From the NCBI RefSeq assembly GCF_001719065.1, contig NZ_LWAF01000002.1:1-64000 (forward strand): DNA of 64,000 nucleotides, read 5' to 3'. Source of the DNA: Fervidobacterium thailandense (lineage in GTDB: Bacteria; Thermotogota; Thermotogae; Thermotogales; Fervidobacteriaceae). Positions within the stretch are counted from its first letter, which is position 1; each line of letters opens with the position of its first letter. Below the pieces are notes generated by a model. That model was not told where the DNA came from. It made no database searches and saw nothing but the letters and a program-made list of their open reading frames with translations. Made by a program: the position numbers and the translations under genes. This document shows, in pieces, positions 1-64,000 of this stretch.

Positions 1-1309
1 TAGACTGTTCCATGAAATTATGAAAAACCCACCGAATTATTGTATAATTCCTTAAAAAGGGGTACACCCCCCTCCACCCCACGAAAGGAGGTATACCCTA
101 TGCCAAGAAAACTCAACCTTCCTCAAAGACCTTCATGCCCCTACTGCCATCATCCCAAAGTCTACGTCAATTCACGCTACTTCCGCCGTGCTCCTGACGG
201 CTCCCTTACCCAGGTCTTCAGCTTCATCTGCCCTAACTGCAAACGCACTTTCTCCTTCCCAAAGGCCTCTCGCTCACCCAAACCTAACAAGCTCTTCAAC
301 TTCTCCTACCCCAGGTGCCCTCACTGCAACACTACCATGGAAATCTACAAAATTCGCTCTTCTTTCGTCCGTTTCCGCTGCCGCAAATGCAAGTATAAGT
401 CTAACGTTTACTTACTCAAAAACTCCTCTCCTCAAACCAACCCCTTACCTTTCTCCCCAAACTATCCTCTCTTCATCTGCCTTCTTGCCTTCATCCTCTT
501 CTTCTCTAACCTCTCATTCAGACAAATCAGAAACGTCCTATCTCTCAACGGCTACTCCCCGAGTGTTTCTACCATCTACCGCTGGATAAAAGCACTCTCT
601 TCTGCCATCAAGTTTACTCCCATCCATTTTGAGGTCCTTTGTGTCGATGAAAAGTTCGAAAAACTCGCTTCAAAGGGAAAGACCGATACCGTCTATGTCT
701 TTCTTGCTGTCAGTCTTGATAACTACCTGATTGCTAACTTCCGTGTCTCTCTCAACCGTGATACGCTCCAAGCCATCAAGCTAATATTCCCTTGTCAGCC
801 TAAGCTTGTGCTATCTGATGGATTAACCTCATACGCTCAAGCCTGTGAGTATCTAAACATTTCCCACAAAACCATCAGCTCCAGAGTAAATCAAGCGGTA
901 GAATCCAGAAACAGCCTTCTTGCGATGTTCACGCAAATCAGAAGAGGGTTCAAGAAGCTATCAAACGTGATTGAGTACATCAAAGCATTTGTTGTGCTCC
1001 ACAACATCAAGCGGGAGTTGAGAATGCAAGAGCCGGGAGACTGGGTGAAGATACAAAGGCCGCTGGTGGAGTACCTGGTGAATCATTTTGAAGAGCTATT
1101 TGCGTTTGGCTGAGTTGTGGAGCGTGTTGAGTAAATGAAAGTGGAATACAGAAGAAGTTAAGCTGCGAGAGCAGCGGGGATGATGTTTTGGCAAAGCTGA
1201 GGAAAATAGCGCTTTTGAGAGTCAAAAAAGATTTCAAAGACCAAAGTTTTTGTTGGAGACCGGGCGGCATACCCTTTACTATCGTACCCTAATCATATCG
1301 AAGAGTAAC
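1..1309 (+). mobile_element. Insertion sequence, copy A (left end at window edge)
   Basis: This element is almost identical along its length to the copy at 4735-6047. Its left end begins TAGACTGTTCC at base 1, so any target duplication lies outside the window. The right end has lost about 3 bp relative to copy B just after base 1300 and drifts into a degenerate inverted repeat near 1299-1309. It carries one transposase gene. The family is not assigned with certainty: the DDE core looks IS6/IS240-like, but the two N-terminal zinc ribbons and larger size are unusual for IS6. Confidence 0.85.
100..1113 (+). CDS. DDE transposase with N-terminal zinc ribbons (IS copy A)
   Basis: The predicted transposase has 337 residues and should cut and join the ends of its own IS. 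The N-terminal third carries CPYC...CPNC and CPHC...CRKC pairs, i.e. two zinc-ribbon-like DNA-binding modules. An HTH-like stretch (SFRQIRNVLSLNGYSPS) follows. The catalytic core shows D in VDEKF, D in LSDGLTSY and E in NQAVESRNSL. I chose the ATG at 100 because AAAGGAGGT sits 7 bases upstream; an upstream TTG in frame at 40 lacks a site. Base composition changes along the gene: the first two thirds are very pyrimidine-rich on the coding strand, the last third purine-rich. It differs from copy B at only three residues. Likely intact. Confidence 0.85.
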   Translation: MPRKLNLPQRPSCPYCHHPKVYVNSRYFRRAPDGSLTQVFSFICPNCKRTFSFPKASRSPKPNKLFNFSYPRCPHCNTTMEIYKIRSSFVRFRCRKCKYKSNVYLLKNSSPQTNPLPFSPNYPLFICLLAFILFFSNLSFRQIRNVLSLNGYSPSVSTIYRWIKALSSAIKFTPIHFEVLCVDEKFEKLASKGKTDTVYVFLAVSLDNYLIANFRVSLNRDTLQAIKLIFPCQPKLVLSDGLTSYAQACEYLNISHKTISSRVNQAVESRNSLLAMFTQIRRGFKKLSNVIEYIKAFVVLHNIKRELRMQEPGDWVKIQRPLVEYLVNHFEELFAFG

Positions 1310-1463
1310 TAATAGAATGTTATTTGGTGTAGCTCGTTTTTTCAAGCATCGTTTCCCAGCTTACTTTGGACAGGGTAAAACTTGTTTCTTTATATCGTAT
1401 CTTTTGAATCATTATTAGAAGAAAAAACTAACGTGTTTTAAAATGGCAAATTCTTTTCTATTG

Positions 1464-2627
1464 TCAGGTAGATGTTAACTCTAAGAACACTTGAATATAC
1501 TGATTTCCAACATTTTCAGGGGAATATTTATTTATTAATAAGTTGTTGTATGAAGAGTCTTGATTATCATAAACTCTCATGCTTTTTGCTTTTAATATTT
1601 GATTTAACCATTCCATTTCATCCAACGGATTGTTTACAAATAGTATTTTATTGTATCCATTTGTGACTTCAACAATAGCTTCTATGTTAGAAGCAACTAT
1701 AATTGCACCGACTGCAGAAGCTTCTACAGGGGGCATACCAAAGCCTTCAAACACACTTGGAAACAAAAAACAATAACAATGTTTCATTAAAACAAATTTT
1801 TCATCGTCGGAAACAAATCCTGTTGATATAACATTATTTTCCAAACCTTCCTTCTTAATAAATCGCCAAAGATCACTTTCTTTTAGATCCCTCACACCAG
1901 TTATTACCAATTTTGTTGGTAAATCGACTTTTTCTTCTATTATTTTTTTTAAAAGTTTAAGTAAAACTTCTGTGTTCTTGTGTGGTAGCAAGGAACTAAC
2001 GGTGTAGAAATATTCTCCCGGATTTAAGTCTAATCGTCTAAGATATTGACTATGGTCAAGATAAAACCAATCACGATTAGGTACAATGATGGGATCGTAT
2101 ATGACCTTTATCTTTTCTTCGTCAACGTCAAATTGCGAGAGTATATCATTTTTGGTAAAGTTAGATATTGCAACAACAAGATCCGCGTTTTTCAGAGAAT
2201 AGTACCAAGAAAGGGAATACTTAATTCGCTGTAGGCATGTAGCATATTCTGGGTAGTGTCGGAAAAGTAAGTCGTGAAAAGTAACTACTTGTTTGACACT
2301 TTTAATCCTTCTAAGAGGATAAATCGGGGTAGGATGGTAAAGTATATCCAAGTTATACCTTGATGCTAACCTCCCAAAAAAGATATATTGATAGGTTAAT
2401 ACTTCAATAACATTGAATGGATCAACGTTCACATCCACGACTAAGAATTTATCAAGTCCGTCCCACTGTTTTAAATATTTTATAGATTTTCTATTAACGA
2501 AAACAATAAATTCTATATCATCAGCCGTCTTTAACTGACTGAATCCAGAAATTAAATTTTTGGCAAATTGCTCAACTCCACCCATCTTCTTTGGTTTTAG
2601 CCATAATAAATTAATTCCAACTCTCAT
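1464..2627 (-). CDS. Family 4 glycosyltransferase (GT-B fold)
   Basis: Predicted 387-residue cytoplasmic enzyme that adds a sugar from a nucleotide-sugar donor during exopolysaccharide repeat-unit assembly. The N-terminus has the GG-containing acceptor-domain loop (MGGVEQFAKNL). The C-terminal donor domain shows SLLPHKN, TGFVSDDE and the GT4 signature FPSVFEGFGMPPVEAS, whose E-x7-E pattern binds the nucleotide sugar. The start ATG follows a GGAGGGTAAAG site. It is the last gene of the minus-strand polysaccharide locus and lies between IS copy A and a decayed glycosyltransferase gene. The coding sequence is AT-richer than the upstream export genes, which suggests separate acquisition. The linkage and sugar cannot be read from sequence. 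Confidence 0.85.
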   Translation of the reverse strand: MRVGINLLWLKPKKMGGVEQFAKNLISGFSQLKTADDIEFIVFVNRKSIKYLKQWDGLDKFLVVDVNVDPFNVIEVLTYQYIFFGRLASRYNLDILYHPTPIYPLRRIKSVKQVVTFHDLLFRHYPEYATCLQRIKYSLSWYYSLKNADLVVAISNFTKNDILSQFDVDEEKIKVIYDPIIVPNRDWFYLDHSQYLRRLDLNPGEYFYTVSSLLPHKNTEVLLKLLKKIIEEKVDLPTKLVITGVRDLKESDLWRFIKKEGLENNVISTGFVSDDEKFVLMKHCYCFLFPSVFEGFGMPPVEASAVGAIIVASNIEAIVEVTNGYNKILFVNNPLDEMEWLNQILKAKSMRVYDNQDSSYNNLLINKYSPENVGNQYIQVFLELTST

Positions 2628-2656
2628 CTTTACCCTCCTAATTATAATTAATTGTG

Positions 2657-2716
2657 TAGACTATTCTACGAAAATATGAAAACCATCCGAACCAGTTGTA
2701 TAATTCTTTAAATCTG
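2657..2716 (+). mobile_element. Relic of the left end of the 1.3-kb IS
   Basis: The 60 bases starting TAGACTATTC align with the first 60 bases of IS copies A and B, including the shared TTGTATAATTC motif, with scattered substitutions. No transposase follows. This is an old solo end left after deletion of the rest of an element. It sits between an intact glycosyltransferase gene and the truncated 3' end of a broken one, so the deletion probably removed the missing glycosyltransferase C-terminus too. Bases 2717-2920 show nothing else I can identify. Confidence 0.7.
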
Positions 2717-2920
2717 TTTTTTGGAGAGTTCAGAAATGTTTTATTCTTAATGGTTACTTTCCTAGTCTTTCTACTATCTTGGGTTGCAGCTCTTTCATTT
2801 CCTTTACCCACATATCCTTATTTTTATCCTTAATTTTACTGTCTCCCTCGCTCCACCTCTGTTAAAAGTGATTACATATGTTCCACAAGATAGTTTGATG
2901 AAGTATTTCAGTCCTTTTCA

Positions 2921-3625
2921 TTATTCCCATTCGCTTGCCATACTCAGGATCACGAACTTTCCCTCAAGACCGTAGCGTTTTCTGAAATCACTCGGTGTGG
3001 GTTTGAAAATGTCCGTGTCTATGCCGTTTGGAATCACTTCAACCGGGTACTCTTTGAGAAACGATTCTTTTACAAGATTCGAAAGCCAGCGAGATGGAGC
3101 AACAATTATTACGCGCCTCAACCCCGTGAAGAGTTCTTTTTTTGCGTTCACAGTTCTGCTTGGAGTTGTCAAAAAGCCAGCTTGCGTGGTATCGACCTTT
3201 TTGTGGAAACTTGTGACATCCTGTTTTCCACCTATCCCATCCTACGTAGTTAAAATGCACGAATGCCCAGTGAACTCAGCAATCGTTGAGTGCCCAAACA
3301 ACAGGCTTCTGTTTGCTTTTCAAGTAATTGAAGAGTATTGTAGATGTAAGATGTCTGGGTTTATCTCATCGACCTTCTTTAAAAACTCCTTCGTTGCCCT
3401 CCACAAGCCAAATCCATGGGAATCAAAGAGTCGGGTTTTCAATACGTGCAAGTAAAGATCCAGACTGTTTCCTATCCTTATTGCCTCCGGGCATCCGATA
3501 GTCGGTGGACGGCCAAAGGCTACATAGCTCTGATGTCCGTTTTTAACTAATACCTTGTGTATATCCAGTACGATCCTTCCGGTGCTTCTCCGTCCACAAA
3601 CGGAGTTTATTTGGAGTATCTTCAT
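2921..3625 (-). pseudogene. Decayed family 4 glycosyltransferase
   Basis: Three fragments in different frames add up to the N-terminal two thirds of a GT4 enzyme. The 5' part (3320-3625) starts MKILQINSVCG and ends at a stop after DILHLQYSSIT. A middle part around 3170-3310 reads WALNDC, then HFNYVGWDRWKTGCHKFPQ. A third frame (2921-3172) reads RRVIIVAPSRWLSNLVKES and EVIPNGIDTDIFKP, typical of the GT-B linker region. At least two frameshifts, an internal stop and a small deletion separate them. The C-terminal donor domain is gone. The original start overlaps the fcl stop as ATGA, showing translational coupling before decay. The product is not expected to be functional. Confidence 0.8.
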
Positions 3626-4710
3626 TCTCGTGAGTCACCACTCACAACGTACTGTTTATAGGTATTGCGAAGACCATCGTCAAGAGAAATTTTTGGCTGC
3701 CATCCAAATTTTATCATTGTTGATATGTCGAGAAGTTTCCGAAAGACTCCATCAGGTTTTGTAGAATCTTTTGAAATATACCCATGGAATTCGGTAATTT
3801 TGGCAATCTTGTAAAAAAGATCGCTAAGTTTTATATCTTCGCCAACACCGACATTTACAAAGTAGTCTGGGGAAACTTTCCTAAGCTCGTTAGCATCAAC
3901 GTTTTCCATCAAATATACACAGGCATCCGCTAAATCGTCAACATGCATAAACTCTCTATAAACTTCCCCAGAACCCCAAACCGTTACTTCACCGTATTTA
4001 ACACCTACTTTTTCAAGAACTCTAATTATGCTGTCCTTGTCGTCGATGTTCAGCTCTTTTTCCAACCCGAACCCAATTGGGTAGCGGGTCAAATCTCTCT
4101 TTATACCGTCCCAATCATCGTTCATGAGGAGCTTGCCGAGGTGAAATTTTCTGATAAGCGCTGGTATAACATGCGCCGTCTCAAGGTTGTAGTTGTCGTT
4201 CGGACCGTAAAGATTCGTTGGCATGACTGAAATGAAATTCGTACCATACTGTTCGTTAAAGTACCTGCAAAGTTTTATAGCCGATATTTTAGCTACTGCA
4301 TATGGTTCGTTTGTTGGTTCAAGAGGTCCCGTTAGCAAGTACTCTTCCTTCATCGGTTGTGGAGCGTTTTTGGGGTAAATGCACGAAGAACCAAGATTCA
4401 AAAGTTTTTTCACTCCGTACCTGTACGAAGCTTCTATTACATTTGCGGCGATCATTATGTTTTGGTAAATAAAATCAGCCTTGTACGTACTGTTCGCAAG
4501 TATTCCTCCCACCTTTGCGGCCGCCAAAAACACGTACTCTGGCCTTTCCTTTTCAAAAAACTCCCTTACCGCTCTCTGATCCGTCAAATCAAGTTCCTGG
4601 TGCGTTCTAAGAACCAAGTTGTTATAGCCTTTTTCTACGAGCTTCCTGACTATAGCGCTGCCAACCATTCCTCTGTGACCAGCGACATAAATCTTCGCTG
4701 ATTTTTCCAT
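3622..4710 (-). CDS. fcl: GDP-L-fucose synthase
   Basis: The 362-residue SDR-family epimerase/reductase converts GDP-4-keto-6-deoxy-D-mannose to GDP-L-fucose with NADPH, the step after Gmd. The dinucleotide-binding motif GHRGMVG is at residues 11-17, the SSCIYP segment at 108-113 and the catalytic YAVAK at 137-141. It is about 40 residues longer than the E. coli enzyme; the extra part is an insertion after the KFHLGKL segment. A good site (AAGAGGTGAAATT) precedes the ATG. Before IS copy B inserted, this gene started 24 bp after the gmd stop, so the two formed one transcription unit. Expression now depends on readthrough or an IS-borne promoter. Confidence 0.93.
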   Translation of the reverse strand: MEKSAKIYVAGHRGMVGSAIVRKLVEKGYNNLVLRTHQELDLTDQRAVREFFEKERPEYVFLAAAKVGGILANSTYKADFIYQNIMIAANVIEASYRYGVKKLLNLGSSCIYPKNAPQPMKEEYLLTGPLEPTNEPYAVAKISAIKLCRYFNEQYGTNFISVMPTNLYGPNDNYNLETAHVIPALIRKFHLGKLLMNDDWDGIKRDLTRYPIGFGLEKELNIDDKDSIIRVLEKVGVKYGEVTVWGSGEVYREFMHVDDLADACVYLMENVDANELRKVSPDYFVNVGVGEDIKLSDLFYKIAKITEFHGYISKDSTKPDGVFRKLLDISTMIKFGWQPKISLDDGLRNTYKQYVVSGDSRE

Positions 4711-4726
4711 AATTTCACCTCTTAAG

Positions 4727-4734
4727 CAATTTCA
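4727..4734. repeat. Target-site duplication of IS copy B (left)
   Basis: The 8-bp sequence CAATTTCA here is repeated at 6048-6055, immediately outside the other end of the element. An 8-bp duplication suits IS6- and IS1595-type elements. The repeat on the right contains the complement of the gmd TGA stop codon. Confidence 0.75.
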
Positions 4735-6047
4735 TAGACTGTTCCACGGAATTATGAAAAACCCACCGAATTATTGTATAATTCCTTAAAAAGGGGTACA
4801 CCCCCCTCCACCCCACGAAAGGAGGTATACCCTATGCCAAGAAAACTCAACCTTCCTCAAAGACCTTCATGCCCCTACTGCCATCATCCCAAAGTCTACG
4901 TCAATTCACGCTACTTCCGCCGTGCTCCTGACGGCTCCCTTACCCAGGTCTTCAGCTTCATCTGCCCTAACTGCAAACGCACTTTCTCCTTCCCAAAGGC
5001 CTCTCGCTCACCCAAACCTAACAAGCTCTTCAACTTCTCCTACCCCAGGTGCCCTCACTGCAACACTACCATGGAAATCTACAAAATTCGCTCTTCTTTC
5101 GTCCGTTTCCGCTGCCGCAAATGCAAGTATAAGTCTAACGTTTACTTACTCAAAAACTCCTCTCCTCAAACCAACCCCTTACCTTTCTCCCCAAACTATC
5201 CTCTCTTCATCTGCCTTCTTGCCTTCATCCTCTTCTTCTCTAACCTCTCATTCAGACAAATCAGAAACGTCCTATCTCTCAACGGCTACTCCCCGAGTGT
5301 TTCTACCATCTACCGCTGGATAAAAGCACTCTCTTCTGCCATCAAGTTTACTCCCATCCATTTTGAGGTCCTTTGTGTCGATGAAAAGTTCGAAAAACTC
5401 GCTTCAAAGGGAAAGACCGATACTGTCTATGTCTTCCTTGCCGTTAGCTTCGATAACTACCTGATTGCTAACTTCCGTGTCTCTCTCAACCGTGATACGC
5501 TCCAAGCCATCAAGCTAATATCCCCTTGTCAGCCAAAGCTTGTGCTATCTGATGGATTAACCTCATACGCTCAAGCCTGTGAGTATCTGAACATTTCCCA
5601 CAAAACCATCAGCTCCAGAGTAAATCAAGCGGTAGAATCCAGAAACAGCCTTCTTGCGATGTTCACACAAATCAGAAGAGGGTTCAAGAAGTTATCGAAC
5701 GTGATTGAGTACATCAAAGCATTTGTTGTGCTCCACAACATCAAACGGAAGTTGAGAATGCAAGAGCCAGGAGACTGGGTGAAGATACAAAGACCGCTGG
5801 TGGAGTACCTGGTGAATCATTTTGAAGAGCTATTTGCGTTTGGCTGAGTTGTGGAGTGTGTTGAGTAAATGAAAGTGGAATACAGAAGAAGTCAAGCTGC
5901 GAGAGCAGTAAGGGTGATGTTTTGTTAAAGCTGAGAAAAACAGCGTTTTTGAGAGCCGAAGGATGATTTCAAAGACCGAGATTTTTGTTGAGGACCGAGC
6001 AGTATACCCTTTAATATCGTACCCTAATCATATCGTCGAACAGACTC
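4735..6047 (+). mobile_element. Insertion sequence, copy B (complete)
   Basis: The complete element is 1,313 bp. Left end TAGACTGTTCCACGG matches the reverse complement of the right end, GAGTCTGTTCGACGA, at 12 of 15 positions. It is flanked by 8-bp direct repeats, so insertion was by transposition and is probably fairly recent. It lies between gmd and fcl in the opposite orientation to both. About 1.3 kb of near identity to copy A suggests recent duplication within the locus. Confidence 0.9.
4834..5847 (+). CDS. DDE transposase with N-terminal zinc ribbons (IS copy B)
   Basis: This 337-residue transposase matches copy A except for three substitutions: L to F in the AVSLDN segment, F to S in KLIFPC, and E to K in HNIKREL. 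The zinc-ribbon cysteine pairs and the D, D, E catalytic residues (VDEKF, LSDGLTSY, NQAVES) are all kept. The ATG at 4834 follows the same AAAGGAGGT site. As the element has clean ends and a target duplication, this copy is the better candidate for an active element. It runs antisense to the polysaccharide operon and could interfere with fcl expression. Confidence 0.87.
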   Translation: MPRKLNLPQRPSCPYCHHPKVYVNSRYFRRAPDGSLTQVFSFICPNCKRTFSFPKASRSPKPNKLFNFSYPRCPHCNTTMEIYKIRSSFVRFRCRKCKYKSNVYLLKNSSPQTNPLPFSPNYPLFICLLAFILFFSNLSFRQIRNVLSLNGYSPSVSTIYRWIKALSSAIKFTPIHFEVLCVDEKFEKLASKGKTDTVYVFLAVSFDNYLIANFRVSLNRDTLQAIKLISPCQPKLVLSDGLTSYAQACEYLNISHKTISSRVNQAVESRNSLLAMFTQIRRGFKKLSNVIEYIKAFVVLHNIKRKLRMQEPGDWVKIQRPLVEYLVNHFEELFAFG

Positions 6048-6052
6048 CAATT

Positions 6053-7213
6053 TCATTGGTTTATCCTCTCATTTCTCCATTTCTCTTTTATCGCGAGTTT
6101 TAGGTCATGCTTAACCATGATTCTCACAAGTTCTTCAAACGTCACTTCAGGTTTCCAACCAAGTTTTTCACGAGCTTTTGAAGCATCTCCTACCAACAGT
6201 TCCACTTCTGTTGGTCGAAAGTACCTTGGATCTACCTCTACAACGACATTCCCCGGCTTTAAATGCGAAACGTCTAGTTTATAATTTGCAAGATCAGGAT
6301 GTTGTTTTTGCAGTTCCAGGATCTGCGAAGACAACTTATCAGTATTTACTGATTTTATAACTCCCTTCTCTTCTATCCCTTCGCCCACCCATTCAATCTT
6401 GATACCCAGTTCGAGAAAAGCTCTTTCACAAAATTCTCTGACACTATGCATCTCTCCTGTTGCCAAAACGTAATCATCTGGTTCTGGCTGCTGGAGCATA
6501 AGCCACATACCCCTTACGTAGTCTTTTGCATATCCCCAGTCTCGCTTTGCGTTAAGGTTCCCAAGATACAGTTTTTTCTGCGTTCCAACGAGAATCCTTG
6601 TAGCCGCTCGTGTGATTTTTCTTGTGACAAACGTCTCTCCCCTTCTTTCGGATTCGTGGTTAAAAAGGATTCCGTTGCAAGCAAATATGCCGTAAGCCTC
6701 GCGATAGTTTACAGTTATCCAATAAGCGTACAATTTCGCCACAGCGTACGGACTTCGAGGATAAAATGGTGTAGTTTCTTTTTGAGGAATTTCTTGAACT
6801 TTTCCAAAAAGTTCAGAAGTGCTGGCTTGGTAGAACTTAACCTTTTTTTCCATTCCAAGTAATCTAATCGCTTCTAAAAGTCTAAGCGTTCCAAGTGCAT
6901 CCGCGTTTGCCGTGTATTCGGGAGTTTCGAAAGAAACCTTAACGTGGCTCTGCGCACCGAGGTTATATATTTCATCCGGCTCAATTTCTTTTAAGAGTCT
7001 TATCAAGCTTGTGGAATCTGTCAAATCACCATAATGCAGAAAAAACCTGTCAGTTTCATGCGGATCCCGGTATAAGTGCTCTATTCTGGCGGTGTTAAAA
7101 GACGAGCTTCTTCGGATAATGCCATGAACTTCGTATCCCTTTTCAAGAAGGAATTCGGATAAAAAGCTACCGTCTTGACCTGTGATACCCGTAATTAAGC
7201 ACCTTTTCACCAA
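6053..7213 (-). CDS. gmd: GDP-mannose 4,6-dehydratase
   Basis: The 386-residue extended SDR enzyme converts GDP-D-mannose to GDP-4-keto-6-deoxy-D-mannose, the first step to GDP-L-fucose (or GDP-rhamnose). The NADP-binding motif TGITGQDG is at residues 8-15, the RR pair at 34-35 lies in the cofactor-binding segment, and the catalytic set STSELFG (131-137) plus YAVAK (156-160) is complete. An expanded linker near residues 280-320 makes it slightly longer than the usual 350-375. Its TGA stop codon lies inside the 8-bp target duplication of IS copy B, so the protein is intact although the transcript is interrupted directly downstream. Partner of fcl across the IS. Confidence 0.95.
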
Positions 7214-7224
7214 ATGGCCCTCCC

Positions 7225-8096
7225 CTAATACAAGTCTCTAAGCAGTTCTTCTACCTTGAACTTCTTAAATATGAACTTCGTTTTTAGACTCAGCCATAAC
7301 TTCCACAACATCTTTCCAAAAACCGCTAACCACGGTGGAGAAATTGATACCTCTCTTGCAATTTTGTAGCACTCAAGATTTGCCTTGAGAATATGCATGA
7401 TGTTCTTATTGCTCGTTCCACCAAGGGAAAAAACCGTTAGAAATTCATTGACGTATATAACATTCTCAGCAAGCTGAAAAACAAGCCAAAGAACTTTTAT
7501 ATCAGACGCAATTTTATAAGTAGTATCAAATCCCTGGATTTCATTTAGCCATGTTTTTTTATGAATGTACTTCCGTGTGGTGGATGCCATCCAAATTTTA
7601 ATCTTGCTTTGAGAAATTTCCCTGAGATAAAAAGTCTTTTGACAATTAAGCGTCCTCTCTTTCTTTTTACCATGACTTGATTGCCATAGAGAATGTCTGG
7701 CTTATATTCTATCAAATTTCGTAGAATTAATTCTATCTTTTCTGTGATAAGCACATCTCCTGCTCCTAGTACTAGTACGTATTCCCCATTTGAGATCTTT
7801 AAGCCCTTATTAAGCGCATCGTAAATACCGTTGTCTGGTTCTGAAATAAACTTATCAACGACATTTAAGCCTGCGAAATACTCGATGATCCTTCTTGTGT
7901 TGTCGCTTGAATTTCCGTCAATAACAACACATTCTAAATAGACTCCGTTATTATGGAAGAATTGCTTGGCTTTCATCACACTCTTTAGGGTTTCTGTAAC
8001 CTGTTGTTCGACATTGAAAGTAGGTATTATAACGGAAACCAAAGGACCACGATTTTCAATTTGTGCAATTTTTTGGAAACTCTCAAATTTGTTCAA
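7225..8096 (-). pseudogene. Family 2 glycosyltransferase split by a frameshift at an A7 run
   Basis: The two halves join into one ~290-residue GT-A glycosyltransferase. The 5' frame (TTG start at 8096, GAGG site overlapping the upstream stop) encodes the nucleotide-binding fold: VSVIIPTFNVEQQ, VVIDGNSSDNT and EPDNGIYDALNKG, ending HPPHGSTFIKK then HG and stop. In the next frame the sequence carries on with TWLNEIQGFDTTYKIASD, the expected acceptor-binding part. The switch falls in seven A's (7554-7560 as T on the plus strand); one extra A restores the frame. It may be a real mutation, a sequencing error or transcriptional slippage at the homopolymer. WcaA/WcaE-like enzymes of colanic-acid loci are the closest type I recognise. 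Confidence 0.75.
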
Positions 8097-8097
8097 T

Positions 8098-9336
8098 TTA
8101 CCTCGCCCCTCTTCTCCAAAACAACGCCTCTATCGTTTGAATCAATATGCGTAAATCAAGCAATGTTGAGCGGTTTTTTATGTAATAGAGATCATACTCC
8201 GTTTTTCTCCTGTATTCATCCAAGCTTGTCGTGTGTGAAAAGTTAATCTGAGCCCAGCCGGTGATTCCTGGTTTGAGTTTTAGCCTGTAACTGTAATAAG
8301 GTATATTTTCAGACGACAGTTTGTGATATTCGATCATCTCTGGCCTAGGACCAACAAGGCTCATTTTTCCTTTCAAAACAAGCCAAAACTGCGGTGCTTC
8401 GTCTATCCTTGTTCTTCTAAGAAATTTACCGACAGTGAGAGCTCTTTCTGAAATATTTGAGTTGGGATTTTCGGGATTGTAATTCTCATTCCGCAAGGTT
8501 CGAAGTTTTATGAACTCAAAAGGCTCTCCGTTGCGTCCAATTCGTACCTGCCGAAATATTACAGGTTTTCCGTCCTCAATTAAAATTAATAGCCCAGCTA
8601 CCACTATCAACGGTGCATAAATCACCAATCCAACAACCGCACCAATAACATCAATTATTCTTTTTACCGGTGATTCCGAAACCTTTTCGAACTCAATTTC
8701 ATAGTACTCCCTGAACTTATCAATTAGCTCGAGCGGAATGCGTTTTAGGACTTTTTCGGCTAAGTGTGGGAGGAACTCAACTTGAACTTTATGCTTTCGA
8801 ACAAGCTCTTTCACCGTTTCGTACAATTTGTAATCAGCAACCAATATGTGTGTATGTGTTTCCATCTTTTTGAGTACGACCTCCGGGGATGGGTTGACAA
8901 ACTCTGAAAAAAGATATCTTCCCTGCGATTTTTCCTCTATTTCTCTGATTATATCCTCGGTATCACTCTTTTTTCCAATCACAAGAAACCTTACAGGTTT
9001 TTTCGATCGTCTTTCGATCTTACGGAGAGCAACATTGAGAGCTGGAATGGACGGTAGGAGTGAAACGATGGCGTAAAATGTTCTAAAATAAGGAATTCGG
9101 AATTTAAGCATGGAGAAAAGCGCAGACAGAAATAAGGTTGTTAAAACTGACGATACACCAACTCTGGTTAACTGTTCGTGCAGACTTTCTAAGTGATCCA
9201 CGTCGCAAGTGCGAAATGCAAATATGGAGATTCCAAAAGTGATTCCGTACAATGTGGCCAACAACACCTCGTTTGTAAAGCAGTAGAGAATAAATGCTGC
9301 CAATAATGAGTCAAGAATAATAACAACTGTAGGCAT
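8098..9336 (-). CDS. Polyprenyl-phosphate sugar-1-phosphate transferase (WcaJ/WbaP type)
   Basis: The 412-residue membrane enzyme is expected to load the first sugar phosphate onto undecaprenyl phosphate, starting each polysaccharide repeat unit. The N-terminal part is hydrophobic with about four membrane helices, followed by a CoA-binding-like Rossmann region (FLVIGKKSDTE). After a re-entrant helix (VIGAVVGLVIYAPLIVVAG), the catalytic bacterial sugar transferase domain shows FRQVRIG, FIKLRTL, RRTRIDEAPQF, SLVGPRPEM and KPGITGWAQ. The ATG follows GGGGGG. It ends one base before the start of the glycosyltransferase gene, so the two are coupled. Which sugar is transferred cannot be told. Confidence 0.9.
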   Translation of the reverse strand: MPTVVIILDSLLAAFILYCFTNEVLLATLYGITFGISIFAFRTCDVDHLESLHEQLTRVGVSSVLTTLFLSALFSMLKFRIPYFRTFYAIVSLLPSIPALNVALRKIERRSKKPVRFLVIGKKSDTEDIIREIEEKSQGRYLFSEFVNPSPEVVLKKMETHTHILVADYKLYETVKELVRKHKVQVEFLPHLAEKVLKRIPLELIDKFREYYEIEFEKVSESPVKRIIDVIGAVVGLVIYAPLIVVAGLLILIEDGKPVIFRQVRIGRNGEPFEFIKLRTLRNENYNPENPNSNISERALTVGKFLRRTRIDEAPQFWLVLKGKMSLVGPRPEMIEYHKLSSENIPYYSYRLKLKPGITGWAQINFSHTTSLDEYRRKTEYDLYYIKNRSTLLDLRILIQTIEALFWRRGAR

Positions 9337-9357
9337 AGATACCCCCCAATAGCCTAT

Positions 9358-9987
9358 TTAATCGATATTGAGGATCTTTTTAGATCTTTCGATCAGCTCC
9401 TTGTATCTCTTAAAAGCATTCCAGTTAATTGTTCCCCGTTTTGTTCCATGATAGTCGGTCCCTAAAAACTCCACGTAGCCCTCTTTCATGTAAAATTTAT
9501 CCGTCTCTATTGAATCCAAGTTCATCTGAAAGTAGACGTTCATGTCTTTAAGCTTTCGGATAATTCTTGCGTTTTCCCGTAACCACTGATACCTTTCTAC
9601 ATGGGCGAGGATGACTTCGTATCCATCAAGTTGAAGCTGAAATATTGTGTCGAACAAATAAAGTGGGTAATTGATAGTATCGAGTTCAACCAATACAAAG
9701 CGATCTCTGATAGGAATGAAGTTTCCAGGACGCGGTGTTAGATACAATTCGCTTCCAAGGAAGAGTTTTACACCGATTTGTGCACTCTCGTTTAAAAGTA
9801 CGTTGAAATTCTCTCTAATCTTCACGGGATCACTCTTAACTGTTGGATGACATATGTGCGGTGTCAAAACAATACAGTCAACGCCGTTTTTTTTGTATTC
9901 GTTGAGAATTTGCAAAGATTCATCCAGTGTTTCCACACCGTCATCCACACCGAACAGAACATGACAGTGAATGTCTAACAATGTCAA
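9358..9987 (-). CDS. PHP-type protein-tyrosine phosphatase (CpsB/YwqE family)
   Basis: The 209-residue manganese-dependent phosphatase belongs to the PHP family and is likely to dephosphorylate the tyrosine-rich tail of the co-polymerase encoded just upstream, controlling polymer export. The family's metal ligands are visible: HCH at residues 7-9, a GVDDG turn, LTPHICH, GSELYLTP, LAHVERYQ and GTDYHG near the end. The length is a little shorter than the usual 240-255. The start codon is a TTG with a weak site. It lies between the co-polymerase/kinase and the sugar transferase, the classical position of capsule phosphatases. Confidence 0.88.
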   Translation of the reverse strand: MTLLDIHCHVLFGVDDGVETLDESLQILNEYKKNGVDCIVLTPHICHPTVKSDPVKIRENFNVLLNESAQIGVKLFLGSELYLTPRPGNFIPIRDRFVLVELDTINYPLYLFDTIFQLQLDGYEVILAHVERYQWLRENARIIRKLKDMNVYFQMNLDSIETDKFYMKEGYVEFLGTDYHGTKRGTINWNAFKRYKELIERSKKILNID

Positions 9988-10080
9988 CCACCCGACTTGT
10001 TGTCAATAGATTTGTAATGCTTACGCTCTCATATTGTATCATATTGAACGAAATCTGTCCATTAATTTTTGTTAAAGAAA

Positions 10081-12300
10081 TCACTTCCGCTTCAAAAGAT
10101 CGTTTATCAAGCCACCTAAGACTTTCTTAGTTTGATTTATTTGTTTTCTCCTTCGACTCACTTTCTTCTTCCTTTTTCCGTCTTGCGTGTAGTAATAATA
10201 GTAATAGTAGTAGTAACCCATATGTTTCTCGCCTATACCATTGATAACAGCCCCGAGTAATTTGGACGCTGATGTCACAATGTTTTCGTAAGCCACTCTT
10301 AGGGAAGGCTTCTGAGTTTTTCCAGCCCTGACTGTAAGTACCAAACAATCGATGTACTTTGAGACGATAACTGCATCCGCAGCTGCAAGAACAGGAGGTA
10401 AATCAACAACTATCCTGTCGTATCTTTCCTTAAATATCTGCAGGATTTCTTCCATCTTCTTTGAGGTAAGTAGTGCGGTTGGATTGGGAGGAATTGGTCC
10501 AACTGGGATTATATCCAGGTTTTCCATGTATTTTATTGTAATATCCTCGATAGGTGCGTTTTTCAAGATGTGATTTACAATTCCAGCATGTGCCCTTTCA
10601 ATTCCAAATACTTTTTCAACTCGGGGTTTGCGCATGTCCAAGTCCAAAACCAGCGTTCGCAGTCCGTTTTGGGCATATGATATAGCAATATTTGCAGCTA
10701 AGAAGGTTTTACCCTCACCTGGCCCGGCACTTGTTATTCCCACGGCTTTCGGAGGAACTGTATCGGAGTATTCGATGTTCGTTGAGACAAGTTTCAAAGA
10801 CTCTGCTCCCGGCGAAGTTGGGCTGTTTAACACAACAAGCTCCGGATGCTCGCTACCAGCTGGAAACTGAATCTCGGGTATCCTTCCAAGGATAGGTTTG
10901 TCCTTGAGTAAGTGTTTGATGTATTCTTCGTCCGTGATAGTTTTGTCAAGACTTTCTACCATGAAAATAACCATTATTCCCAAGAAAAATCCCAAAACGG
11001 ATGCTACAGCCAAGAGAAGTCTTTTGTTTGGTTTGACTGGAACCGTAGGTGTTATTGCAGGGTCAACAATCGTTGCGCGCCCAATAACACCGGCTTCCGA
11101 AATCCGTGTTTCTTCCAATTTTTCAAGGAGCAAACTGTAGAGACTTTCTTTAACTTTTCTGTCGCGTTCGAGTTGTAAAAGCTGCTGTTCAACAGCTGGG
11201 AGTTGGGCGACTTTAGCTGTGTATTTCTCTCTCATCCGCTCGACCGCAGCTATGGTGGAGTTGATCATTTCATATTTCGCGTGTGCTTCGATGAGCTGGC
11301 TGTAGATGTTCTGGTAGTCAGGGTTGAGCGTCTGGACCTGCGCTGTGACAATTTTTTCTACTTCGTTTCGAAGCATTTTTTCTGTCTCTTCGATTTTCTT
11401 CCTTGTGTCACGAACTCGTTGATCGTTTTCGGAGTAATTGTTTAGTAACGCCGCAAGTTCAACTTGCAGTTCAGCTAACTTGGAACGGAGTTGAGACACA
11501 ACGGGATTTATGGAAATTGTCTCAGAAGAAACTATCTTTTGGTTTGTACGCTTCAGTTGTTCGTTGAGTGCAACGATTTTGGCCCGAGTTTCCTCGAGCT
11601 GGATCTTGTATTGGTTGATTTGGTTGTCAAAGTTGTAAACTGTGTTCAGCAAGTTTTGAACTTCCACGTTTAGAACGTAAATACCATGTTTTTCCTTGAA
11701 TTTTCTTAGTTCATCTTCAAGCTGTTTTAGTTCCGATTCGAGTTTTGGAATTTGCTCTTCGATGAATTCGCGCCTCACGGTGTACTCACTTTTCGAGAAC
11801 TTCTGAAGTAATTCGTTGTAAACCTTTGCGAGCTCGTTGGCAATGTTCTTTGCTAATTCCGGATCTGGATTTTGCACAGCGATTCGAACGATGCTGGTAT
11901 CTTTCACCGGTGAGACGGTGATCATATTTGAGAGCATTTTCGCTAAGGAATAAATGTCCATGTTTGAACCTGGAAATTTGGTTTTGTAGTACTCAACAAG
12001 GTTTAAGTTCTCTATGACCTTCTCCAAATTTGATCGACTCTTGATGAGTTCAACTTCCGTTGAAATCTCTGGACGTGTGTATGTATACTGACTTACGAAC
12101 AAGTCCGTAAGTGAACTCTTAGTCTGCGGCTCGATTTTCAATGTGACACTTGCCTCGTATATTGGGGTTGCAACCATCAAGTATATTACAGTGATTGCGA
12201 TAGTCAGTACTAACGTTCCTAAGAACCACCAGAAGCGCTTTTTGAAGATTCTAAGAATATCTTCAAATGTTAGTTCCTCTCTTACAATTTCGCCGTCCAT
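10081..12300 (-). CDS. Wzc-type polysaccharide co-polymerase with fused tyrosine kinase
   Basis: The 739-residue inner-membrane protein sets chain length and couples synthesis to export. A Wzz domain lies at the N-terminus with transmembrane helices near residues 23-45 and 427-448. The periplasmic part between them is a long helical coiled coil (about 170-400). The cytoplasmic bacterial tyrosine kinase has Walker A GPGEGKT (526-532), Walker A' DLDMR (553-557) and Walker B IVVDLPP (630-636). The C-terminus carries nine consecutive tyrosines (696-704), the autophosphorylation cluster, then a very basic tail. RBS GGAGG precedes the ATG, and only 12 bases separate it from the SLBB gene. The phosphatase downstream is its likely antagonist. 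Confidence 0.93.
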   Translation of the reverse strand: MDGEIVREELTFEDILRIFKKRFWWFLGTLVLTIAITVIYLMVATPIYEASVTLKIEPQTKSSLTDLFVSQYTYTRPEISTEVELIKSRSNLEKVIENLNLVEYYKTKFPGSNMDIYSLAKMLSNMITVSPVKDTSIVRIAVQNPDPELAKNIANELAKVYNELLQKFSKSEYTVRREFIEEQIPKLESELKQLEDELRKFKEKHGIYVLNVEVQNLLNTVYNFDNQINQYKIQLEETRAKIVALNEQLKRTNQKIVSSETISINPVVSQLRSKLAELQVELAALLNNYSENDQRVRDTRKKIEETEKMLRNEVEKIVTAQVQTLNPDYQNIYSQLIEAHAKYEMINSTIAAVERMREKYTAKVAQLPAVEQQLLQLERDRKVKESLYSLLLEKLEETRISEAGVIGRATIVDPAITPTVPVKPNKRLLLAVASVLGFFLGIMVIFMVESLDKTITDEEYIKHLLKDKPILGRIPEIQFPAGSEHPELVVLNSPTSPGAESLKLVSTNIEYSDTVPPKAVGITSAGPGEGKTFLAANIAISYAQNGLRTLVLDLDMRKPRVEKVFGIERAHAGIVNHILKNAPIEDITIKYMENLDIIPVGPIPPNPTALLTSKKMEEILQIFKERYDRIVVDLPPVLAAADAVIVSKYIDCLVLTVRAGKTQKPSLRVAYENIVTSASKLLGAVINGIGEKHMGYYYYYYYYYTQDGKRKKKVSRRRKQINQTKKVLGGLINDLLKRK

Positions 12301-12312
12301 AATTGAACCTCC

Positions 12313-15300
12313 TTACTTAAATAAGCCACTGATATTGTTGTAGAACTGGATAAGATTGTTTATAATCGGTATCCATTCGAGAGCAGTTCTGAACATATCT
12401 GTTGGTACGAAGACGATGTCTCCAGGCTCCACAACTGGGTTGAAATCGATGTTTCCACCGCTAACGGCAGCTTGCAAGTTAATTCGCACCGGTTTGCCGT
12501 TCACCCCACCCTTGTACAGCCAGACGCTCGATGGTACAGCTTTTTGTGTGAAGTATCCAGCCTGGATTATTGCTTGAAGCACGGTAGTATTTTCACTAAG
12601 TGTCACTATTCCTGGCCGATTTACCTCGCCGAGTACGTATGCAAAGTTTTCCGGTGTATCCAAGATTCTTACAACATCCCCAGGTTTGATATTGTAGCTG
12701 CGTGATTGGGAGAGGTCTTTTAGTTGAATTGTCTGCTTTTGCGTACCTGATGTTATTTCTATTTTGCGATAGTTTTTGTTCAATCCTGTCCTTGTCAGTA
12801 CTTCGTACAGTGTGACCGGTCTGTCGGTGTAGAACATGTCCGGTTTTCCGTTTGCGTCGATGATGTAGATGAAGTTTTCTTTGTCAACGTCGAAAAGTAC
12901 GATCGCATTCGTTGTGAGTTTCATGTTCACATATTCGTTCCAAGTTATCGTTTGGACTTTTTCACCGTCAACGATGGAAATGTTCTTGCTCACACCATCG
13001 CGCATTCCACCAAGTTTTCCAATTAGGGTTCTCAGGTCAAATTCCTCGCTCACTGTGAACCTTACAAGTCCATTTGGCATGCCTTTTCCAAAGACGTAAA
13101 CTTGCTTTGGCAAGCTTTCGGTTACGTAGACGAAGTCACCATCTTTGAGTTGCGCGTTTTTTGTTCCAGTATAAATCTCAAACGCACTGAAGCTTTCGAC
13201 CACTTGTCCATCACGGATTATGTAAACCCTGTCTGAAGAATAATACCCTTCCGGGTTTATGATTAATCCGCCGAGTTTGGCAAAAAGCGTTTTCAAATCT
13301 GGTGTTTCGTAATAATCGAAAGCCACCCTTCCAGTAGTTTTTATGTAACCCATTGCTGTAACAAATATAGGCTTTTTGAGAGAAATGCTAACTATACTCC
13401 CACGCTGGATTTGCATATCACTGTCTTTGGGTATCTCTTTGCCTTCAACAGTGATTCTTTCAACTTTTCTCAAATCGCTTAATCCTACTTTTGCAATCAC
13501 CCTTTGGAGCGTTATTAGTTCGTTCGTTGCAAACGTTACGTAACCGGCAACATCTCCTGTAACGTAAACGGCATTCGCGAGCGCGGGTTTTATAACTACC
13601 GTGTCGAGTCTGTTAAGTGGAACTTGAATATTTCCAAAAATTAGCTGTTTCGCATCGTACTCAATTTGTTTCCCTGCTCGCACCAAAACTACCTTTTCAA
13701 CTGTCTCTGGATCGGTAACCCCCACTTTTTTGACCAAGTATGAAAGTGTTCTTGGTTCTTTGTAACTTAACTGAACAGTGCCGGCGGAAGGGCCAACTAC
13801 GTTGACGATGAATGGTTCGTAGGAAATCTGCACCAGATCACCAAGTGCCAACGGAACATCCTTGGTTCCGTAAAGGACTTCCCTCAGAGCTACGGATATT
13901 TCGTTGTTGATTATCGCAGTTCCTTCGTTCTCAACATCTTCGTTTGGAAATCCAACTTTCGCAAGTAGTGTTTTGAGTGTTCGCTTCTCTTCTGGCTCAA
14001 ATAGTATCTTGCCTTTTGTATTTACAAGGCCTTGGACATACACGTAAAACTCCGGATATTTCTTTATCTCAACGACGTCTTTGTCCTTGAGCCTGTAACT
14101 TGAGAGCTTAGAAAGGTCAACTTTCTGCCCGTTTAGTCGAATACTCTCTATCCAGTTAAGCTGGTCTGTTTTGAAACCGCCGATTTTCACGATGAGCTGT
14201 TCGAGAGTTTTTGGTTCATCTGGTTCGAAAAGTACCTGTGTCTGGTTGGTGAAATCACCTGTTACGTACACACGAAACTCAGGATATTTTTTTATTTCAA
14301 CGACATCCTTATCCTTTAGGTTGTAGCTTGAAAGTTTTGACATATCCACGGGCTGCCCGTTTAGTTTTAAACTCTCTATCCACTTTAGTTGGTCTGTTTT
14401 CAACCCTCCAACCTTTACAAGCAGTTGCTGGAGAGTTTTTGGTTCGTCTGGTTCGAATAGTACTTGGGTTTGCGTTGTAAAATCACCGGTCACGTAGACT
14501 TTGAACTCAGGATATTTTCGTATTTCCACCACATCTTTGTCGTTCAGAGCGTATGCTGACAATTTAGAAACATCAACGGATTGTCCGTTGAGTCGAATAC
14601 TCTCTATCCACTTAAGCTGGTCTGTTTTGAGGCCTCCTATCTTGACTAAAAGTTGTTGCAAGTTTTTGGGTTCGTCAGGTTCGAAAGAAACGACAGACTG
14701 ATTGGCGAAGTCGCCGGTGATGTATACTCTAAACTCGGGAAACTTTTTTATCTCCACCACATCGTTGTTCGAGAGCGTAATCTGGCCAGCTTTTGACAAT
14801 TCAACGGTTTTCCCGTTGATAGTTATCGACTGTATCCACTTCAGATCACTCGTCTTCAATCCTCCTATCTTTGATAGCAACCCAGCAAGCGTTCTTGGCT
14901 CCTCAGGATCGAAGGTTATGATTCCCGTTTGAAGGTCACCTGTAAGGTAAATTCTGAATTCCGGGTGTTTCACCACTTCAACGGTTGTTCCCGAGACGAG
15001 TGCTATGTTTGTTGCGTTGGCAAGTATATCTTTGCTATGTTCAGTTACCCTCCCATCGGGCGTAATTATTCGGATGCTTCTAATCCATTTTTCGTCACTC
15101 TTTTGGATTCCGCCAGCTTTGGTAAGGGTAAGTGCCAAAGTGATGCTCTCCTCGGGCAAGAATTCCTTCATACCAGGAGATGGAATAAATCCTGTCACGT
15201 AAACGTATCTCACGTCTCTTCGAGGGATGTAAACACTCACACCTGGTTTCAACGGAAGGTCATACTTGCCAAGGACCACTTCTTCCAAGTTCACGTTGAT

Positions 15301-15996
15301 AAAGCGGCCGTCAATAAAGACTTGCGAAGATTCAATTACCGCTTTCGTTTTATCAAGAGGACCGAGCCTTAAAAGTAGCGTTCTCAGTGTCATTCCCGGC
15401 TCGTACTGGGTCGAGAGCGTGTAAGCACCGCTTACTGTTATTAATTTTGGAACGGTAAGAGGGGGCAGATAAATGATATCGCCTTCCTGGATCTGTGGAT
15501 CTTCCTTTAGGGATCCACCATAAATGTAGTCAACTAAGTTGAAAGAGCGAGATTGTCCAGAACGAATGAGTCGTACTTCGCTAAAATCTATATCCGCATT
15601 CCTGTTTATCCCTAAATGCGAGAACAACCTCGTGAGAGTAAGGTTGGGAATGGTTGATATGTTGATGGTGGTGTTAATCGCACCTTGGACGTAAACGTAA
15701 GCTGGAGCGTATTGGACTATATAGACGGTTACAACCGGATCTTTGAGAACCTTTCGAACACCTTGTTCAATGATGTTTCTTAGTTGCTCTACAGTCAACC
15801 CCGCTGCTTTCACCGTACCAACGTACGGATAGGAAATTGTTCCGTCCAATGCCACGGTGACAGTACGCGAGAACGCGGGTTGATTAAAAACGTCAACTCC
15901 GATCACGTCACCGATCCTAACCGTATAGGCAAAAGTAGTCTGAGTGATCAGTACGAGTAGTAGAAATAAAAAAGCACCGTTTGCAAGTTTTCTCAC
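12313..15996 (-). CDS. Giant SLBB-repeat polysaccharide export protein (Wza-like)
   Basis: The protein has 1,227 residues, about three times a normal Wza. It starts with a signal peptide (MRKLANGAFLFLLLVLITQT) and a poly-export domain (RIGDVIGVDVFNQPAF, SYPYVGTV). About fourteen SLBB-like units then follow, each opening with a strand such as VYVTGDF. Four central units (about residues 345-650) are near copies with a 76-residue period. The C-terminus is mildly amphipathic. Known Wza forms an outer-membrane or periplasmic channel; here the repeat stack may span a wide toga periplasm (inference). The start is GTG after GGGGAGGAAAG. First gene of the operon with Wzc, phosphatase and glycosyltransferases. 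Confidence 0.88.
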   Translation of the reverse strand: MRKLANGAFLFLLLVLITQTTFAYTVRIGDVIGVDVFNQPAFSRTVTVALDGTISYPYVGTVKAAGLTVEQLRNIIEQGVRKVLKDPVVTVYIVQYAPAYVYVQGAINTTINISTIPNLTLTRLFSHLGINRNADIDFSEVRLIRSGQSRSFNLVDYIYGGSLKEDPQIQEGDIIYLPPLTVPKLITVSGAYTLSTQYEPGMTLRTLLLRLGPLDKTKAVIESSQVFIDGRFINVNLEEVVLGKYDLPLKPGVSVYIPRRDVRYVYVTGFIPSPGMKEFLPEESITLALTLTKAGGIQKSDEKWIRSIRIITPDGRVTEHSKDILANATNIALVSGTTVEVVKHPEFRIYLTGDLQTGIITFDPEEPRTLAGLLSKIGGLKTSDLKWIQSITINGKTVELSKAGQITLSNNDVVEIKKFPEFRVYITGDFANQSVVSFEPDEPKNLQQLLVKIGGLKTDQLKWIESIRLNGQSVDVSKLSAYALNDKDVVEIRKYPEFKVYVTGDFTTQTQVLFEPDEPKTLQQLLVKVGGLKTDQLKWIESLKLNGQPVDMSKLSSYNLKDKDVVEIKKYPEFRVYVTGDFTNQTQVLFEPDEPKTLEQLIVKIGGFKTDQLNWIESIRLNGQKVDLSKLSSYRLKDKDVVEIKKYPEFYVYVQGLVNTKGKILFEPEEKRTLKTLLAKVGFPNEDVENEGTAIINNEISVALREVLYGTKDVPLALGDLVQISYEPFIVNVVGPSAGTVQLSYKEPRTLSYLVKKVGVTDPETVEKVVLVRAGKQIEYDAKQLIFGNIQVPLNRLDTVVIKPALANAVYVTGDVAGYVTFATNELITLQRVIAKVGLSDLRKVERITVEGKEIPKDSDMQIQRGSIVSISLKKPIFVTAMGYIKTTGRVAFDYYETPDLKTLFAKLGGLIINPEGYYSSDRVYIIRDGQVVESFSAFEIYTGTKNAQLKDGDFVYVTESLPKQVYVFGKGMPNGLVRFTVSEEFDLRTLIGKLGGMRDGVSKNISIVDGEKVQTITWNEYVNMKLTTNAIVLFDVDKENFIYIIDANGKPDMFYTDRPVTLYEVLTRTGLNKNYRKIEITSGTQKQTIQLKDLSQSRSYNIKPGDVVRILDTPENFAYVLGEVNRPGIVTLSENTTVLQAIIQAGYFTQKAVPSSVWLYKGGVNGKPVRINLQAAVSGGNIDFNPVVEPGDIVFVPTDMFRTALEWIPIINNLIQFYNNISGLFK
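14040..14970 (-). repeat. Tandem 228-bp coding repeats within the SLBB gene
   Basis: Equivalent motifs (GGATATT and its variants) occur at 14054, 14282, 14510 and 14738, exactly 228 bp apart, with a further diverged copy 225 bp on at 14963. Each unit encodes 76 residues with the pattern EFRVYVTGDF...FEPDEPKTL...IGGLKTDQLKWIESI. The similarity at DNA level indicates recent duplication or gene conversion, so repeat number could vary between strains. Confidence 0.85.
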
Positions 15997-16036
15997 GTTC
16001 TTTCCTCCCCACTGTGATATTTTATATGACTTGGGT

Positions 16037-16064
16037 ATATTATTTTTTCTTAAATCTCATCCAA
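16037..16064 (-). promoter_or_regulatory. Putative promoter of the exopolysaccharide operon
   Basis: On the minus strand TTGGAT and TAATAT are separated by 16 bp, about 40 bases before the GTG start of the SLBB gene. The -35 overlaps the last codons of the upstream YkgJ-like gene. No operator-like palindrome was seen. Confidence 0.4.
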
Positions 16065-16521
16065 ACCATTCAAATTCTTCGACATCCACAGCACAGTTTA
16101 GAATTAATTCTTGGTATCTTTCCCATCGGGATGCAACATGTTTTCGCGTATATCCCTGGTTATCACAACGTTCGTTCATCCTCGGAATAAGCATTCTACA
16201 AGCTTCAGGCCTTTGCTCAAAGTTTAGTTCGCATCCGGTAGATGTTAAAAATGTACATTCGCCTTCGTACGCATGATCGAAAGTACTACCTTCGTTTCCT
16301 TTTATTGCAGGCCTGATGAAGTATATTTTATCGTCACCAGTTCCCTCCCAATCGATGGTCCATCGACCAGATTTCAGCGCTTCCACAATCTTATTATACA
16401 TTATACCTTCATCCGGTGCACCAAAATCCTCCGGTGTCGCACCACCAGGATAGTGTTTGCAACATTTTCCACCACACTTTGCACAAATTTCGGGAATTTC
16501 AATTCCTTTTACATCCATCAT
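16057..16521 (-). CDS. YkgJ-like cysteine-cluster protein
   Basis: The 154-residue protein has the arrangement of the zinc/iron-chelating YkgJ family: CAKCGGKCCKHYPGG near the N-terminus, then single cysteines in GECTFLTSTGC and RPEACR, and one more in the MNERCD segment. These cysteines probably bind a metal or Fe-S cluster; the reaction is unknown. The first ATG of a double ATG has AGGTG 8 bases upstream. It follows nadE by 23 bp and so is probably co-transcribed with nadE and the RND exporter. Confidence 0.7.
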   Translation of the reverse strand: MMDVKGIEIPEICAKCGGKCCKHYPGGATPEDFGAPDEGIMYNKIVEALKSGRWTIDWEGTGDDKIYFIRPAIKGNEGSTFDHAYEGECTFLTSTGCELNFEQRPEACRMLIPRMNERCDNQGYTRKHVASRWERYQELILNCAVDVEEFEWFG

Positions 16522-16544
16522 TTTTTAGCACCTACCCACTTTGC

Positions 16545-18299
16545 TTATCCGTCAAACCTGTTCGTCATCGGTACGCGGCGGTCTTTGCCAAAGGCGCGTA
16601 CCGAAACTTTTGGACCGGGGGGCATCTGGCGCCGTTTGTATTCGTTTGCGTGAACCATACGTGCAACTTTTTTCACCGTTTCTTCGTCAAAGCCGTGTGC
16701 TACGATTTCGTCGATGCTCATCTCCTCTTCGATGTAGAGTTTCAGTATCTCGTCCAGTACTTCGTACGGTGGGAGTTTGTCCTGGTCCGTTTGATTTTCC
16801 CTCAGTTCAGCACTGGGCGGTTTGATGAATACTCGCTCCGGGATTATCTCTCGCCCAGCTTTTTCGTTAACGTAACGGCCGAGTTTGTAAACAAAGGTCT
16901 TGTAAACATCTTTTATGACCGCATAACCACCCGCGGTGTCGCCGTACAGCGTTGAGTAACCGGTTGCGACTTCGCTCTTGTTCCCGGTAGTGAGCACGAG
17001 CCAGCCGAATTTGTTAGATAGTGCCATTAGTATCGTTCCGCGGATGCGTGCTTGAAGGTTCTCTTCGGTAATGTCAAATGGTAGGTCACCGAAGACAGGT
17101 TTTAGAAGCTTCAGGTACGTTTCGTAAGCGTCGGTTATAGGGATGGTGAGAAATTTTATACCTAAATTCTCGGCGAGGAGTTTTGCGTCCTCCTTGCTGT
17201 GCTCGGATGAGAATGGACCAGGCATGGAAACACCGATGACGTTTTCCGGGCCGAGGGCATCAACGGCGATGCACGCAACGAGTGAACTGTCCATTCCGCC
17301 ACTTAACCCGATGACGGCTTTATTCATACCGTTCTTTCGAATGTAGTCGCGCGTGGCGAGCACGAGTGCCCAGTAAACCTCCGCAACCTCAGGAAGGAGC
17401 GGTTCGATCTTGAACGAGGTACTGGGGGTGTGGACCCCGTGGTGAGGTTTGGTCGGGAAGTCTTCAACTTTCGCGATCCGGACTTTTCGAAGTTCAGTTT
17501 CCGGAACGTTGAGTTTGTCCTGTCTTCTCCTATTGTCGTGCAATCTGGTGCGTGCAATTTTTTCCACGTCCACATCAGCAACCAATAAGTCTTCTTCGTA
17601 CTGTTTTGCACGCGCTAAGATCTCACCTTTCTCGTCGATAACGAGACTACAACCGTCGAAGACAAGTTCGTCCTGGCCACCGATGGCGTTTACGTAAGCA
17701 ATAGCACACTGGTTATCGTTGGCCCTGACCGCGAGCATTTTTTCTCTCCAGGCAGGTTTGCCCATGTAATACGGTGAAGCTGAGAGGTTAATCAATACGT
17801 GCGCATCACCGATGAGGCTTTCGAGTCTTGCCGGACCACCGGGATACCAGATGTCTTCACAGATCGTGATGCCCACGTTCACATTCCGAATTTGCAACAC
17901 GAGACATTCCTGGCCGACTTGAAAGTATCTTTTTTCGTCGAAGACGCCGTAGTTCGGAAGGTAGTTTTTACGGTACGTTGCCACGATACGTCCGTTGTGT
18001 AAAACAGCCGCGGCGTTGTACAGGTCGTCATCGAAATCGACAAATCCAACGATGGCAACGATGTCCTTATCAGCGTGCTTACTTATCCGCTCGAGGGATT
18101 CGAGGTTCCGTTGGACAAAGTAACTCTTTAAAAGCAAGTCTTCGGGTGGGTAACCGGTAATCGCAAGCTCTGGGAATGCAACGACATCTGCTCCCAGCTC
18201 ACGCGCTCGCTGGATGTAGTCGATAATCTTACGTTCGTTTCCGTGAATGTCGCCAACGGTCGTGTTAATTTGTGCCAGGGCTATCCTTATATTTCTCAT
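16545..18299 (-). CDS. nadE: Glutamine-dependent NAD+ synthetase
   Basis: The 584-residue enzyme makes NAD+ from deamido-NAD+, ATP and glutamine, the last step of NAD synthesis. The N-terminal nitrilase-like glutaminase domain has the E44, K111, C147 triad (FPELAITGYP, YRKNYLPNYG, TICEDIWYP). The C-terminal synthetase domain has the P-loop SGGMDSS at 333-339 and a YGDTAGGYAVIKDVYKT segment. Length and order match the bacterial glutamine-using form. Its ATG overlaps the stop of the RND transporter gene as ATGA, which indicates coupling. Confidence 0.95.
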   Translation of the reverse strand: MRNIRIALAQINTTVGDIHGNERKIIDYIQRARELGADVVAFPELAITGYPPEDLLLKSYFVQRNLESLERISKHADKDIVAIVGFVDFDDDLYNAAAVLHNGRIVATYRKNYLPNYGVFDEKRYFQVGQECLVLQIRNVNVGITICEDIWYPGGPARLESLIGDAHVLINLSASPYYMGKPAWREKMLAVRANDNQCAIAYVNAIGGQDELVFDGCSLVIDEKGEILARAKQYEEDLLVADVDVEKIARTRLHDNRRRQDKLNVPETELRKVRIAKVEDFPTKPHHGVHTPSTSFKIEPLLPEVAEVYWALVLATRDYIRKNGMNKAVIGLSGGMDSSLVACIAVDALGPENVIGVSMPGPFSSEHSKEDAKLLAENLGIKFLTIPITDAYETYLKLLKPVFGDLPFDITEENLQARIRGTILMALSNKFGWLVLTTGNKSEVATGYSTLYGDTAGGYAVIKDVYKTFVYKLGRYVNEKAGREIIPERVFIKPPSAELRENQTDQDKLPPYEVLDEILKLYIEEEMSIDEIVAHGFDEETVKKVARMVHANEYKRRQMPPGPKVSVRAFGKDRRVPMTNRFDG

Positions 18300-20407
18300 A
18301 TGTCACCACCTTCCGAGTACTCGCTCACTTCTTTACCCGCCTTTTCGTTCGCTCGCGGCAAGCTGAGCAAGTATGGCATCACCATCAGCGTGAGGAGTGT
18401 GGCGGTCGATATGCCGAGTGCCACCAAAAGGCCCACGCGTTTGAACAGAGCAAGTTCACCACCTACGAGCATCGTCAGAAAACCACCGACAATCCCGAGC
18501 GCGTTCCCGAGTATGGCCGGGCCAACGTTTTGAACGGTGAGTTCCGGATTTTTTGTTTTTATATAATCGTAGCCTATGTGGATCGAGTAGTCTATAGCAA
18601 GTCCGATGATTATACTCGAGGTGATCGCGGTGGAGATTTCAAGTTTCATTCCGAAGAGGCTCATGTAGAAGAAGTTCAGTACCGTCGCAAAGCTGACGGG
18701 CATGATGAGGATGAGTGCTTCTTTGAAGCTCCTGAAGGCGAAGAGTACGGTAAGAAACACAAACACGAGTGTAAGTACCAAACTTTGAATCTGGCTCGAT
18801 AGTATGCTGTCGTTGACCGCTTTCCAGATGAGCGGTGCACCGGCCACGTAGAAATTGTAGGGTTGGTTGGCCAGTACTTTCTCAATGTAGTTGAGTAGCT
18901 CTTCAACATGCTCGTTTCCGGCGTTGGTAATTTTCACCGAGAGTCTCAGCGTCTTTCCATCGGCGATGTAATGTCTCAGGAGTGGTTGGTTTCTCAAAGA
19001 TAGTACGAGAAGGGTCACCGGAACGTTCGTTGGAAAATCCACACCGGAAACGTACGGGTTTTCAGAGAGTTTTTCGATGATTTCCTGGATATTCCTGTTA
19101 TCCATGGGCAAGAAGTAGCCTTGTTTTTTTTCCAGGACAACGTACAGGTTGTCTTTCATGTTGAATTTTTCCTCAAGGAGTTTGTAAGCTCGCACAACTT
19201 CGGAATCCCTTGAGAAGTAGTCCGTGTTCGTCAGGCCTATTTTTATCCTCGATATGGCAAGTGGTGAGATTGCTACGAGCACCACACTGAGGGCGAGAAT
19301 CACCAACGATACGCGTTTTCCGAAGAATCTTACGCCTAAACTCCTTGGATCACCCTTTGCCCGTTTCCTGGCAAGTCTCAGTAACTCATCACCAACGGTA
19401 ATGGTAAGCAGGAAGATTAGAAGCAGACCAATCGAAACGTAAAGCCCGAATTCCCTAAAAGCAGGTATCCTTACAAAGACGAACGAGAGAAAACCGATAG
19501 CGGTGGTGAGCATCGAGAAGAATATCGGCGCGCCGATGTGTTTTCTAACGGTTTGAGACCTGAACGTTGCGTTGTAGTAATGGAGTGGATAGGCCGAACC
19601 AATTACCAGTAAAAAAGAAGCTATCATCGAGGTAAGGATGTTTAGAACTTTGCCGGTTAGGAAGTAAATCGCGTAGGTGTAAACTGAGGCGACCAGAGGA
19701 ATGAGGAGGCTGAGTACCGTTGCCCTGAACGAGCGAGTCTGATAGTAGAAGATTGCGAACACAACAACGAACATAGCAGCAGGATAAAAGTACATTGAGC
19801 GACGGAGCTCGTCAAAGAGCTTGTTGTTGACGTGCGCTTCGGATATGGTCACCAGTTTCTCGCCTTTCAAGGCGTTGGTAATCCTGCGTACCACATCTTC
19901 CTCAACTTCCGCTCCTCTGAGCTTCAAAAGAGCCACAAGCAGTGCGTACTTTCCGTCTTTTGAGAGGAACGTGTAAAGTTGCTCGGGAAGGCTCTGGAAA
20001 TCGATTCCTTCATCGGTGATGTACTGCTGGGCACCTGGGTAGTTGAGGATGGAAATTACAGTGTCGACTTCAGGTAATTTAGCAACTTTTTCGTGCACTC
20101 TGCGGAGTTCTTCAAGTGAACGTTTCTCATCGATGGTAGCCGGTAGTTCGAGTATGAGCGTTAAACTGCCTTTGTCACCGAACTTTTTGGCCATTTTTAT
20201 GAAATTTTGCACAGCTGGGTTGTCGATCTCCTCAATGGGACGGCCTGGTTTGTAACCGGGGAGGAAGGTTTCAATGCGCGTTTCTATCTTGCCAAACTTT
20301 ACGATGGCAACAACGCTCAACAGAAACAAAATTATCGCGAGGAGTGTGAATTTGTATCTAAAAAGGAGCCTGCCGAGCCTGCTGTCCAATTTTGACGCCT
20401 CCCGCAT
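18296..20407 (-). CDS. RND-superfamily exporter (MMPL/HAE3 type)
   Basis: The 703-residue transporter shows the RND duplicated topology: a first helix near residue 22, a periplasmic loop, five helices (about 205-345), then the same plan again (helices at about 365 and 535-690). Family motifs include GKIETRIETFLPG, where the first loop begins, and IGLAIDYSIHIGYDY in the second half, whose Asp suits proton relay. HAE3/MMPL proteins export lipids or hydrophobic molecules; the substrate here is unknown. No periplasmic adaptor or outer-membrane partner gene is next to it. It heads the operon RND-nadE-YkgJ. Confidence 0.88.
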   Translation of the reverse strand: MREASKLDSRLGRLLFRYKFTLLAIILFLLSVVAIVKFGKIETRIETFLPGYKPGRPIEEIDNPAVQNFIKMAKKFGDKGSLTLILELPATIDEKRSLEELRRVHEKVAKLPEVDTVISILNYPGAQQYITDEGIDFQSLPEQLYTFLSKDGKYALLVALLKLRGAEVEEDVVRRITNALKGEKLVTISEAHVNNKLFDELRRSMYFYPAAMFVVVFAIFYYQTRSFRATVLSLLIPLVASVYTYAIYFLTGKVLNILTSMIASFLLVIGSAYPLHYYNATFRSQTVRKHIGAPIFFSMLTTAIGFLSFVFVRIPAFREFGLYVSIGLLLIFLLTITVGDELLRLARKRAKGDPRSLGVRFFGKRVSLVILALSVVLVAISPLAISRIKIGLTNTDYFSRDSEVVRAYKLLEEKFNMKDNLYVVLEKKQGYFLPMDNRNIQEIIEKLSENPYVSGVDFPTNVPVTLLVLSLRNQPLLRHYIADGKTLRLSVKITNAGNEHVEELLNYIEKVLANQPYNFYVAGAPLIWKAVNDSILSSQIQSLVLTLVFVFLTVLFAFRSFKEALILIMPVSFATVLNFFYMSLFGMKLEISTAITSSIIIGLAIDYSIHIGYDYIKTKNPELTVQNVGPAILGNALGIVGGFLTMLVGGELALFKRVGLLVALGISTATLLTLMVMPYLLSLPRANEKAGKEVSEYSEGGDI

Positions 20408-20516
20408 GTTTTAGACGCATCATTAGAGATTCTACCACACCTTCGGCGTTCTTCAATACGAAGGTTGTATCGGAAATGTTATAATTAAGTTAGTACACGA
20501 TGCGAGGTGTGGCGTG

Positions 20517-21320
20517 ATGAACGAGAGGACGTTGGGGAATTACAAAATCTTTGAGCGTGAAGGACTTGTTGGTTTACGCTCAACGTTGCTGTCACAATTT
20601 GAGGAACTGTTTCACGTTTTTTCCACAAGAGTCCTAACTACCTCCGAATTGAAAAAGGAGCTTGGGGAACTTGACTTATCTTTTAACAATCCGAACTTTT
20701 GCGTGCACTTTGAGACCTTCGCCAAAGCGTTCGGCTTTGAGCCGAGTAGGTGCGTTTTTTCGCACCAGGTTCACGGCAAAAACGTGGTCGTTGTTTCAAG
20801 CAAAGATATCGGCTCACCGTACTGGGAGAGGAAGTTGCGGGAAGTCGATGGGTTGGTGACAAACCAGAAGGATCTGTTTCTTGTGACCACGTACGCGGAT
20901 TGTATGGCGATTGTTGCTTACGATCCCGTGAGAAAGGTTGTAGGTGTTGCGCACTCCGGTTGGCGTGGTACGCTCCTGGAAATTGGCAAGGAGCTTGTGC
21001 TCAAGATGAACGAGGAATTCGGTGTGGATCCTGTGGATTTGTTCGTGACGATCGGACCGTCGATCGGACCGGAAAGTTTCGAAGTGGGGCCGGAGGTTGC
21101 GGAGGAGTTCTTCCTGAGGTTCGGTCGAGAGGTGGTGAGTGAGAAGAACGGCAAGACATACGTCGATTTGTGGAAGGCAGTACTCAGGACCTTGGAGGGT
21201 GTAGGAGTTAACCGGGTTGAGGTTTCCGGGATAGATACGTTCAAACACACCGAACTTTTGTATTCGTACAGGAAAGAAGGCACGAAAAAGAGGTTTGCTT
21301 GTGTGGTGGGAATTATCTAA
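20517..21320 (+). CDS. pgeF: Peptidoglycan-editing/purine nucleoside phosphorylase-like protein (YfiH/LACC1 family)
   Basis: The 267-residue enzyme is of the multicopper-oxidase-fold family once called laccase domain proteins. Members act as purine nucleoside phosphorylases and, in E. coli, in peptidoglycan editing. Conserved zinc and active-site residues are seen: FSHQVHGKNV, TTYADCMAIVAYD, AHSGWRGTLLEIG and IGPSIGPESFEVG. A GTG at 20514 directly precedes the ATG at 20517; either could start, and GAGGTG is upstream. A TATAAT at 20480-20485 may be its -10, but no clear -35 is seen. Confidence 0.88.
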   Translation: MNERTLGNYKIFEREGLVGLRSTLLSQFEELFHVFSTRVLTTSELKKELGELDLSFNNPNFCVHFETFAKAFGFEPSRCVFSHQVHGKNVVVVSSKDIGSPYWERKLREVDGLVTNQKDLFLVTTYADCMAIVAYDPVRKVVGVAHSGWRGTLLEIGKELVLKMNEEFGVDPVDLFVTIGPSIGPESFEVGPEVAEEFFLRFGREVVSEKNGKTYVDLWKAVLRTLEGVGVNRVEVSGIDTFKHTELLYSYRKEGTKKRFACVVGII

Positions 21321-21380
21321 AAAAATTTGCTTGGTGGACACCAAGCGGTAAGCAAGCCAAAGGGAAAAAGGAGGCATGTG

Positions 21381-22859
21381 ATGGAAAGGTTGCGATCTTG
21401 GGCTTTTGTGTTAATACTTTTCGCTTTTTCAAACACAGGATTTTCTACGCTGGTTTATTCTGCTGAATATTTCGGGGCTCGGCCTGTTCCGAGGATTTGG
21501 GAAAATCCAACGTGCGAAAGCTCCAGCAGTGCTTCTGCAAGAATAAACTTCTCGTTGAACATTTCAAAGTGGCCATCCGATTTGGTGCGGAAGTATTCGT
21601 ACGCTTGGGGTACGCCAACGAACCCTGCCGAGGGGGTTTTCTATTTGCAAGAGGAACTTCCAAAGCTTTTAGAACTCGACTTGAGCCTTGGAAACGACAG
21701 TTTTTGTTTCTTTGTGAACCTTTCCTTGCAAAAGGAGTATCAGAACAAGTTAAGGACCCTGGAGACGCTTCACAACGTACCGTTGGATCTTTCAATCGAT
21801 CTGAATTTTCCAAGCGAAGCTTATCTTTACTATGCGAGCGATAACTTCTTCATTGCAGTTGGAAGGTTCAAAATATCCTGGGGGAATGCAAGGTACCCGG
21901 TTTCCGTCGCACCTGTCTCACCTTTCGACAATATAACGTTTATGATCCGATTTAGTGACTTTGTATTCACGTTCCATGCGATTCCGTCTTATCAACTCTT
22001 GACTCCCCCCGAGTACGAGATACAGCGAAGTTATTCAGACCAACACATGGCGGGACAGTATTTTTTTGAACCTTCGAAGTACATTTTTGCTCACCGCCTG
22101 GATTTTCACAGGAATTTTTCAAATGATTTTGCCCTCCGTGTGGGAATCGGAGAAATTAACGTGGTCGGCGGTAAGTATCCGGACTTGATCGATTTGAGTC
22201 CGGCAGTCTTTTACCACAACACTTACGGAGAGGGATACAGCAACGTAGCAGGCGGTATCGATTTTTCATTGTGGTACAGAAATAGTGTAAACTTTTACGG
22301 TGAGTTTTTTATGGACGATTTCGTCAGCCCAACGGAAGTAGGCTCGAGTTACAAGCCCGGAGCCTACGCGTACAACGTTGGTATCAACTTGAAATCTGAG
22401 AACCACAATCTTTGGCTCGAATACGCTTACGTCTCGGAGTGGATGTACGTAACAAACTACCTACCATACCTCAGGATTAACGTGCGAAAATTCTACATCC
22501 AGAATTTCCCACCCACTCGGTTTTTGGTGGACTATCCACTCGGCTTTATTTACGGCCCGGACGCGAAGATGTTCTCCCTGGGTTTTGAGAGTTGCCTTGG
22601 AGAGGTGGGTTATTCGCTGGAGTACAACTATCTGATAAAGGGACTGGTAAAGGACGGTGAGACGATTAGATGGAAATGGTTTTGGGATAGCTGGCCGGGA
22701 AATGTTTCCGAACCGGGTGCCACAACTCCGGAAAGAGCTGGAGAACAAGGATATCATCTGTTAACAGCAAGGGCAAATTTCAAAAATTTTACATTGCTGT
22801 ACAAAACGGTGAACCTTGAAAATCACTACTTGGGCCTTACGGTATCTCTGAAGTGGTGA
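21381..22859 (+). CDS. Outer-membrane beta-barrel protein, Wzi-like
   Basis: The 492-residue protein begins with a signal peptide (MERLRSWAFVLILFAFSNTG) and is rich in aromatic alternating strands ending in W, typical of an outer-membrane barrel. Several segments resemble the capsule-assembly protein Wzi: GRFKISWGNARYPVSVAP, FAHRLDFHRNFS, LIDLSPAVFYHNT and NFYGEFFMDDF. Wzi anchors capsule polymer at the cell surface, which would suit the exopolysaccharide locus about 5 kb away. The ATG at 21381 is chosen because AAAAGGAGG lies 7 bases upstream; a longer frame lacks a site. The gene ends before a strong terminator. The family call is by motif impression only. Confidence 0.6.
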   Translation: MERLRSWAFVLILFAFSNTGFSTLVYSAEYFGARPVPRIWENPTCESSSSASARINFSLNISKWPSDLVRKYSYAWGTPTNPAEGVFYLQEELPKLLELDLSLGNDSFCFFVNLSLQKEYQNKLRTLETLHNVPLDLSIDLNFPSEAYLYYASDNFFIAVGRFKISWGNARYPVSVAPVSPFDNITFMIRFSDFVFTFHAIPSYQLLTPPEYEIQRSYSDQHMAGQYFFEPSKYIFAHRLDFHRNFSNDFALRVGIGEINVVGGKYPDLIDLSPAVFYHNTYGEGYSNVAGGIDFSLWYRNSVNFYGEFFMDDFVSPTEVGSSYKPGAYAYNVGINLKSENHNLWLEYAYVSEWMYVTNYLPYLRINVRKFYIQNFPPTRFLVDYPLGFIYGPDAKMFSLGFESCLGEVGYSLEYNYLIKGLVKDGETIRWKWFWDSWPGNVSEPGATTPERAGEQGYHLLTARANFKNFTLLYKTVNLENHYLGLTVSLKW

Positions 22860-22872
22860 GGTCATTTTAAAC

Positions 22873-22905
22873 AAAGAACGTGGCACATTCAGTGCCACGT
22901 TCTTT
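22873..22905. terminator. Bidirectional intrinsic terminator
   Basis: A perfect 14-bp stem (AAAGAACGTGGCAC with its complement) around loop ATTCA ends in T-rich sequence on both strands. It separates the plus-strand barrel gene from the convergent minus-strand sigma-like gene. Confidence 0.9.
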
Positions 22906-22925
22906 TTATTATTCGCAACGAATGT

Positions 22926-23303
22926 TCAATCTTCCCACTCGGAGTAGAACAGTGCGTTTATTTGGTTTGAGTCATCGGGAGAAACGTAATCCATTCTCAG
23001 CGGTGTGAAGGGCGCGTCGGTACACTTTGGCGGTTTTCGTTTGTACACAAAGATTGACACGCATTTGTTTCTAATGTACTGGTGTAGAAATTTTTCCTCA
23101 TTTCCCCGTCCGTCGAATTCTCTGAGCCCACACATGAGAATATACCAGACGGTTTGTTCAAGGTCCTCGAAGGAATAGAGATAATGACGGTTGATCCCCC
23201 AGAAATACTTCGTCCATCTCTCAACTAAGTGTGCGTAACTCAGAACTTTCTTGTGCCAGTCAGCGACTTGTTGTTGCGACAGCCGAGCCGTTTCCCTACT
23301 CAT
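22926..23303 (-). CDS. Sigma-70 region-2-like small protein
   Basis: This 125-residue protein resembles region 2 of sigma-70 factors: YAHLVERWTKYFW, then SFEDLEQTVWYILMCGLREFDGRG and FLHQYIRNKCVSIF fit the DLxQ...a..rFd...g.f..y....irn pattern that binds the RNA polymerase clamp and the -10 element. No region 4 follows, so it cannot be a standard sigma factor; it could be a truncated sigma, an anti-sigma-like competitor or a relative from a mobile element. The ATG at 23303 is preferred over an upstream TTG because AGAAAGGGGG precedes it. A promoter and a palindrome sit directly upstream. Confidence 0.5.
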   Translation of the reverse strand: MSRETARLSQQQVADWHKKVLSYAHLVERWTKYFWGINRHYLYSFEDLEQTVWYILMCGLREFDGRGNEEKFLHQYIRNKCVSIFVYKRKPPKCTDAPFTPLRMDYVSPDDSNQINALFYSEWED

Positions 23304-23355
23304 GCTTTTCCCCCTTTCTTGGTAGCCCAAAAGTTGGGATAGGAGTTTAGGTGTT

Positions 23356-23404
23356 GTATACAAATGTATACTTATTATAGCAAAAAAACTTGCACCGATT
23401 CAAT
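23356..23404 (-). promoter_or_regulatory. Promoter with palindromic operator for the sigma-like gene
   Basis: On the minus strand TTGAAT and TATAAT are 19 bp apart. Immediately downstream, covering the likely start of transcription, is GTATACAAATGTATAC (23356-23371), two GTATAC arms around 4 bp. This geometry suits repression by a dimeric regulator. Confidence 0.5.
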
Positions 23405-23467
23405 ATATCTACTGAAAGCGAATAAGTACATTAACGAACGAATTTAGTGTAAGGATGGTCAAAAGAA

Positions 23468-25306
23468 ATGGTAGACAGATTGCAGGTAAGAATCCTCACA
23501 AAGGAGGTGGTCTTCACGAAATTAAAGAAATTCCCCGCGAAATGCGTGTACATCTGTGCATTTTTGATCGTTGTGTTGTGGGTGTTTTCGATGGTAGGTT
23601 GCGGGCCAAGTGTGAATCTACCACCGGAAAAGCCTTACAATCCGTCCCCTGCTAACGGGGCAACAAACGTGGACGGATACAAACTGAAGCTTAGCTGGAG
23701 TGCAAGGGATCCGAATTTCTTTGATACGCTACGTTTCGATGTCTACTTTGGCGAATCTGCCACCAATTTGGAGCTTATCGCTTCAAAAATTTTAAACTCG
23801 CACATCGAACTTTCCGGCAAGTACGAACTGTTAACGAAGAATAAGAAGTATTACTGGCGTGTCGTTGTGTGGGATAGCAAAAACGAGTACGCCGAGGGTG
23901 ATCTTTGGGAGTTCACAACAGCATCAAACTACCTGCCACGATTCACCGGAAGCCCAACACCGAGCAATGGTACCACCGGTGTGACTGTCAATCCCGTTCT
24001 CAGATGGGATGCGTTTGATCCGGATGGAGACATGTTGACGTTCGATCTCCAGTTTGGAGAATTTAGCCCTCCACCTTTGATAGCCACCGGTTTAACTTCA
24101 AAGGAGTACAGCCCCGGTAAGCTGAAGTACGGCACAAAGTACTACTGGAGAGTGGTTGCCAAGGACAGCAAAGGTGGGAGGGCCGAAAGTCCAATTTGGA
24201 GTTTCACAACCGAGGTACCAATCGGGGAAGTCAAGTGGAAATATCTGACTTCCGGGTATTCACCAAGTATAATCTCCAGCCCGGCGATCGGTAGTGACGG
24301 GACAATTTACGTCGGAAGCCTTGACACACTTTACGCCATAACACCGGATGGGACGTTGAAGTGGTGGTACACCGTGAACGGTCAAGTCCTATCGAGTCCT
24401 GCGGTAAAAAGTGAATGAACTGGTGATACTATCTATTTTGGGAGTACTGACGGTATCGTTTACGCACTCGATGAGGATGGAAGGTTGAAGTGGCGGTTCA
24501 AAACTGACGGTCCGGTCGAGTCAAGTCCAGCGGTGGATTCCTCTGGTAACATCTACGTCGGAAGTGCGGACGGTTATCTTTATGCCATAAAGCCGGACGG
24601 GACGATAAAGTGGGACTTTGAAACGGCTGGGGCTATATACTCAAGCCCGGCGATTGGCTATGACGGAACAATCTATGTAGGTAGCGAGGATGGCAACTTG
24701 TACGCGATTAAACCCGATGGTACGGAGAAGTGGCGTTTTACCACCGGTGGTGGGATTTACGCGAGTCCCGCGATTGCTTCGGATGGTACGATATACGTCG
24801 GTAGTAGGGACAATTACCTGTACGCAATTTACTCTTGGGGAACTCAGCGGTGGAAAGTGCCCGTACGTTTCAAAAGCACTTCCTTTGCTCAGAATCCGTA
24901 CTCGAGTCCGGTCGTTGGTCCCGACGGTACCATCTACGTAGGTGACATGGACGGAAATCTAAAAGCCATCGCAACTTACGGGACGGTTAAGTGGAGTTAT
25001 CCGACGGGTGCGTCAATTCTCTCCACACCGGTAATTGGGACGGATGGAACGATATATTTTGGTAGTAGCAACGGTTACGTCTACGCCGTCAGGTCTGACG
25101 GTTCACTGAAGTGGCGTTCAGCGTTCCGCATTAGTTACGGGATCAGGTCGAGCCCAACGATCGAAGCGGACGGTACTCTCCACATTGGTGGTTTGGACGG
25201 TTGGCTCTACGCGGTTTATACGGATTCGTACGGTTTAGCCAAGTTCAACTGGCCGAAGTTCCGTGGAAATATCAGAAACACGGGGAGGTATGGTGAGTCG
25301 TATTGA
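23468..25306 (+). pseudogene. Lipoprotein with fibronectin-III-like domains and PQQ-type beta-propeller, in-frame stop
   Basis: The 612-codon reading frame is interrupted only by TGA at 24416-24418 (codon 317); the same frame continues on both sides through the propeller. The N-terminus has a hydrophobic segment and lipobox (VFSMVGCGPS), so the product would be an envelope lipoprotein. Two Fn3-like domains follow (about residues 40-130 and 140-225, each with YYWRVV and WSFTT-type strands). Then come about eight PQQ/YVTN-like repeats of the form SSPAIGYDGTIYVGS-DG-LYAI-DGTIKW. The start at ATG 23468 is uncertain: the best site, AAAGGAGGT at 23499, has no good start behind it. Function unknown; probably surface binding. 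Confidence 0.72.
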
Positions 25307-25333
25307 CCACCACCCGTTGATCGTGTTGATTAA

Positions 25334-25900
25334 AAGGGTCTCGGGAATCTGTCATTCGTTCCAAGTATTGTTCCGCCACACCGGGCAGGTTTTTTTGTTG
25401 AATTTACGGCCTTGGGTTATTCATCAGGTCTTTTCGAGGTATCGACTCAGCCAATTCTGGACCTGATCGGGGCTTTCAACCTAAGGTTCCGGGTGTTTCT
25501 CAAAAACCTTTCGGTTTTCAACGTCGAAGGTTACGTGTACGAATCGCTTTTTGTTCCAAAAGTGTACGGTGGTTTGCCCAGTGAGGAACAAATTCTCGTT
25601 TTGCTGGGACGAGGCTACTGGCACACGAACGTCCCGTTTGGATGGATGGTGTTGAGGACGAACTCAGAGTTACTCAGTCTCGGGACGTACATAGGTATCC
25701 AAAACGATTCGGGTTACGCGATTCCATTTTCACGCGTGGTTTCTTAAGTCTTGGGATACCGCTGTCGGGTAATTTTGAACTCTTTTTGGAAATATCGAAG
25801 GGGGTGCCCTCCTGGCGTGCTCACCAACAACGTGAGAGATGGGGAGTAGAACGAAATGATTTGGGAGGTGCGTGAAAAATCGACGTACGTTGCGCTCCGA
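25334..25900 (+). pseudogene. Degenerate coding remnant, beta-strand rich
   Basis: A frame opens after a stop at 25331 and reads GFFVEFTALGYSSGLFEVS, then RVFLKNLSVFNVEGYVYES and GWMVLRTNSELLSLGTYIG up to a stop at 25745. A shifted frame then continues with FLSLGIPLSGNFELFLEIS. There is no start codon with a ribosome binding site. The alternating hydrophobic pattern suggests a fragment of an envelope or barrel protein. It follows the broken propeller gene and may belong to the same decaying cluster. I cannot name the family. Confidence 0.4.
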
Positions 25901-26017
25901 GGAGGACTTATCTCATATTTTCCACCAAGCCCTGAATCTAAACACTGACTTAACGAATCGCGTGTAGACTTTCTAGAGTGAATCATTCCCCAAAGAATAC
26001 TGGGAGGAGGAATTTTC

Positions 26018-26809
26018 TTGCGTAAAGTTGCCTTTATTTCGGACGTGCATTCGAACCTGGAAGCACTAGAGGCGGTTTTAAAGGATATCGACGAGCGTGG
26101 GGTGGACGAGGTTTTCTGCGTTGGTGATCTTGTTGGTTACGGGCCGAACCCGAACGAAGTTATCGAGCTTATCCGTGAGCGAAATATTCCAACCGTCTGC
26201 GGCAATTACGACGATGCCGTTGGCTTTGAGAAAGACAGTTGTGGGTGCGCGTACAACCCTGGTCGAGAGACGGAGGTCGGGGATGAGTCGATACGGTGGA
26301 CAATAGAGCACACAAGCCCGGAGAACAAGGCGTTTCTCCGCTCGCTTCCCAAGAAGCTCAGTATCCAGGTCGAGAACGTAAAGGTATTGCTTGTTCACGG
26401 AAGTCCGCTGAACCACTTGCTTGAGTACGTCAAGCCTTCGGTATCGGCTGAGCGACTGAAATTGCTGGTTCGTGACATCGAGGAAGATATCATCGTCAAC
26501 GGTCACACGCATCTGAGGATGGCAAGGCATATCTTGGGAAAGTTGGTCCTCAACCCCGGTAGTGTGGGGCGTACTAAGGACGGTAAGCCAGGAGCAACTT
26601 ACGCGATCCTGTACGTGGATGATGTGGTGTATTGGTACGAATTTGTTTTCGTGGAGTACGATGTAAAGAGGACTGTTGAAAAGCTTGTCAAAGCCGGCTT
26701 GCCGGTCGAGCTTGGCACCGTACTGGCACTGGGGCAGACGTTCGATATGGGACCTGGTAAGGATGATTCGTCCAAAGACGCATCAAAGAACTTCCAGCTC
26801 TTTCGTTGA
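26018..26809 (+). CDS. Metallophosphoesterase (YfcE/MJ0936-like)
   Basis: The 263-residue calcineurin-like phosphoesterase carries all five family motifs: SDVHSNLEA (D9, H11), VGDLVGYGP, CGNYDDA, VLLVHGSP and NGHTHLRM, then NPGSVG. These bind two metals. The family hydrolyses phosphodiesters or diadenosine polyphosphates; the substrate is not evident. It starts with TTG, supported by GGGAGGAGG 8 bases upstream. It is longer than YfcE (about 184) by a C-terminal extension of lower conservation. Its last 27 bases overlap the convergent nuclease gene. Confidence 0.88.
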   Translation: MRKVAFISDVHSNLEALEAVLKDIDERGVDEVFCVGDLVGYGPNPNEVIELIRERNIPTVCGNYDDAVGFEKDSCGCAYNPGRETEVGDESIRWTIEHTSPENKAFLRSLPKKLSIQVENVKVLLVHGSPLNHLLEYVKPSVSAERLKLLVRDIEEDIIVNGHTHLRMARHILGKLVLNPGSVGRTKDGKPGATYAILYVDDVVYWYEFVFVEYDVKRTVEKLVKAGLPVELGTVLALGQTFDMGPGKDDSSKDASKNFQLFR

Positions 26810-27982
26810 GCACATTTCCCTTAATTTGCTGACCAGTAGTTCAGTGGCCCTTACATCGTCTTCGTTGTACACGAGAATCGCGTTTAATATGTCTTCATCA
26901 CCGGTGGACATGTAACGGGCGTAGGTGTCAATGACTGTCCTCCCGTTTATATCGTTTCTCCACTGGAATCCGAAGTACCGTGCGAGCACCTTCAGCGAGT
27001 AGGATGGAACGGGCAGGGCAACGTGGTCCGCGTACAGTTTGTAGACGTCCACGAAGCGTTTGAAAAATTCCTTAGGTATGTCAATACCGTAACGTTTGGC
27101 GAGTTTCTTGAACCTCTGGACTTCGTATTGGTGGAAGTGGTACACCGGGCCGGAGGTTTGATCGATGAATTCAAGTACATTTCGAAAAGCTCGTACCTCT
27201 TCGTTTTGATCCCGTGCCAAGAAGGGAATGTAAGTTCCATCTGAAAGCACCCCGAAGAGGTAATCAAAATCAGTAGGCGTGTAGCTTTCGATGTCTAGGA
27301 AGATACCATTTTCCAGCTGTGGGGGCTGGGCAAAAAGAACGGGTCTGTTTTCGATCACGCTTCGCGCGTGTGCGATAAGTTTTCTTGTGCGTTCAGGGCC
27401 GAAATGTTCTATCAACCTGTCTCGCTGGTTCAGTAAATCCTTTATCGAATCTATCCCGATCTTTCTGAGTTTCTCCGCCGTTTTACCGCGTAGTCCGTGT
27501 AGAAAATCGATGCTTTCGATAGCCCTCGCTTCGTGGAAACATTTTTCGACGAATGGGCAGAGCCTGCACAGGTGCGTTTTTGAAACTTTGTAATCGGTTT
27601 CGGTACAAAAGTACGAAAGTAGCGAGAGCATCCGGGTAACGTACGGTCTCCAGTTGACCGAGGTCGAGTAATGTTCACTTTCGAAAATGATAGAACCGAC
27701 TTCCTGCCCACAACTCTCGAGCACATATCCGATGAACGCCGCCTCAAGGAAGTGGTAATCGCTCAGCTTCTTTCCCGTCTTTTTTATCTTCAGTACGTAA
27801 GGAGATCTGGAGACGATCTCGTCGGGAATCACCACGAGTAAACAGCCGAACGCATCCGTGGAGAACGTTTTGATATCCTGCGGTAGGTTCGGACCGTTCG
27901 AGTTTTGGATTTCATACCTAGCTTTTTTTGGACAGAAGTATATGGTTTTAATATCTCTGTTTGTCAAAATCATTTGGGACAT
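26783..27982 (-). CDS. TM0106-type RecB-like nuclease with RNase H-fold exonuclease domain
   Basis: The 399-residue protein resembles the TM0106 family. The N-terminal part looks like a RecB/Cas4-type PD-(D/E)XK module with a probable four-cysteine Fe-S site: FCPKK at the start, and CRLCPFVEKC near residue 150. A helix-hairpin-helix segment follows (LRGKTAEKLRKIGIDSIKDLL). The C-terminal half is a DEDD/RNase H-like exonuclease with IFLDIES, YHFHQYE and YNEDDVRATELL, which supply acidic metal ligands. It probably processes DNA ends in repair or recombination. No cas genes are near. It is 29 bp downstream of the SDR gene, likely one operon. Confidence 0.75.
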   Translation of the reverse strand: MSQMILTNRDIKTIYFCPKKARYEIQNSNGPNLPQDIKTFSTDAFGCLLVVIPDEIVSRSPYVLKIKKTGKKLSDYHFLEAAFIGYVLESCGQEVGSIIFESEHYSTSVNWRPYVTRMLSLLSYFCTETDYKVSKTHLCRLCPFVEKCFHEARAIESIDFLHGLRGKTAEKLRKIGIDSIKDLLNQRDRLIEHFGPERTRKLIAHARSVIENRPVLFAQPPQLENGIFLDIESYTPTDFDYLFGVLSDGTYIPFLARDQNEEVRAFRNVLEFIDQTSGPVYHFHQYEVQRFKKLAKRYGIDIPKEFFKRFVDVYKLYADHVALPVPSYSLKVLARYFGFQWRNDINGRTVIDTYARYMSTGDEDILNAILVYNEDDVRATELLVSKLREMCSTKELEVL

Positions 27983-28011
27983 CCCGTTTCTTCCTCCGCT
28001 GATATCACCGT

Positions 28012-28773
28012 TCAGAAAAATTTTTTCAGAATCTTCGCTACCACACGATCGCTAAAGATCCTCCGAACCACCGAGTAAGCCAGTTTGTTACCCACGTCTG
28101 GAATGTAGAGTGGCTTGCCTGCCTCGAATGCCCGCAGGGCACCAACGACTACTTCGCGTGGTTCCATCATGTTGTAATCCGTTCTCATTTTCGCACGCTC
28201 GAAGAACTTTGTCCGAGTTTTACCAGGTGCCACACACAGAACGTGGATGTTCTTGTCAAGTAACTCGGCCCAGAGTGCGAGAGAGAAATTGTAGACGTAC
28301 GCTTTGGTGGAGGCATAAACGGCGAACTTTGGTATTGGGAAGAATCCCGCAACCGAGGCGATGTTGATAATCCCGCCTCGCCCCACGCGTAGCATCTCTT
28401 TTAAGTAATGATAGGTTAGTTGCGTTAAGACTTTGACGTTCAGATCTATTATGGTCTCGTACTCGTCCCACTGGTGGGTTGGGAACTCCCCGTAGAGTCC
28501 CAGACCTGCGTTGTTGATCAGTAGGTCAATTTGGAGATGGCTCGTATTCTCGATCACGTAGGAGGTATCCTTCACAAGGTCGGCTTGGATAAAGATGACC
28601 TTTGAGGAGGAAATGCTGTGTATCTCCTCCTCCAACTTACTCAACGCGGAGACATCCCTACCGACAAGAACGAGGTTGAGGTTCCGCCGAGCAAGTTCAA
28701 GCGCGAACTCACGCCCTATGCCCGACGATGCGCCCGTTACAAGTGCCCACCGGTAATCCGAGAGTTTGGGCAT
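28012..28773 (-). CDS. Short-chain dehydrogenase/reductase
   Basis: The 253-residue classical SDR has TGASSGIG (residues 14-21), the NNAG motif, the catalytic Ser in NIASVAG and YASTK. A basic residue after the second strand (VGRD) suggests NADP(H) preference. The C-terminal KLAYSVVRRIFSDRVVAKILKKF is basic and hydrophobic, like SDRs of the DltE/YqjQ type that associate with membranes. The substrate is unknown. It heads a two-gene unit with the TM0106-type nuclease; a TATAAT on the minus strand lies upstream near 28880. Confidence 0.85.
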   Translation of the reverse strand: MPKLSDYRWALVTGASSGIGREFALELARRNLNLVLVGRDVSALSKLEEEIHSISSSKVIFIQADLVKDTSYVIENTSHLQIDLLINNAGLGLYGEFPTHQWDEYETIIDLNVKVLTQLTYHYLKEMLRVGRGGIINIASVAGFFPIPKFAVYASTKAYVYNFSLALWAELLDKNIHVLCVAPGKTRTKFFERAKMRTDYNMMEPREVVVGALRAFEAGKPLYIPDVGNKLAYSVVRRIFSDRVVAKILKKFF

Positions 28774-28895
28774 AACACTCCCCCTCTAATTTTGCATTCT
28801 TGAAGACACAGTAAGTTAAGAATTTCAGGTTCCGATACGAGTTAAGGGTCAACACACTAAATTTCCTTGTTAAAAATATTATATCACCTCGAGAA

Positions 28896-28924
28896 TTGAA
28901 TAAAGGCTTAACGTATGTTAAAAT
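28896..28924 (+). promoter_or_regulatory. Putative promoter of the MATE transporter gene
   Basis: TTGAAT at 28896 and TAAAAT at 28919 are 17 bp apart on the plus strand, about 70 bases before the start codon of the MATE gene. Confidence 0.5.
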
Positions 28925-28992
28925 TGTCTGTGTTGTAGAATCTGGAAAATTTTCCAAGTTTCCGGAATTTCCGAAAGTGAGGATAGTTGTGG

Positions 28993-30342
28993 ATGCTCAA
29001 AAACGTTCTTAGGATCGCTATACCCGTTTCCGTTGAAAATATTCTCGGGAACACGGGCATTTTCTTGATGACTTTGATGCTCACAAAGCTTGGGGAAGTT
29101 CCGGTTGCTGTGAACGGGATCGCGGCCCAGGCCTCTTTTTTGGTAATCCTCTTCCTCTTCGGTCTCAACTCCGGTGGGGGGATATTCTTAGCGCAGTTCT
29201 GGGGAAAGAAGGATTACGAGGGCATATCGAGGACTACGAGTTTGATGGTCCTTTTCTCGCTCGTCATTTCAACCATTTTCTTTGTGCTTACGTTCTTCTT
29301 TCCGACGTTTTTCGCGGGTATTTTTTCGAAAGATCCGACGGTAGTTAAGGAAAGCTTTGAGTTTTTGAGGATAATATCCTTTTCGTACTTTGGTATAGCT
29401 CTCGAGGTCGTCTTCCGAACCCTTTTACGTAGTGTGGAACGCGCAACAATCCCAATGGAATCTTACATATTCGGAACCACTGTCCAAGTTGGCCTGGCTT
29501 ACGTACTCACGTTTGGCCATTTCGGTTTTCCGAAGCTCGGCTTGATGGGTATCGCGTGGGCCACGCTGGTTGGGCGGTACTTAATTCCCGCATATCAAAT
29601 TCTGAGAATCGTCTTTTCCGATTTGAAGTTTTCGTTTTTCAATCCCGGTGTACCACGTAGCTTTTTGAGAAAATTCCTCAGCTACGCCACACCCACGACG
29701 CTGAACGAGATTGCCTGGTCACTTGGAATGACGATGTACGGGGTCATTTTCGGGCGGATGGGAACGAAGGTTTACGCAGCAAGGAACGTGCTTTCGTCCT
29801 TTGAGAATTACGTTTGGACGTTTACGTTCGGTTTGGTCATCGCCGCAGCAGTTCTTGTTGGAAAGATGATAGGCGAGATGCGTTATCAGGAAGCGCTGCA
29901 ATTTGCAAAGCGTATGCTTAAAGTGAACGTCCTGGTGGGCACGGTGAGCGCTGGACTGATCTTACTTGTGTACTACGTACTCCTTCCCGGATTCAAACTT
30001 GAGTTAGAAACGAAGAGGATGCTCACATTTGCCATGTGGGTGATGCTCATCGGTGCACCGATCAAGGCGTTCAACGGTATGGCGGTGGTCGGGGTTCTGA
30101 GGGCTGGAGGAGATGCAAAGTTCGCGTTTTTACTTGAATCTTCAACGTTGTGGTTGATAGGTGTTCCACTTGCGTACATTGGAGCTTTCGTCTGGAATCT
30201 AGACATGCCGGTGGTTTACGCCTTAACTCTGTCAGATGAGCTTGTCAAATCGATCCTCGCATATCTCAGAATCAAGTCGAACAGTTGGATGCGAAACGTG
30301 ACGTTGGAAGAACCGACGGTCCTTGTTGAACACGAAGTCTGA
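28993..30342 (+). CDS. MATE-family efflux transporter
   Basis: The 449-residue inner-membrane protein has about twelve hydrophobic helices in two six-helix halves with a basic linker near residue 225, the MATE plan. It should export organic cations or toxic metabolites with Na+ or H+ entry. The first half contains the NTGIFLMTLMLTKLGEVPVAVNG stretch expected for helix 1-2. The ATG at 28993 sits 10 bases after GTGAGG; an upstream TTG at 28987 would be too close. The C-terminal tail is short and charged. Probably its own transcription unit. Confidence 0.88.
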   Translation: MLKNVLRIAIPVSVENILGNTGIFLMTLMLTKLGEVPVAVNGIAAQASFLVILFLFGLNSGGGIFLAQFWGKKDYEGISRTTSLMVLFSLVISTIFFVLTFFFPTFFAGIFSKDPTVVKESFEFLRIISFSYFGIALEVVFRTLLRSVERATIPMESYIFGTTVQVGLAYVLTFGHFGFPKLGLMGIAWATLVGRYLIPAYQILRIVFSDLKFSFFNPGVPRSFLRKFLSYATPTTLNEIAWSLGMTMYGVIFGRMGTKVYAARNVLSSFENYVWTFTFGLVIAAAVLVGKMIGEMRYQEALQFAKRMLKVNVLVGTVSAGLILLVYYVLLPGFKLELETKRMLTFAMWVMLIGAPIKAFNGMAVVGVLRAGGDAKFAFLLESSTLWLIGVPLAYIGAFVWNLDMPVVYALTLSDELVKSILAYLRIKSNSWMRNVTLEEPTVLVEHEV

Positions 30343-30388
30343 AAGATAAAGAAAGGCTGAAGTATGCGTCCCACTGGAGGAGTACGCT

Positions 30389-31216
30389 GTGGCTTTGGTT
30401 AGTCCTCGTGAGATATACGAGCGCGTAAAGGATGAATTGATTAAGGTAAACGTTCAAGTGAGCGGAGAAGTGGAGGAGTATTTTCAGAGCTATCGTGGGC
30501 CGTTTCGGGACGAGATACTCAAAAACTTTGTCGTGGCCCGTTGTGAGCGACTCCCGTTGTGTCAGGATACCGGCTTGGTTGAGTTCTTCGTTTTCAAGGG
30601 GGTCAACATCCTGCTTGAGGAACCAATAAGCCTGACGTTGAACAGGTGCGTTGCGGACGCTTACGCGGAAGCCGGTTTTAGAAAGAGTATCGTGCGCGAG
30701 CCGATTTGCAATCGTGTCAATACTGGAAGTAACACGCCGTGCATCGTTCACTTGTTTGAGGTTGGTACAGATACGTTGGAGATTTTCGTTCTGGTCAAAG
30801 GTGGGGGTAGTGAAAATCTCACAAGGTTACTGATGCTCGAACCAGGTGCAAGTACTGACGAGTTAATCGATGCTGTGCAAAACGTGCTCGTACCGGACGT
30901 TGCGAACGCTTGTCCACCGGTTCACGTTGGGATAGGCTTGGGGGGAAGTTCGGACCTCGCACTCTTACTTTCCAGACTCGCACTCTTTGATCACGATTTT
31001 AAAAATTTCGAACCGGACATCGTTGATTATCCCGAGCTTTCGGAAAAGCTGAAAGAACGACTGAACTCTTCAAAAATAGGTGTCCAAGCCTTGGGAGTTG
31101 GACACACGGTTTTGAAGGTTAGGTGTCTTGGTTTCCCGACGCACATTGCCACGTTACCAGTTGCGGTGAGTGTGGACTGCTTTCTGAATCGTACCGGAAG
31201 GGTGAAGATAAGATGA
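30389..31216 (+). CDS. Class I fumarate hydratase, alpha subunit
   Basis: The 275-residue subunit carries the 4Fe-4S catalytic domain of two-subunit class I fumarases (or related tartrate dehydratase), interconverting fumarate and L-malate. Conserved cysteines are visible in PLCQDTG, PICNRVNTG and NACPPVHVGIGLGG; the loop FVLVKGGGSEN fits the substrate site. The start GTG follows CTGGAGGA. The stop overlaps the beta-subunit ATG (ATGA), as expected for stoichiometric partners. Fumarase and tartrate dehydratase cannot be separated from sequence alone. Confidence 0.9.
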   Translation: MALVSPREIYERVKDELIKVNVQVSGEVEEYFQSYRGPFRDEILKNFVVARCERLPLCQDTGLVEFFVFKGVNILLEEPISLTLNRCVADAYAEAGFRKSIVREPICNRVNTGSNTPCIVHLFEVGTDTLEIFVLVKGGGSENLTRLLMLEPGASTDELIDAVQNVLVPDVANACPPVHVGIGLGGSSDLALLLSRLALFDHDFKNFEPDIVDYPELSEKLKERLNSSKIGVQALGVGHTVLKVRCLGFPTHIATLPVAVSVDCFLNRTGRVKIR

Positions 31217-31728
31217 ACATGACAATAGATCTGTCAAAATTGAGGGTTGGGGAATTTCTAGAGTTTGACGGTGAAATGTTTGTGATGCGCGATGCGGCAC
31301 AAAAGAGGTTACTTGAATTCAAAACAAGTGGAAAAGACCTCCCAGTGGATTTAAGGGGAAAAATCGTGTTTTACGCTGGTCCAACGTTTGTTGGCGGCAG
31401 AATGGTCATTGGGCCTACCACTTCAAAGAGAATGGACAAGTACCTTCAGCTGCTTTTAGAAAACGGTGTCGTTGCGACCGTTGGGAAAGGGGCAAGGTCC
31501 GAGTATGTTCGAGAGTTAATCAGGTTGTTTAAGGCCCCGTACTTTGTTGCACCGAGTGGTTGCGCGGCGTATCTATCCGAACACGTCGTTGGTTGGGAAA
31601 TGTTGGCTTTTCCCGAATTGGGGCCGGAGGCTATTTACAGGATCGAGGTAAAAAAATTCCCGTTGGTCGTCTACATTGACGCCAACGGGAACGTTTACGA
31701 AGCTTTTGGTGGAGCCGATGGGATTTGA
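31213..31728 (+). CDS. Class I fumarate hydratase, beta subunit
   Basis: The 171-residue subunit supplies the C-terminal domain of class I fumarases; segments GKIVFYAGPTF, GPTTSKRMDKYL, VATVGKGAR and SGCAAYLSEHV match the family. The ATG at 31213 overlaps the alpha stop. The last seven codons and the stop lie inside the complement of the tRNA-Ala gene on the other strand, and an upstream part of the coding region doubles as that tRNA's terminator, so this 3' end is under two constraints. The final residues GGADGI are dictated by the tRNA acceptor and T-arm sequence. Confidence 0.9.
   Translation: MNMTIDLSKLRVGEFLEFDGEMFVMRDAAQKRLLEFKTSGKDLPVDLRGKIVFYAGPTFVGGRMVIGPTTSKRMDKYLQLLLENGVVATVGKGARSEYVRELIRLFKAPYFVAPSGCAAYLSEHVVGWEMLAFPELGPEAIYRIEVKKFPLVVYIDANGNVYEAFGGADGI
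31650..31691 (-). terminator. Terminator of tRNA-Ala located inside the fumarase beta gene
   Basis: On the minus strand TTCCCGTTGG pairs with CCAACGGGAA, with a further 4-bp inner stem, and is followed directly by seven T's. It lies about 16 bases after the tRNA 3' end. Confidence 0.8.
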
Positions 31729-31782
31729 ACCCACGGCCTCTACCGTGCGAAGGTAGCGCTCTCCCAACTGAGCTACGGCCCC
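31707..31782 (-). tRNA. tRNA-Ala (anticodon CGC)
   Basis: A 76-nt cloverleaf including encoded CCA. The acceptor stem GGGGCCG/CGGCTCC carries the G3:U70 pair that identifies alanine tRNAs. The anticodon loop is TTCGCAC, reading GCG codons, and the T-loop is GGTTCAAATCC. The 3' 22 nt overlap the end of the convergent fumarase beta gene. Confidence 0.96.
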
Positions 31783-31816
31783 ACGCTTATGCGGAGTTCG
31801 GCCTCCAGCGTGAAAC

Positions 31817-31844
31817 ATTATATCATACACTTTCAAAAAATCAA
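31817..31844 (-). promoter_or_regulatory. Promoter of tRNA-Ala
   Basis: TTGATT and TATAAT separated by 16 bp on the minus strand, with the -10 about 35 bases before the mature tRNA 5' end. Confidence 0.7.
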
Positions 31845-31865
31845 GATGCCTAAGGGGGTTGCTCG

Positions 31866-33911
31866 ATGCGTAGGTACAGGTATGTGAGGAAGAATAGACG
31901 CTACATAATAACGTCTGCCTTGCTTGTCGCAATTGCGCTCATGCTGCTGTTTGGAATCCTGTTTGCGAACAGATCCGTGGACGTTTTCGAAAACTATTAC
32001 GGAGACTTCAAGCTCTTGACGATAAAGGAAGTATTCCAGTACGGCTTGAAAACCTATACGGTTCAATTTCCGATATTTGGTCGCCCGCGTTTGATCGGTT
32101 TCGATAGTTTCAGAAACAGGTACACGCTTTACTTCGAGAATGGAAGGCTAACCGTGGAAGTCGGAAACCGGAAGATCGAAGATCCGGAGAAGCAGTACGA
32201 AAGACTCTACACACTCGCGCTAATAAACATAGTGGAGAAGAATGCACCTGTGGAAGTTGTTCCAGCGGAGCAAAAGTTACTCTTTGAGTACGTACCAAAC
32301 GGGAAGTTTACACTTCTTAGGAATGGTGGTAAGGATTTTGTTGTTTACTCTGGTAATCGCCAAGACGGTAAATTTGTTGAAATTTGGTTTACCGTCGAAA
32401 GGGCACGGGATTCGTCTTTCAAAGTGAAGGTTGAGAAAGCATCTCTTGATGGAAAGATTCTGAGTGACAAAGAGCTATCCGCCTTATTATCTGAGATTTA
32501 CAAGAAAAGCTTCAACGAAGACTTGGTAACACTCATCAAGTCAGCCTACCTTAATGAGATAAAAGATTATACGCTCGGTGAATTCGCTCAAAAGTTCGCC
32601 GACGCAAGGTGGTACGTTAAGGATGAGGCAGGAAAGTTGGTCGAACTTGTAATCGCAGATTCAATTAGGCTTGAGGGTTCGAAAGAGCCAACGACGGTAA
32701 CGATAACACTTGGGCTAAAGCTTGAGACCATAGGTCAAGCCTCGTTGCAGTACGTGGTTGTAAACAACGAGGAAATTCAAAAGGAAAAGTTGCAAAATTT
32801 CGTGGTTTACCTCTTTGCAAAGCAGTTCAGAGATTTTCATGAAAAGGAGTCTCTGAGAATTGTTGAGCTCATTAGGAACGGTGTTATTCAATCTCACAAT
32901 GTAAAGATAAACGATCTGTTCAACACTATATTTAAGGACCAGTCTTGGGAGGTTGAATTCACACCGGATGGTGCGAACGTGACTTTTAGAGGAACACTTC
33001 TGGGCAGCGAGTCTCCTACAAGAATACTCTTTGTTTACAACGGAAAAACAGCTTTGATACAGCAAGTTGTTTCGAACAACAACGTTGTTTCATCGAAAAC
33101 TTTCCTGAACGAGGCTTTAAACCGATATGAAAAGTTAAGAACTCAGTCGGAAGTAAAAGCATCCGAGGAAGAGCTCGTTGAACGAGTAAAGCAAACCAAA
33201 CTTGTTAGAACTTCACCCCACAAAGACAATCAAGCAGCGTTCGAAAGTTTCCTTAATAAGATAGTTTGGACTGGTAAGCTTGAAGACAAAACCGTGACAG
33301 TATCTGGAATAGGTACGTACGCTGGCAAGGCTTTGAACTTCGAGTTCATCTTCGATGTTTCAACAGTGACGCCAGTTTTGAAAACCGTTCGCGTTAACGA
33401 TCAAACGGTGGATGAAACGGTTATTGATTACATCATAGGTAAGATATTCCTTGTGCCCAATTACGAGTACGGAATGTTGGAGTACGTGAAAAATTACGTT
33501 GTCGCCACCAAAACATTACGCGAAGTATTTGGTGAAAATGTTTGGACTGTGGATGTAAAACGGGACCTCGTGGTACTCAAAACTGGAAAACTCTCGGGTG
33601 CTTTTCGCGTAGAACTTGATGGAAGTGTTCGGTGTGTCCAGCTGGCCTACGATGGTAGAAACGTGATAGATCAACTTGGCGAATTGGTTAGGGCACTGGA
33701 AAGTGGCAAGACCATCGCTGAATTTTTTGAGAGTACCACTATAGGAACCACACCTCAAGTCCCACAAGTCCAACAGACTCCTAAAGTACCTCAGTTACCA
33801 AAAAATAGTACGGATACCCAGGTAGGGGGAACAGATAAATCAAAACCTGAGACCGACCAGAAAAATGGTAAAGCACCAGAGAGTACAAACATTGAATACG
33901 GCCAATTCTAA
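31866..33911 (+). CDS. Membrane-anchored protein of unknown function
   Basis: I do not recognise this 681-residue protein. A basic N-terminus (MRRYRYVRKNRR) leads into one transmembrane helix (about residues 14-33), so the bulk should be outside the cytoplasm. The body is charged, mixed alpha/beta, with what look like repeated modules beginning DPE/ASEEELVERV and KTLREVFGENVW-type segments; at least three weak repeats of a strand-helix pattern (LIKSAYLNEI, LIRNGVIQSHN, YVKNYVVATKT) can be seen. The C-terminal 60 residues are a Pro/Gln/Lys-rich linker (PQVPQVQQTPKVPQLPK). It opens the long plus-strand block and precedes the WecA-like gene by 27 bp, suggesting an envelope role. Confidence 0.7.
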   Translation: MRRYRYVRKNRRYIITSALLVAIALMLLFGILFANRSVDVFENYYGDFKLLTIKEVFQYGLKTYTVQFPIFGRPRLIGFDSFRNRYTLYFENGRLTVEVGNRKIEDPEKQYERLYTLALINIVEKNAPVEVVPAEQKLLFEYVPNGKFTLLRNGGKDFVVYSGNRQDGKFVEIWFTVERARDSSFKVKVEKASLDGKILSDKELSALLSEIYKKSFNEDLVTLIKSAYLNEIKDYTLGEFAQKFADARWYVKDEAGKLVELVIADSIRLEGSKEPTTVTITLGLKLETIGQASLQYVVVNNEEIQKEKLQNFVVYLFAKQFRDFHEKESLRIVELIRNGVIQSHNVKINDLFNTIFKDQSWEVEFTPDGANVTFRGTLLGSESPTRILFVYNGKTALIQQVVSNNNVVSSKTFLNEALNRYEKLRTQSEVKASEEELVERVKQTKLVRTSPHKDNQAAFESFLNKIVWTGKLEDKTVTVSGIGTYAGKALNFEFIFDVSTVTPVLKTVRVNDQTVDETVIDYIIGKIFLVPNYEYGMLEYVKNYVVATKTLREVFGENVWTVDVKRDLVVLKTGKLSGAFRVELDGSVRCVQLAYDGRNVIDQLGELVRALESGKTIAEFFESTTIGTTPQVPQVQQTPKVPQLPKNSTDTQVGGTDKSKPETDQKNGKAPESTNIEYGQF

Positions 33912-33938
33912 CCTAAAACTTGAAGTGGAGGGACGCGG

Positions 33939-34874
33939 TTGAGCTTCACAAGTTTAACACTCTCGTTCATCGTTACCGTAATCTCAACTCCACTCTTTGG
34001 GAAGTTGGCCATCAAATTGAACATCGTTGATAAGCCGGACGGCTACTTGAAACCGCACGAGAAGGTGACACCGTATCTCGGCGGGTTGGCTATGTTCTTT
34101 GGCGTGCTTCTGTCGACACCTTTCGATCCAGTGATCAAAGTTGTATTAGTCACACTTGTTTTGATAGGAACGGCAGATGATATAAAAAATCTCAAGCCTC
34201 TTTTTCGTTTGGTGGTTGAATTCATTGTTGGTTCTCTGCTCGCGATCAGGTATCTTGGACTAGATATGTTTACACCTGTTTATGTTATTCTCACTGTTGC
34301 ATTGATAAACGCGGTCAATATGATGGACGGAATGGACGGGGTATGTGCATCTCTCTCGATTATCTCCGCGGTTGGACTTGTACTCACCGCAACGTCCAGG
34401 TTTGACAAAATTTTGCTTTTGTCGCTGGTTGGTGCTCTCGCAGGTTATCTGATTTACAACTTCCCCCCAGCAAGGATATTCATGGGAGATGGGGGAAGTT
34501 ATCTGGTCGGTGGTATACTGTCATCTGGGGTTTTATCGGCTTTCAGAAATTCGGGCCAAACACTTCATTTCAAGATCTCGGCGGTTATATTCGTTTCCCT
34601 CTTCCTTCTCGATTTGGTTGCCGCGGTAATGAGGCGAATGATTAACGGTCGATCACCCTTTTTAGGTGATAGAGATCACACGTACAATAAGATATTCAGA
34701 AAGGTAAACAACAATCGGAAAACCCTGTTAGTGGTTTTTTCTATCGGAGTACTACAATTCATTCTGGGCTACATCGCACTTTCTTCAATGCTCTTTAGCA
34801 TTCTGTCAGTCATTGCTTTGATTGTGATCTATACTTTTCTGATATTCAAACTGGAACTTCTCAAACTGTCGTAA
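33939..34874 (+). CDS. WecA/MraY-like polyprenyl-phosphate GlcNAc-1-P transferase
   Basis: The 311-residue multi-helix membrane enzyme should transfer a HexNAc-1-phosphate to undecaprenyl phosphate, starting a glycan lipid intermediate. Family motifs: DKPDGYLKPHEKVTPYLGG, the DD pair in TADDIKN, NAVNMMDGMDG, FMGDGGSYLVGG and the cytoplasmic DRDHTYNKI (His motif). It is closer in pattern to WecA/TagO than to MraY; no murein genes lie nearby. The start is TTG with GGAGGG upstream. It is followed by an O-antigen-ligase-like gene, which supports a role in a surface glycan separate from the GDP-fucose operon. Confidence 0.88.
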   Translation: MSFTSLTLSFIVTVISTPLFGKLAIKLNIVDKPDGYLKPHEKVTPYLGGLAMFFGVLLSTPFDPVIKVVLVTLVLIGTADDIKNLKPLFRLVVEFIVGSLLAIRYLGLDMFTPVYVILTVALINAVNMMDGMDGVCASLSIISAVGLVLTATSRFDKILLLSLVGALAGYLIYNFPPARIFMGDGGSYLVGGILSSGVLSAFRNSGQTLHFKISAVIFVSLFLLDLVAAVMRRMINGRSPFLGDRDHTYNKIFRKVNNNRKTLLVVFSIGVLQFILGYIALSSMLFSILSVIALIVIYTFLIFKLELLKLS

Positions 34875-34914
34875 TCAACATGGATCCGAATCCAGCGTAG
34901 TGTGGGGTGAAAGA

Positions 34915-37900
34915 GTGACGCTGTTTGAAGAACTTGTCTGGTACATAACAATCCCGTTGGTAGCTCTTTTTTCACATAGGAAGTACACTTACGAGTTCAG
35001 CACACCGAAGTACGCCATTCTACTTGCCGGGGTTGTACTTATCTCCGCAATTTTGTTGATGAGATTGTTCAAGAGCGGAAAGCTCCGTTTTGTGTTCACT
35101 CCAGTTCACCTCGCATGGTTGGGATTCTCCATTGCTGGTCTCTTATCAACGTTTAACATTTTGAGGGATAATCCGAGTTTCTTCAGGTTATCGATAGATA
35201 TTGCGTTGTACACGTTCGTGAACGTCCTGCTCTCGTTTTACTTCAGTACGGTCATGAGAGACAAGAAACTTATCACGAGGATGCTTTATGTCTTCATGCT
35301 CACAGGTTTAGTTGTCGCAGTGAACGCCATTTTGAATTTCTACACTGGGTACGATTTGTTTTTAGGGCAGATAGGTGAACCGTTCAAAAGGGCGAGTATC
35401 AAAGCAAACGTTGGAAACGTCATCTTTGTTTCCAACTATCTGAACATGCTACTTCCTATTGCTCTGTACTTCATGTTGACACTCGATCTGGAGTTCTTCG
35501 GAACGCTCAGTTACAAGGGTATTGCGTTCTTCAAGGTATTTTCTTTGGTCTCGGCGGTACTTTACTTTACTGTGATCATCTTTTCACAGACGCGCTCTGA
35601 GTACATCATACTAATTTTGGAGATCGTTTTACTGCTGCTCTTTTACCTGTCGATACGTAAGAAGAATGATTCGCATGCCGAATACCTCAAATCAACGAAC
35701 GCCCAGCTCTTAAGGAAACTGATTCTGTTGCGAAAAGCTTTGATTTTCGTGTTCGTTTCACTGATCGTGGTGGTTGTAGTACTCTACAACGTCCCTTCGC
35801 CGCTCAACAAGTCTGGAGAGTTTTCGATGATCGATCGGTTCAACGCGATGGCATCCGTTTCGGCCAAGGACGAGAGGTTCCTTTCTTGGTTCTCAACATT
35901 TTACATTTGGAAAGACCACAAGTTACTGGGTCAGGGTATCGGCACGTACCAGCTCTACGGACTTTACGGTATTGCAGAGATGATCCGAGAAAAGCCCGAG
36001 TACATGTACGGTTGGAACAACTTTAAGAGGGCACACAACGATTATTTCCAGGTGCTTTCGGAAACCGGAATCATAGGGTTTGGTTTTATTCTCGCAATGC
36101 TGATTTTGTTAAGTATCTACGTGTTCAGAAATATTGGGTTGATTCAGGACAAAGACGATGCGGTGCTCTTTCTCATGCTCGTGTTGAGTGGGGTTGTGTT
36201 TGCCGTTCAGAGTTTTTTCAGTTTTCCTGCACACCTATTACCCAACGCCCTCCTGGCTAACTTTGTCATCAGCACTGGGCTTGGACGGTATTTCAATCGC
36301 ACCCACCTGCGCGAGGTGAAGATTGAAAGAAAAGTTCCGGCTGTTTTGGTTGGTACGGTGCTCTTGGCTGTAATCGTTCTTTCAACGTACCTAAGGTGGA
36401 GCTTTTTTGTTTCGGAAGTGTTCTTCAAACGTGGGAGCGAGGCTTACGAGTACCTAACCACGTACAGATCACTTGAGGAGAAACTTCGCGATTATCTAAA
36501 ACAGTTGGAAACATATCGAAAGCAGCTGGAAGAACTGAGTGGCGAGTTTGAAATATTTAAACCTGATAAATGGCACGAGGAGATGAAAAAGCGTGCTGGA
36601 ATACTTTACAGATACGACGAATACGAAGCGAAGCGACGCTCCGAGATAGAAGATTACCGAGCGAAGTTGGAAAAACAATACGGAACTTTGTTCTCTGAAC
36701 TTACCGCAATGTCGTCGAAAATCTCCGAAAGTTACCGGCGGGCTAAGGACTATTTTCTCAAGAGTGTCCGCGTGTATCCTGCGTACGGAAGGGCGTTGTT
36801 CTACCTGGCCAGCTTGGCAACCGACGAAATCAGGGTTGAGGAGCTACTCGCATCGATCGAATCCCATGCAAACGAAATTCTAAATCAAAATTTCGACGAG
36901 TTGCAGAAGGTCGTGCACCGAAAATATCGACACAACTTACTCGGGTTTCTTGCTCCGCTGGTGGGAGAGTTGAAAAATTATTCGGACGCCGACTCGAGGT
37001 TAAAAAAGCTGGTACAAATACAGGCAATCCTGGATTCAATTTCACTTTACGAGACTTCGTTACTAACGTTCACCGAGCGTAACGCGTTCAAAGGAGTTGC
37101 AACACGCTACATGTTACTGTACAATTACGTTGAGGATCTATCCGAGGTGGTAAACGGAAACCAGGAATTGAGGGAACATTTTTCAAAAGTGTTGAGCGCA
37201 ATAGTTGACAAATTCTGCAAGTGGGTAAGGAATACCGTTTGGTTGATACCCGGGGGTTGGAACAGGTTCCCGGATTGGAAAAACTTGGATGTTGAAGAAG
37301 CATGGAACAACGGGAAGGATATCTACAGATTCTTCGCAAATCAAACTGTTTCAACGTTCGATACGAAGGATCCACGGATTTCAAAACTGCTGTTCGATCT
37401 GGCAAGTCTCGAGTCAAAGGCGTGCTATTATATGGAGCAGAAAGGTGTTTGGGGTGTACCCGACGGGGTTTTACCGTACCTGTACGCACTCGAGCGTAAA
37501 GGCGAGTTGGATTCGAACTTCACCGTCCGGCAATTAAGGGAGTTGTACGAGGCAAACTACCGCGTAGCTCAAAAGAAACTTGATGACGAGTTACTGAGGA
37601 AGCGATTCTCTAATCTTCTCACCAACGCTACGGAAAATACGGCAAAGATTCTTGAGGTGCTCGAGGTTTCGGAAGGATTGAGAAGAACTTTTCAGGAGGA
37701 TCTCCAGAGCGCGCTTTCGGAGGCGTTTGGAAAGTTTACAAATTACGATTTTCGGAAGGTCGTTTCCGATTACTTCAAGACATTGCTTGAGACTGACAGA
37801 AAGGACTGGCCGTACGTTACGATAAAGAGTATCTGGGCCGATATTGCGCTCACGAGCTTCGAAAGTTTCATCTCCGACATTACGAGGTACGCAGAATCTG

Positions 37901-38025
37901 AAGACGACAAAGAACTCATCGCACAGCTTTCTAAAAGCATATCCAACGATAATTCGATGCTGATGTTCGAAAGATACGATCTGTTCAAGGCTCTATACGA
38001 AACGGTTTTTGGATGGGAAGAATAG
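34915..38025 (+). CDS. O-antigen ligase/polymerase-like protein with large C-terminal domain
   Basis: The 1,036-residue protein has an N-terminal membrane half (about ten helices to residue 500) with the Wzy_C/WaaL features: a long loop containing DERFLSWFSTFYIWKDHKLLGQGIGTY and RAHNDYFQVLSETGIIGF. These enzymes join or polymerise glycans from polyprenyl carriers on the outer face of the inner membrane. After the last helix (VLLAVIVLSTYLRW) a coiled-coil segment (LEEKLRDYLKQLETYRKQLEEL) and a helical region with a TPR-like start (YPAYGRALFYLASLA) run for about 520 residues, unusual for the family. GTG 34915 follows GGGGTGA; a GTG at 34900 is also in frame. Confidence 0.8.
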   Translation: MTLFEELVWYITIPLVALFSHRKYTYEFSTPKYAILLAGVVLISAILLMRLFKSGKLRFVFTPVHLAWLGFSIAGLLSTFNILRDNPSFFRLSIDIALYTFVNVLLSFYFSTVMRDKKLITRMLYVFMLTGLVVAVNAILNFYTGYDLFLGQIGEPFKRASIKANVGNVIFVSNYLNMLLPIALYFMLTLDLEFFGTLSYKGIAFFKVFSLVSAVLYFTVIIFSQTRSEYIILILEIVLLLLFYLSIRKKNDSHAEYLKSTNAQLLRKLILLRKALIFVFVSLIVVVVVLYNVPSPLNKSGEFSMIDRFNAMASVSAKDERFLSWFSTFYIWKDHKLLGQGIGTYQLYGLYGIAEMIREKPEYMYGWNNFKRAHNDYFQVLSETGIIGFGFILAMLILLSIYVFRNIGLIQDKDDAVLFLMLVLSGVVFAVQSFFSFPAHLLPNALLANFVISTGLGRYFNRTHLREVKIERKVPAVLVGTVLLAVIVLSTYLRWSFFVSEVFFKRGSEAYEYLTTYRSLEEKLRDYLKQLETYRKQLEELSGEFEIFKPDKWHEEMKKRAGILYRYDEYEAKRRSEIEDYRAKLEKQYGTLFSELTAMSSKISESYRRAKDYFLKSVRVYPAYGRALFYLASLATDEIRVEELLASIESHANEILNQNFDELQKVVHRKYRHNLLGFLAPLVGELKNYSDADSRLKKLVQIQAILDSISLYETSLLTFTERNAFKGVATRYMLLYNYVEDLSEVVNGNQELREHFSKVLSAIVDKFCKWVRNTVWLIPGGWNRFPDWKNLDVEEAWNNGKDIYRFFANQTVSTFDTKDPRISKLLFDLASLESKACYYMEQKGVWGVPDGVLPYLYALERKGELDSNFTVRQLRELYEANYRVAQKKLDDELLRKRFSNLLTNATENTAKILEVLEVSEGLRRTFQEDLQSALSEAFGKFTNYDFRKVVSDYFKTLLETDRKDWPYVTIKSIWADIALTSFESFISDITRYAESEDDKELIAQLSKSISNDNSMLMFERYDLFKALYETVFGWEE

Positions 38026-38098
38026 AGTATCTAAGTTGTTGGGGATGTTAGTGGTATACAATGTCAATGTGGAATATCCGCTCAAGGTGTGGTGAGTT

Positions 38099-38569
38099 GT
38101 GAGAAGAGGGAGAGTTTTTGGGTCTTGGTTGTTCGGTACCGCGCTTACAGTTTGCGTGCTTGTAGTGGTCTTAATTCTTCTTGTCAAGACCTTGAGTAAC
38201 GTCGAAAGGATGTTTCGGGAACTTTCAAACGCACACGCGGTACTCAAGGTTGATCACGTAAGTATCGAAGGAATCAGGTTAACCTGTCGAGGAAGGTTGG
38301 AGGTAACTTCGAACGTTCCTTACCAGGTCGAGTTCGTGCAGTTTTACATAACGGACGTCGACGGGAACTATCTGGCATCGTGGAACGCCGCAAGCCTGAA
38401 TGGTGCGAGTTTTGAAATATCGATCGAGAATCCGAAATTTTTTGGAACGGTTGTTTCAAAAGTGAAGGTCCACGGCTTTGTAAAGGTGAATTTCTTAGTC
38501 GGCCGTTACGGGCTGAAGCTGAATCTTCCCGTTTTTTCGGAAGCTTCAGTGTTCAGAGGACGTGGTTGA
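38099..38569 (+). CDS. Small membrane-anchored protein, unknown
   Basis: The 156-residue protein has one N-terminal helix (FGTALTVCVLVVVLILLVKT) and then a beta-rich domain (VEFVQFYITDVDGNYLASWNA, KVKVHGFVKVNFLVG) resembling small LEA-type or type IV-like immunoglobulin folds. The start GTG is supported by AAGGTG. It lies between the ligase-like gene and ruvB, and may belong with the envelope genes before it. I assign no function. Confidence 0.6.
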   Translation: MRRGRVFGSWLFGTALTVCVLVVVLILLVKTLSNVERMFRELSNAHAVLKVDHVSIEGIRLTCRGRLEVTSNVPYQVEFVQFYITDVDGNYLASWNAASLNGASFEISIENPKFFGTVVSKVKVHGFVKVNFLVGRYGLKLNLPVFSEASVFRGRG

Positions 38570-38614
38570 CGGATCTTAACTGTTGGATTCGTGGTGGAGG
38601 AGGAATTTTCCTTA

Positions 38615-39670
38615 ATGGATACGAAAAAAGAAAGGTTCGAGTTTCAGGAAGATGTTGAACGCATCGTTTCACCTGAGCGAACAACTTTCGATACTTATTT
38701 GCTCAGGCCAAAGTTCCTCGACGAGTACATCGGGCAGGAGAACATCAAGGAGCGGTTGAGGTTGGCCATTAAAGCGGCCAAGATGCGCGGGGAGCAACTT
38801 GATCACATCCTCCTCGCGGGGCCTCCGGGACTTGGAAAGACGACGTTGGCCGGTGTTATAGCCAACGAGATGAACGCCAACATCCACATCACGAGTGGGC
38901 CGGTGCTGGAAAAACAAGGCGATTTGGCGGCCATCCTGACGAACCTGGAACGCGGGGACGTGTTGTTTATAGACGAGATACACAGGATGAACAGGAACGT
39001 GGAGGAAATCTTGTATTCTGCGATGGAGGATTTTCAGATAGATATCATGATTGGCAAAGGACCAGCTGCAAGGTCTATCCGCGTGGAACTCCAACCGTTC
39101 ACACTCATCGGAGCCACAACGCGTAGCGGTCTGCTTACCTCTCCACTCCGCAACAGATTCGGCATGATCCTCGAGATGAGCTTCTACACCGAAGAAGAGC
39201 TTAAGTTGATAATCCAGAGGGCGGCGGACGTTCTGGGTACCGCCATCGAGGAACGGGCTGCCCAGCTGATCGCAAAAAGGTCGCGTGGGACCCCGAGGAT
39301 CGCGATTAGGTTGCTCAAGCGCGTCAGAGACTTGAGCACGATCAAACACCAACGCATCATCGACGAGGCAACGGTTGAAGAAGTGATGAGTTTGCTCGGT
39401 ATTGACGAATACGGTCTGGATGAGATGGATCGAAGACTTCTACGTATTATCGTGGAAGTTTACAACGGTGGACCGGTTGGCTTAAAAGCGTTAGCCGCAT
39501 CCCTCGGTGTAACTGAAGATACGATTTCCGAAGTCTACGAGCCTTTCCTTGTCCAGAGCGGGTTTATAGCGAGGACTGCGAGGGGTAGGGTGGCAACCGA
39601 GAAGACCTACAAATACTTCGGGATACAGCGCGGATTCGGAGGGTTGTTCGATGGCGTACTCGATAGATGA
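38615..39670 (+). CDS. ruvB: Holliday junction branch-migration ATPase RuvB
   Basis: The 351-residue AAA+ motor drives branch migration with RuvA. Walker A GPPGLGKT is at residues 69-76, Walker [11 protein letters not shown], sensor 1 GATTRSG and arginine finger region PLRNRFG follow; the C-terminal winged helix ends with [16 protein letters not shown]. The ATG at 38615 is preferred because GGAGGAGG lies 10 bases upstream, while the in-frame GTG at 38591 has none. Its last 20 bases overlap yggS. ruvA and ruvC are not in the window. Confidence 0.96.
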
Positions 39671-40358
39671 GATGCGCGATAGATTACAAAAGCTTTACGA
39701 AACGATCGAGTACCACGCCACTAAGGTTGGGAGAAGGGCAGAGGAAATTAAGCTTGTCGCCGTTTCAAAGACGCATTCGATAGATGCGATTCAAATCGCC
39801 TACGAACTTGGACTAAGGTATTTTGGTGAAAACTACGCCCAAGAGCTCAGGGAGAAGGCAAGTCTTGCGGCACAGTTACGGTTAAACGTCGAGTGGCATT
39901 TTATCGGTAGAATTCAGACGAACAAGGTCAAATACATCGTTCCGGTATGCGAATACATCCATTCTGTCTGGCGTGTTGAGGAACTCGAGGAAATTGATCG
40001 GATCGCAGCTAAGTACGGGAAAGTTCAGAAGGTACTTATCGAGGTTCATACCTCACCTGAGGAGTCAAAGGCCGGTGTTGCTCCACAAGAACTTGAGGAA
40101 CTTCTCGAACAAGCCCAGAGGTTTCCCAACGTCAAGGTCGTGGGCCTGATGACGATGGCGCCGTTTGTTGCGCCTGAGGAAACCAGGCCGTATTTCCGGA
40201 AATTGTTTGAGCTTCGCGAACGTCTCAGAGTGAAGTATCCCGACCTTGTTGAACTATCCATGGGTATGACGAACGACTACACGGTGGCAATCGAAGAGGG
40301 AAGCACCATGCTGAGGATAGGTACCGCAATATTTGGTGAAAGGCACGTTGAAAAATGA
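39651..40358 (+). CDS. PLP homeostasis protein (YggS/PLPBP)
   Basis: The 235-residue single-domain PLP-binding barrel keeps pyridoxal phosphate levels safe and has no known enzyme activity. The PLP lysine is in [11 protein letters not shown], and the family signatures [20 protein letters not shown] and [22 protein letters not shown] are complete. It starts inside the end of ruvB and is followed by yggT, the usual yggS-yggT pair. Confidence 0.94.
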
Positions 40359-40377
40359 GAGCGAGGGGAGTGTGCGT

Positions 40378-40677
40378 ATGTTTATCCTTGGGAATTTCTT
40401 TTACGCCGTAGGATACGTACTGAGGATTTTGATTAACTTTGAAACAACGGTTATCATCATCGCGGCGGTTCTGAGCTGGATTCCACAACTGCAGTACACG
40501 AGGCTTTACAGGGCACTGATGGACTTGGCCGACATCGTTGAAAGGCCCATCAGACGATTCGTACCGCCGATTGGTTACATAGACTTAACACCCCTGATTG
40601 CGATCTTACTTCTCGTTTTCCTCGATAAGTTCCTCGTTCAATCGCTCATCGACTTGGGCTGGAGGCTCAAGTTTTAA
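40378..40677 (+). CDS. YggT-family membrane protein
   Basis: The 99-residue protein has two hydrophobic segments around the conserved LSWIPQLQYTRLYRALMDLADIVERPIRRFVPPIG motif region and IDLTPLIAILLL, typical of YggT/YlmG, linked to membrane or division functions. The ATG at 40378 follows GAGGGGAG at 7 bases. It is coupled with yggS upstream and nadK downstream. Confidence 0.88.
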   Translation: MFILGNFFYAVGYVLRILINFETTVIIIAAVLSWIPQLQYTRLYRALMDLADIVERPIRRFVPPIGYIDLTPLIAILLLVFLDKFLVQSLIDLGWRLKF

Positions 40678-40705
40678 CCGTTGTGTGATGTCGGAGGAAA
40701 AGCAC

Positions 40706-41515
40706 ATGCACCGAAACGGTGAAGGTACAAACAGGAGTTTGGGAATATCTTACCGGCGCGATTACGAAAGGGAAGCTTTAATTGTTTACGAAGTGTTAAA
40801 GGTTGAATTTGACGTTGTTTTTTTCGTTGAAAGTTCTCAGCCGTTCGATAACTTACCACCCGCGGATGCTGTAATCGTGGTTGGTGGAGATGGTACGGTA
40901 CTAAGGACTCTGAAGAAGGTACAACTGCCCGTCATCGGTGTCAAGGCGGGACGGTTGGGCTTTTTTTCAAGTTACCATGTAAACGAACTCGAAAAGCTGG
41001 TATTGGACTTGCATGCCTGGAGGTTTAAAGAAGACAAGCGTTGGCTACTCAAGGTCGAGCACGATGGTCTGGCACTCTACGCGTTGAACGATGCGGTCTT
41101 GCAGAAGGATGTTGATCAGAAAATCGTTGATTTCCACGTACGAATGCAGGATGGCACGTTCGATTACCATGCGGATGGTCTCGTGATTAGCACGCCAACG
41201 GGTTCCTCCGCTTACGCGCTCGCTTTGGGCGGTCCTATAATGTTACCCAACGTCGAAGCCTTTGAAATCACTCCCATGGCACCGCAGTTCCTGGCTACGC
41301 GCAGTCTCGTTATCCCAAGTTCTGAAAACGTAATAGTGGACGCCAGTGCTCCGGTGAACCTGGTGGTGGACGGGGATTTGATTGCGAAGGTGTCGAGCAT
41401 CTCGGTTTCAAAAAGCGATAGGAAGATCGTACTCCTAAGACCTATTGAGTACGATTTCTCGAGTTCTATAAAAGAGAAGATTGGTTACGGGAGACGCGTA
41501 CTGAACGGATATTGA
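40706..41515 (+). CDS. nadK: NAD kinase
   Basis: The 269-residue enzyme phosphorylates NAD to NADP. The diagnostic GGDGT lies at residues 60-64, then VIGVKAGRLGFFS, NDAVLQKD, HADGLVISTPTGSSAYALALGGP and TPMAPQFLATRS. ATG 40706 has GGAGG 9 bases upstream; the earlier ATG at 40688 has no site. The N-terminus lacks the usual first strand start and reads GTNRSLGISYRRD, still acceptable for the family. Confidence 0.94.
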   Translation: MHRNGEGTNRSLGISYRRDYEREALIVYEVLKVEFDVVFFVESSQPFDNLPPADAVIVVGGDGTVLRTLKKVQLPVIGVKAGRLGFFSSYHVNELEKLVLDLHAWRFKEDKRWLLKVEHDGLALYALNDAVLQKDVDQKIVDFHVRMQDGTFDYHADGLVISTPTGSSAYALALGGPIMLPNVEAFEITPMAPQFLATRSLVIPSSENVIVDASAPVNLVVDGDLIAKVSSISVSKSDRKIVLLRPIEYDFSSSIKEKIGYGRRVLNGY

Positions 41516-41550
41516 TAAACGAATTTAATTAACGAATCAAGGTGAGATGT

Positions 41551-42249
41551 ATGAAGTGGCTTTTGCAGGAACGTGCGGAGGAGTTAAAGAAAAAAGTTAC
41601 CAAGCAAGGATGGTACGTGGAGGATACCCTGAGACTCACACTTGAGGCGTTCAAAGAACGTAATCCAGAACTTGTTGGGAGGATATCTGAACAATATTGG
41701 GACGTGTACAACACTTACTTGGAGGTGCTCAAGGAGGCGCAACTGATCAGCGTCTCACTCAGCCCACACGGATACCACTTGAGATTCGTCTTCGGTTCGG
41801 TCATCGTCTCAAAGATACTGCTGGACATTTCGAACAGGCTCAACGACATCGCCGAGAACATCGTGCACCTCGTTCGCGAGCCGGAACTTAACCTGAGTGC
41901 GCTACTTCCCGAGATGTTCTCCTTCGCCCAGAAGATGCTCAGGAAGGCGCTGCGAATCTACGTAGACCAGAACATCAAAGGTTCCGCGGCGGTGTGCGCC
42001 CAAGATGCGTACATCGATCGGGCGTACGAGAAGTTCACAAACGAAGTTATGGAACTCATGAAGGAGAACGGAAGGTTGGTTAAACGTGGAACGTTGCTCA
42101 TAGATATCGCACGTGCTATCGAGGAGATCTCCGATTTCGCCGTCCAAATTATCGAGGCGACGCATTACATAATAACGGCGAAGTTTTACAAGTGCGAAGG
42201 TGACGATTTGGTGGAGTTTTCTCTTGAATATTTCAAGAGTCAGAACTGA
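41551..42249 (+). CDS. PhoU-like helical protein
   Basis: The 232-residue, fully alpha-helical protein has two repeats of a PhoU-like three-helix bundle, with the second half (ENGRLVKRGTLLIDIARAIEEISDFAVQIIEATHYI) giving the clearest match, including the acidic EEISD metal-binding region. PhoU proteins modulate phosphate uptake and signalling, but no pst or pho genes are nearby, so the role here is open. The ATG at 41551 follows AAGGTGAGATGT. Confidence 0.65.
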   Translation: MKWLLQERAEELKKKVTKQGWYVEDTLRLTLEAFKERNPELVGRISEQYWDVYNTYLEVLKEAQLISVSLSPHGYHLRFVFGSVIVSKILLDISNRLNDIAENIVHLVREPELNLSALLPEMFSFAQKMLRKALRIYVDQNIKGSAAVCAQDAYIDRAYEKFTNEVMELMKENGRLVKRGTLLIDIARAIEEISDFAVQIIEATHYIITAKFYKCEGDDLVEFSLEYFKSQN

Positions 42250-42288
42250 AAAATCATCCATCAGCACTCGAGTTGGGGGAGGCGAACT

Positions 42289-45200
42289 TTGAAGACGCTG
42301 ACCAGGTACGTTTTAAAACTCTCGTTGAAACCTTTTCTCATGGGACTTGCCGGTTTCATCGTCTTTGTAAGTGTCGAATGGCTCTACCAAATTTCCGATT
42401 ACATCATACGCAACAGGGTTGGTATAAAGACCCTTTTTCTGTTCATCCTGTACAACCTTCCGTATTTTACGTTCCTCGGAATCCCGGTCGGCGTGCTCTT
42501 CGCCATATTTTGGGTCATCAGCGACTTGTACAACAACCGTGAGATTACGGCACTCTTGGTTCACGGTGTGCCGTCCAAGAAGCTCGTCACACCGTTCGTG
42601 ATACTTTCAATTGTCCTGGGGTTCGTAAGCTGGTTACTGGGTGATTACGTCGTACCTGTGGCGAACTACAAGTCTTCGCAAATACTGTACAACTACATCT
42701 TCCAATCACCGGAAGCTGTGGTCAAAACTAACACCCTCGTGGAGCTCGAACGGGACGTCTACTTTTACGTTAAGGAGTACGACAAGGAAAAAGGTGAACT
42801 TTACGACGTGGTACTTTTCAGGAACGAAGAGGGGAATGAACAGATACTGACTTCCAAGAAGGTACTGAAGAAAAAAGACGGCTGGTACCTGCTCGACGGT
42901 AATATGTACATTGTTGAACTCGAAAGCGGTTTTCTGAAACTTGAGATGCAGTTCAAAGAAATGAAGCTTGACGTCGCTGGTGAGATAGAGCAGATGCTGA
43001 AGACATCAAAAACAGTTCGCGATAAGACCTCAAAGGAACTTCGAGAACAGTTGATGACTTACAAAAAGTTGGGGATTAACACGAGTAACTTGGTTGTTGA
43101 GCTTCAACAGAGGTACGCAAACGCGGTTGGTGCGTTCGTGATCGTACTCATAGGTCTTCCTGTGTCGCTACTTTTCGGTTTCAAGAGTAGATCCTGGGGC
43201 GTTATCACAACGTTCGTCATCATCGTGCTCTACCAAGGTTCCGGTGCTTGGCTCTCGGGACTTGGGAAGGAGGGTATGATGGATCCCGTGCTTGCCGTTT
43301 GGTTACCAAACATCGTATTCGCGTCCATGGGTCTTGTCATGTACATCCTCGTCGATACACCCGTGGCCTTTAGGATTAGAGAATTTCTCACCAGATTATT
43401 CGTAATACTCGTTTTTGTAGCTATACTCGGTGGTCAAACCGTCGTGTACGGACGCAGTGTGAACGTGACAGCCAACGAAATTCTGTTGAAAGAAAACCAG
43501 GCTGTTCTTTCGGGAAGCGTGAAAATCACATGGGATAAGTACCGGCTCGAAACCGATGTGGCAACCGCAACGTTGCTTGACGGTAAGGTAAAACTCATCG
43601 AAGCGAGTGGTAACGCCGTCTTTACGTTCGACGATCAAAAGTACATCGCGAAATACGTGTCGTACGAGTTCGAAACGGAGAGGCCACTGGTGTTGAACGC
43701 CAAAACGGTCTACAAGTACGATTATCAGGGACGTAAGGTTCCAATCTACGCCTACAGTGCGAAGATAGAGTACGATAAGAACACCGAAACCTCAGAGCTT
43801 CTGGACTCTTACGTCACAACGTGCGACTTTGAAGAACCACACTACAAGGTTGTTGCGGCGCGTATCACCGTGCTCGAAAATAAGTATATCATCGCACAAA
43901 ACGCTTTCCTGTTTGTGCTTGGTGTTCCGCTCTTCCCCTATCCCATTTTCGTAACCGCCTTGGAGGGTAAGCCACCGTACGCTTTCTCAGTAGTCTTCGG
44001 AAACAAACTGGGTGTGAACCATTCTTTCGCCTTCAAAGTTGACCCTTGGGCAGTGGAACTTGAGCTGAATTCGTCCGGTGCCGTTGAGTTCAACGCACGT
44101 GATACCACGCAAGGGAGTAAAAATCGCGTGGTTTATTCGGACAGTAAAAAGGTGTTCGAGTTCACACTCGTGCCTTTAACTTACCGACACGTCTTGAACA
44201 CCGGTGCAACGTATTTTAAGATTGAGGGCCCCACCTATTTTGAAGGAAACTACGTTTCGGATACGAACTTCCAGTATAAAGCTGGTTTTAACTTCTCGTC
44301 ACCGGATGGCCGGCTCTACATGTCCCCTTCTTTGACATACAATGGAACGGCGAAAAACTCGACGTTGGTACTTTCGGGTGGTTTGAAAAGTTTAAGTTTT
44401 CCGTTGCCACTGGAAAATAGCTTAAGTATTTCAAGTATCGACCTTTCTCTGATTGCTCGAACAGAAGGATATCCCAGCCTCGTTGGCAAGGAATGGACCA
44501 CATCACTCCAGAACACGTACAATCTCTCGCTTTCAAACAAGTCGTTCAACGTTAGCAGTAGCCTCCAGGGAAGGATCGTCGACGGAAACCTGAACCAGAC
44601 GTTTTCCTACACTTACCAACTACCTTGGAACCAAACGATCGGTCCGTTCTCGCTGGCGTTCCAGTACACGTTCTCCATGAGAAACACGCTAAATGTTGTA
44701 GGCGATAAACGGGCAGAATTGTTCGCACTGACGGATCGCTACGTTGCTGAGGCACGGTACTCGTTCGGACCACTCTCAATCTCGGCGAAATGGACGCAAG
44801 CTTACGCGTTTCTGGAAGAACCGCAGACCACCAACACGAACACGATTTCCGGAACATTGGCGTTCAACACTCCAACAGTCAGTTTGTCGGTTACTCGCGG
44901 TTGGGATGTACTCAAGGGCACACCATCTCCGGAGACCTATGCCTTAAAGTTTAGTCCCGACATCGGACCTGTTAATTTAAGTGCCTCGATGAATTTTAAT
45001 TACGATCCGAAGGCGGGAAAAATAGGTCCACAGAACATCTCTGCCAGCGCGAGTTGGAAGGAGATTCAAACCTCTTACAGTCTCAACTACGTCCTCACAC
45101 CGGGTGTGTTCCCAAGCCAAATAGTTCACACTCTCAAATACACAACCTTTACACTTACCGTTACTCAGCGTCAGGAGTTCATCTCGAGTGTTGTGGGAAC

Positions 45201-45633
45201 GGGAAGTTTTACACTATTTGACTACAAGAACACGGTGAACCTTACGTACTCGCAAACCTCCAAAGATACACCTGGTTCGCTAAGGGGAACGTACACGGTT
45301 GAGAAACCGGGAGAAAAGTACTCGCTTTCGTACAACGTGGGTGGTAAAGACCTCCTCACATTGGGAGTCGAACTGAAGAACATCGATCCTCAAGTTTCGG
45401 TCAGTCTGTCGTACAACCTTGCAACGAACTTACCACAGACACTGAAACTGACGCTCGATAAATCCCTCCATTGTTGGCGTGCAACGTTCGGATTGGATCT
45501 TTCTTACAAGACTTACGGTGGATTACTCGATTATATCGATAAAGTCTTCATAAAGTTCTACTTGACCGATATACCCGACCGTTACTTCCAGTACGACTCC
45601 GAGCTCGGAATGTTCCAAGTTGGTGGTATGTAG
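42289..45633 (+). CDS. LptF/LptG permease fused to OstA/LptD-like domains
   Basis: This 1,114-residue protein joins parts of the LPS export machine that are normally separate. Residues 1-355 are an LptF/G permease: three helices, a periplasmic jellyroll (about 140-230) and three more helices. Residue 370-388 is a seventh helix ending GGQTVVYG, like a signal peptide. After it comes an OstA (LptA-like) domain (VNVTANEILLKENQAVLSGSV, about 390-560), then a long beta-rich part resembling the LptD barrel up to residue 1,114. A TTG start follows GGGGGAGG. In proteobacteria LptFG sits in the inner and LptD in the outer membrane, so cleavage after residue 388 seems likely (inference). Neighbouring WecA-like and ligase-like genes suit a glycolipid export role. 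Confidence 0.75.
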   Translation: MKTLTRYVLKLSLKPFLMGLAGFIVFVSVEWLYQISDYIIRNRVGIKTLFLFILYNLPYFTFLGIPVGVLFAIFWVISDLYNNREITALLVHGVPSKKLVTPFVILSIVLGFVSWLLGDYVVPVANYKSSQILYNYIFQSPEAVVKTNTLVELERDVYFYVKEYDKEKGELYDVVLFRNEEGNEQILTSKKVLKKKDGWYLLDGNMYIVELESGFLKLEMQFKEMKLDVAGEIEQMLKTSKTVRDKTSKELREQLMTYKKLGINTSNLVVELQQRYANAVGAFVIVLIGLPVSLLFGFKSRSWGVITTFVIIVLYQGSGAWLSGLGKEGMMDPVLAVWLPNIVFASMGLVMYILVDTPVAFRIREFLTRLFVILVFVAILGGQTVVYGRSVNVTANEILLKENQAVLSGSVKITWDKYRLETDVATATLLDGKVKLIEASGNAVFTFDDQKYIAKYVSYEFETERPLVLNAKTVYKYDYQGRKVPIYAYSAKIEYDKNTETSELLDSYVTTCDFEEPHYKVVAARITVLENKYIIAQNAFLFVLGVPLFPYPIFVTALEGKPPYAFSVVFGNKLGVNHSFAFKVDPWAVELELNSSGAVEFNARDTTQGSKNRVVYSDSKKVFEFTLVPLTYRHVLNTGATYFKIEGPTYFEGNYVSDTNFQYKAGFNFSSPDGRLYMSPSLTYNGTAKNSTLVLSGGLKSLSFPLPLENSLSISSIDLSLIARTEGYPSLVGKEWTTSLQNTYNLSLSNKSFNVSSSLQGRIVDGNLNQTFSYTYQLPWNQTIGPFSLAFQYTFSMRNTLNVVGDKRAELFALTDRYVAEARYSFGPLSISAKWTQAYAFLEEPQTTNTNTISGTLAFNTPTVSLSVTRGWDVLKGTPSPETYALKFSPDIGPVNLSASMNFNYDPKAGKIGPQNISASASWKEIQTSYSLNYVLTPGVFPSQIVHTLKYTTFTLTVTQRQEFISSVVGTGSFTLFDYKNTVNLTYSQTSKDTPGSLRGTYTVEKPGEKYSLSYNVGGKDLLTLGVELKNIDPQVSVSLSYNLATNLPQTLKLTLDKSLHCWRATFGLDLSYKTYGGLLDYIDKVFIKFYLTDIPDRYFQYDSELGMFQVGGM

Positions 45634-45685
45634 CAAAACTATCGGTACGCGGTACAACGTACGGTGTCGGGAGAACGTAAGGAAA

Positions 45686-46963
45686 ATGCGGGACGTTTAT
45701 GAACGGTTTAAGGGAATATTGGAAAGCTACATTCTCAAATACGTTGACCGTCCAAAATTTCTACTCGCCGTATCTGGCGGGGTGGATTCTGTTGTTATGC
45801 TTGATCTCTTCGATCGAGTGCGCGGAGAGAAACCTATCGAAATACACGTTGCAACCTTCAACCACATGCTCAGACCGGAGGCGGCAAGTGAGGTTCAGTT
45901 CGTACGGAGTCTATGTGAGCACCGGGGGATAGGCTTTTCCGAAGGACGGGCCGATGTGAAATCTTACGCGAAGGCTAACCATTTGTCGGTTGAAGAGGCG
46001 GCCAGGGAGTTACGATACAGTTTTCTCGAGGATGCAGCTCGCAAACTTGGAGCGGACTACATCTGCACTGCACACAACGCAAACGATCTTCTCGAGACGA
46101 TGCTCCTCAGGCTGACGAAAGGTACTGGAATTTTTGGACTTGTAGGACTCAAACCGTTGCACGGGAAGTTTTTTCGACCTTTAATTTTCTTCACCCGGGA
46201 GGAAATCGAAGTTTACGCTTCGAGTAGGAATCTGGAATTTGTAGTTGATGCTTCGAACTACGATACGAGGTTCCAACGAAACTACGTACGACACAAGGTG
46301 GTCCCGCTTCTCAGGGAAATAAACCCGAGGCTCGAGAGGGCCGGATTGAACCTGGCAAGCACTATTTGGGAACTTGACGATTTCGTTGAAAAGTTGCTGG
46401 TTCCGTACAGAGGTACCATCCGTGAGCTGGGAGGTCGTATCGTCTTCAAACTACCCGAAGACCCCTTCCTGAAAACCGAGTTGGTAAGAAGGTTAGCACT
46501 CGAATATTTCAAAAGGCCATTGGATGCTGAAAAGCTCTTACGGTTTAAGGCACCCACAAGGACCTCCTTTAAGGTCTCTTTTTGGGGTAAGCTCGGCCTT
46601 GAAGTATCCCACGGTTGGGTACTCATGGGCGAGCTCACCTACCCACAGTTCGAGGAGAAGGTGGAACCACCTGGAAGGGAGTTGGAAGTGAACGGGTACT
46701 TTATAAGCATCCACTTTCGTGATATAATTGATAAACAGTGTACGGTCGTGCTCAGAAACTGGCGGGAAGGTGACCGAACACGGAACGGTAAGAAGCTCAA
46801 AGAGCTATTCAACGAAAGGAAGGTCCCAACGTTCTTAAGGCACATGGTACCGGTCGTAGAGGTGGACGGAGTTGTCTGTTGGATAGCGTACATTTACGTG
46901 GATCAGGTATATTTGAATCAAAAGGGTCTTTTGGTCGAAGTGAAAGGAGGTTTTAGGCTTTGA
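45686..46963 (+). CDS. tilS: tRNA(Ile)-lysidine synthetase
   Basis: The 425-residue enzyme adds lysine to C34 of the CAU tRNA-Ile so that it reads AUA. The ATP-binding P-loop SGGVDS lies at residues 30-35; other family segments are TFNHMLRPEAASE, YICTAHNANDLLETMLLRLTKGTG and RNYVRHKVVPLL. A C-terminal TilS domain ends with WIAYIYVDQVYLNQ. ATG 45686 is the most likely start; upstream in-frame codons overlap the lpt-like gene. The TGA stop overlaps the ftsH TTG start. Confidence 0.93.
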   Translation: MRDVYERFKGILESYILKYVDRPKFLLAVSGGVDSVVMLDLFDRVRGEKPIEIHVATFNHMLRPEAASEVQFVRSLCEHRGIGFSEGRADVKSYAKANHLSVEEAARELRYSFLEDAARKLGADYICTAHNANDLLETMLLRLTKGTGIFGLVGLKPLHGKFFRPLIFFTREEIEVYASSRNLEFVVDASNYDTRFQRNYVRHKVVPLLREINPRLERAGLNLASTIWELDDFVEKLLVPYRGTIRELGGRIVFKLPEDPFLKTELVRRLALEYFKRPLDAEKLLRFKAPTRTSFKVSFWGKLGLEVSHGWVLMGELTYPQFEEKVEPPGRELEVNGYFISIHFRDIIDKQCTVVLRNWREGDRTRNGKKLKELFNERKVPTFLRHMVPVVEVDGVVCWIAYIYVDQVYLNQKGLLVEVKGGFRL

Positions 46964-48786
46964 ATAGAAACATCGGCTCCATAATCTTCCTAATACTCAT
47001 AGCTCTGTCGCTCTTCTGGATCTACGAAGGGTTGGTCGGTACGAAATCCGGTACCGAGATAAACATGAGCTATACGGATTTCATTAGGAGGCTCGGAAAC
47101 GGTGAGACCGATATCGCCAAGGTCATCATCCGCGATGACGGAAACCTGAGGATCGAGACAAAAGGCGGTCGCGCATATTCGGTGTACGCTCCCTGGTTCA
47201 GGTACGATATTGAGAACATCAACAAGTTGGCGTCCTACGGTGTGACCGTTGAGGGTGAAAAGAGCGTTGACAGTAGCTTTTGGTTCAACATCGTAGGGAA
47301 CATTGCAATATTCATAGTGACACTTCTGTTGTTTGCGTTCATCATCCGCGGACTCGGTCGGAGTAACAACCAGGCTTTCACGTTCACAAAAAGCCGCGCG
47401 GAGAAGGTGAATCCGAACAAGATAAAGGTAACGTTCAAAGATGTAGCTGGCGTGGACGAAGCCGTTGAAGAACTGAAGGAAACCGTGGAGTTCCTTAAGA
47501 ACCCAACTAAATTTGCCAAGATGGGAGCGCGTATGCCCAAGGGTATACTCTTGGTTGGCCCTCCGGGCACTGGTAAGACGTTACTTGCTCGTGCAGTTGC
47601 TGGAGAAGCGAACGTTCCGTTCTTCCACATCAGTGGCTCGGACTTTGTGGAACTCTTCGTCGGTGTGGGTGCGGCGAGGGTGCGCGACCTTTTTGATCAG
47701 GCCAAGGCAAACGCACCCTGTATTGTTTTCATCGACGAAATCGATGCGGTTGGCCGGCACAGGGGCGCTGGATTAGGTGGAGGTCATGATGAGCGAGAAC
47801 AGACACTGAACCAGCTACTTGTTGAGATGGACGGTTTTGACATCAACCAAGGTATCGTTGTGATGGCCGCAACTAACAGGCCCGATATACTTGATCCCGC
47901 ATTGCTAAGGCCTGGAAGGTTCGATAAGAAAATCGTCGTCGATCCACCGGATGTGAAAGGCCGCGAAGCTATTCTCAAGATTCACTTGAGGAACAAACCC
48001 GTTGCGCCGGACGTAGATGTTAGCGTGCTTGCGAAGAGAACGACAGGTTTTGTCGGGGCCGACTTGGAGAACTTGGTGAACGAAGCGGCGCTTCTCGCGG
48101 TTCGTGCTGGCAGGAACGTTATAACGATGGAGGATTTCGAAGAGGCCATCGATAGGGTTATCGCCGGGCCGGCGAGAAAGTCGAAGGTTATTTCTGAAAA
48201 ACAGAAGCGCATCGTGGCGTATCACGAGGTTGGTCACGCAATAATCGCATCCACCGTTCCGAACGCGGATCCGGTGCACAGAATTTCGATCATTCCGCGT
48301 GGGTACGCCGCGCTCGGTTATACGCTGCACCTTCCGGCGGAGGATAAGTACCTTGTGAGCCGTGAAGAACTGCTCGACAACATCACGACCTTACTCGGTG
48401 GTAGGGCTGCAGAAGAGATAGTGTTCGGTGATTTCACCAGCGGTGCGGCAAACGATATAGAGCGCGCGACAGAAATAGCACGAAAGATGGTCTGCGAATT
48501 GGGTATGAGCGAATCCTTTGGACCACTTGCGTGGGGAAAGACCGAGCAAGAGGTTTTCTTGGGCAAAGAACTCACACGAATAAGGAACTACAGTGAAGAG
48601 GTTGCCAAGATGATCGACCACGAGATCCAAAAGATCGTGAAAACGTGCTACGAACGGGCGAAGGATATTCTCAGGAAGAACAGGGAGAAGATGGACCTCA
48701 TCGTGGAAACCTTGATGGAACGCGAAGTGCTCAGTGGTGAAGAATTGAGAGCGATGCTGAACGGCACAACACCTGAGGAAGCCTGA
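46960..48786 (+). CDS. ftsH: ATP-dependent zinc metalloprotease FtsH
   Basis: The 608-residue membrane AAA protease degrades misfolded and regulatory membrane proteins. Helices lie near residues 5-24 and 108-130, with a periplasmic domain between them. AAA motifs are GPPGTGKT (200-207), [11 protein letters not shown] and the SRH region [17 protein letters not shown]. The zinc site HEVGH is near residue 425. The start is TTG after a strong AAAGGAGG site, overlapping the tilS stop. The tilS-ftsH neighbourhood is widely conserved. Confidence 0.96.
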
Positions 48787-48857
48787 TGGATAAGATGGCC
48801 AAAGAGAGACCGAAAGAAAACAGAAATTGAGAACTTGCGAAATTTGGGGGGAAGCGA

Positions 48858-49259
48858 ATGGTTGAAAGTCTTGAGCGACTCATCGGATTGAGCAAATCAC
48901 AGGAGTTTATACCAGACGAACGAATGGCGTGGGACGAGGATGAAGAAATGTACCACTTGCACTTCGTTTCCACCTCTGGGTTGATAAAGGAAGTCAACTC
49001 CGTTGCTGGTGAGTTTTTGGCAAGCTTTCTCGACGAAAATTCCGTGTCCGTGGTGGTGCGTGTGGAGTTCAGACACTTGAAACCGGTCATCGTTGGCGAA
49101 CCCCTGATAGTTGGTTTGCGGATAGTTAGTGTGAGGGAGAATATCGTTACATTCGCAGCCGTTATCATGAAAGAAAACGAAAGAATCGCTGAAGGGACGA
49201 TCGAACGGGCAGTGATATCGCGAAATTATTTGCGCAGAAAGGCATTCGAAAGGTCTTGA
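48858..49259 (+). CDS. Hotdog-fold thioesterase (FlK-like)
   Basis: The 133-residue hotdog protein resembles fluoroacetyl-CoA thioesterase-type proteins: VVRVEFRHLKPVIVGEPLIVGLRI, then IAEGTIERAVISRNYLRRKA. These hydrolyse acyl-CoA thioesters; the natural substrate is unknown. The active-site Thr/Glu/His of FlK is only partly matched (the helical NSVAGEFLASFL segment and the RHL His are present). It lies between ftsH and a radical SAM gene with a short gap to each. Confidence 0.7.
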   Translation: MVESLERLIGLSKSQEFIPDERMAWDEDEEMYHLHFVSTSGLIKEVNSVAGEFLASFLDENSVSVVVRVEFRHLKPVIVGEPLIVGLRIVSVRENIVTFAAVIMKENERIAEGTIERAVISRNYLRRKAFERS

Positions 49260-49299
49260 AGCTTTCTACCATCAACAGAGGTGGTTGGTTTAACGTCGG

Positions 49300-50718
49300 A
49301 TGAGGAAACCAAGGGAAGCGGAAGCATTTAGGGAGTACGAACGGGTTTTGCGGTATCGAAAATCCGAGCACGTCATATGGGAGCAATTGGGCAACCTGGC
49401 ACAGGTTGCCTTTGTTTTCCCTAACAGTTACGAAGTTGCGTCCAGTTCTCTGGCTTGGAGCTGGGTACAACAACTGCTTTGGCGCGAGGGTGTAGGGGTG
49501 GAAAGGTTCTTCTACGAACCGTGGTTCAAAAAGTTCTACTCCATGGAATCCCAGCGTCCCATCGACGAATTCCCGATTTGGATGTTCACCTTCCAATTCG
49601 AAAACGATTTACTGAACATCGCAAATCTATTGATACGGAAGAAAATTCCACTTAGAGCTTCGGACCGCGAGGAATTCCACCCAATCATCTTCATCGGGGG
49701 ACCCGTTACGTTGTTCAATCCACGAATCGTTTCGGAAATTGCTGACGTCGTGTACGTGGGTGATTTTGAATGTGCCGTGTCACGTGTGGCGGCGGTTATA
49801 AAAGAGTTCCAGAGGATTGGGAGAACGAACGTGATCGAGGAATTGGCGAAACTGGACCAGGTTTTATCGAAGGTTGCTGGCAAGGAATCGTTCAAATCTT
49901 GCATTTCTCCCCTCGAGGACGTACCCGTTGCGCATTACACAACCCCGTACTCCGTTTTCAAAAACAAGTTACTTATCGAGGTTGGTCGCGGGTGTATCAG
50001 ACGTTGCGCGTTTTGTGTAACGGGCTACACGAAAAAACCGGTGAAATTCGCGAACGTTAACCGTGTGCGTGAGGTCCTACTCAAACACCGGGACAGGGAG
50101 TTCGGGCTAATCAGTGCGACGATTACGGACTATCCGTACTTGGATGAGCTCCTTGAGACGATCGAATCGGAAGGTATCAAGTTCTCGGTCTCGTCGTTGA
50201 GAGTTGACGGCGTAACCGAGAGGCTCTTGAAACTCTTAAAGGAGACCGAGCACTATTCGTTCACCATCGCTCCGGAAGGTATATCACAGAAGATGAGGGA
50301 TGTCATGCTCAAAGATTTGAACACGGCGGAGATCCTGAGCGGACTGAAGCTGGCAAGGGACGTTGGTTTTTACAACGTGAAGATGTACTTCATCATCGGC
50401 CTTGAAGAAGAAACTGAGGACGATTATAGGGAGCTTTTCGATCTCCTCTCGGAAACACTACGCATGGGTTATCGAAGGATCACGCTGAGCGTGAATCCCC
50501 TTGTCCCGAAACCGTGCACACCGTTTTATGAAAGGTCGATGATATCCAAAAAGGAGTACGAAGAGAGGCTGAAGTACATAAAAAAGAACGTCCCGAAGGA
50601 CGTTCTCTTAGAGGCGGAAAGTTACAAGGAATGCTATCTGCAGTACCAAATTTCAAAGTTGAAAGATGAAGAAACTTTAGAATTTTTGAAAGAGCACCTC
50701 GACAAAACCGAACGTTAG
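49300..50718 (+). CDS. Radical SAM protein with N-terminal B12-binding-like domain
   Basis: The 472-residue protein has an N-terminal Rossmann-like region of the B12-binding type (VAFVFPNSYEVASSSLAWSW, IFIGGPVTLFNP) and a radical SAM core with C232, C236 and C239 in GCIRRCAFC, which hold the 4Fe-4S cluster. The GLEEETEDDYRELFDLL and SVNPLVPKPCTPF segments match the family often fused to or paired with DUF2344 in tRNA/rRNA-related loci (TIGR03960-like). The reaction is unknown. Its 3' end overlaps rsmE by 4 bp, and a hairpin inside its coding region serves as terminator for rsmE. Confidence 0.83.
   Translation: MRKPREAEAFREYERVLRYRKSEHVIWEQLGNLAQVAFVFPNSYEVASSSLAWSWVQQLLWREGVGVERFFYEPWFKKFYSMESQRPIDEFPIWMFTFQFENDLLNIANLLIRKKIPLRASDREEFHPIIFIGGPVTLFNPRIVSEIADVVYVGDFECAVSRVAAVIKEFQRIGRTNVIEELAKLDQVLSKVAGKESFKSCISPLEDVPVAHYTTPYSVFKNKLLIEVGRGCIRRCAFCVTGYTKKPVKFANVNRVREVLLKHRDREFGLISATITDYPYLDELLETIESEGIKFSVSSLRVDGVTERLLKLLKETEHYSFTIAPEGISQKMRDVMLKDLNTAEILSGLKLARDVGFYNVKMYFIIGLEEETEDDYRELFDLLSETLRMGYRRITLSVNPLVPKPCTPFYERSMISKKEYEERLKYIKKNVPKDVLLEAESYKECYLQYQISKLKDEETLEFLKEHLDKTER
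50580..50606 (-). terminator. Terminator of rsmE embedded in the radical SAM gene
   Basis: On the minus strand a 9-bp perfect stem AGAACGTCC/GGACGTTCT closes a TTCG tetraloop and runs into six T's. It lies about 110 bases past the rsmE stop and inside the convergent coding region, where it encodes KNVPKDVL. Confidence 0.82.
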
Positions 50719-51392
50719 ACCTTGCCGAGCTTCATACTGAAAATTCCCACCGTGAGTATGATCGCCGTTTCGAATCGTAATATTTTCGTTCCAAGTTTGA
50801 TACTCCGGAATTTCGATTTTAGCATCTGCAGTTCGCGACGCGAAAAGCCACCTTCCGGTCCGGCGATCACACCAACGTGTCTTGAAATTCTTTTTGGGAT
50901 TTTTCTTCCCTTGAAGTCAAGCACATAAGTACTCTCGGGCGCTTTTTGGAATATCTCCAAGAATTCTATGGTTTGAATCGTTGGAAAGTGCAGCCGCACG
51001 CACTGCTTCGAGGCCTCGCGTACGACAAGTTCGAGCTTATCCTGTTTATCTTCGTAGTGGCGCGTGGCGTTTTCGTTGTTGAAAACGTAAATCTCATCAA
51101 CCCCCAGTTCCACGGCCTTTTCTATCGTCCAGCGTAGACGTTCCCACCGCCCGGAGGGTGCGAAGAGTACGAGCCTACCTTGCGTGGGCTGGACAAACTC
51201 GTAGTACAACACCCTACCCCTGGCATAGTCCTTTTTTATCTCCTCGACTATGATTTTATAACGGCCACCGCTACCGTCGGTGGCCTCGATCATATCTCCC
51301 TCTTTAACGCGCATAACTTTAAAGTGCGTCACTTCGTGCTCATCAAAGTAAACCGCGTCGTTCTGCGGAACGCAATAGTATATGTTGGGCAA
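50715..51392 (-). CDS. rsmE: 16S rRNA m3U1498 methyltransferase
   Basis: The 225-residue SPOUT methyltransferase modifies U1498 of 16S rRNA using SAM. An N-terminal PUA-like domain (HFKVMRVKEGDMIEATDG) is followed by the knotted catalytic domain with EKAVELGVDEIYVF, REASKQCVRLHFP, GPEGGFS and ILRFETA. The length is close to the family's 240-250. It is 10 bp downstream of the ABC ATPase gene, so co-transcription is possible. Confidence 0.92.
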   Translation of the reverse strand: MPNIYYCVPQNDAVYFDEHEVTHFKVMRVKEGDMIEATDGSGGRYKIIVEEIKKDYARGRVLYYEFVQPTQGRLVLFAPSGRWERLRWTIEKAVELGVDEIYVFNNENATRHYEDKQDKLELVVREASKQCVRLHFPTIQTIEFLEIFQKAPESTYVLDFKGRKIPKRISRHVGVIAGPEGGFSRRELQMLKSKFRSIKLGTKILRFETAIILTVGIFSMKLGKV

Positions 51393-51402
51393 GGTAACCC
51401 CC

Positions 51403-52512
51403 TCACCAGTGGAGTATTTCTTTTTCAGTCTCCTTGTCGAATACGTGCATTGTAGTCATGTCGAACACAAGGTCGATTTTTTGACCTTCCTTGGCCTGGC
51501 TCTTGGCGTTGACTCGCGCAACGAGTCTGTCCTCCCCGGCGATAACGTGGAGCAACGTCTCGCTACCGAGTGGTTCAACAACATCGATCGTAACGGTTGC
51601 CGTGTTCTCTGGCTTTGGTGCGATCGCGAACATCTTGTCGTAGATGTTCTCCGGCCTGATACCGAAGATGATGTCTTTATCTATGTACCTGGCAAGCTTG
51701 TCCTCGTACTCGGCAGGAACCTTCAATTTCAGCCCACTCGTTTTAACCCATAGACCGCCTTCGCCCCTGACAATCTTACCCTCGATGAAGTTCATGGACG
51801 GGCTACCGATGAATCCAGCTACGAAGATATTTGCTGGCCTGTTGTACACTTCGTAGGGTGAACCGATTTGCTGAATAACACCGTCTTTCATGATAACAAT
51901 TTTATCGGCCATCGTCATTGCCTCGATCTGGTCGTGTGTAACGTAAACGATCGTTGCCTCCAACCTCTGGTGGAGTTTCTTAAGTTCGGCCCTCATCTGC
52001 ACCCTTAACTTCGCATCGAGGTTCGAGAGCGGTTCGTCAAAGAGGAAGACTTTTGGATGGCGAACGATCGCGCGTCCAACGGCAACCCTCTGTCTCTGAC
52101 CACCGGAGAGTTGTCTTGGCTTCCTGTCGAGCAAGTGCTCGATTTCCAAAATCTTTGCCGCTTCCCTGACGCGTCTTTCTATCTCATCCTTCGGGACTTT
52201 TCTCAGTTTAAGACCAAACGCCATATTCTCGTAAACGGTCATGTGCGGATAAAGTGCGTAGTTTTGAAACACGAACGCGATGTCCCTGTCTTTGGGTTCC
52301 ACATCGTTAACAACGCGTCCATCGATCCGGATCTCACCTTTCGTTATCTCTTCAAGACCAGCGATCATTCGGAGCGTCGTTGTCTTACCGCAACCGGATG
52401 GTCCGAGGAGAACGACGAACTCCTTGTCCTCCACCGTGAACGTGGCATCCTTGACAGCTTCCACCTTTCCTTCGTAAATCTTCCATACATGGTCGAGTAC
52501 AACCTGAGCCAT
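51403..52512 (-). CDS. Carbohydrate ABC transporter ATPase (MalK/UgpC/MsmK type)
   Basis: The 369-residue ATPase energises sugar or glycerol-phosphate importers. Walker A GPSGCGKTT is near residue 37, the signature LSGGQRQRVAVGRA near 135, Walker B VFLFDEPLSNLDAK and the His switch VTHDQ follow. The C-terminal OB-fold regulatory domain (FIGSPSMNFIEG, FGIRPENI) defines the MalK group. No permease or binding protein is near, so it may serve several importers encoded elsewhere, as MsmK does. Confidence 0.93.
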   Translation of the reverse strand: MAQVVLDHVWKIYEGKVEAVKDATFTVEDKEFVVLLGPSGCGKTTTLRMIAGLEEITKGEIRIDGRVVNDVEPKDRDIAFVFQNYALYPHMTVYENMAFGLKLRKVPKDEIERRVREAAKILEIEHLLDRKPRQLSGGQRQRVAVGRAIVRHPKVFLFDEPLSNLDAKLRVQMRAELKKLHQRLEATIVYVTHDQIEAMTMADKIVIMKDGVIQQIGSPYEVYNRPANIFVAGFIGSPSMNFIEGKIVRGEGGLWVKTSGLKLKVPAEYEDKLARYIDKDIIFGIRPENIYDKMFAIAPKPENTATVTIDVVEPLGSETLLHVIAGEDRLVARVNAKSQAKEGQKIDLVFDMTTMHVFDKETEKEILHW

Positions 52513-52562
52513 ACTTCGTGCCTCCCTTCAAAAGTTAAAAGTAATTAGAAAGTCGTCCGAAC

Positions 52563-52826
52563 TCATTCGTTCTCATCAAAGTCGTTAAAGAGCTCGTCCA
52601 ATTTGAGGTCTTTGAAAATCGACGGATCACCCACATCGAGCAGGTACAGGTCCCAAACTTTATCGATGAAATCCATCAACCTTTCGTACAGCGGGTAACT
52701 CAACATCACCGCCACAGGTCTGCCGTTTCTGGTTATCACCACATCAGCACCGTCGACCTGATCAAGAACCTCCGAAAGTTTCGCCTTGACCTCGGCAACC
52801 GGATAAAAGTGCTGCACCCTTTTCAT
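52563..52826 (-). CDS. Phd/YefM-family antitoxin, no toxin adjacent
   Basis: The 87-residue protein has the Phd/YefM N-terminal DNA-binding fold: YPVAEVKAKLSEVLDQVDGADVVITRNGRPVAVMLSYPLYERLM. The acidic C-terminal tail (KLDELFNDFDENE) is the type that would wrap a toxin. No RelE/ParE/Doc toxin gene lies on either side; the next gene downstream is the ABC ATPase about 50 bp away. It may be an orphan regulator of itself and the ATPase. GAGGAAATGAG precedes the ATG, directly after a perfect palindrome. Confidence 0.85.
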   Translation of the reverse strand: MKRVQHFYPVAEVKAKLSEVLDQVDGADVVITRNGRPVAVMLSYPLYERLMDFIDKVWDLYLLDVGDPSIFKDLKLDELFNDFDENE

Positions 52827-52839
52827 CTCATTTCCTCCT

Positions 52840-52857
52840 TGACTATAATTATAGTCA
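52840..52857 (-). promoter_or_regulatory. Perfect palindromic operator of the Phd-like gene
   Basis: TGACTATAATTATAGTCA is an 18-bp perfect inverted repeat and contains the TATAAT -10 hexamer itself. It lies 13 bases before the start codon. Phd-type antitoxins bind such sites to repress their own promoter. Confidence 0.75.
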
Positions 52858-52940
52858 TTTTTCTCCCGTTCCGGACCGTTGGAATCTGAAAGTTACACAA
52901 AATTTACGTTAGTGAAAAATTCACACCGTGATTTCGGGTG

Positions 52941-52962
52941 TATAATTTGACCGAACGGTCAA
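52941..52962 (+). promoter_or_regulatory. Promoter -10 with TetR-type operator
   Basis: TATAAT (52941-52946) abuts TTGACCGAACGGTCAA (52947-52962), a perfect 7-2-7 inverted repeat of a form typical for TetR-family regulators. It precedes the radical SAM-TetR operon, so autoregulation by the downstream TetR protein is likely. No strong -35 is visible. Confidence 0.75.
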
Positions 52963-53008
52963 TCAATTTTTTAAGTTTTTAAACTTCAGGGATTCGAGGA
53001 GGGATAGT

Positions 53009-54457
53009 ATGGCGGTTGGTGGGCTTAAGGGTATGGTTTACCATCAGGCTGGAAAGCTCGTTGCCTCAGTTATCAGAAAAGCGGACCTTGAAACGTTCTC
53101 CAAGTTACTCTTCACGGTCGGAGCACTGAGCAAAGAACCAGCGAAAAGCGGATTGAAGAAGCTTGGGTTGATGGCGCAGGAAGGGCACCCGATGATAAAG
53201 AAGTGGGTCGAAATATTCCAAAAGTCCTCACCGAAAGTGGTTGAAAAGATTATCAACAACCTCATCATCAACGAATTCGCCATAGGTGAACCGATGAGGC
53301 AAAAGCTCATGCACGAGTACAAGGTTGTTCTGCCGAAGCTTGGTGTTATCAGCCCAACGTACGCATGCAATCTGAACTGTATTGGATGCTACGCGGGATT
53401 GTACGGAAGGAAGTACGAACTGACCAAAGATGAGGTCAGAAGCGTTCTCAAGCAAGGGGAAGAACTCGGTATCTTCTTCTGGGTTATCACCGGTGGTGAA
53501 CCGTTCTATTGGCCACACATCATGGAGATCTTCGAGGAGTTCAGTGAGCACTACTTCATGGTTTATACAAACGGTATCCTCATCAACGATGAAAAGGCCA
53601 AGAAACTCGCCGAGCTCGGTAATGTGACGCTCTCGATATCCGTCGAGGGCTTTGAAAGTGAGACCGACTGGAGAAGAGGTCATGGCGTCTTTCGTGCCAT
53701 CCAAAACACTTGGGAAAGACTCAGGAAGTACGGAGTACCGTTCGGTGCGAGCGTGACGGCCACGAGGGTGAATCACGATGTGATCATGAAAGACGAGTTC
53801 TGGGACTTCCTCGAGCAGAACGGCGTCAGCTACGTCTGGATCTACCAATTCATGCCCGTCGGTCAAGACCCGGTGATGGACCTCGTTCCAACACCGAAGC
53901 AGAGGTACGAGCGCTTCTTCAAGACTGAACAACTCAGACTAAGCGGTAGGTTCGCTTTCGTCGCAGACTTCTGGAACCACGGCTTCCTGACGCACGGGTG
54001 TCTCTCTGCCGGTGCCAAGTACTTCCACGTGAACGCGAAGGGATACGTAGAGCCGTGTGTCTTCCAGCAATTTGCGGTCGACAGCATCAGGGAGAAGAAA
54101 TTGATTGACATATTCAAATCACCGTTCTTCGAGGCCTATAAACGTGCCATTCCGTTCTCCAACAACCTATTCAGACCGTGTCCTATCATCGACAACCCGA
54201 AGGTTTTCAGAGCGATGGTCAAGAATTTCAACGCGATACCCCAACACGAAGGCTCCGAAAAAGTTATCACCGAACTTGCTCCACAGATAGACAAACTCGC
54301 CGAAGAGTGGAAACAGTACGCTGACAAACTCTGGTACGAGTACGGTTACGTCGAGAGGTACCCGGTGAACAGAGGCATATACAACTATGAAACAAGGATG
54401 AAACGTTACGCGAATAAGGAAGAAGCCCTGAAGGTAGACAAAAAGCTGAACATATGA
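53009..54457 (+). CDS. Radical SAM protein with SPASM/Twitch-like C-terminal cysteines
   Basis: The 482-residue protein has the radical SAM triad C120, C124, C127 in ACNLNCIGCYAG and the SAM-binding VITGGEP. Further cysteines in HGCLSAGAKYF, GYVEPCVF and FRPCPIIDN suggest an auxiliary Fe-S cluster of the SPASM/Twitch kind. It has an N-terminal 110-residue helical extension. The pathway is unknown. ATG 53009 follows GAGGAGGG. It is controlled by a TetR-type operator and followed at 15 bp by the TetR gene; the MFS transporter gene comes after. Confidence 0.87.
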   Translation: MAVGGLKGMVYHQAGKLVASVIRKADLETFSKLLFTVGALSKEPAKSGLKKLGLMAQEGHPMIKKWVEIFQKSSPKVVEKIINNLIINEFAIGEPMRQKLMHEYKVVLPKLGVISPTYACNLNCIGCYAGLYGRKYELTKDEVRSVLKQGEELGIFFWVITGGEPFYWPHIMEIFEEFSEHYFMVYTNGILINDEKAKKLAELGNVTLSISVEGFESETDWRRGHGVFRAIQNTWERLRKYGVPFGASVTATRVNHDVIMKDEFWDFLEQNGVSYVWIYQFMPVGQDPVMDLVPTPKQRYERFFKTEQLRLSGRFAFVADFWNHGFLTHGCLSAGAKYFHVNAKGYVEPCVFQQFAVDSIREKKLIDIFKSPFFEAYKRAIPFSNNLFRPCPIIDNPKVFRAMVKNFNAIPQHEGSEKVITELAPQIDKLAEEWKQYADKLWYEYGYVERYPVNRGIYNYETRMKRYANKEEALKVDKKLNI

Positions 54458-54472
54458 CGGAGGCGTCTTTCC

Positions 54473-55045
54473 TTGGCCCGGACGGTGAAGGAAAACGAAA
54501 CACGCAAGAGGATAATTGAGGCAGCACGAAAGCTTTTTTCCGAAAAGGGTTTTGAAGGTGTGAGTATGGAAGACATTGCGCAGGCCTCTGGCGTGCGCAA
54601 GTCTCTTATTTATTACTACTTCCCGAGCAAGGAAGTACTTTTCGAGGAAATTTGGATCCAGATCATCGACGAATTGGAGAACGAGTTGTTCGCCGAAAGT
54701 GAGAGCGATGGAAACATCACCCGCATGATTAAGAGGATCATAAGAAAGTACATCGACTTTGTGATGAACAAGGAAGAGCTGAGCAAACTCATCGCACGCG
54801 AAAGACTGAACGTGATGGAAAGCAAGTCACAGCTTGAAAGGGCAAAGATAAAGTACAGTGGATTTCTGAAACGTTTGGAAGCACTATTCGAGAGAGGACG
54901 GGAAGCGAACGTACTCAACGATATAGAACCATCAACGGCGACGGAACTCGTAACAACCGTGAGTGCGGTACACAGAAAGGGTATCTTACGGAACATCGAA
55001 GAATTCCTGCTCAAAGTTCTTCTCAAGGAAAGACCGGAGCACTGA
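54473..55045 (+). CDS. TetR-family transcriptional regulator
   Basis: The 190-residue repressor has the N-terminal TetR HTH: RIIEAARKLFSEKGFEGVSMEDIAQASGVRKSLIYYYFPSKEVLF. The C-terminal ligand and dimer domain is helical and not diagnostic. It starts with TTG after CGGAGG. The operator at 52947-52962 in front of the upstream radical SAM gene is its probable target, so it would control its own two-gene operon. The inducer is unknown. Confidence 0.9.
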   Translation: MARTVKENETRKRIIEAARKLFSEKGFEGVSMEDIAQASGVRKSLIYYYFPSKEVLFEEIWIQIIDELENELFAESESDGNITRMIKRIIRKYIDFVMNKEELSKLIARERLNVMESKSQLERAKIKYSGFLKRLEALFERGREANVLNDIEPSTATELVTTVSAVHRKGILRNIEEFLLKVLLKERPEH

Positions 55046-55066
55046 ATGAACCACAAAATATCCTTT

Positions 55067-55092
55067 GGGCAAGCCTCACGGCTTGCCCTTTA
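55067..55092 (+). terminator. Terminator after the radical SAM-TetR operon
   Basis: GGGCAAGCC and GGCTTGCCC pair around a TCAC loop and are followed by a short T-stretch (TTTAG). The weak T-run makes it a moderate terminator; some readthrough to the MFS gene is possible. Confidence 0.65.
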
Positions 55093-55121
55093 GTTCGAAA
55101 TCTTAGAGGGAGGAAAGTTGC

Positions 55122-56330
55122 ATGAAAGCGAAAGCGGAAAAGTATAGGATAGCCCTTATCTTTCTGTTTCTCATGGGATTAGTCAGCCTGTTCAGTGACA
55201 TCACTTACGAGGGCATGAGGAGTATCATCGGGCCGTACCTTGGATTGTTGGGAGCTTCGGCGTTTCTTGTGAGCTTTGTGGCCGGTTTCAGTGAACTTTT
55301 CGGTTACGGGATGCGTTTGGTGTTTGGAAGGGTGGTCGATAAGACCAAGAAATACTGGCTTTTTACGTTCATCGGTTACGTGATGAATCTACTCGTCATT
55401 CCAACCCTTGCACTCACCAACCATTGGGTGCCCGCAATAGTGTTGGTCGTTTTGGAACGCTTAGGAAAGGCCATCAGAAAACCGTCGAAGGATACGATCA
55501 CCTCGTTCGTCGGTGGTCAGCTTGGTTACGGAAAGACGTTCGCAATAGAAGAATTCCTCGACCAAATTGGTGCGACGGTGGGACCACTCTTTGTAAGTTT
55601 TGCGATATCAAGGAACGTAACATCCGGGACGTTGCAAGCGTACAAAACGAGTTTTGCACTCCTGGCCTTTCCAGCGCTGATTACTTTGGGTGTGCTCACT
55701 ATCGCTAGACTGATCGTTCCATCCCCAGAGAGACTCGAGAAAACTTCCGAAGTTAAGGCTCAAACACTCGGGGAAAACAAAGCACTTAAGCTCTACCTTT
55801 TTGCTATCAGTCTCTTCGCGTTCAGCTTTGCCGATTTTGCATTGATAGGTTATCATGTTCAATCGGAAAGGATCTTTTCGGCGAGTACGATACCTTTGCT
55901 CTACGCATCGGCGATGGCCATCGATGCACTTTCAGCGCTTCTCTTTGGATGGATGTTTGACAAAAGAGGATTCAACGCGATGGTTGTCCCCGTATTTCTG
56001 TCTGCGTTTTACGGTATACTCTCGTTCTCGAGCACCAAGGGAATGATATGGTTAGGTGTGCTTGCATGGGGAATCGGCATGGGGGCGCAGGAGTCCATAT
56101 TTAAAGCGGCAATTGCGAAACTTGTTGCCAAGGAATTACGCGCCACCGCCTACGGTGTGTACAACACCGTTTTTGGTGTCTCATGGTTCCTGGGCAGTGC
56201 GTTTATAGGATTGCTTTACGAACACAACATCGTGGTTTTAAGGCTTGTTACTCTCATCCTCGGTTTAGCCTCATTCGGAATTTTCTACGCGCTCAGCTTT
56301 AAAACTTCTAAAAAATCACTGAATGGTTAA
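55122..56330 (+). CDS. MFS transporter
   Basis: The 402-residue transporter has twelve predicted helices in two halves with a central basic loop. Its signature-like segments are SDITYEGMRSIIGPYL in helix 1-2 and LGKAIRKPSKDTITSFV at the 4-5 loop, as in a group of uncharacterised MFS proteins. The substrate is unknown. It has its own GGAGG-type site (GAGGGAGGA) and lies between two terminators, downstream of the TetR gene that may co-regulate it. Confidence 0.87.
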   Translation: MKAKAEKYRIALIFLFLMGLVSLFSDITYEGMRSIIGPYLGLLGASAFLVSFVAGFSELFGYGMRLVFGRVVDKTKKYWLFTFIGYVMNLLVIPTLALTNHWVPAIVLVVLERLGKAIRKPSKDTITSFVGGQLGYGKTFAIEEFLDQIGATVGPLFVSFAISRNVTSGTLQAYKTSFALLAFPALITLGVLTIARLIVPSPERLEKTSEVKAQTLGENKALKLYLFAISLFAFSFADFALIGYHVQSERIFSASTIPLLYASAMAIDALSALLFGWMFDKRGFNAMVVPVFLSAFYGILSFSSTKGMIWLGVLAWGIGMGAQESIFKAAIAKLVAKELRATAYGVYNTVFGVSWFLGSAFIGLLYEHNIVVLRLVTLILGLASFGIFYALSFKTSKKSLNG

Positions 56331-56336
56331 AAACAA

Positions 56337-56360
56337 AAGGGGCTGCCGCCCCCGTCATTT
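56337..56360. terminator. Bidirectional terminator between MFS and S1-domain genes
   Basis: GGGGC-TGCC-GCCCC forms a short GC-rich hairpin flanked by AAAACAAAA on the left and GTCATTTTT on the right, so it can end transcription in both directions. Confidence 0.75.
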
Positions 56361-56384
56361 TTCACTATTTAAATTTTCCGAACA

Positions 56385-56768
56385 TTACCTTCTCTTGGTG
56401 ACGCCCTGCTTCTTGTCGAGTCTCTTTTTGTACTCCGAGTAAGTCTTCTGGCTATCCTTCAAGAACTTCTGTAACTTCTTCTCAAACTCTTCCCTCTTCT
56501 GCTCGGCTTCGATCTCCTTGGGATCCCTCGCCTCTTTACCAGACTTCTCTTCCTTCAAACTAATCTCCCACTTTCCGTCTTTACCTTTGCCGATTATCCG
56601 ACCCTCGATCTCTTGTCCAACCTTTAGAAAGTCCTCGACCTTCTCGACGTATTGGTTTGCAATTTTCGAAATGTGGATGAATCCCTTTTCTCCGTTCTCT
56701 AATTCGACGTTTGCTCCGAATTTTAGTACCTCCGTTACTTTACCTTTTACCATCTGACCAACTTCCAT
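56385..56768 (-). CDS. S1 RNA-binding domain protein
   Basis: The 127-residue protein has one S1 domain (residues 1-72: GQMVKGKVTEVLKFGANVELENGEKGFIHISKIA, then VGQEIEGRIIGKGKDGKWEISLK) and a highly charged helical tail (EIEAEQKREEFEKKLQKF). It resembles the YugI/GSP13 general stress type and may bind RNA or ribosomes. It lies 50 bp downstream of rpmE, probably in the same transcript. Confidence 0.87.
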   Translation of the reverse strand: MEVGQMVKGKVTEVLKFGANVELENGEKGFIHISKIANQYVEKVEDFLKVGQEIEGRIIGKGKDGKWEISLKEEKSGKEARDPKEIEAEQKREEFEKKLQKFLKDSQKTYSEYKKRLDKKQGVTKRR

Positions 56769-56818
56769 AAAATATAACCCTCCTGAAAAGTTAAAATGTG
56801 GTCGAGAATTCGGTAGAA

Positions 56819-57031
56819 TCAGTACTTTCCTTCAAACTTCTTCTTAAACTTCTGGACGCGCCCCTCCGTATCAACGATCAGTCCCACACCTCCGCTTCCT
56901 TTGTAGAGTGGGTGGCAGTTGGAACAGACGTCAATTCTTAGATGATCTTTCGTGCTCCAAATCTTGTGTTCGGCACCACATGCGCACTTCACCGTTAAGA
57001 GCTTCATCTCAGGATGAATGCCTTTTTTCAC
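56819..57031 (-). CDS. rpmE: 50S ribosomal protein L31 (zinc-binding form)
   Basis: The 70-residue protein [10 protein letters not shown]... keeps the zinc ligands CACG and CSNCHPLY of the C+ type. I choose the second GTG (57031) since GAGGTGA is 7 bases upstream and this gives the canonical L31 length and N-terminus; the GTG at 57037 is too near the site. Confidence 0.95.
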
Positions 57032-57108
57032 GTTCACTCACCTCTCCGCAAGTTTTATTTGATTTTCGACATTCTTGAAGAATTCGATGGTAGTCTAAAT
57101 CACGTTAT

Positions 57109-57137
57109 ATGATATCACTAATTTTCCAGATTTTCAA
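57109..57137 (-). promoter_or_regulatory. Putative promoter of rpmE and the S1-domain gene
   Basis: TTGAAA and TATCAT are 17 bp apart on the minus strand, about 75 bases before the rpmE start. Confidence 0.4.
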
Positions 57138-57419
57138 GTATTTAATTACTTCGTTATTCTAACCGTATTGATTACATAGGTTTCTGGAAACGAAATCACG
57201 CGCTAATGTGGATTGAGCTCTTAGGATCTCTTAAAGACAGCTTGTCTGCCATCTGACTGAATTATAGGCCTCCCACTTGCATTCCATAAACATGAATAAC
57301 ATGAACTTTAAGATTTTTCCAATCGCTTTGGAACCTTTCGTAGTGTCCGATGCAAAACCAGGTGGTATAATTGTTTCAGACTAAAATGTTGTCAAAAAGA
57401 AAAATTATGAGGTGAAAAA
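57138..57419. other. Intergenic stretch without recognisable genes
   Basis: No open frame with a start site was found here. A TATAAT at 57366-57371 lies 50 bases before the truncated ATPase gene and is its likely -10, but no good -35 is present. No repeats or RNA-like structures were seen. Confidence 0.5.
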
Positions 57420-57599
57420 ATGAAGTTTCTACCTTTAGGGTTGAGTGATTTCAGAACCTTAATAGAGAGCAATTATATATACGTGGACAAGACCAAGTTC
57501 TTATACGAACTCGCATTTAGAGGAGGCTTGCACTTTCTTTCGCGCCGAGACTGTCCAAGAATTTTGTGTCCTAAGAAAAGAGAACAACCACATGAGTAA
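57420..57599 (+). pseudogene. Truncated AAA-ATPase/PD-(D/E)XK gene, 5' fragment
   Basis: A 59-codon frame with a good site (GAGGTGAAAAA) starts MKFLPLGLSDFRTLIESN and continues YIYVDKTKFLYELAFRGG, the unmistakable N-terminus of the AAA-ATPase-like/DUF1703 family. The match stops after HFLSR at about 57545, just before the P-loop that should follow (PRRFGKS), where the IS256-type element begins. The 14 or so residues after that are read from the IS end. The matching 3' fragment lies at 59061-59324. Confidence 0.82.
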
Positions 57600-59055
57600 G
57601 TGAGTTATTTTGATTTTTTGTCTTCTTACTTTTCCTTTTGCTAAGTTTTTCCATTTTACTATTCATTTGTCAATGACCTTGTCATTAACTCTTTTACCCT
57701 TGGTTTCTTAGTTTTTCTTTTTCGTTTGTTCTTTCTTGTTTAGCTATTGTCTTTTGCTTTTCATCCGCTTAGTTTGTACATCACATTGTATATTTGTAAT
57801 ACTTCATACGCTTCTCCAGCTATTCTTGGTACTGAGTTCTTCCATTTCGTTTGTTTGAGATTTTGTCTTCTTAAGTATATGTTCAGTTCTAATACCTCAA
57901 TACTGTTGAAGTATCCTCCTTGGGATATCCTAATTTTTTCAATTAAGCTATTCACACTTTCAACAACATTTGTTGTGTAAAGGTGTTTTCTTATTGGCTT
58001 TGGGAAATTCAAAAATGCTGTGTATTGCTCTATTTTCTCAAATAGCGTTTTGATGTAGCTGGAGTATTTTGGATTATTCACATACTGACTAAATAACCTT
58101 TCAAGGTGAACTTTTCCGGTATGAACATCGTCAAAATGTATGAGCTGTTTGATTTGTTCGTTGAATTGTGAAGCATCTTGTTTGGGGAGATTCTTTTTGA
58201 TTAAACATAACTGATGATGAGCTTTTGGATATACCATTTTGAGTTTGTCATGTAAGCCTGGGAAATCATCACTAACGATGATGCAAGGCTCTTTGAGACC
58301 ACGATCAAACAAATCTCTAAGTACGACATTCCAATTGAGAGAACTCTCATTACCAGGGAAAGTATAAACACCGAAGATATCTTTTTGACCTTTTAAATCG
58401 ATACCAACGATAATATAACAAGCATGTTCACTAACACGAGAATCACTTCTAACAGAGCAATGATAAGCATCAATGAAAAGAGCAAGAGCTTGTTCAGGTA
58501 ACTAACGAGTTTTGAAAAGCATAAGTTCTTCCTTAAGAAACTTAACAATGTGGTCTAAATCACTTTGGGAATAAGAAAGTCCAAGAGCTTTAAGAGTATT
58601 ACGTAAAGAAGAATCAGAATAACCATTGACAAGAAGAGATCGGAGTAAGTTAGAATAAGACGCATCGTTTCTGACATACTTATCAGGGATAATTTGAGGA
58701 CGGAAGTTAGAATTACGATCGCGAGGGGCAGAAAGATTAAGTTTGCCCATGGTGGTATCAAGGAAACGGGAATAAAAGCCATTAGCTTTGTTATCAGGGT
58801 CATTAGAAAGAAAGACATCGCGTTCACCACGCATAATGGCATTGATAGCGGTTTCCAAGAACAAACGAAGAGGAGAACCAGGTTGTAAATCGACGTTGTA
58901 TTGCAAAGAAAGTTGTTTAAAAGTATCTTCAACGACCTGGCGGAATTGTTCATTGGAGATAGAAGCCATACGATACACTCCTTTCTGTTGGGATAAACTA
59001 TTATACACCTTAGCAAGCTAAAATTTTCCAGACACAAAATTTATTGTACTCCCCA
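57549..59055 (-). mobile_element. IS256-family (mutator-type) element, boundaries approximate
   Basis: A transposase gene on the minus strand is bounded by imperfect inverted repeats that share AATTTTGTGTC (57560-57570 and its complement at about 59033-59043). The outer parts of the ends are diverged and no target duplication was found. The element separates the 5' and 3' pieces of an ATPase/nuclease gene whose middle is missing, so a deletion accompanied or followed insertion. Confidence 0.75.
57761..58969 (-). pseudogene. IS256-type transposase interrupted by an amber codon
   Basis: The 402-codon frame has one in-frame TAG (58502-58504) between KTR and LPEQALALFIDAYH. The rest reads as a complete mutator-type transposase: N-terminal helical DNA-binding part from MASISNEQFRQVVEDTF, catalytic D in LFIDAYH, D in CIIVSDDFPGL, and E in TTNVVESVNSLIEKIR. 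The ATG at 58969 follows AAAGGAG. As a single nonsense change is the only defect, it was inactivated recently, or the base call is wrong. No other copy is in this window to supply the function. Confidence 0.85.
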
Positions 59056-59060
59056 GCATC

Positions 59061-59324
59061 ATGGTGAACCTGCTTGAATCAGCGGGTTTGAGTGTGGTGG
59101 TGGAGGATGAGAGTGCTGGTGGAAGGGCGGATGTGGTGGTGAAGATGAACGGTGTGGTGTACGTGATAGAGCTGAAGGTGGACAAGTCAGCAAGGGAAGC
59201 GCTGGAGCAGATAAAAGGGAAGGGGTACCATGAGCCGTTTAGAGGTAAGGAAGTGTACTTGGTAGGGATAAGTGTTTCGAGCAAGAGTGGAAGGGTAGTG
59301 AAATGGGCACTTGACCAACTTTGA
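59061..59324 (+). pseudogene. PD-(D/E)XK nuclease domain, 3' fragment of the same disrupted gene
   Basis: The 87-residue frame reads LLESAGLSVVVEDESAGGRADVVVKMNG, then VYVIELKVDKSAREALEQIK. This is the C-terminal PD-(D/E)XK domain (GRAD and ExK motifs) always joined to the AAA-ATPase-like domain of the family seen at 57420. It starts with an ATG but has no ribosome binding site, so it is probably not translated by itself. The central part of the gene, several hundred codons, is absent. Confidence 0.82.
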
Positions 59325-60022
59325 GGTTTTCCGACCAAATTTAATCGTCTCGTGGAAATGGTTGGTGGTGTTGGAAAGTATCTTCCTGATCAATTTGAAG
59401 TGTTTGAATAACGGCCCGAACACCTTGAGAATACAAATTTCATGCAAAAATTTACTTTTGAGTTTGTGGCCAAGTTCCTAAGTGGACGTACCGTTTTTTC
59501 TACTTTGTAACCTACACGTTCAAAAGCATAGAGGCCGAGTAGGTCAAATTTTCAAGTATGATCTGAAGCTTTTATCGGCCATTCTTGAAAAATCTGTAAC
59601 AACGGATTAGTTATAAGTTCTGAAATTCTTCGATGTGGCTCCTGCTTGTTCGAACAGAGACGCTTTCATGCGTTCAAATAGAAAAAATAAGAGTTTGTCC
59701 ATAAATTTTTGATCACGCAGTATCGTAGACTTTGTTCTGAGCCTTCTCGCAGAATTTTCTTTGATGATTGTTAATAATTTAAGCAGCAGAGAATTACTTA
59801 GCAAGTTCTATTCTAAGGTTGCCACTTAAGGGACCTTTTCTGTATTTTGAGTTCCAGACAAAATGATAAGCACTTTGGAATTTAACTCGTCGTTATGGTT
59901 CAATTTCTACGATAATTTTGTCTATATTATACTGTTGAGGTTCTGCATTCTCACACAGATGTACGGGACTTTAGGACCTCGAAAAGGAAATCACAAGTTG
60001 TGGGGGTTTTTTGATAATAAAT
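59325..60022. other. Long non-coding or decayed stretch
   Basis: About 700 bp are AT-rich with no convincing gene. A 65-codon minus-strand frame at 59607-59804 (TKSTILRDQKFMDKLLFFLFERMKASL) is charged and helical and may be a fragment of an old gene, but it has no clear site and I cannot name it. No repeats were seen. It looks like debris beside the IS256-type insertion. Confidence 0.45.
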
Positions 60023-60718
60023 TCAATATCCAAATTGCGCGTAATCTCGGAGATATCTTTCATCTTTAATTTTTATTTTTTTACCTTCCGATTCTATCAC
60101 TCCCAATTTTTCAAGCTCGATGAACACTCTCGACAACGCTGGCCTGGAAACTCCGAATTCCCTGGCGAGTTCTTCTTTTGTCATATGCATAACCACGGAC
60201 GTGCTCTGTTGCTCGTTCATAAGTTTTAAGAGGTAGCCACAAACTTTTTGCACAAGATTCTTCATCGTTATTTCGTAAAACCTGTCGGTTATGAACATGA
60301 ACGTATCACTGATGAATCTCAAGTAATTACGGAGTAGCTTCTCGTTGTTCATCATAAGTCCGATGAAGCTCTCTCTTTCAATCCTCAAAAAAGTCGAATC
60401 TTTCACCGTTTCAACATCAACCGGATACTTTGAATCCGTGGAAAATATCACTGCTGCGGCAAGAAGCTTAGGAGCTGTCATATGGTCGATCTGCAAAACA
60501 CGTCCCTCCGAATTTGTAAACAAACCGTACACTTCACCATGAACGAGGATGAGTACTTCCTCACAGCTGTCTCCCCTGCTTCGAACTATCTCCTTTGCAC
60601 GATATCGCTCGATTTGTCCAATCCTCAGAATTTCCTCGACAAAACTTTCTCCTAAACCTTCAAAAACCTCACACATGATAAGATTTTGTGTTATCCTTTT
60701 CTTTTCAATTGGATTCAT
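60023..60718 (-). CDS. Crp/Fnr-family regulator, probably of hcp
   Basis: The 231-residue regulator has an N-terminal cyclic-nucleotide-binding-like barrel (CEEVLILVHGEVYGLFTNSEGRVLQI) and a C-terminal winged HTH (MTKEELAREFGVSRPALSRVFIELEKLGVIESEG). It lacks the N-terminal cysteine cluster of Fnr, so it is likely not an Fe-S oxygen sensor of that kind. It is divergent from hcp, the arrangement known for HcpR-type regulators of nitrosative stress. The ATG at 60718 is chosen for GGGGTGA 5 bases upstream; two earlier starts overlap that site. Confidence 0.87.
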   Translation of the reverse strand: MNPIEKKRITQNLIMCEVFEGLGESFVEEILRIGQIERYRAKEIVRSRGDSCEEVLILVHGEVYGLFTNSEGRVLQIDHMTAPKLLAAAVIFSTDSKYPVDVETVKDSTFLRIERESFIGLMMNNEKLLRNYLRFISDTFMFITDRFYEITMKNLVQKVCGYLLKLMNEQQSTSVVMHMTKEELAREFGVSRPALSRVFIELEKLGVIESEGKKIKIKDERYLRDYAQFGY

Positions 60719-60740
60719 GCGCATCACCCCTACTGGAATT

Positions 60741-60754
60741 GTAACATAGGTTAC
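60741..60754. promoter_or_regulatory. Crp/Fnr-type palindrome between regulator and hcp
   Basis: GTAAC-ATAG-GTTAC is a perfect 5-4-5 inverted repeat in the divergent control region, the spacing used by Crp/Fnr dimers. It is about 25 bases from the regulator start and 97 from the hcp start, so it could control both. Confidence 0.6.
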
Positions 60755-60851
60755 CGACTTTTTGGTATCTAAATGTTATTATGTTGTTGGACATTGATTA
60801 GGCAAGGCGTGTGCGAAGTGAAGGATCTATCTCGAGAAAGGGGTGAACTGT

Positions 60852-62153
60852 ATGGCAGTAAACATGTTCTGTTACCAGTGCTCTCAAGCTATGAACGGAG
60901 AGGCGTGTTTGGTATCAGGTGTATGTGGGAAAGAACCAACCGTAGCACGACTGCAAGACAACCTGGTGTATATACTCAAGGGAATCTCAGCGTATTATTA
61001 CCACGCAAAGGAGCTCGGGTACGTTGATGAAGAAATAGCAGCGTATCTTGCTCGCGGCTTGTACGCGACCCTGACAAATGTGAATTTTGACGCAGAAGAT
61101 TTCGTTAAACTGGCTATTGAAGCAGGTATGATGAATTTCAGGGTAATGCAACTTCTAAAAAAAGCTCACATCGAAACTTACGGTGAACCTACACCGGTCG
61201 AAGTTGAAACTGGCACGAGAGAAGGTCACATGATAATTGTTACTGGCCACAATTTGAAAGTGCTCGAAGAGTTACTAAAGCAAGTTGAAGGTACGGACGT
61301 TTATGTTTACACTCATTCCGAGATGTTACCGGCTCACGGATACCCAGGATTGAGGAAGTACAAAAATCTCGCAGGGAATCTTGGCGGTTCATGGTTTGAC
61401 CAGAGAGAACTTTTCGATAAGTACCCTGCAGCGATTCTTGGAACAAGTAACTGTGTGCTCATACCGAAGGAATCTTACAGAGACAGGATGTTTACGACAT
61501 CCATTGCAAAACTACCGGGAGTAAAGCATATCGATGGATACGACTATTCAGAAGTTATATCAAAGGCTAAGTCACTTCCCAGAGTGCCAAGTCAACCGGG
61601 ACATTTTAAGCTGACGACCGGTTATTCAACAAGTGTTATTAAATCCCTTGCGGGAAGGATAAAAGAACTTGTTGAGGCAGGAAAAATTAGGCATTTCTTA
61701 GTAGTAGGTGGTTGCGATACGCCAACAAAGCGCGGGCTGTACTACAGGGAATTTGTACAAAAACTACCAAAGGATACCATCGTGATAACCCTGGCTTGTG
61801 GAAAGTTTAGAATCAATGATCTACAACTCGGTGATATAGAAGGTATCCCAAGATTAATTGACGTCGGCCAATGTAATGATACTATCGTCGCCATTGAAAT
61901 CGCTATGGCTCTTGCAGATACTTTCGGTGTAAAAGTTAATGAATTACCCTTGTCATTGGTTCTTACGTGGATGGAACAAAAGGCTGTTGCGATATTGTGG
62001 ACGTTACTTGCACTTGGACTGAAAGGAATATACATAGGACCTGTGTTACCTGCCTGGATTAACGCGGATATCCTCAACGTACTCGTTAGAAATTATAACC
62101 TTAAGTTGATTAGTAGCCCTGATGAGGATATCAAGCATATTCTGAAAATATAG
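60852..62153 (+). CDS. hcp: Hybrid cluster protein (hydroxylamine/NO reductase), short form
   Basis: The 433-residue protein is the short, class III-like Hcp known from thermophiles and archaea. N-terminal cysteines C7, C10, C19 and C25 in [20 protein letters not shown] bind one cluster. The hybrid cluster ligands lie in the C-terminal half: [40 protein letters not shown] and GQCNDT. Hcp reduces NO or hydroxylamine under anoxic stress. The ATG at 60852 follows GAAAGGGGTGA. It is followed by a strong terminator and thus transcribed alone. Confidence 0.93.
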
Positions 62154-62210
62154 TATACGCGTAACTCAATCGATAGTGAAAAATGAGCCAAGTAATTGAT
62201 TAATCAAAGA

Positions 62211-62237
62211 AAACGACGGGGGAGTCCCCGTCGTTTT
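62211..62237 (+). terminator. Terminator after hcp
   Basis: AAACGACGGGG and CCCCGTCGTTT form a perfect 11-bp stem with a GAGT loop, ending in five T's. Confidence 0.92.
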
Positions 62238-62416
62238 TGTGCGGAAATTCTTGTCAAAGGTTAAACCAACAGTTGTGACTGAACATTGACTCATGGCAAT
62301 CACTTTACTTGGTAGGAATTTTGGCCACCATAGGTACTTTCAAACGGTGCACCAGGAATATGGGCTATTTGTCAAAAACTTCTCTTTTTTCCAACGTACA
62401 TCTTGTCAATTCTAAG
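62238..62416. other. Part of the hcp-lpdA intergenic region without features
   Basis: Between the hcp terminator and the lpdA promoter I see no gene, repeat or RNA structure. The whole gap from hcp to lpdA is 441 bp. Confidence 0.5.
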
Positions 62417-62444
62417 TTGATAATGCTTTCGGATGTGTTATAAT
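62417..62444 (+). promoter_or_regulatory. Promoter of the dihydrolipoamide dehydrogenase gene
   Basis: TTGATA and TATAAT with a 16-bp spacer lie about 150 bases before the start codon. ATAATGCTTTC occurs twice, inside the spacer and across the -10, a short direct repeat that may be an operator. The 150-base leader between promoter and gene has no evident structure. Confidence 0.55.
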
Positions 62445-62594
62445 GCTTTCAGAAACCTTACAGTGGTCAACACCTGTCTTCAGCTCGCTTTCTAAAACGT
62501 TAAATTGAGGCTCGAAACCTGTACAAATCACGTACTTATCTTGTTAGGGTCTACAGTAATGTGAGCTCTTCAGTTCAGTGGAGGTGTACGTTGG

Positions 62595-63959
62595 ATGTAC
62601 AACGCTATCGTGATAGGAGGAGGCCCTGGTGGTTACGTCTGTGCCATTAAGTTGGCACATTACGGAAAGAAGGTTGCTTTGATTGAAAAAGATCAGCTGG
62701 GAGGAACGTGTACAAATTGGGGATGTATCCCAACAAAGGCACTCTTAACAGCAACGCATCTGCTCAGTGAAGCAAAAGAAAAAGCAGATAAGCTTGGGCT
62801 GAACCTGAAGGTCGAGGGTTATGATCTTCAAAAGATCATGGCGCATGCGCAAAAGAGTGTGATGATGTCCAGAAAGGGAATAGAGTATCTACTCAAGAAG
62901 AACGGTGTTGAATTTGTTAGGGGAACCGCGGAAATTCTTGAAAAGGGTAAGGTACGAGTAAAAGAGACCGGGCAGATAATCGAAGCTGAAAACATAGTTC
63001 TTGCACACGGTTCGGTTCCGGTTATCTTCCCACCCTTCAACGAAGTTGAAGGAATTTGGACGAGTAACGATGTTTTCACGATGCAAAAGTTACCAGAGAG
63101 CTTGCTCATCATCGGCGGTGGGGTCATTGGCGTTGAGTTTGCAACGTTCTTCAGCGCACTCGGAACAAAGGTCACAATAATCGAGTTGGCCGACCATATA
63201 TTACCTTACGAAGATGCTGATGTTGCAGAGGAGCTCAAGAAATCTTTCATTCGAAAAGGAGTTACAATTTACGAAAATAGCAAAGTTACGTCAATCAAGA
63301 AAACGGGGGAAAGTTACACCATAACTTTTGCCGACGAAAAGGGCGTGGAAAATACTCTAAACGCGGAAAAAGTACTCTTGGCTGTGGGACGAAAGCCAAA
63401 CATACCGGATGATGTGCGAGCGCTCGGAGTGGAAATCGATAGGGGAGTCAAGACGGATACAAGGATGAGAACAAACATCGAAGGTGTGTATGCAATCGGC
63501 GATATCAGAGGACAGATTATGCTCGCACACGTTGCTTCCTACGAAGGTGTGGTCGCTGCAAAGAACATCGCTGGCATCGAGGCATACATGGATTATTCGG
63601 CGGTCCCTTCGATCGTTTTCACAAACCCAGAAGTAGCTGCCGTTGGTTTACGGGAGAAAGACGCAGATCCAGGAAAGGTCAAAGTGTTCAAATTCCCGCT
63701 GTCGGCAAACGGAAGGGCCAGAACGATGCTTGAGAACCTCGGATTTGTGAAGGTAATTGCCGATAAGGAATGTGATGTGGTGCTCGGGGTTACGATCGTC
63801 TCTCCTTACGCAACCGAGCTAATCATGGAAGGTGTCATTGCGGTGAAAAATAAGTTGACAGCTCATCAACTTGAAGAGTCGATACATCCGCATCCAACTC
63901 TCAGTGAGACGATGCTCGGAGCTCTCGAAGGTATAGTTGACAGGCCGATACACCTGTAA
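62595..63959 (+). CDS. lpdA: Dihydrolipoamide dehydrogenase
   Basis: The 454-residue FAD enzyme oxidises dihydrolipoamide to lipoamide with NAD+. It has GGGPGG (residues 8-13), the redox disulfide C39/C44 in GGTCTNWGCIPTK, the NAD-binding GGGVIGVEFA, the second FAD motif YAIGDIRGQIMLAH, and the C-terminal catalytic HPHPTLSE. Start ATG follows GGAGGTG. No dehydrogenase complex or glycine cleavage genes are visible before the window ends, so its partner complex is unknown. Confidence 0.93.
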   Translation: MYNAIVIGGGPGGYVCAIKLAHYGKKVALIEKDQLGGTCTNWGCIPTKALLTATHLLSEAKEKADKLGLNLKVEGYDLQKIMAHAQKSVMMSRKGIEYLLKKNGVEFVRGTAEILEKGKVRVKETGQIIEAENIVLAHGSVPVIFPPFNEVEGIWTSNDVFTMQKLPESLLIIGGGVIGVEFATFFSALGTKVTIIELADHILPYEDADVAEELKKSFIRKGVTIYENSKVTSIKKTGESYTITFADEKGVENTLNAEKVLLAVGRKPNIPDDVRALGVEIDRGVKTDTRMRTNIEGVYAIGDIRGQIMLAHVASYEGVVAAKNIAGIEAYMDYSAVPSIVFTNPEVAAVGLREKDADPGKVKVFKFPLSANGRARTMLENLGFVKVIADKECDVVLGVTIVSPYATELIMEGVIAVKNKLTAHQLEESIHPHPTLSETMLGALEGIVDRPIHL

Positions 63960-63981
63960 ATAGACCATACAAAATTACAGC

Positions 63982-64000
63982 CACAACCGCGTTGGTTGTG
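63982..64000 (+). terminator. Probable terminator hairpin of lpdA, cut by the window end
   Basis: CACAACC and GGTTGTG pair around GCGTT 22 bases after the lpdA stop. The T-run that should follow lies outside the window. Confidence 0.6.

Follow-up and report, generated by a model that had tools for sequence, protein, structure and literature searches.

Fusion of an LptF/G permease with LptD in one Thermotogota gene: a probable polyprotein with an internal signal peptide

How does one open frame come to hold a permease of the inner membrane together with a gate of the outer membrane, and does its product remain a single chain? Both questions are raised by an lptFG-lptD fusion gene (42289..45633, + strand) in the window analyzed here, the whole stretch of 64,000 nucleotides from Fervidobacterium thailandense. 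The gene is a single open frame of 1114 amino acids with a TTG start, and a strong ribosome-binding site, GGGGGAGG (42275..42282, + strand), can be read in the sequence 6 bases 5' of that start. A sister genome, assembled separately, carries the frame uninterrupted as well (84% identity). Upstream neighbours are NAD kinase and PhoU; the downstream ones, assigned by eye from the sequence, we take to be tilS and ftsH. As listed, the tilS-like frame begins inside the fusion gene and shares its final 14 bases (45620-45633). A ruvB gene is located at 38591-39670 of the window, and fusions of the second phylum described below also occur close to ruvB (L211, L212).

We consider it probable (about 0.8) that the gene encodes a polyprotein, composed of an LptF/G permease, an internal Sec signal peptide and a complete LptD, which is cut by signal peptidase I and belongs to a pathway for a non-lipid-A glycolipid. 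A first-pass annotation had described a permease, a signal-peptide-like segment, an OstA-like domain and an LptD-like barrel in one Thermotogota polypeptide, and Pfam matches, profile comparison and the fold predicted by AlphaFold2 agree with this architecture.

Domain composition of the fusion protein

The LptF/G permease domain spans residues 6-352 (42304..43344, + strand). PF03739 (LptF_LptG) covers this range with an E-value of 7e-69 (233 bits against a cut-off of 27.9), and PDB matches to LptF/LptG point to the same assignment. In the AlphaFold2 secondary structure, six transmembrane helices are seen, with a periplasmic beta domain at approximately residues 149-227 between helices 3 and 4, in line with the six-helix LptF/G-type permease that had been proposed from the sequence. 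E85 (codon 42541..42543, + strand) is invariant in alignment A1 and lines up with the glutamate in the coupling helices of P. aeruginosa LptF and of another, solved LptG. The NCBIfam equivalogs for LptF and LptG score 129 and 113.5 bits, under their cut-offs of 230 and 240. Judged from its sequence, the permease is thus of the LptF/G type and neither LptF nor LptG specifically. It is the single LptF/G copy in the genome.

The second half starts with a beta-jellyroll (residues 391 to ~557; 43459..43959, + strand), recognized by Pfam LptD_N/OstA, by the strands of the AlphaFold2 model and by profile match. The search for the OstA-like domain suggested earlier gave PF03968 (LptD_N/OstA) at residues 396-529 with an E-value of 2e-6 (28.3 bits against a cut-off of 20.4). 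An LptD-like beta-barrel region follows (residues 564-1112; 43978..45624, + strand), based on the AlphaFold2 model and PDB fold matches. At the transition from jellyroll to barrel lies the signature block YVTTCDFEEPHY...VPLFPYPIF (43810..43962, + strand), with invariant C512, Y519, P547 and P552, which aligns with its counterpart in N. gonorrhoeae LptD. Profile A2, built from 28 relatives, finds solved LptD structures, 7omm (N. gonorrhoeae) with an E-value of 2e-5 and 8h1r with 7e-5, and the 7omm match passes through the jellyroll and on into the junction block TTC...PHY...VPxFYxP that leads to the barrel. NCBIfam LptD models match five and six of the 28 members, at best with 6e-11. The AlphaFold2 model of residues 387-1114 (pLDDT 86.6, pTM 0.51) comprises a jellyroll from residue 391 and then a barrel-like beta region. 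The top 15 PDB fold matches of this model are without exception LptD (E-values from 1e-18 to 8e-13 over ~800 columns), with TM-scores of only ~0.3.

The window protein contains two cysteines only. C512 in the N-domain (codon 43822..43824, + strand) is present in 30 out of 30 fusions, and C1062 in the LHCW motif at the C-terminal end of the barrel (codon 45472..45474, + strand) in 25, being missing in the other five relatives. In E. coli LptD, disulfides join the N-domain and the C-terminal region of the barrel. By analogy, C512 and C1062 would form a disulfide that ties the jellyroll to the barrel. The protein itself ends in ...FQVGGM, and not in aromatic residues as first described; the phenylalanine is the last residue in most relatives.

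Another outer-membrane barrel or porin that merely bears an OstA domain would account for a Pfam porin match at residues 747-930 (below threshold), for the low TM-scores and for the silence of the Pfam LptD barrel model. This model, PF04453, failed as a check on the barrel, with no detection in any of 22 genomes; among the controls it finds E. coli and Caulobacter only. It is therefore the profile, the fold and the cysteines that identify the region as LptD. Such another barrel is quite unlikely nonetheless, given the LptD-specific junction block and cysteines, the NCBIfam LptD matches in relatives and the best fold matches, which are all LptD. Profile, fold and cysteines equally exclude that the C-terminal part lacks OstA or LptD similarity, the outcome that would have overturned the initial description. 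As profile, NCBIfam and fold matches and the two cysteines concur, LptD, and not merely an OstA-like protein, is the best assignment for the C-terminal half at the level of sequence and predicted structure.

Distribution and history of the fusion

LptF/G is found in 100 out of 103 Thermotogota genomes, in 89 of these 100 within an open frame 900 amino acids or more in length. The exceptions to the long frame are mostly due to contig ends or frameshifts. Some short frames that appeared to be fissions were rejected for this reason: one is a contig end (G097) and two are frameshifts (G044, G041). In a wider sample of 390 genomes, LptF/G proteins mostly measure 350-570 or 600-900 amino acids, and several of the latter class are LptF-LptG tandems. 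Outside the two phyla considered here, frames of 780-860 amino acids occur as well (L213, L215), of which at least L213 (genome G320) is a one-frame LptF-LptG tandem. Two single-copy genomes of a second phylum (G202, G340) have LptF/G frames of 985-998 amino acids. A survey of that phylum retrieved LptF/G in 91 out of 100 genomes, 76 of these 91 with frames of at least 950 amino acids. Of the fused proteins examined from this phylum, only two fail to match the C-terminal profile of Thermotogota (down to 1e-44 in the others), and both still have the TTC motif.

It can hardly be entertained that an assembly or sequencing artefact joins two genes. The window genome is in 55 contigs, which would leave room for such an error, but an identical architecture recurs in dozens of independent assemblies, some of them complete. 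This survey of many genomes excludes the frameshift or assembly error against which the first-pass annotation had cautioned.

In a tree of the LptF/G domain, obtained by a quick search and containing some long outside branches, every fusion falls in one clade (SH-aLRT 97), and unfused members are nested inside this clade or within their own phylum. Three cases of separate genes were found. In genome G005, an LptD of 849 amino acids is encoded elsewhere (L203:6753-9302), and it starts with a signal peptide at the equivalent point. At L096, an LptF/G gene (387 amino acids) ends 4 bases before an 848-amino-acid LptD (5939-8485) that also has an N-terminal signal peptide. The third case is family f233 of the second phylum, where LptF/G and LptD occupy two adjoining genes. 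The homologue survey called for at the outset thus recovered the fusion in 89/100 and 76/91 genomes, along with three later fissions, and the four changes are most simply explained as one fusion and three fissions on the basis of these sequences. From the three splits it follows that LptD can do without being joined covalently to the permease and that the seventh hydrophobic segment of the fusion protein sits at the position of a signal peptide. A fusion common to two phyla is a rare marker of either common ancestry or transfer.

Genome G005 differs from its relatives in two more respects. It has two tandem LptF/G genes and a 603-amino-acid protein resembling three OstA repeats (L045:8410-10743 and L155:8294-10105). 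From sequence, it looks as if a heterodimer had replaced the homodimer and a longer bridge had evolved.

The junction and the fate of the chain

Seven hydrophobic segments are seen by hydropathy in the window protein, as in 29 aligned relatives. The seventh (residues 361-389; 43369..43455, + strand), delimited by hydropathy, junction motifs and pLDDT, corresponds to the internal signal-peptide-like segment noticed earlier, which hydropathy places at ~361-389. It has a basic n-region (FRIREFLTRLF), a hydrophobic core and a candidate signal-peptidase site between VYG and RS, after residue 388. AlphaFold2 models a helix at residues 358-379 and gives a pLDDT below 50 at 374-388, a stretch predicted to be disordered. 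The linker from the segment to the jellyroll counts ~10 residues. In the second phylum, junctions read GFAQD, SAFAQD, PVRAQE and GMAQE, and GFAQD and PVRAQE, for instance, are textbook sites. Strict AxA-type sites follow the seventh segment in 15 out of 20 proteins of this phylum, compared to 21 out of 60 control helix ends (p 0.002). In Thermotogota they do so in 14 out of 30, compared to 12 out of 90 controls (p 0.0003), and some of the 14 sites fall within the jellyroll. The separation achieved by this strict rule is modest. The window's own candidate site is weaker and not a strict AxA site. A looser signal-peptidase rule does not separate the seventh segment from the other helices (22/30, against 30/30 for helix 5).

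Two proteins might alternatively arise from an internal translation start just before the signal peptide. Indeed, the segment resembles the N-terminus of a secreted protein, and the unfused relatives begin there. This is very unlikely, as a ribosome site plus start was found at the junction in 0 out of 30 fusions, against 19 out of 30 at assigned gene starts. With an internal ribosome site lacking in all 30 fusions, the two halves have to be made as parts of a single translated chain.

That chain could also stay uncleaved, with the seventh segment as a membrane anchor and the permease covalently tied to the outer-membrane barrel. The occurrence of a single open frame in most members of both phyla would fit such a trans-envelope chain. 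A precedent exists in Veillonella parvula MlaD, a polypeptide that unites an inner-membrane part with a barrel predicted for the outer membrane and is proposed to bridge the envelope as one chain, albeit in the MCE family and with an unrelated fold and direction (PMC10665443). We regard this outcome as improbable. The ~10 residues between segment and jellyroll would have to span the ~50 nm that separate the toga of T. maritima from the inner membrane (PMC3387000), and the jellyroll edge meant to receive LptA would lie hidden against the inner membrane. Moreover, three lineages have split the gene and provide LptD with its own signal peptide or start, and a separate LptA/C-like bridge protein is retained. 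It is likewise rather unlikely that the chain is partly uncut, with a covalent link between pump and gate at local envelope junctions, or that regulated cutting times the formation of the export bridge. The first-pass annotation had offered both a single chain across the two membranes and cleavage at the internal segment. Its architecture stands, the short linker speaks against the single chain, and the signal peptides of unfused relatives, the motif enrichment and the geometry favour the alternative of cleavage.

Given these signal peptides, the AxA enrichment, the lack of an internal start and the short linker, cleavage by signal peptidase I is most likely. In the polyprotein reading, the permease would insert with its C-terminus in the cytoplasm, and the seventh segment would then cross from the inner to the outer face as a signal peptide, with signal peptidase I cutting directly after it. 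The freed LptD would be passed to BAM and fold in the outer membrane. The permease, as the sole LptF/G in the genome, would pair with itself and with an LptB dimer, and an LptA/LptC-like protein would form the bridge to LptD. A comparable arrangement is FbcH, the cytochrome b/c1 polyprotein of Bradyrhizobium, in which a polytopic membrane protein, an internal signal peptide and a secreted partner are joined and cut by signal peptidase. FbcH differs from the fusion in that it belongs to a respiratory complex of which both products remain at the inner membrane.

Partners, cargo and known Lpt systems

LptB scores over its cut-off in 22 out of 22 genomes; the copy of the window genome (G000:C2:83081-83785) adjoins an OmpH/Skp-like gene. 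An OstA protein of 225 amino acids with an N-terminal signal peptide (L154:8705-9382, - strand) matches LptA/LptD_N models and, weakly, LptC models. One such protein was found and not two, and since it matches both kinds of models, it may serve as both LptA and LptC. Omp85 is present in 20 out of 21 genomes. LpxC was found in 0 out of 21 Thermotogota genomes by a search that was positive in four control genomes, which accords with the earlier expectation that Thermotogota do not make classical LPS. Because LpxC is absent, the Thermotogota Lpt cargo is probably a glycolipid and not classical lipopolysaccharide. Approximately 4 kb upstream of the fusion gene (34900-38025, + strand), a 1041-amino-acid protein combines an O-antigen ligase domain (Wzy_C, E-value 2e-16) with a long C-terminal extension; in this LpxC-less genome, it is possibly linked to a surface glycan or to the cargo.

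With the proteobacterial system (LptB2FGC-LptA-LptDE), the Thermotogota proteins share LptF/G with its coupling glutamate, LptB, an OstA-fold bridge and the jellyroll, barrel and interdomain cysteines of LptD. Here, in contrast, permease and LptD are one gene, one LptF/G and one LptA/C-like protein are found where proteobacteria have two LptF/G proteins and a distinct LptA and LptC, and LpxC is lacking. Borrelia burgdorferi (BB0464-BB0466, BB0807, BB0808, BB0838) similarly has a complete Lpt pathway without LPS, but with separate LptF, LptG and LptD genes and an LptD without cysteines (PMC10353723). In that study (PMC10353723), glycolipids are the proposed cargo of Lpt where diderms have no LPS, with Thermotoga maritima named among them. 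The proposal fits the Thermotogota Lpt system without LpxC. The Lpt cluster of diderm Firmicutes has a single LptF/G homologue and OstA-domain proteins too, yet these bacteria make LPS, and neither an LptD nor a fusion is reported for them (PMC5007114).

Lpt orthologues of T. maritima are already noted in the passage of PMC10353723 that cites Putker et al. 2015. No description of an LptF/G-LptD fusion was found in the literature searched. Against that literature, the Lpt parts are familiar, and what is new is the gene architecture and, probably, the polyprotein processing. According to a 2022 survey, lptD is absent from atypical diderms and Thermotogae are without nearly all outer-membrane genes besides bamA (PMC8871954); the fusion supplies the LptD that such surveys missed. 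A phylum that lacks LpxC retains a near-complete Lpt pathway together with its outer-membrane gate, which turns the nature of an Lpt cargo without LPS into a testable question in cultured Thermotoga. An internal signal peptide that directs one of the two halves of a polyprotein to a different membrane would, moreover, be an unusual route to equal amounts of two parts.
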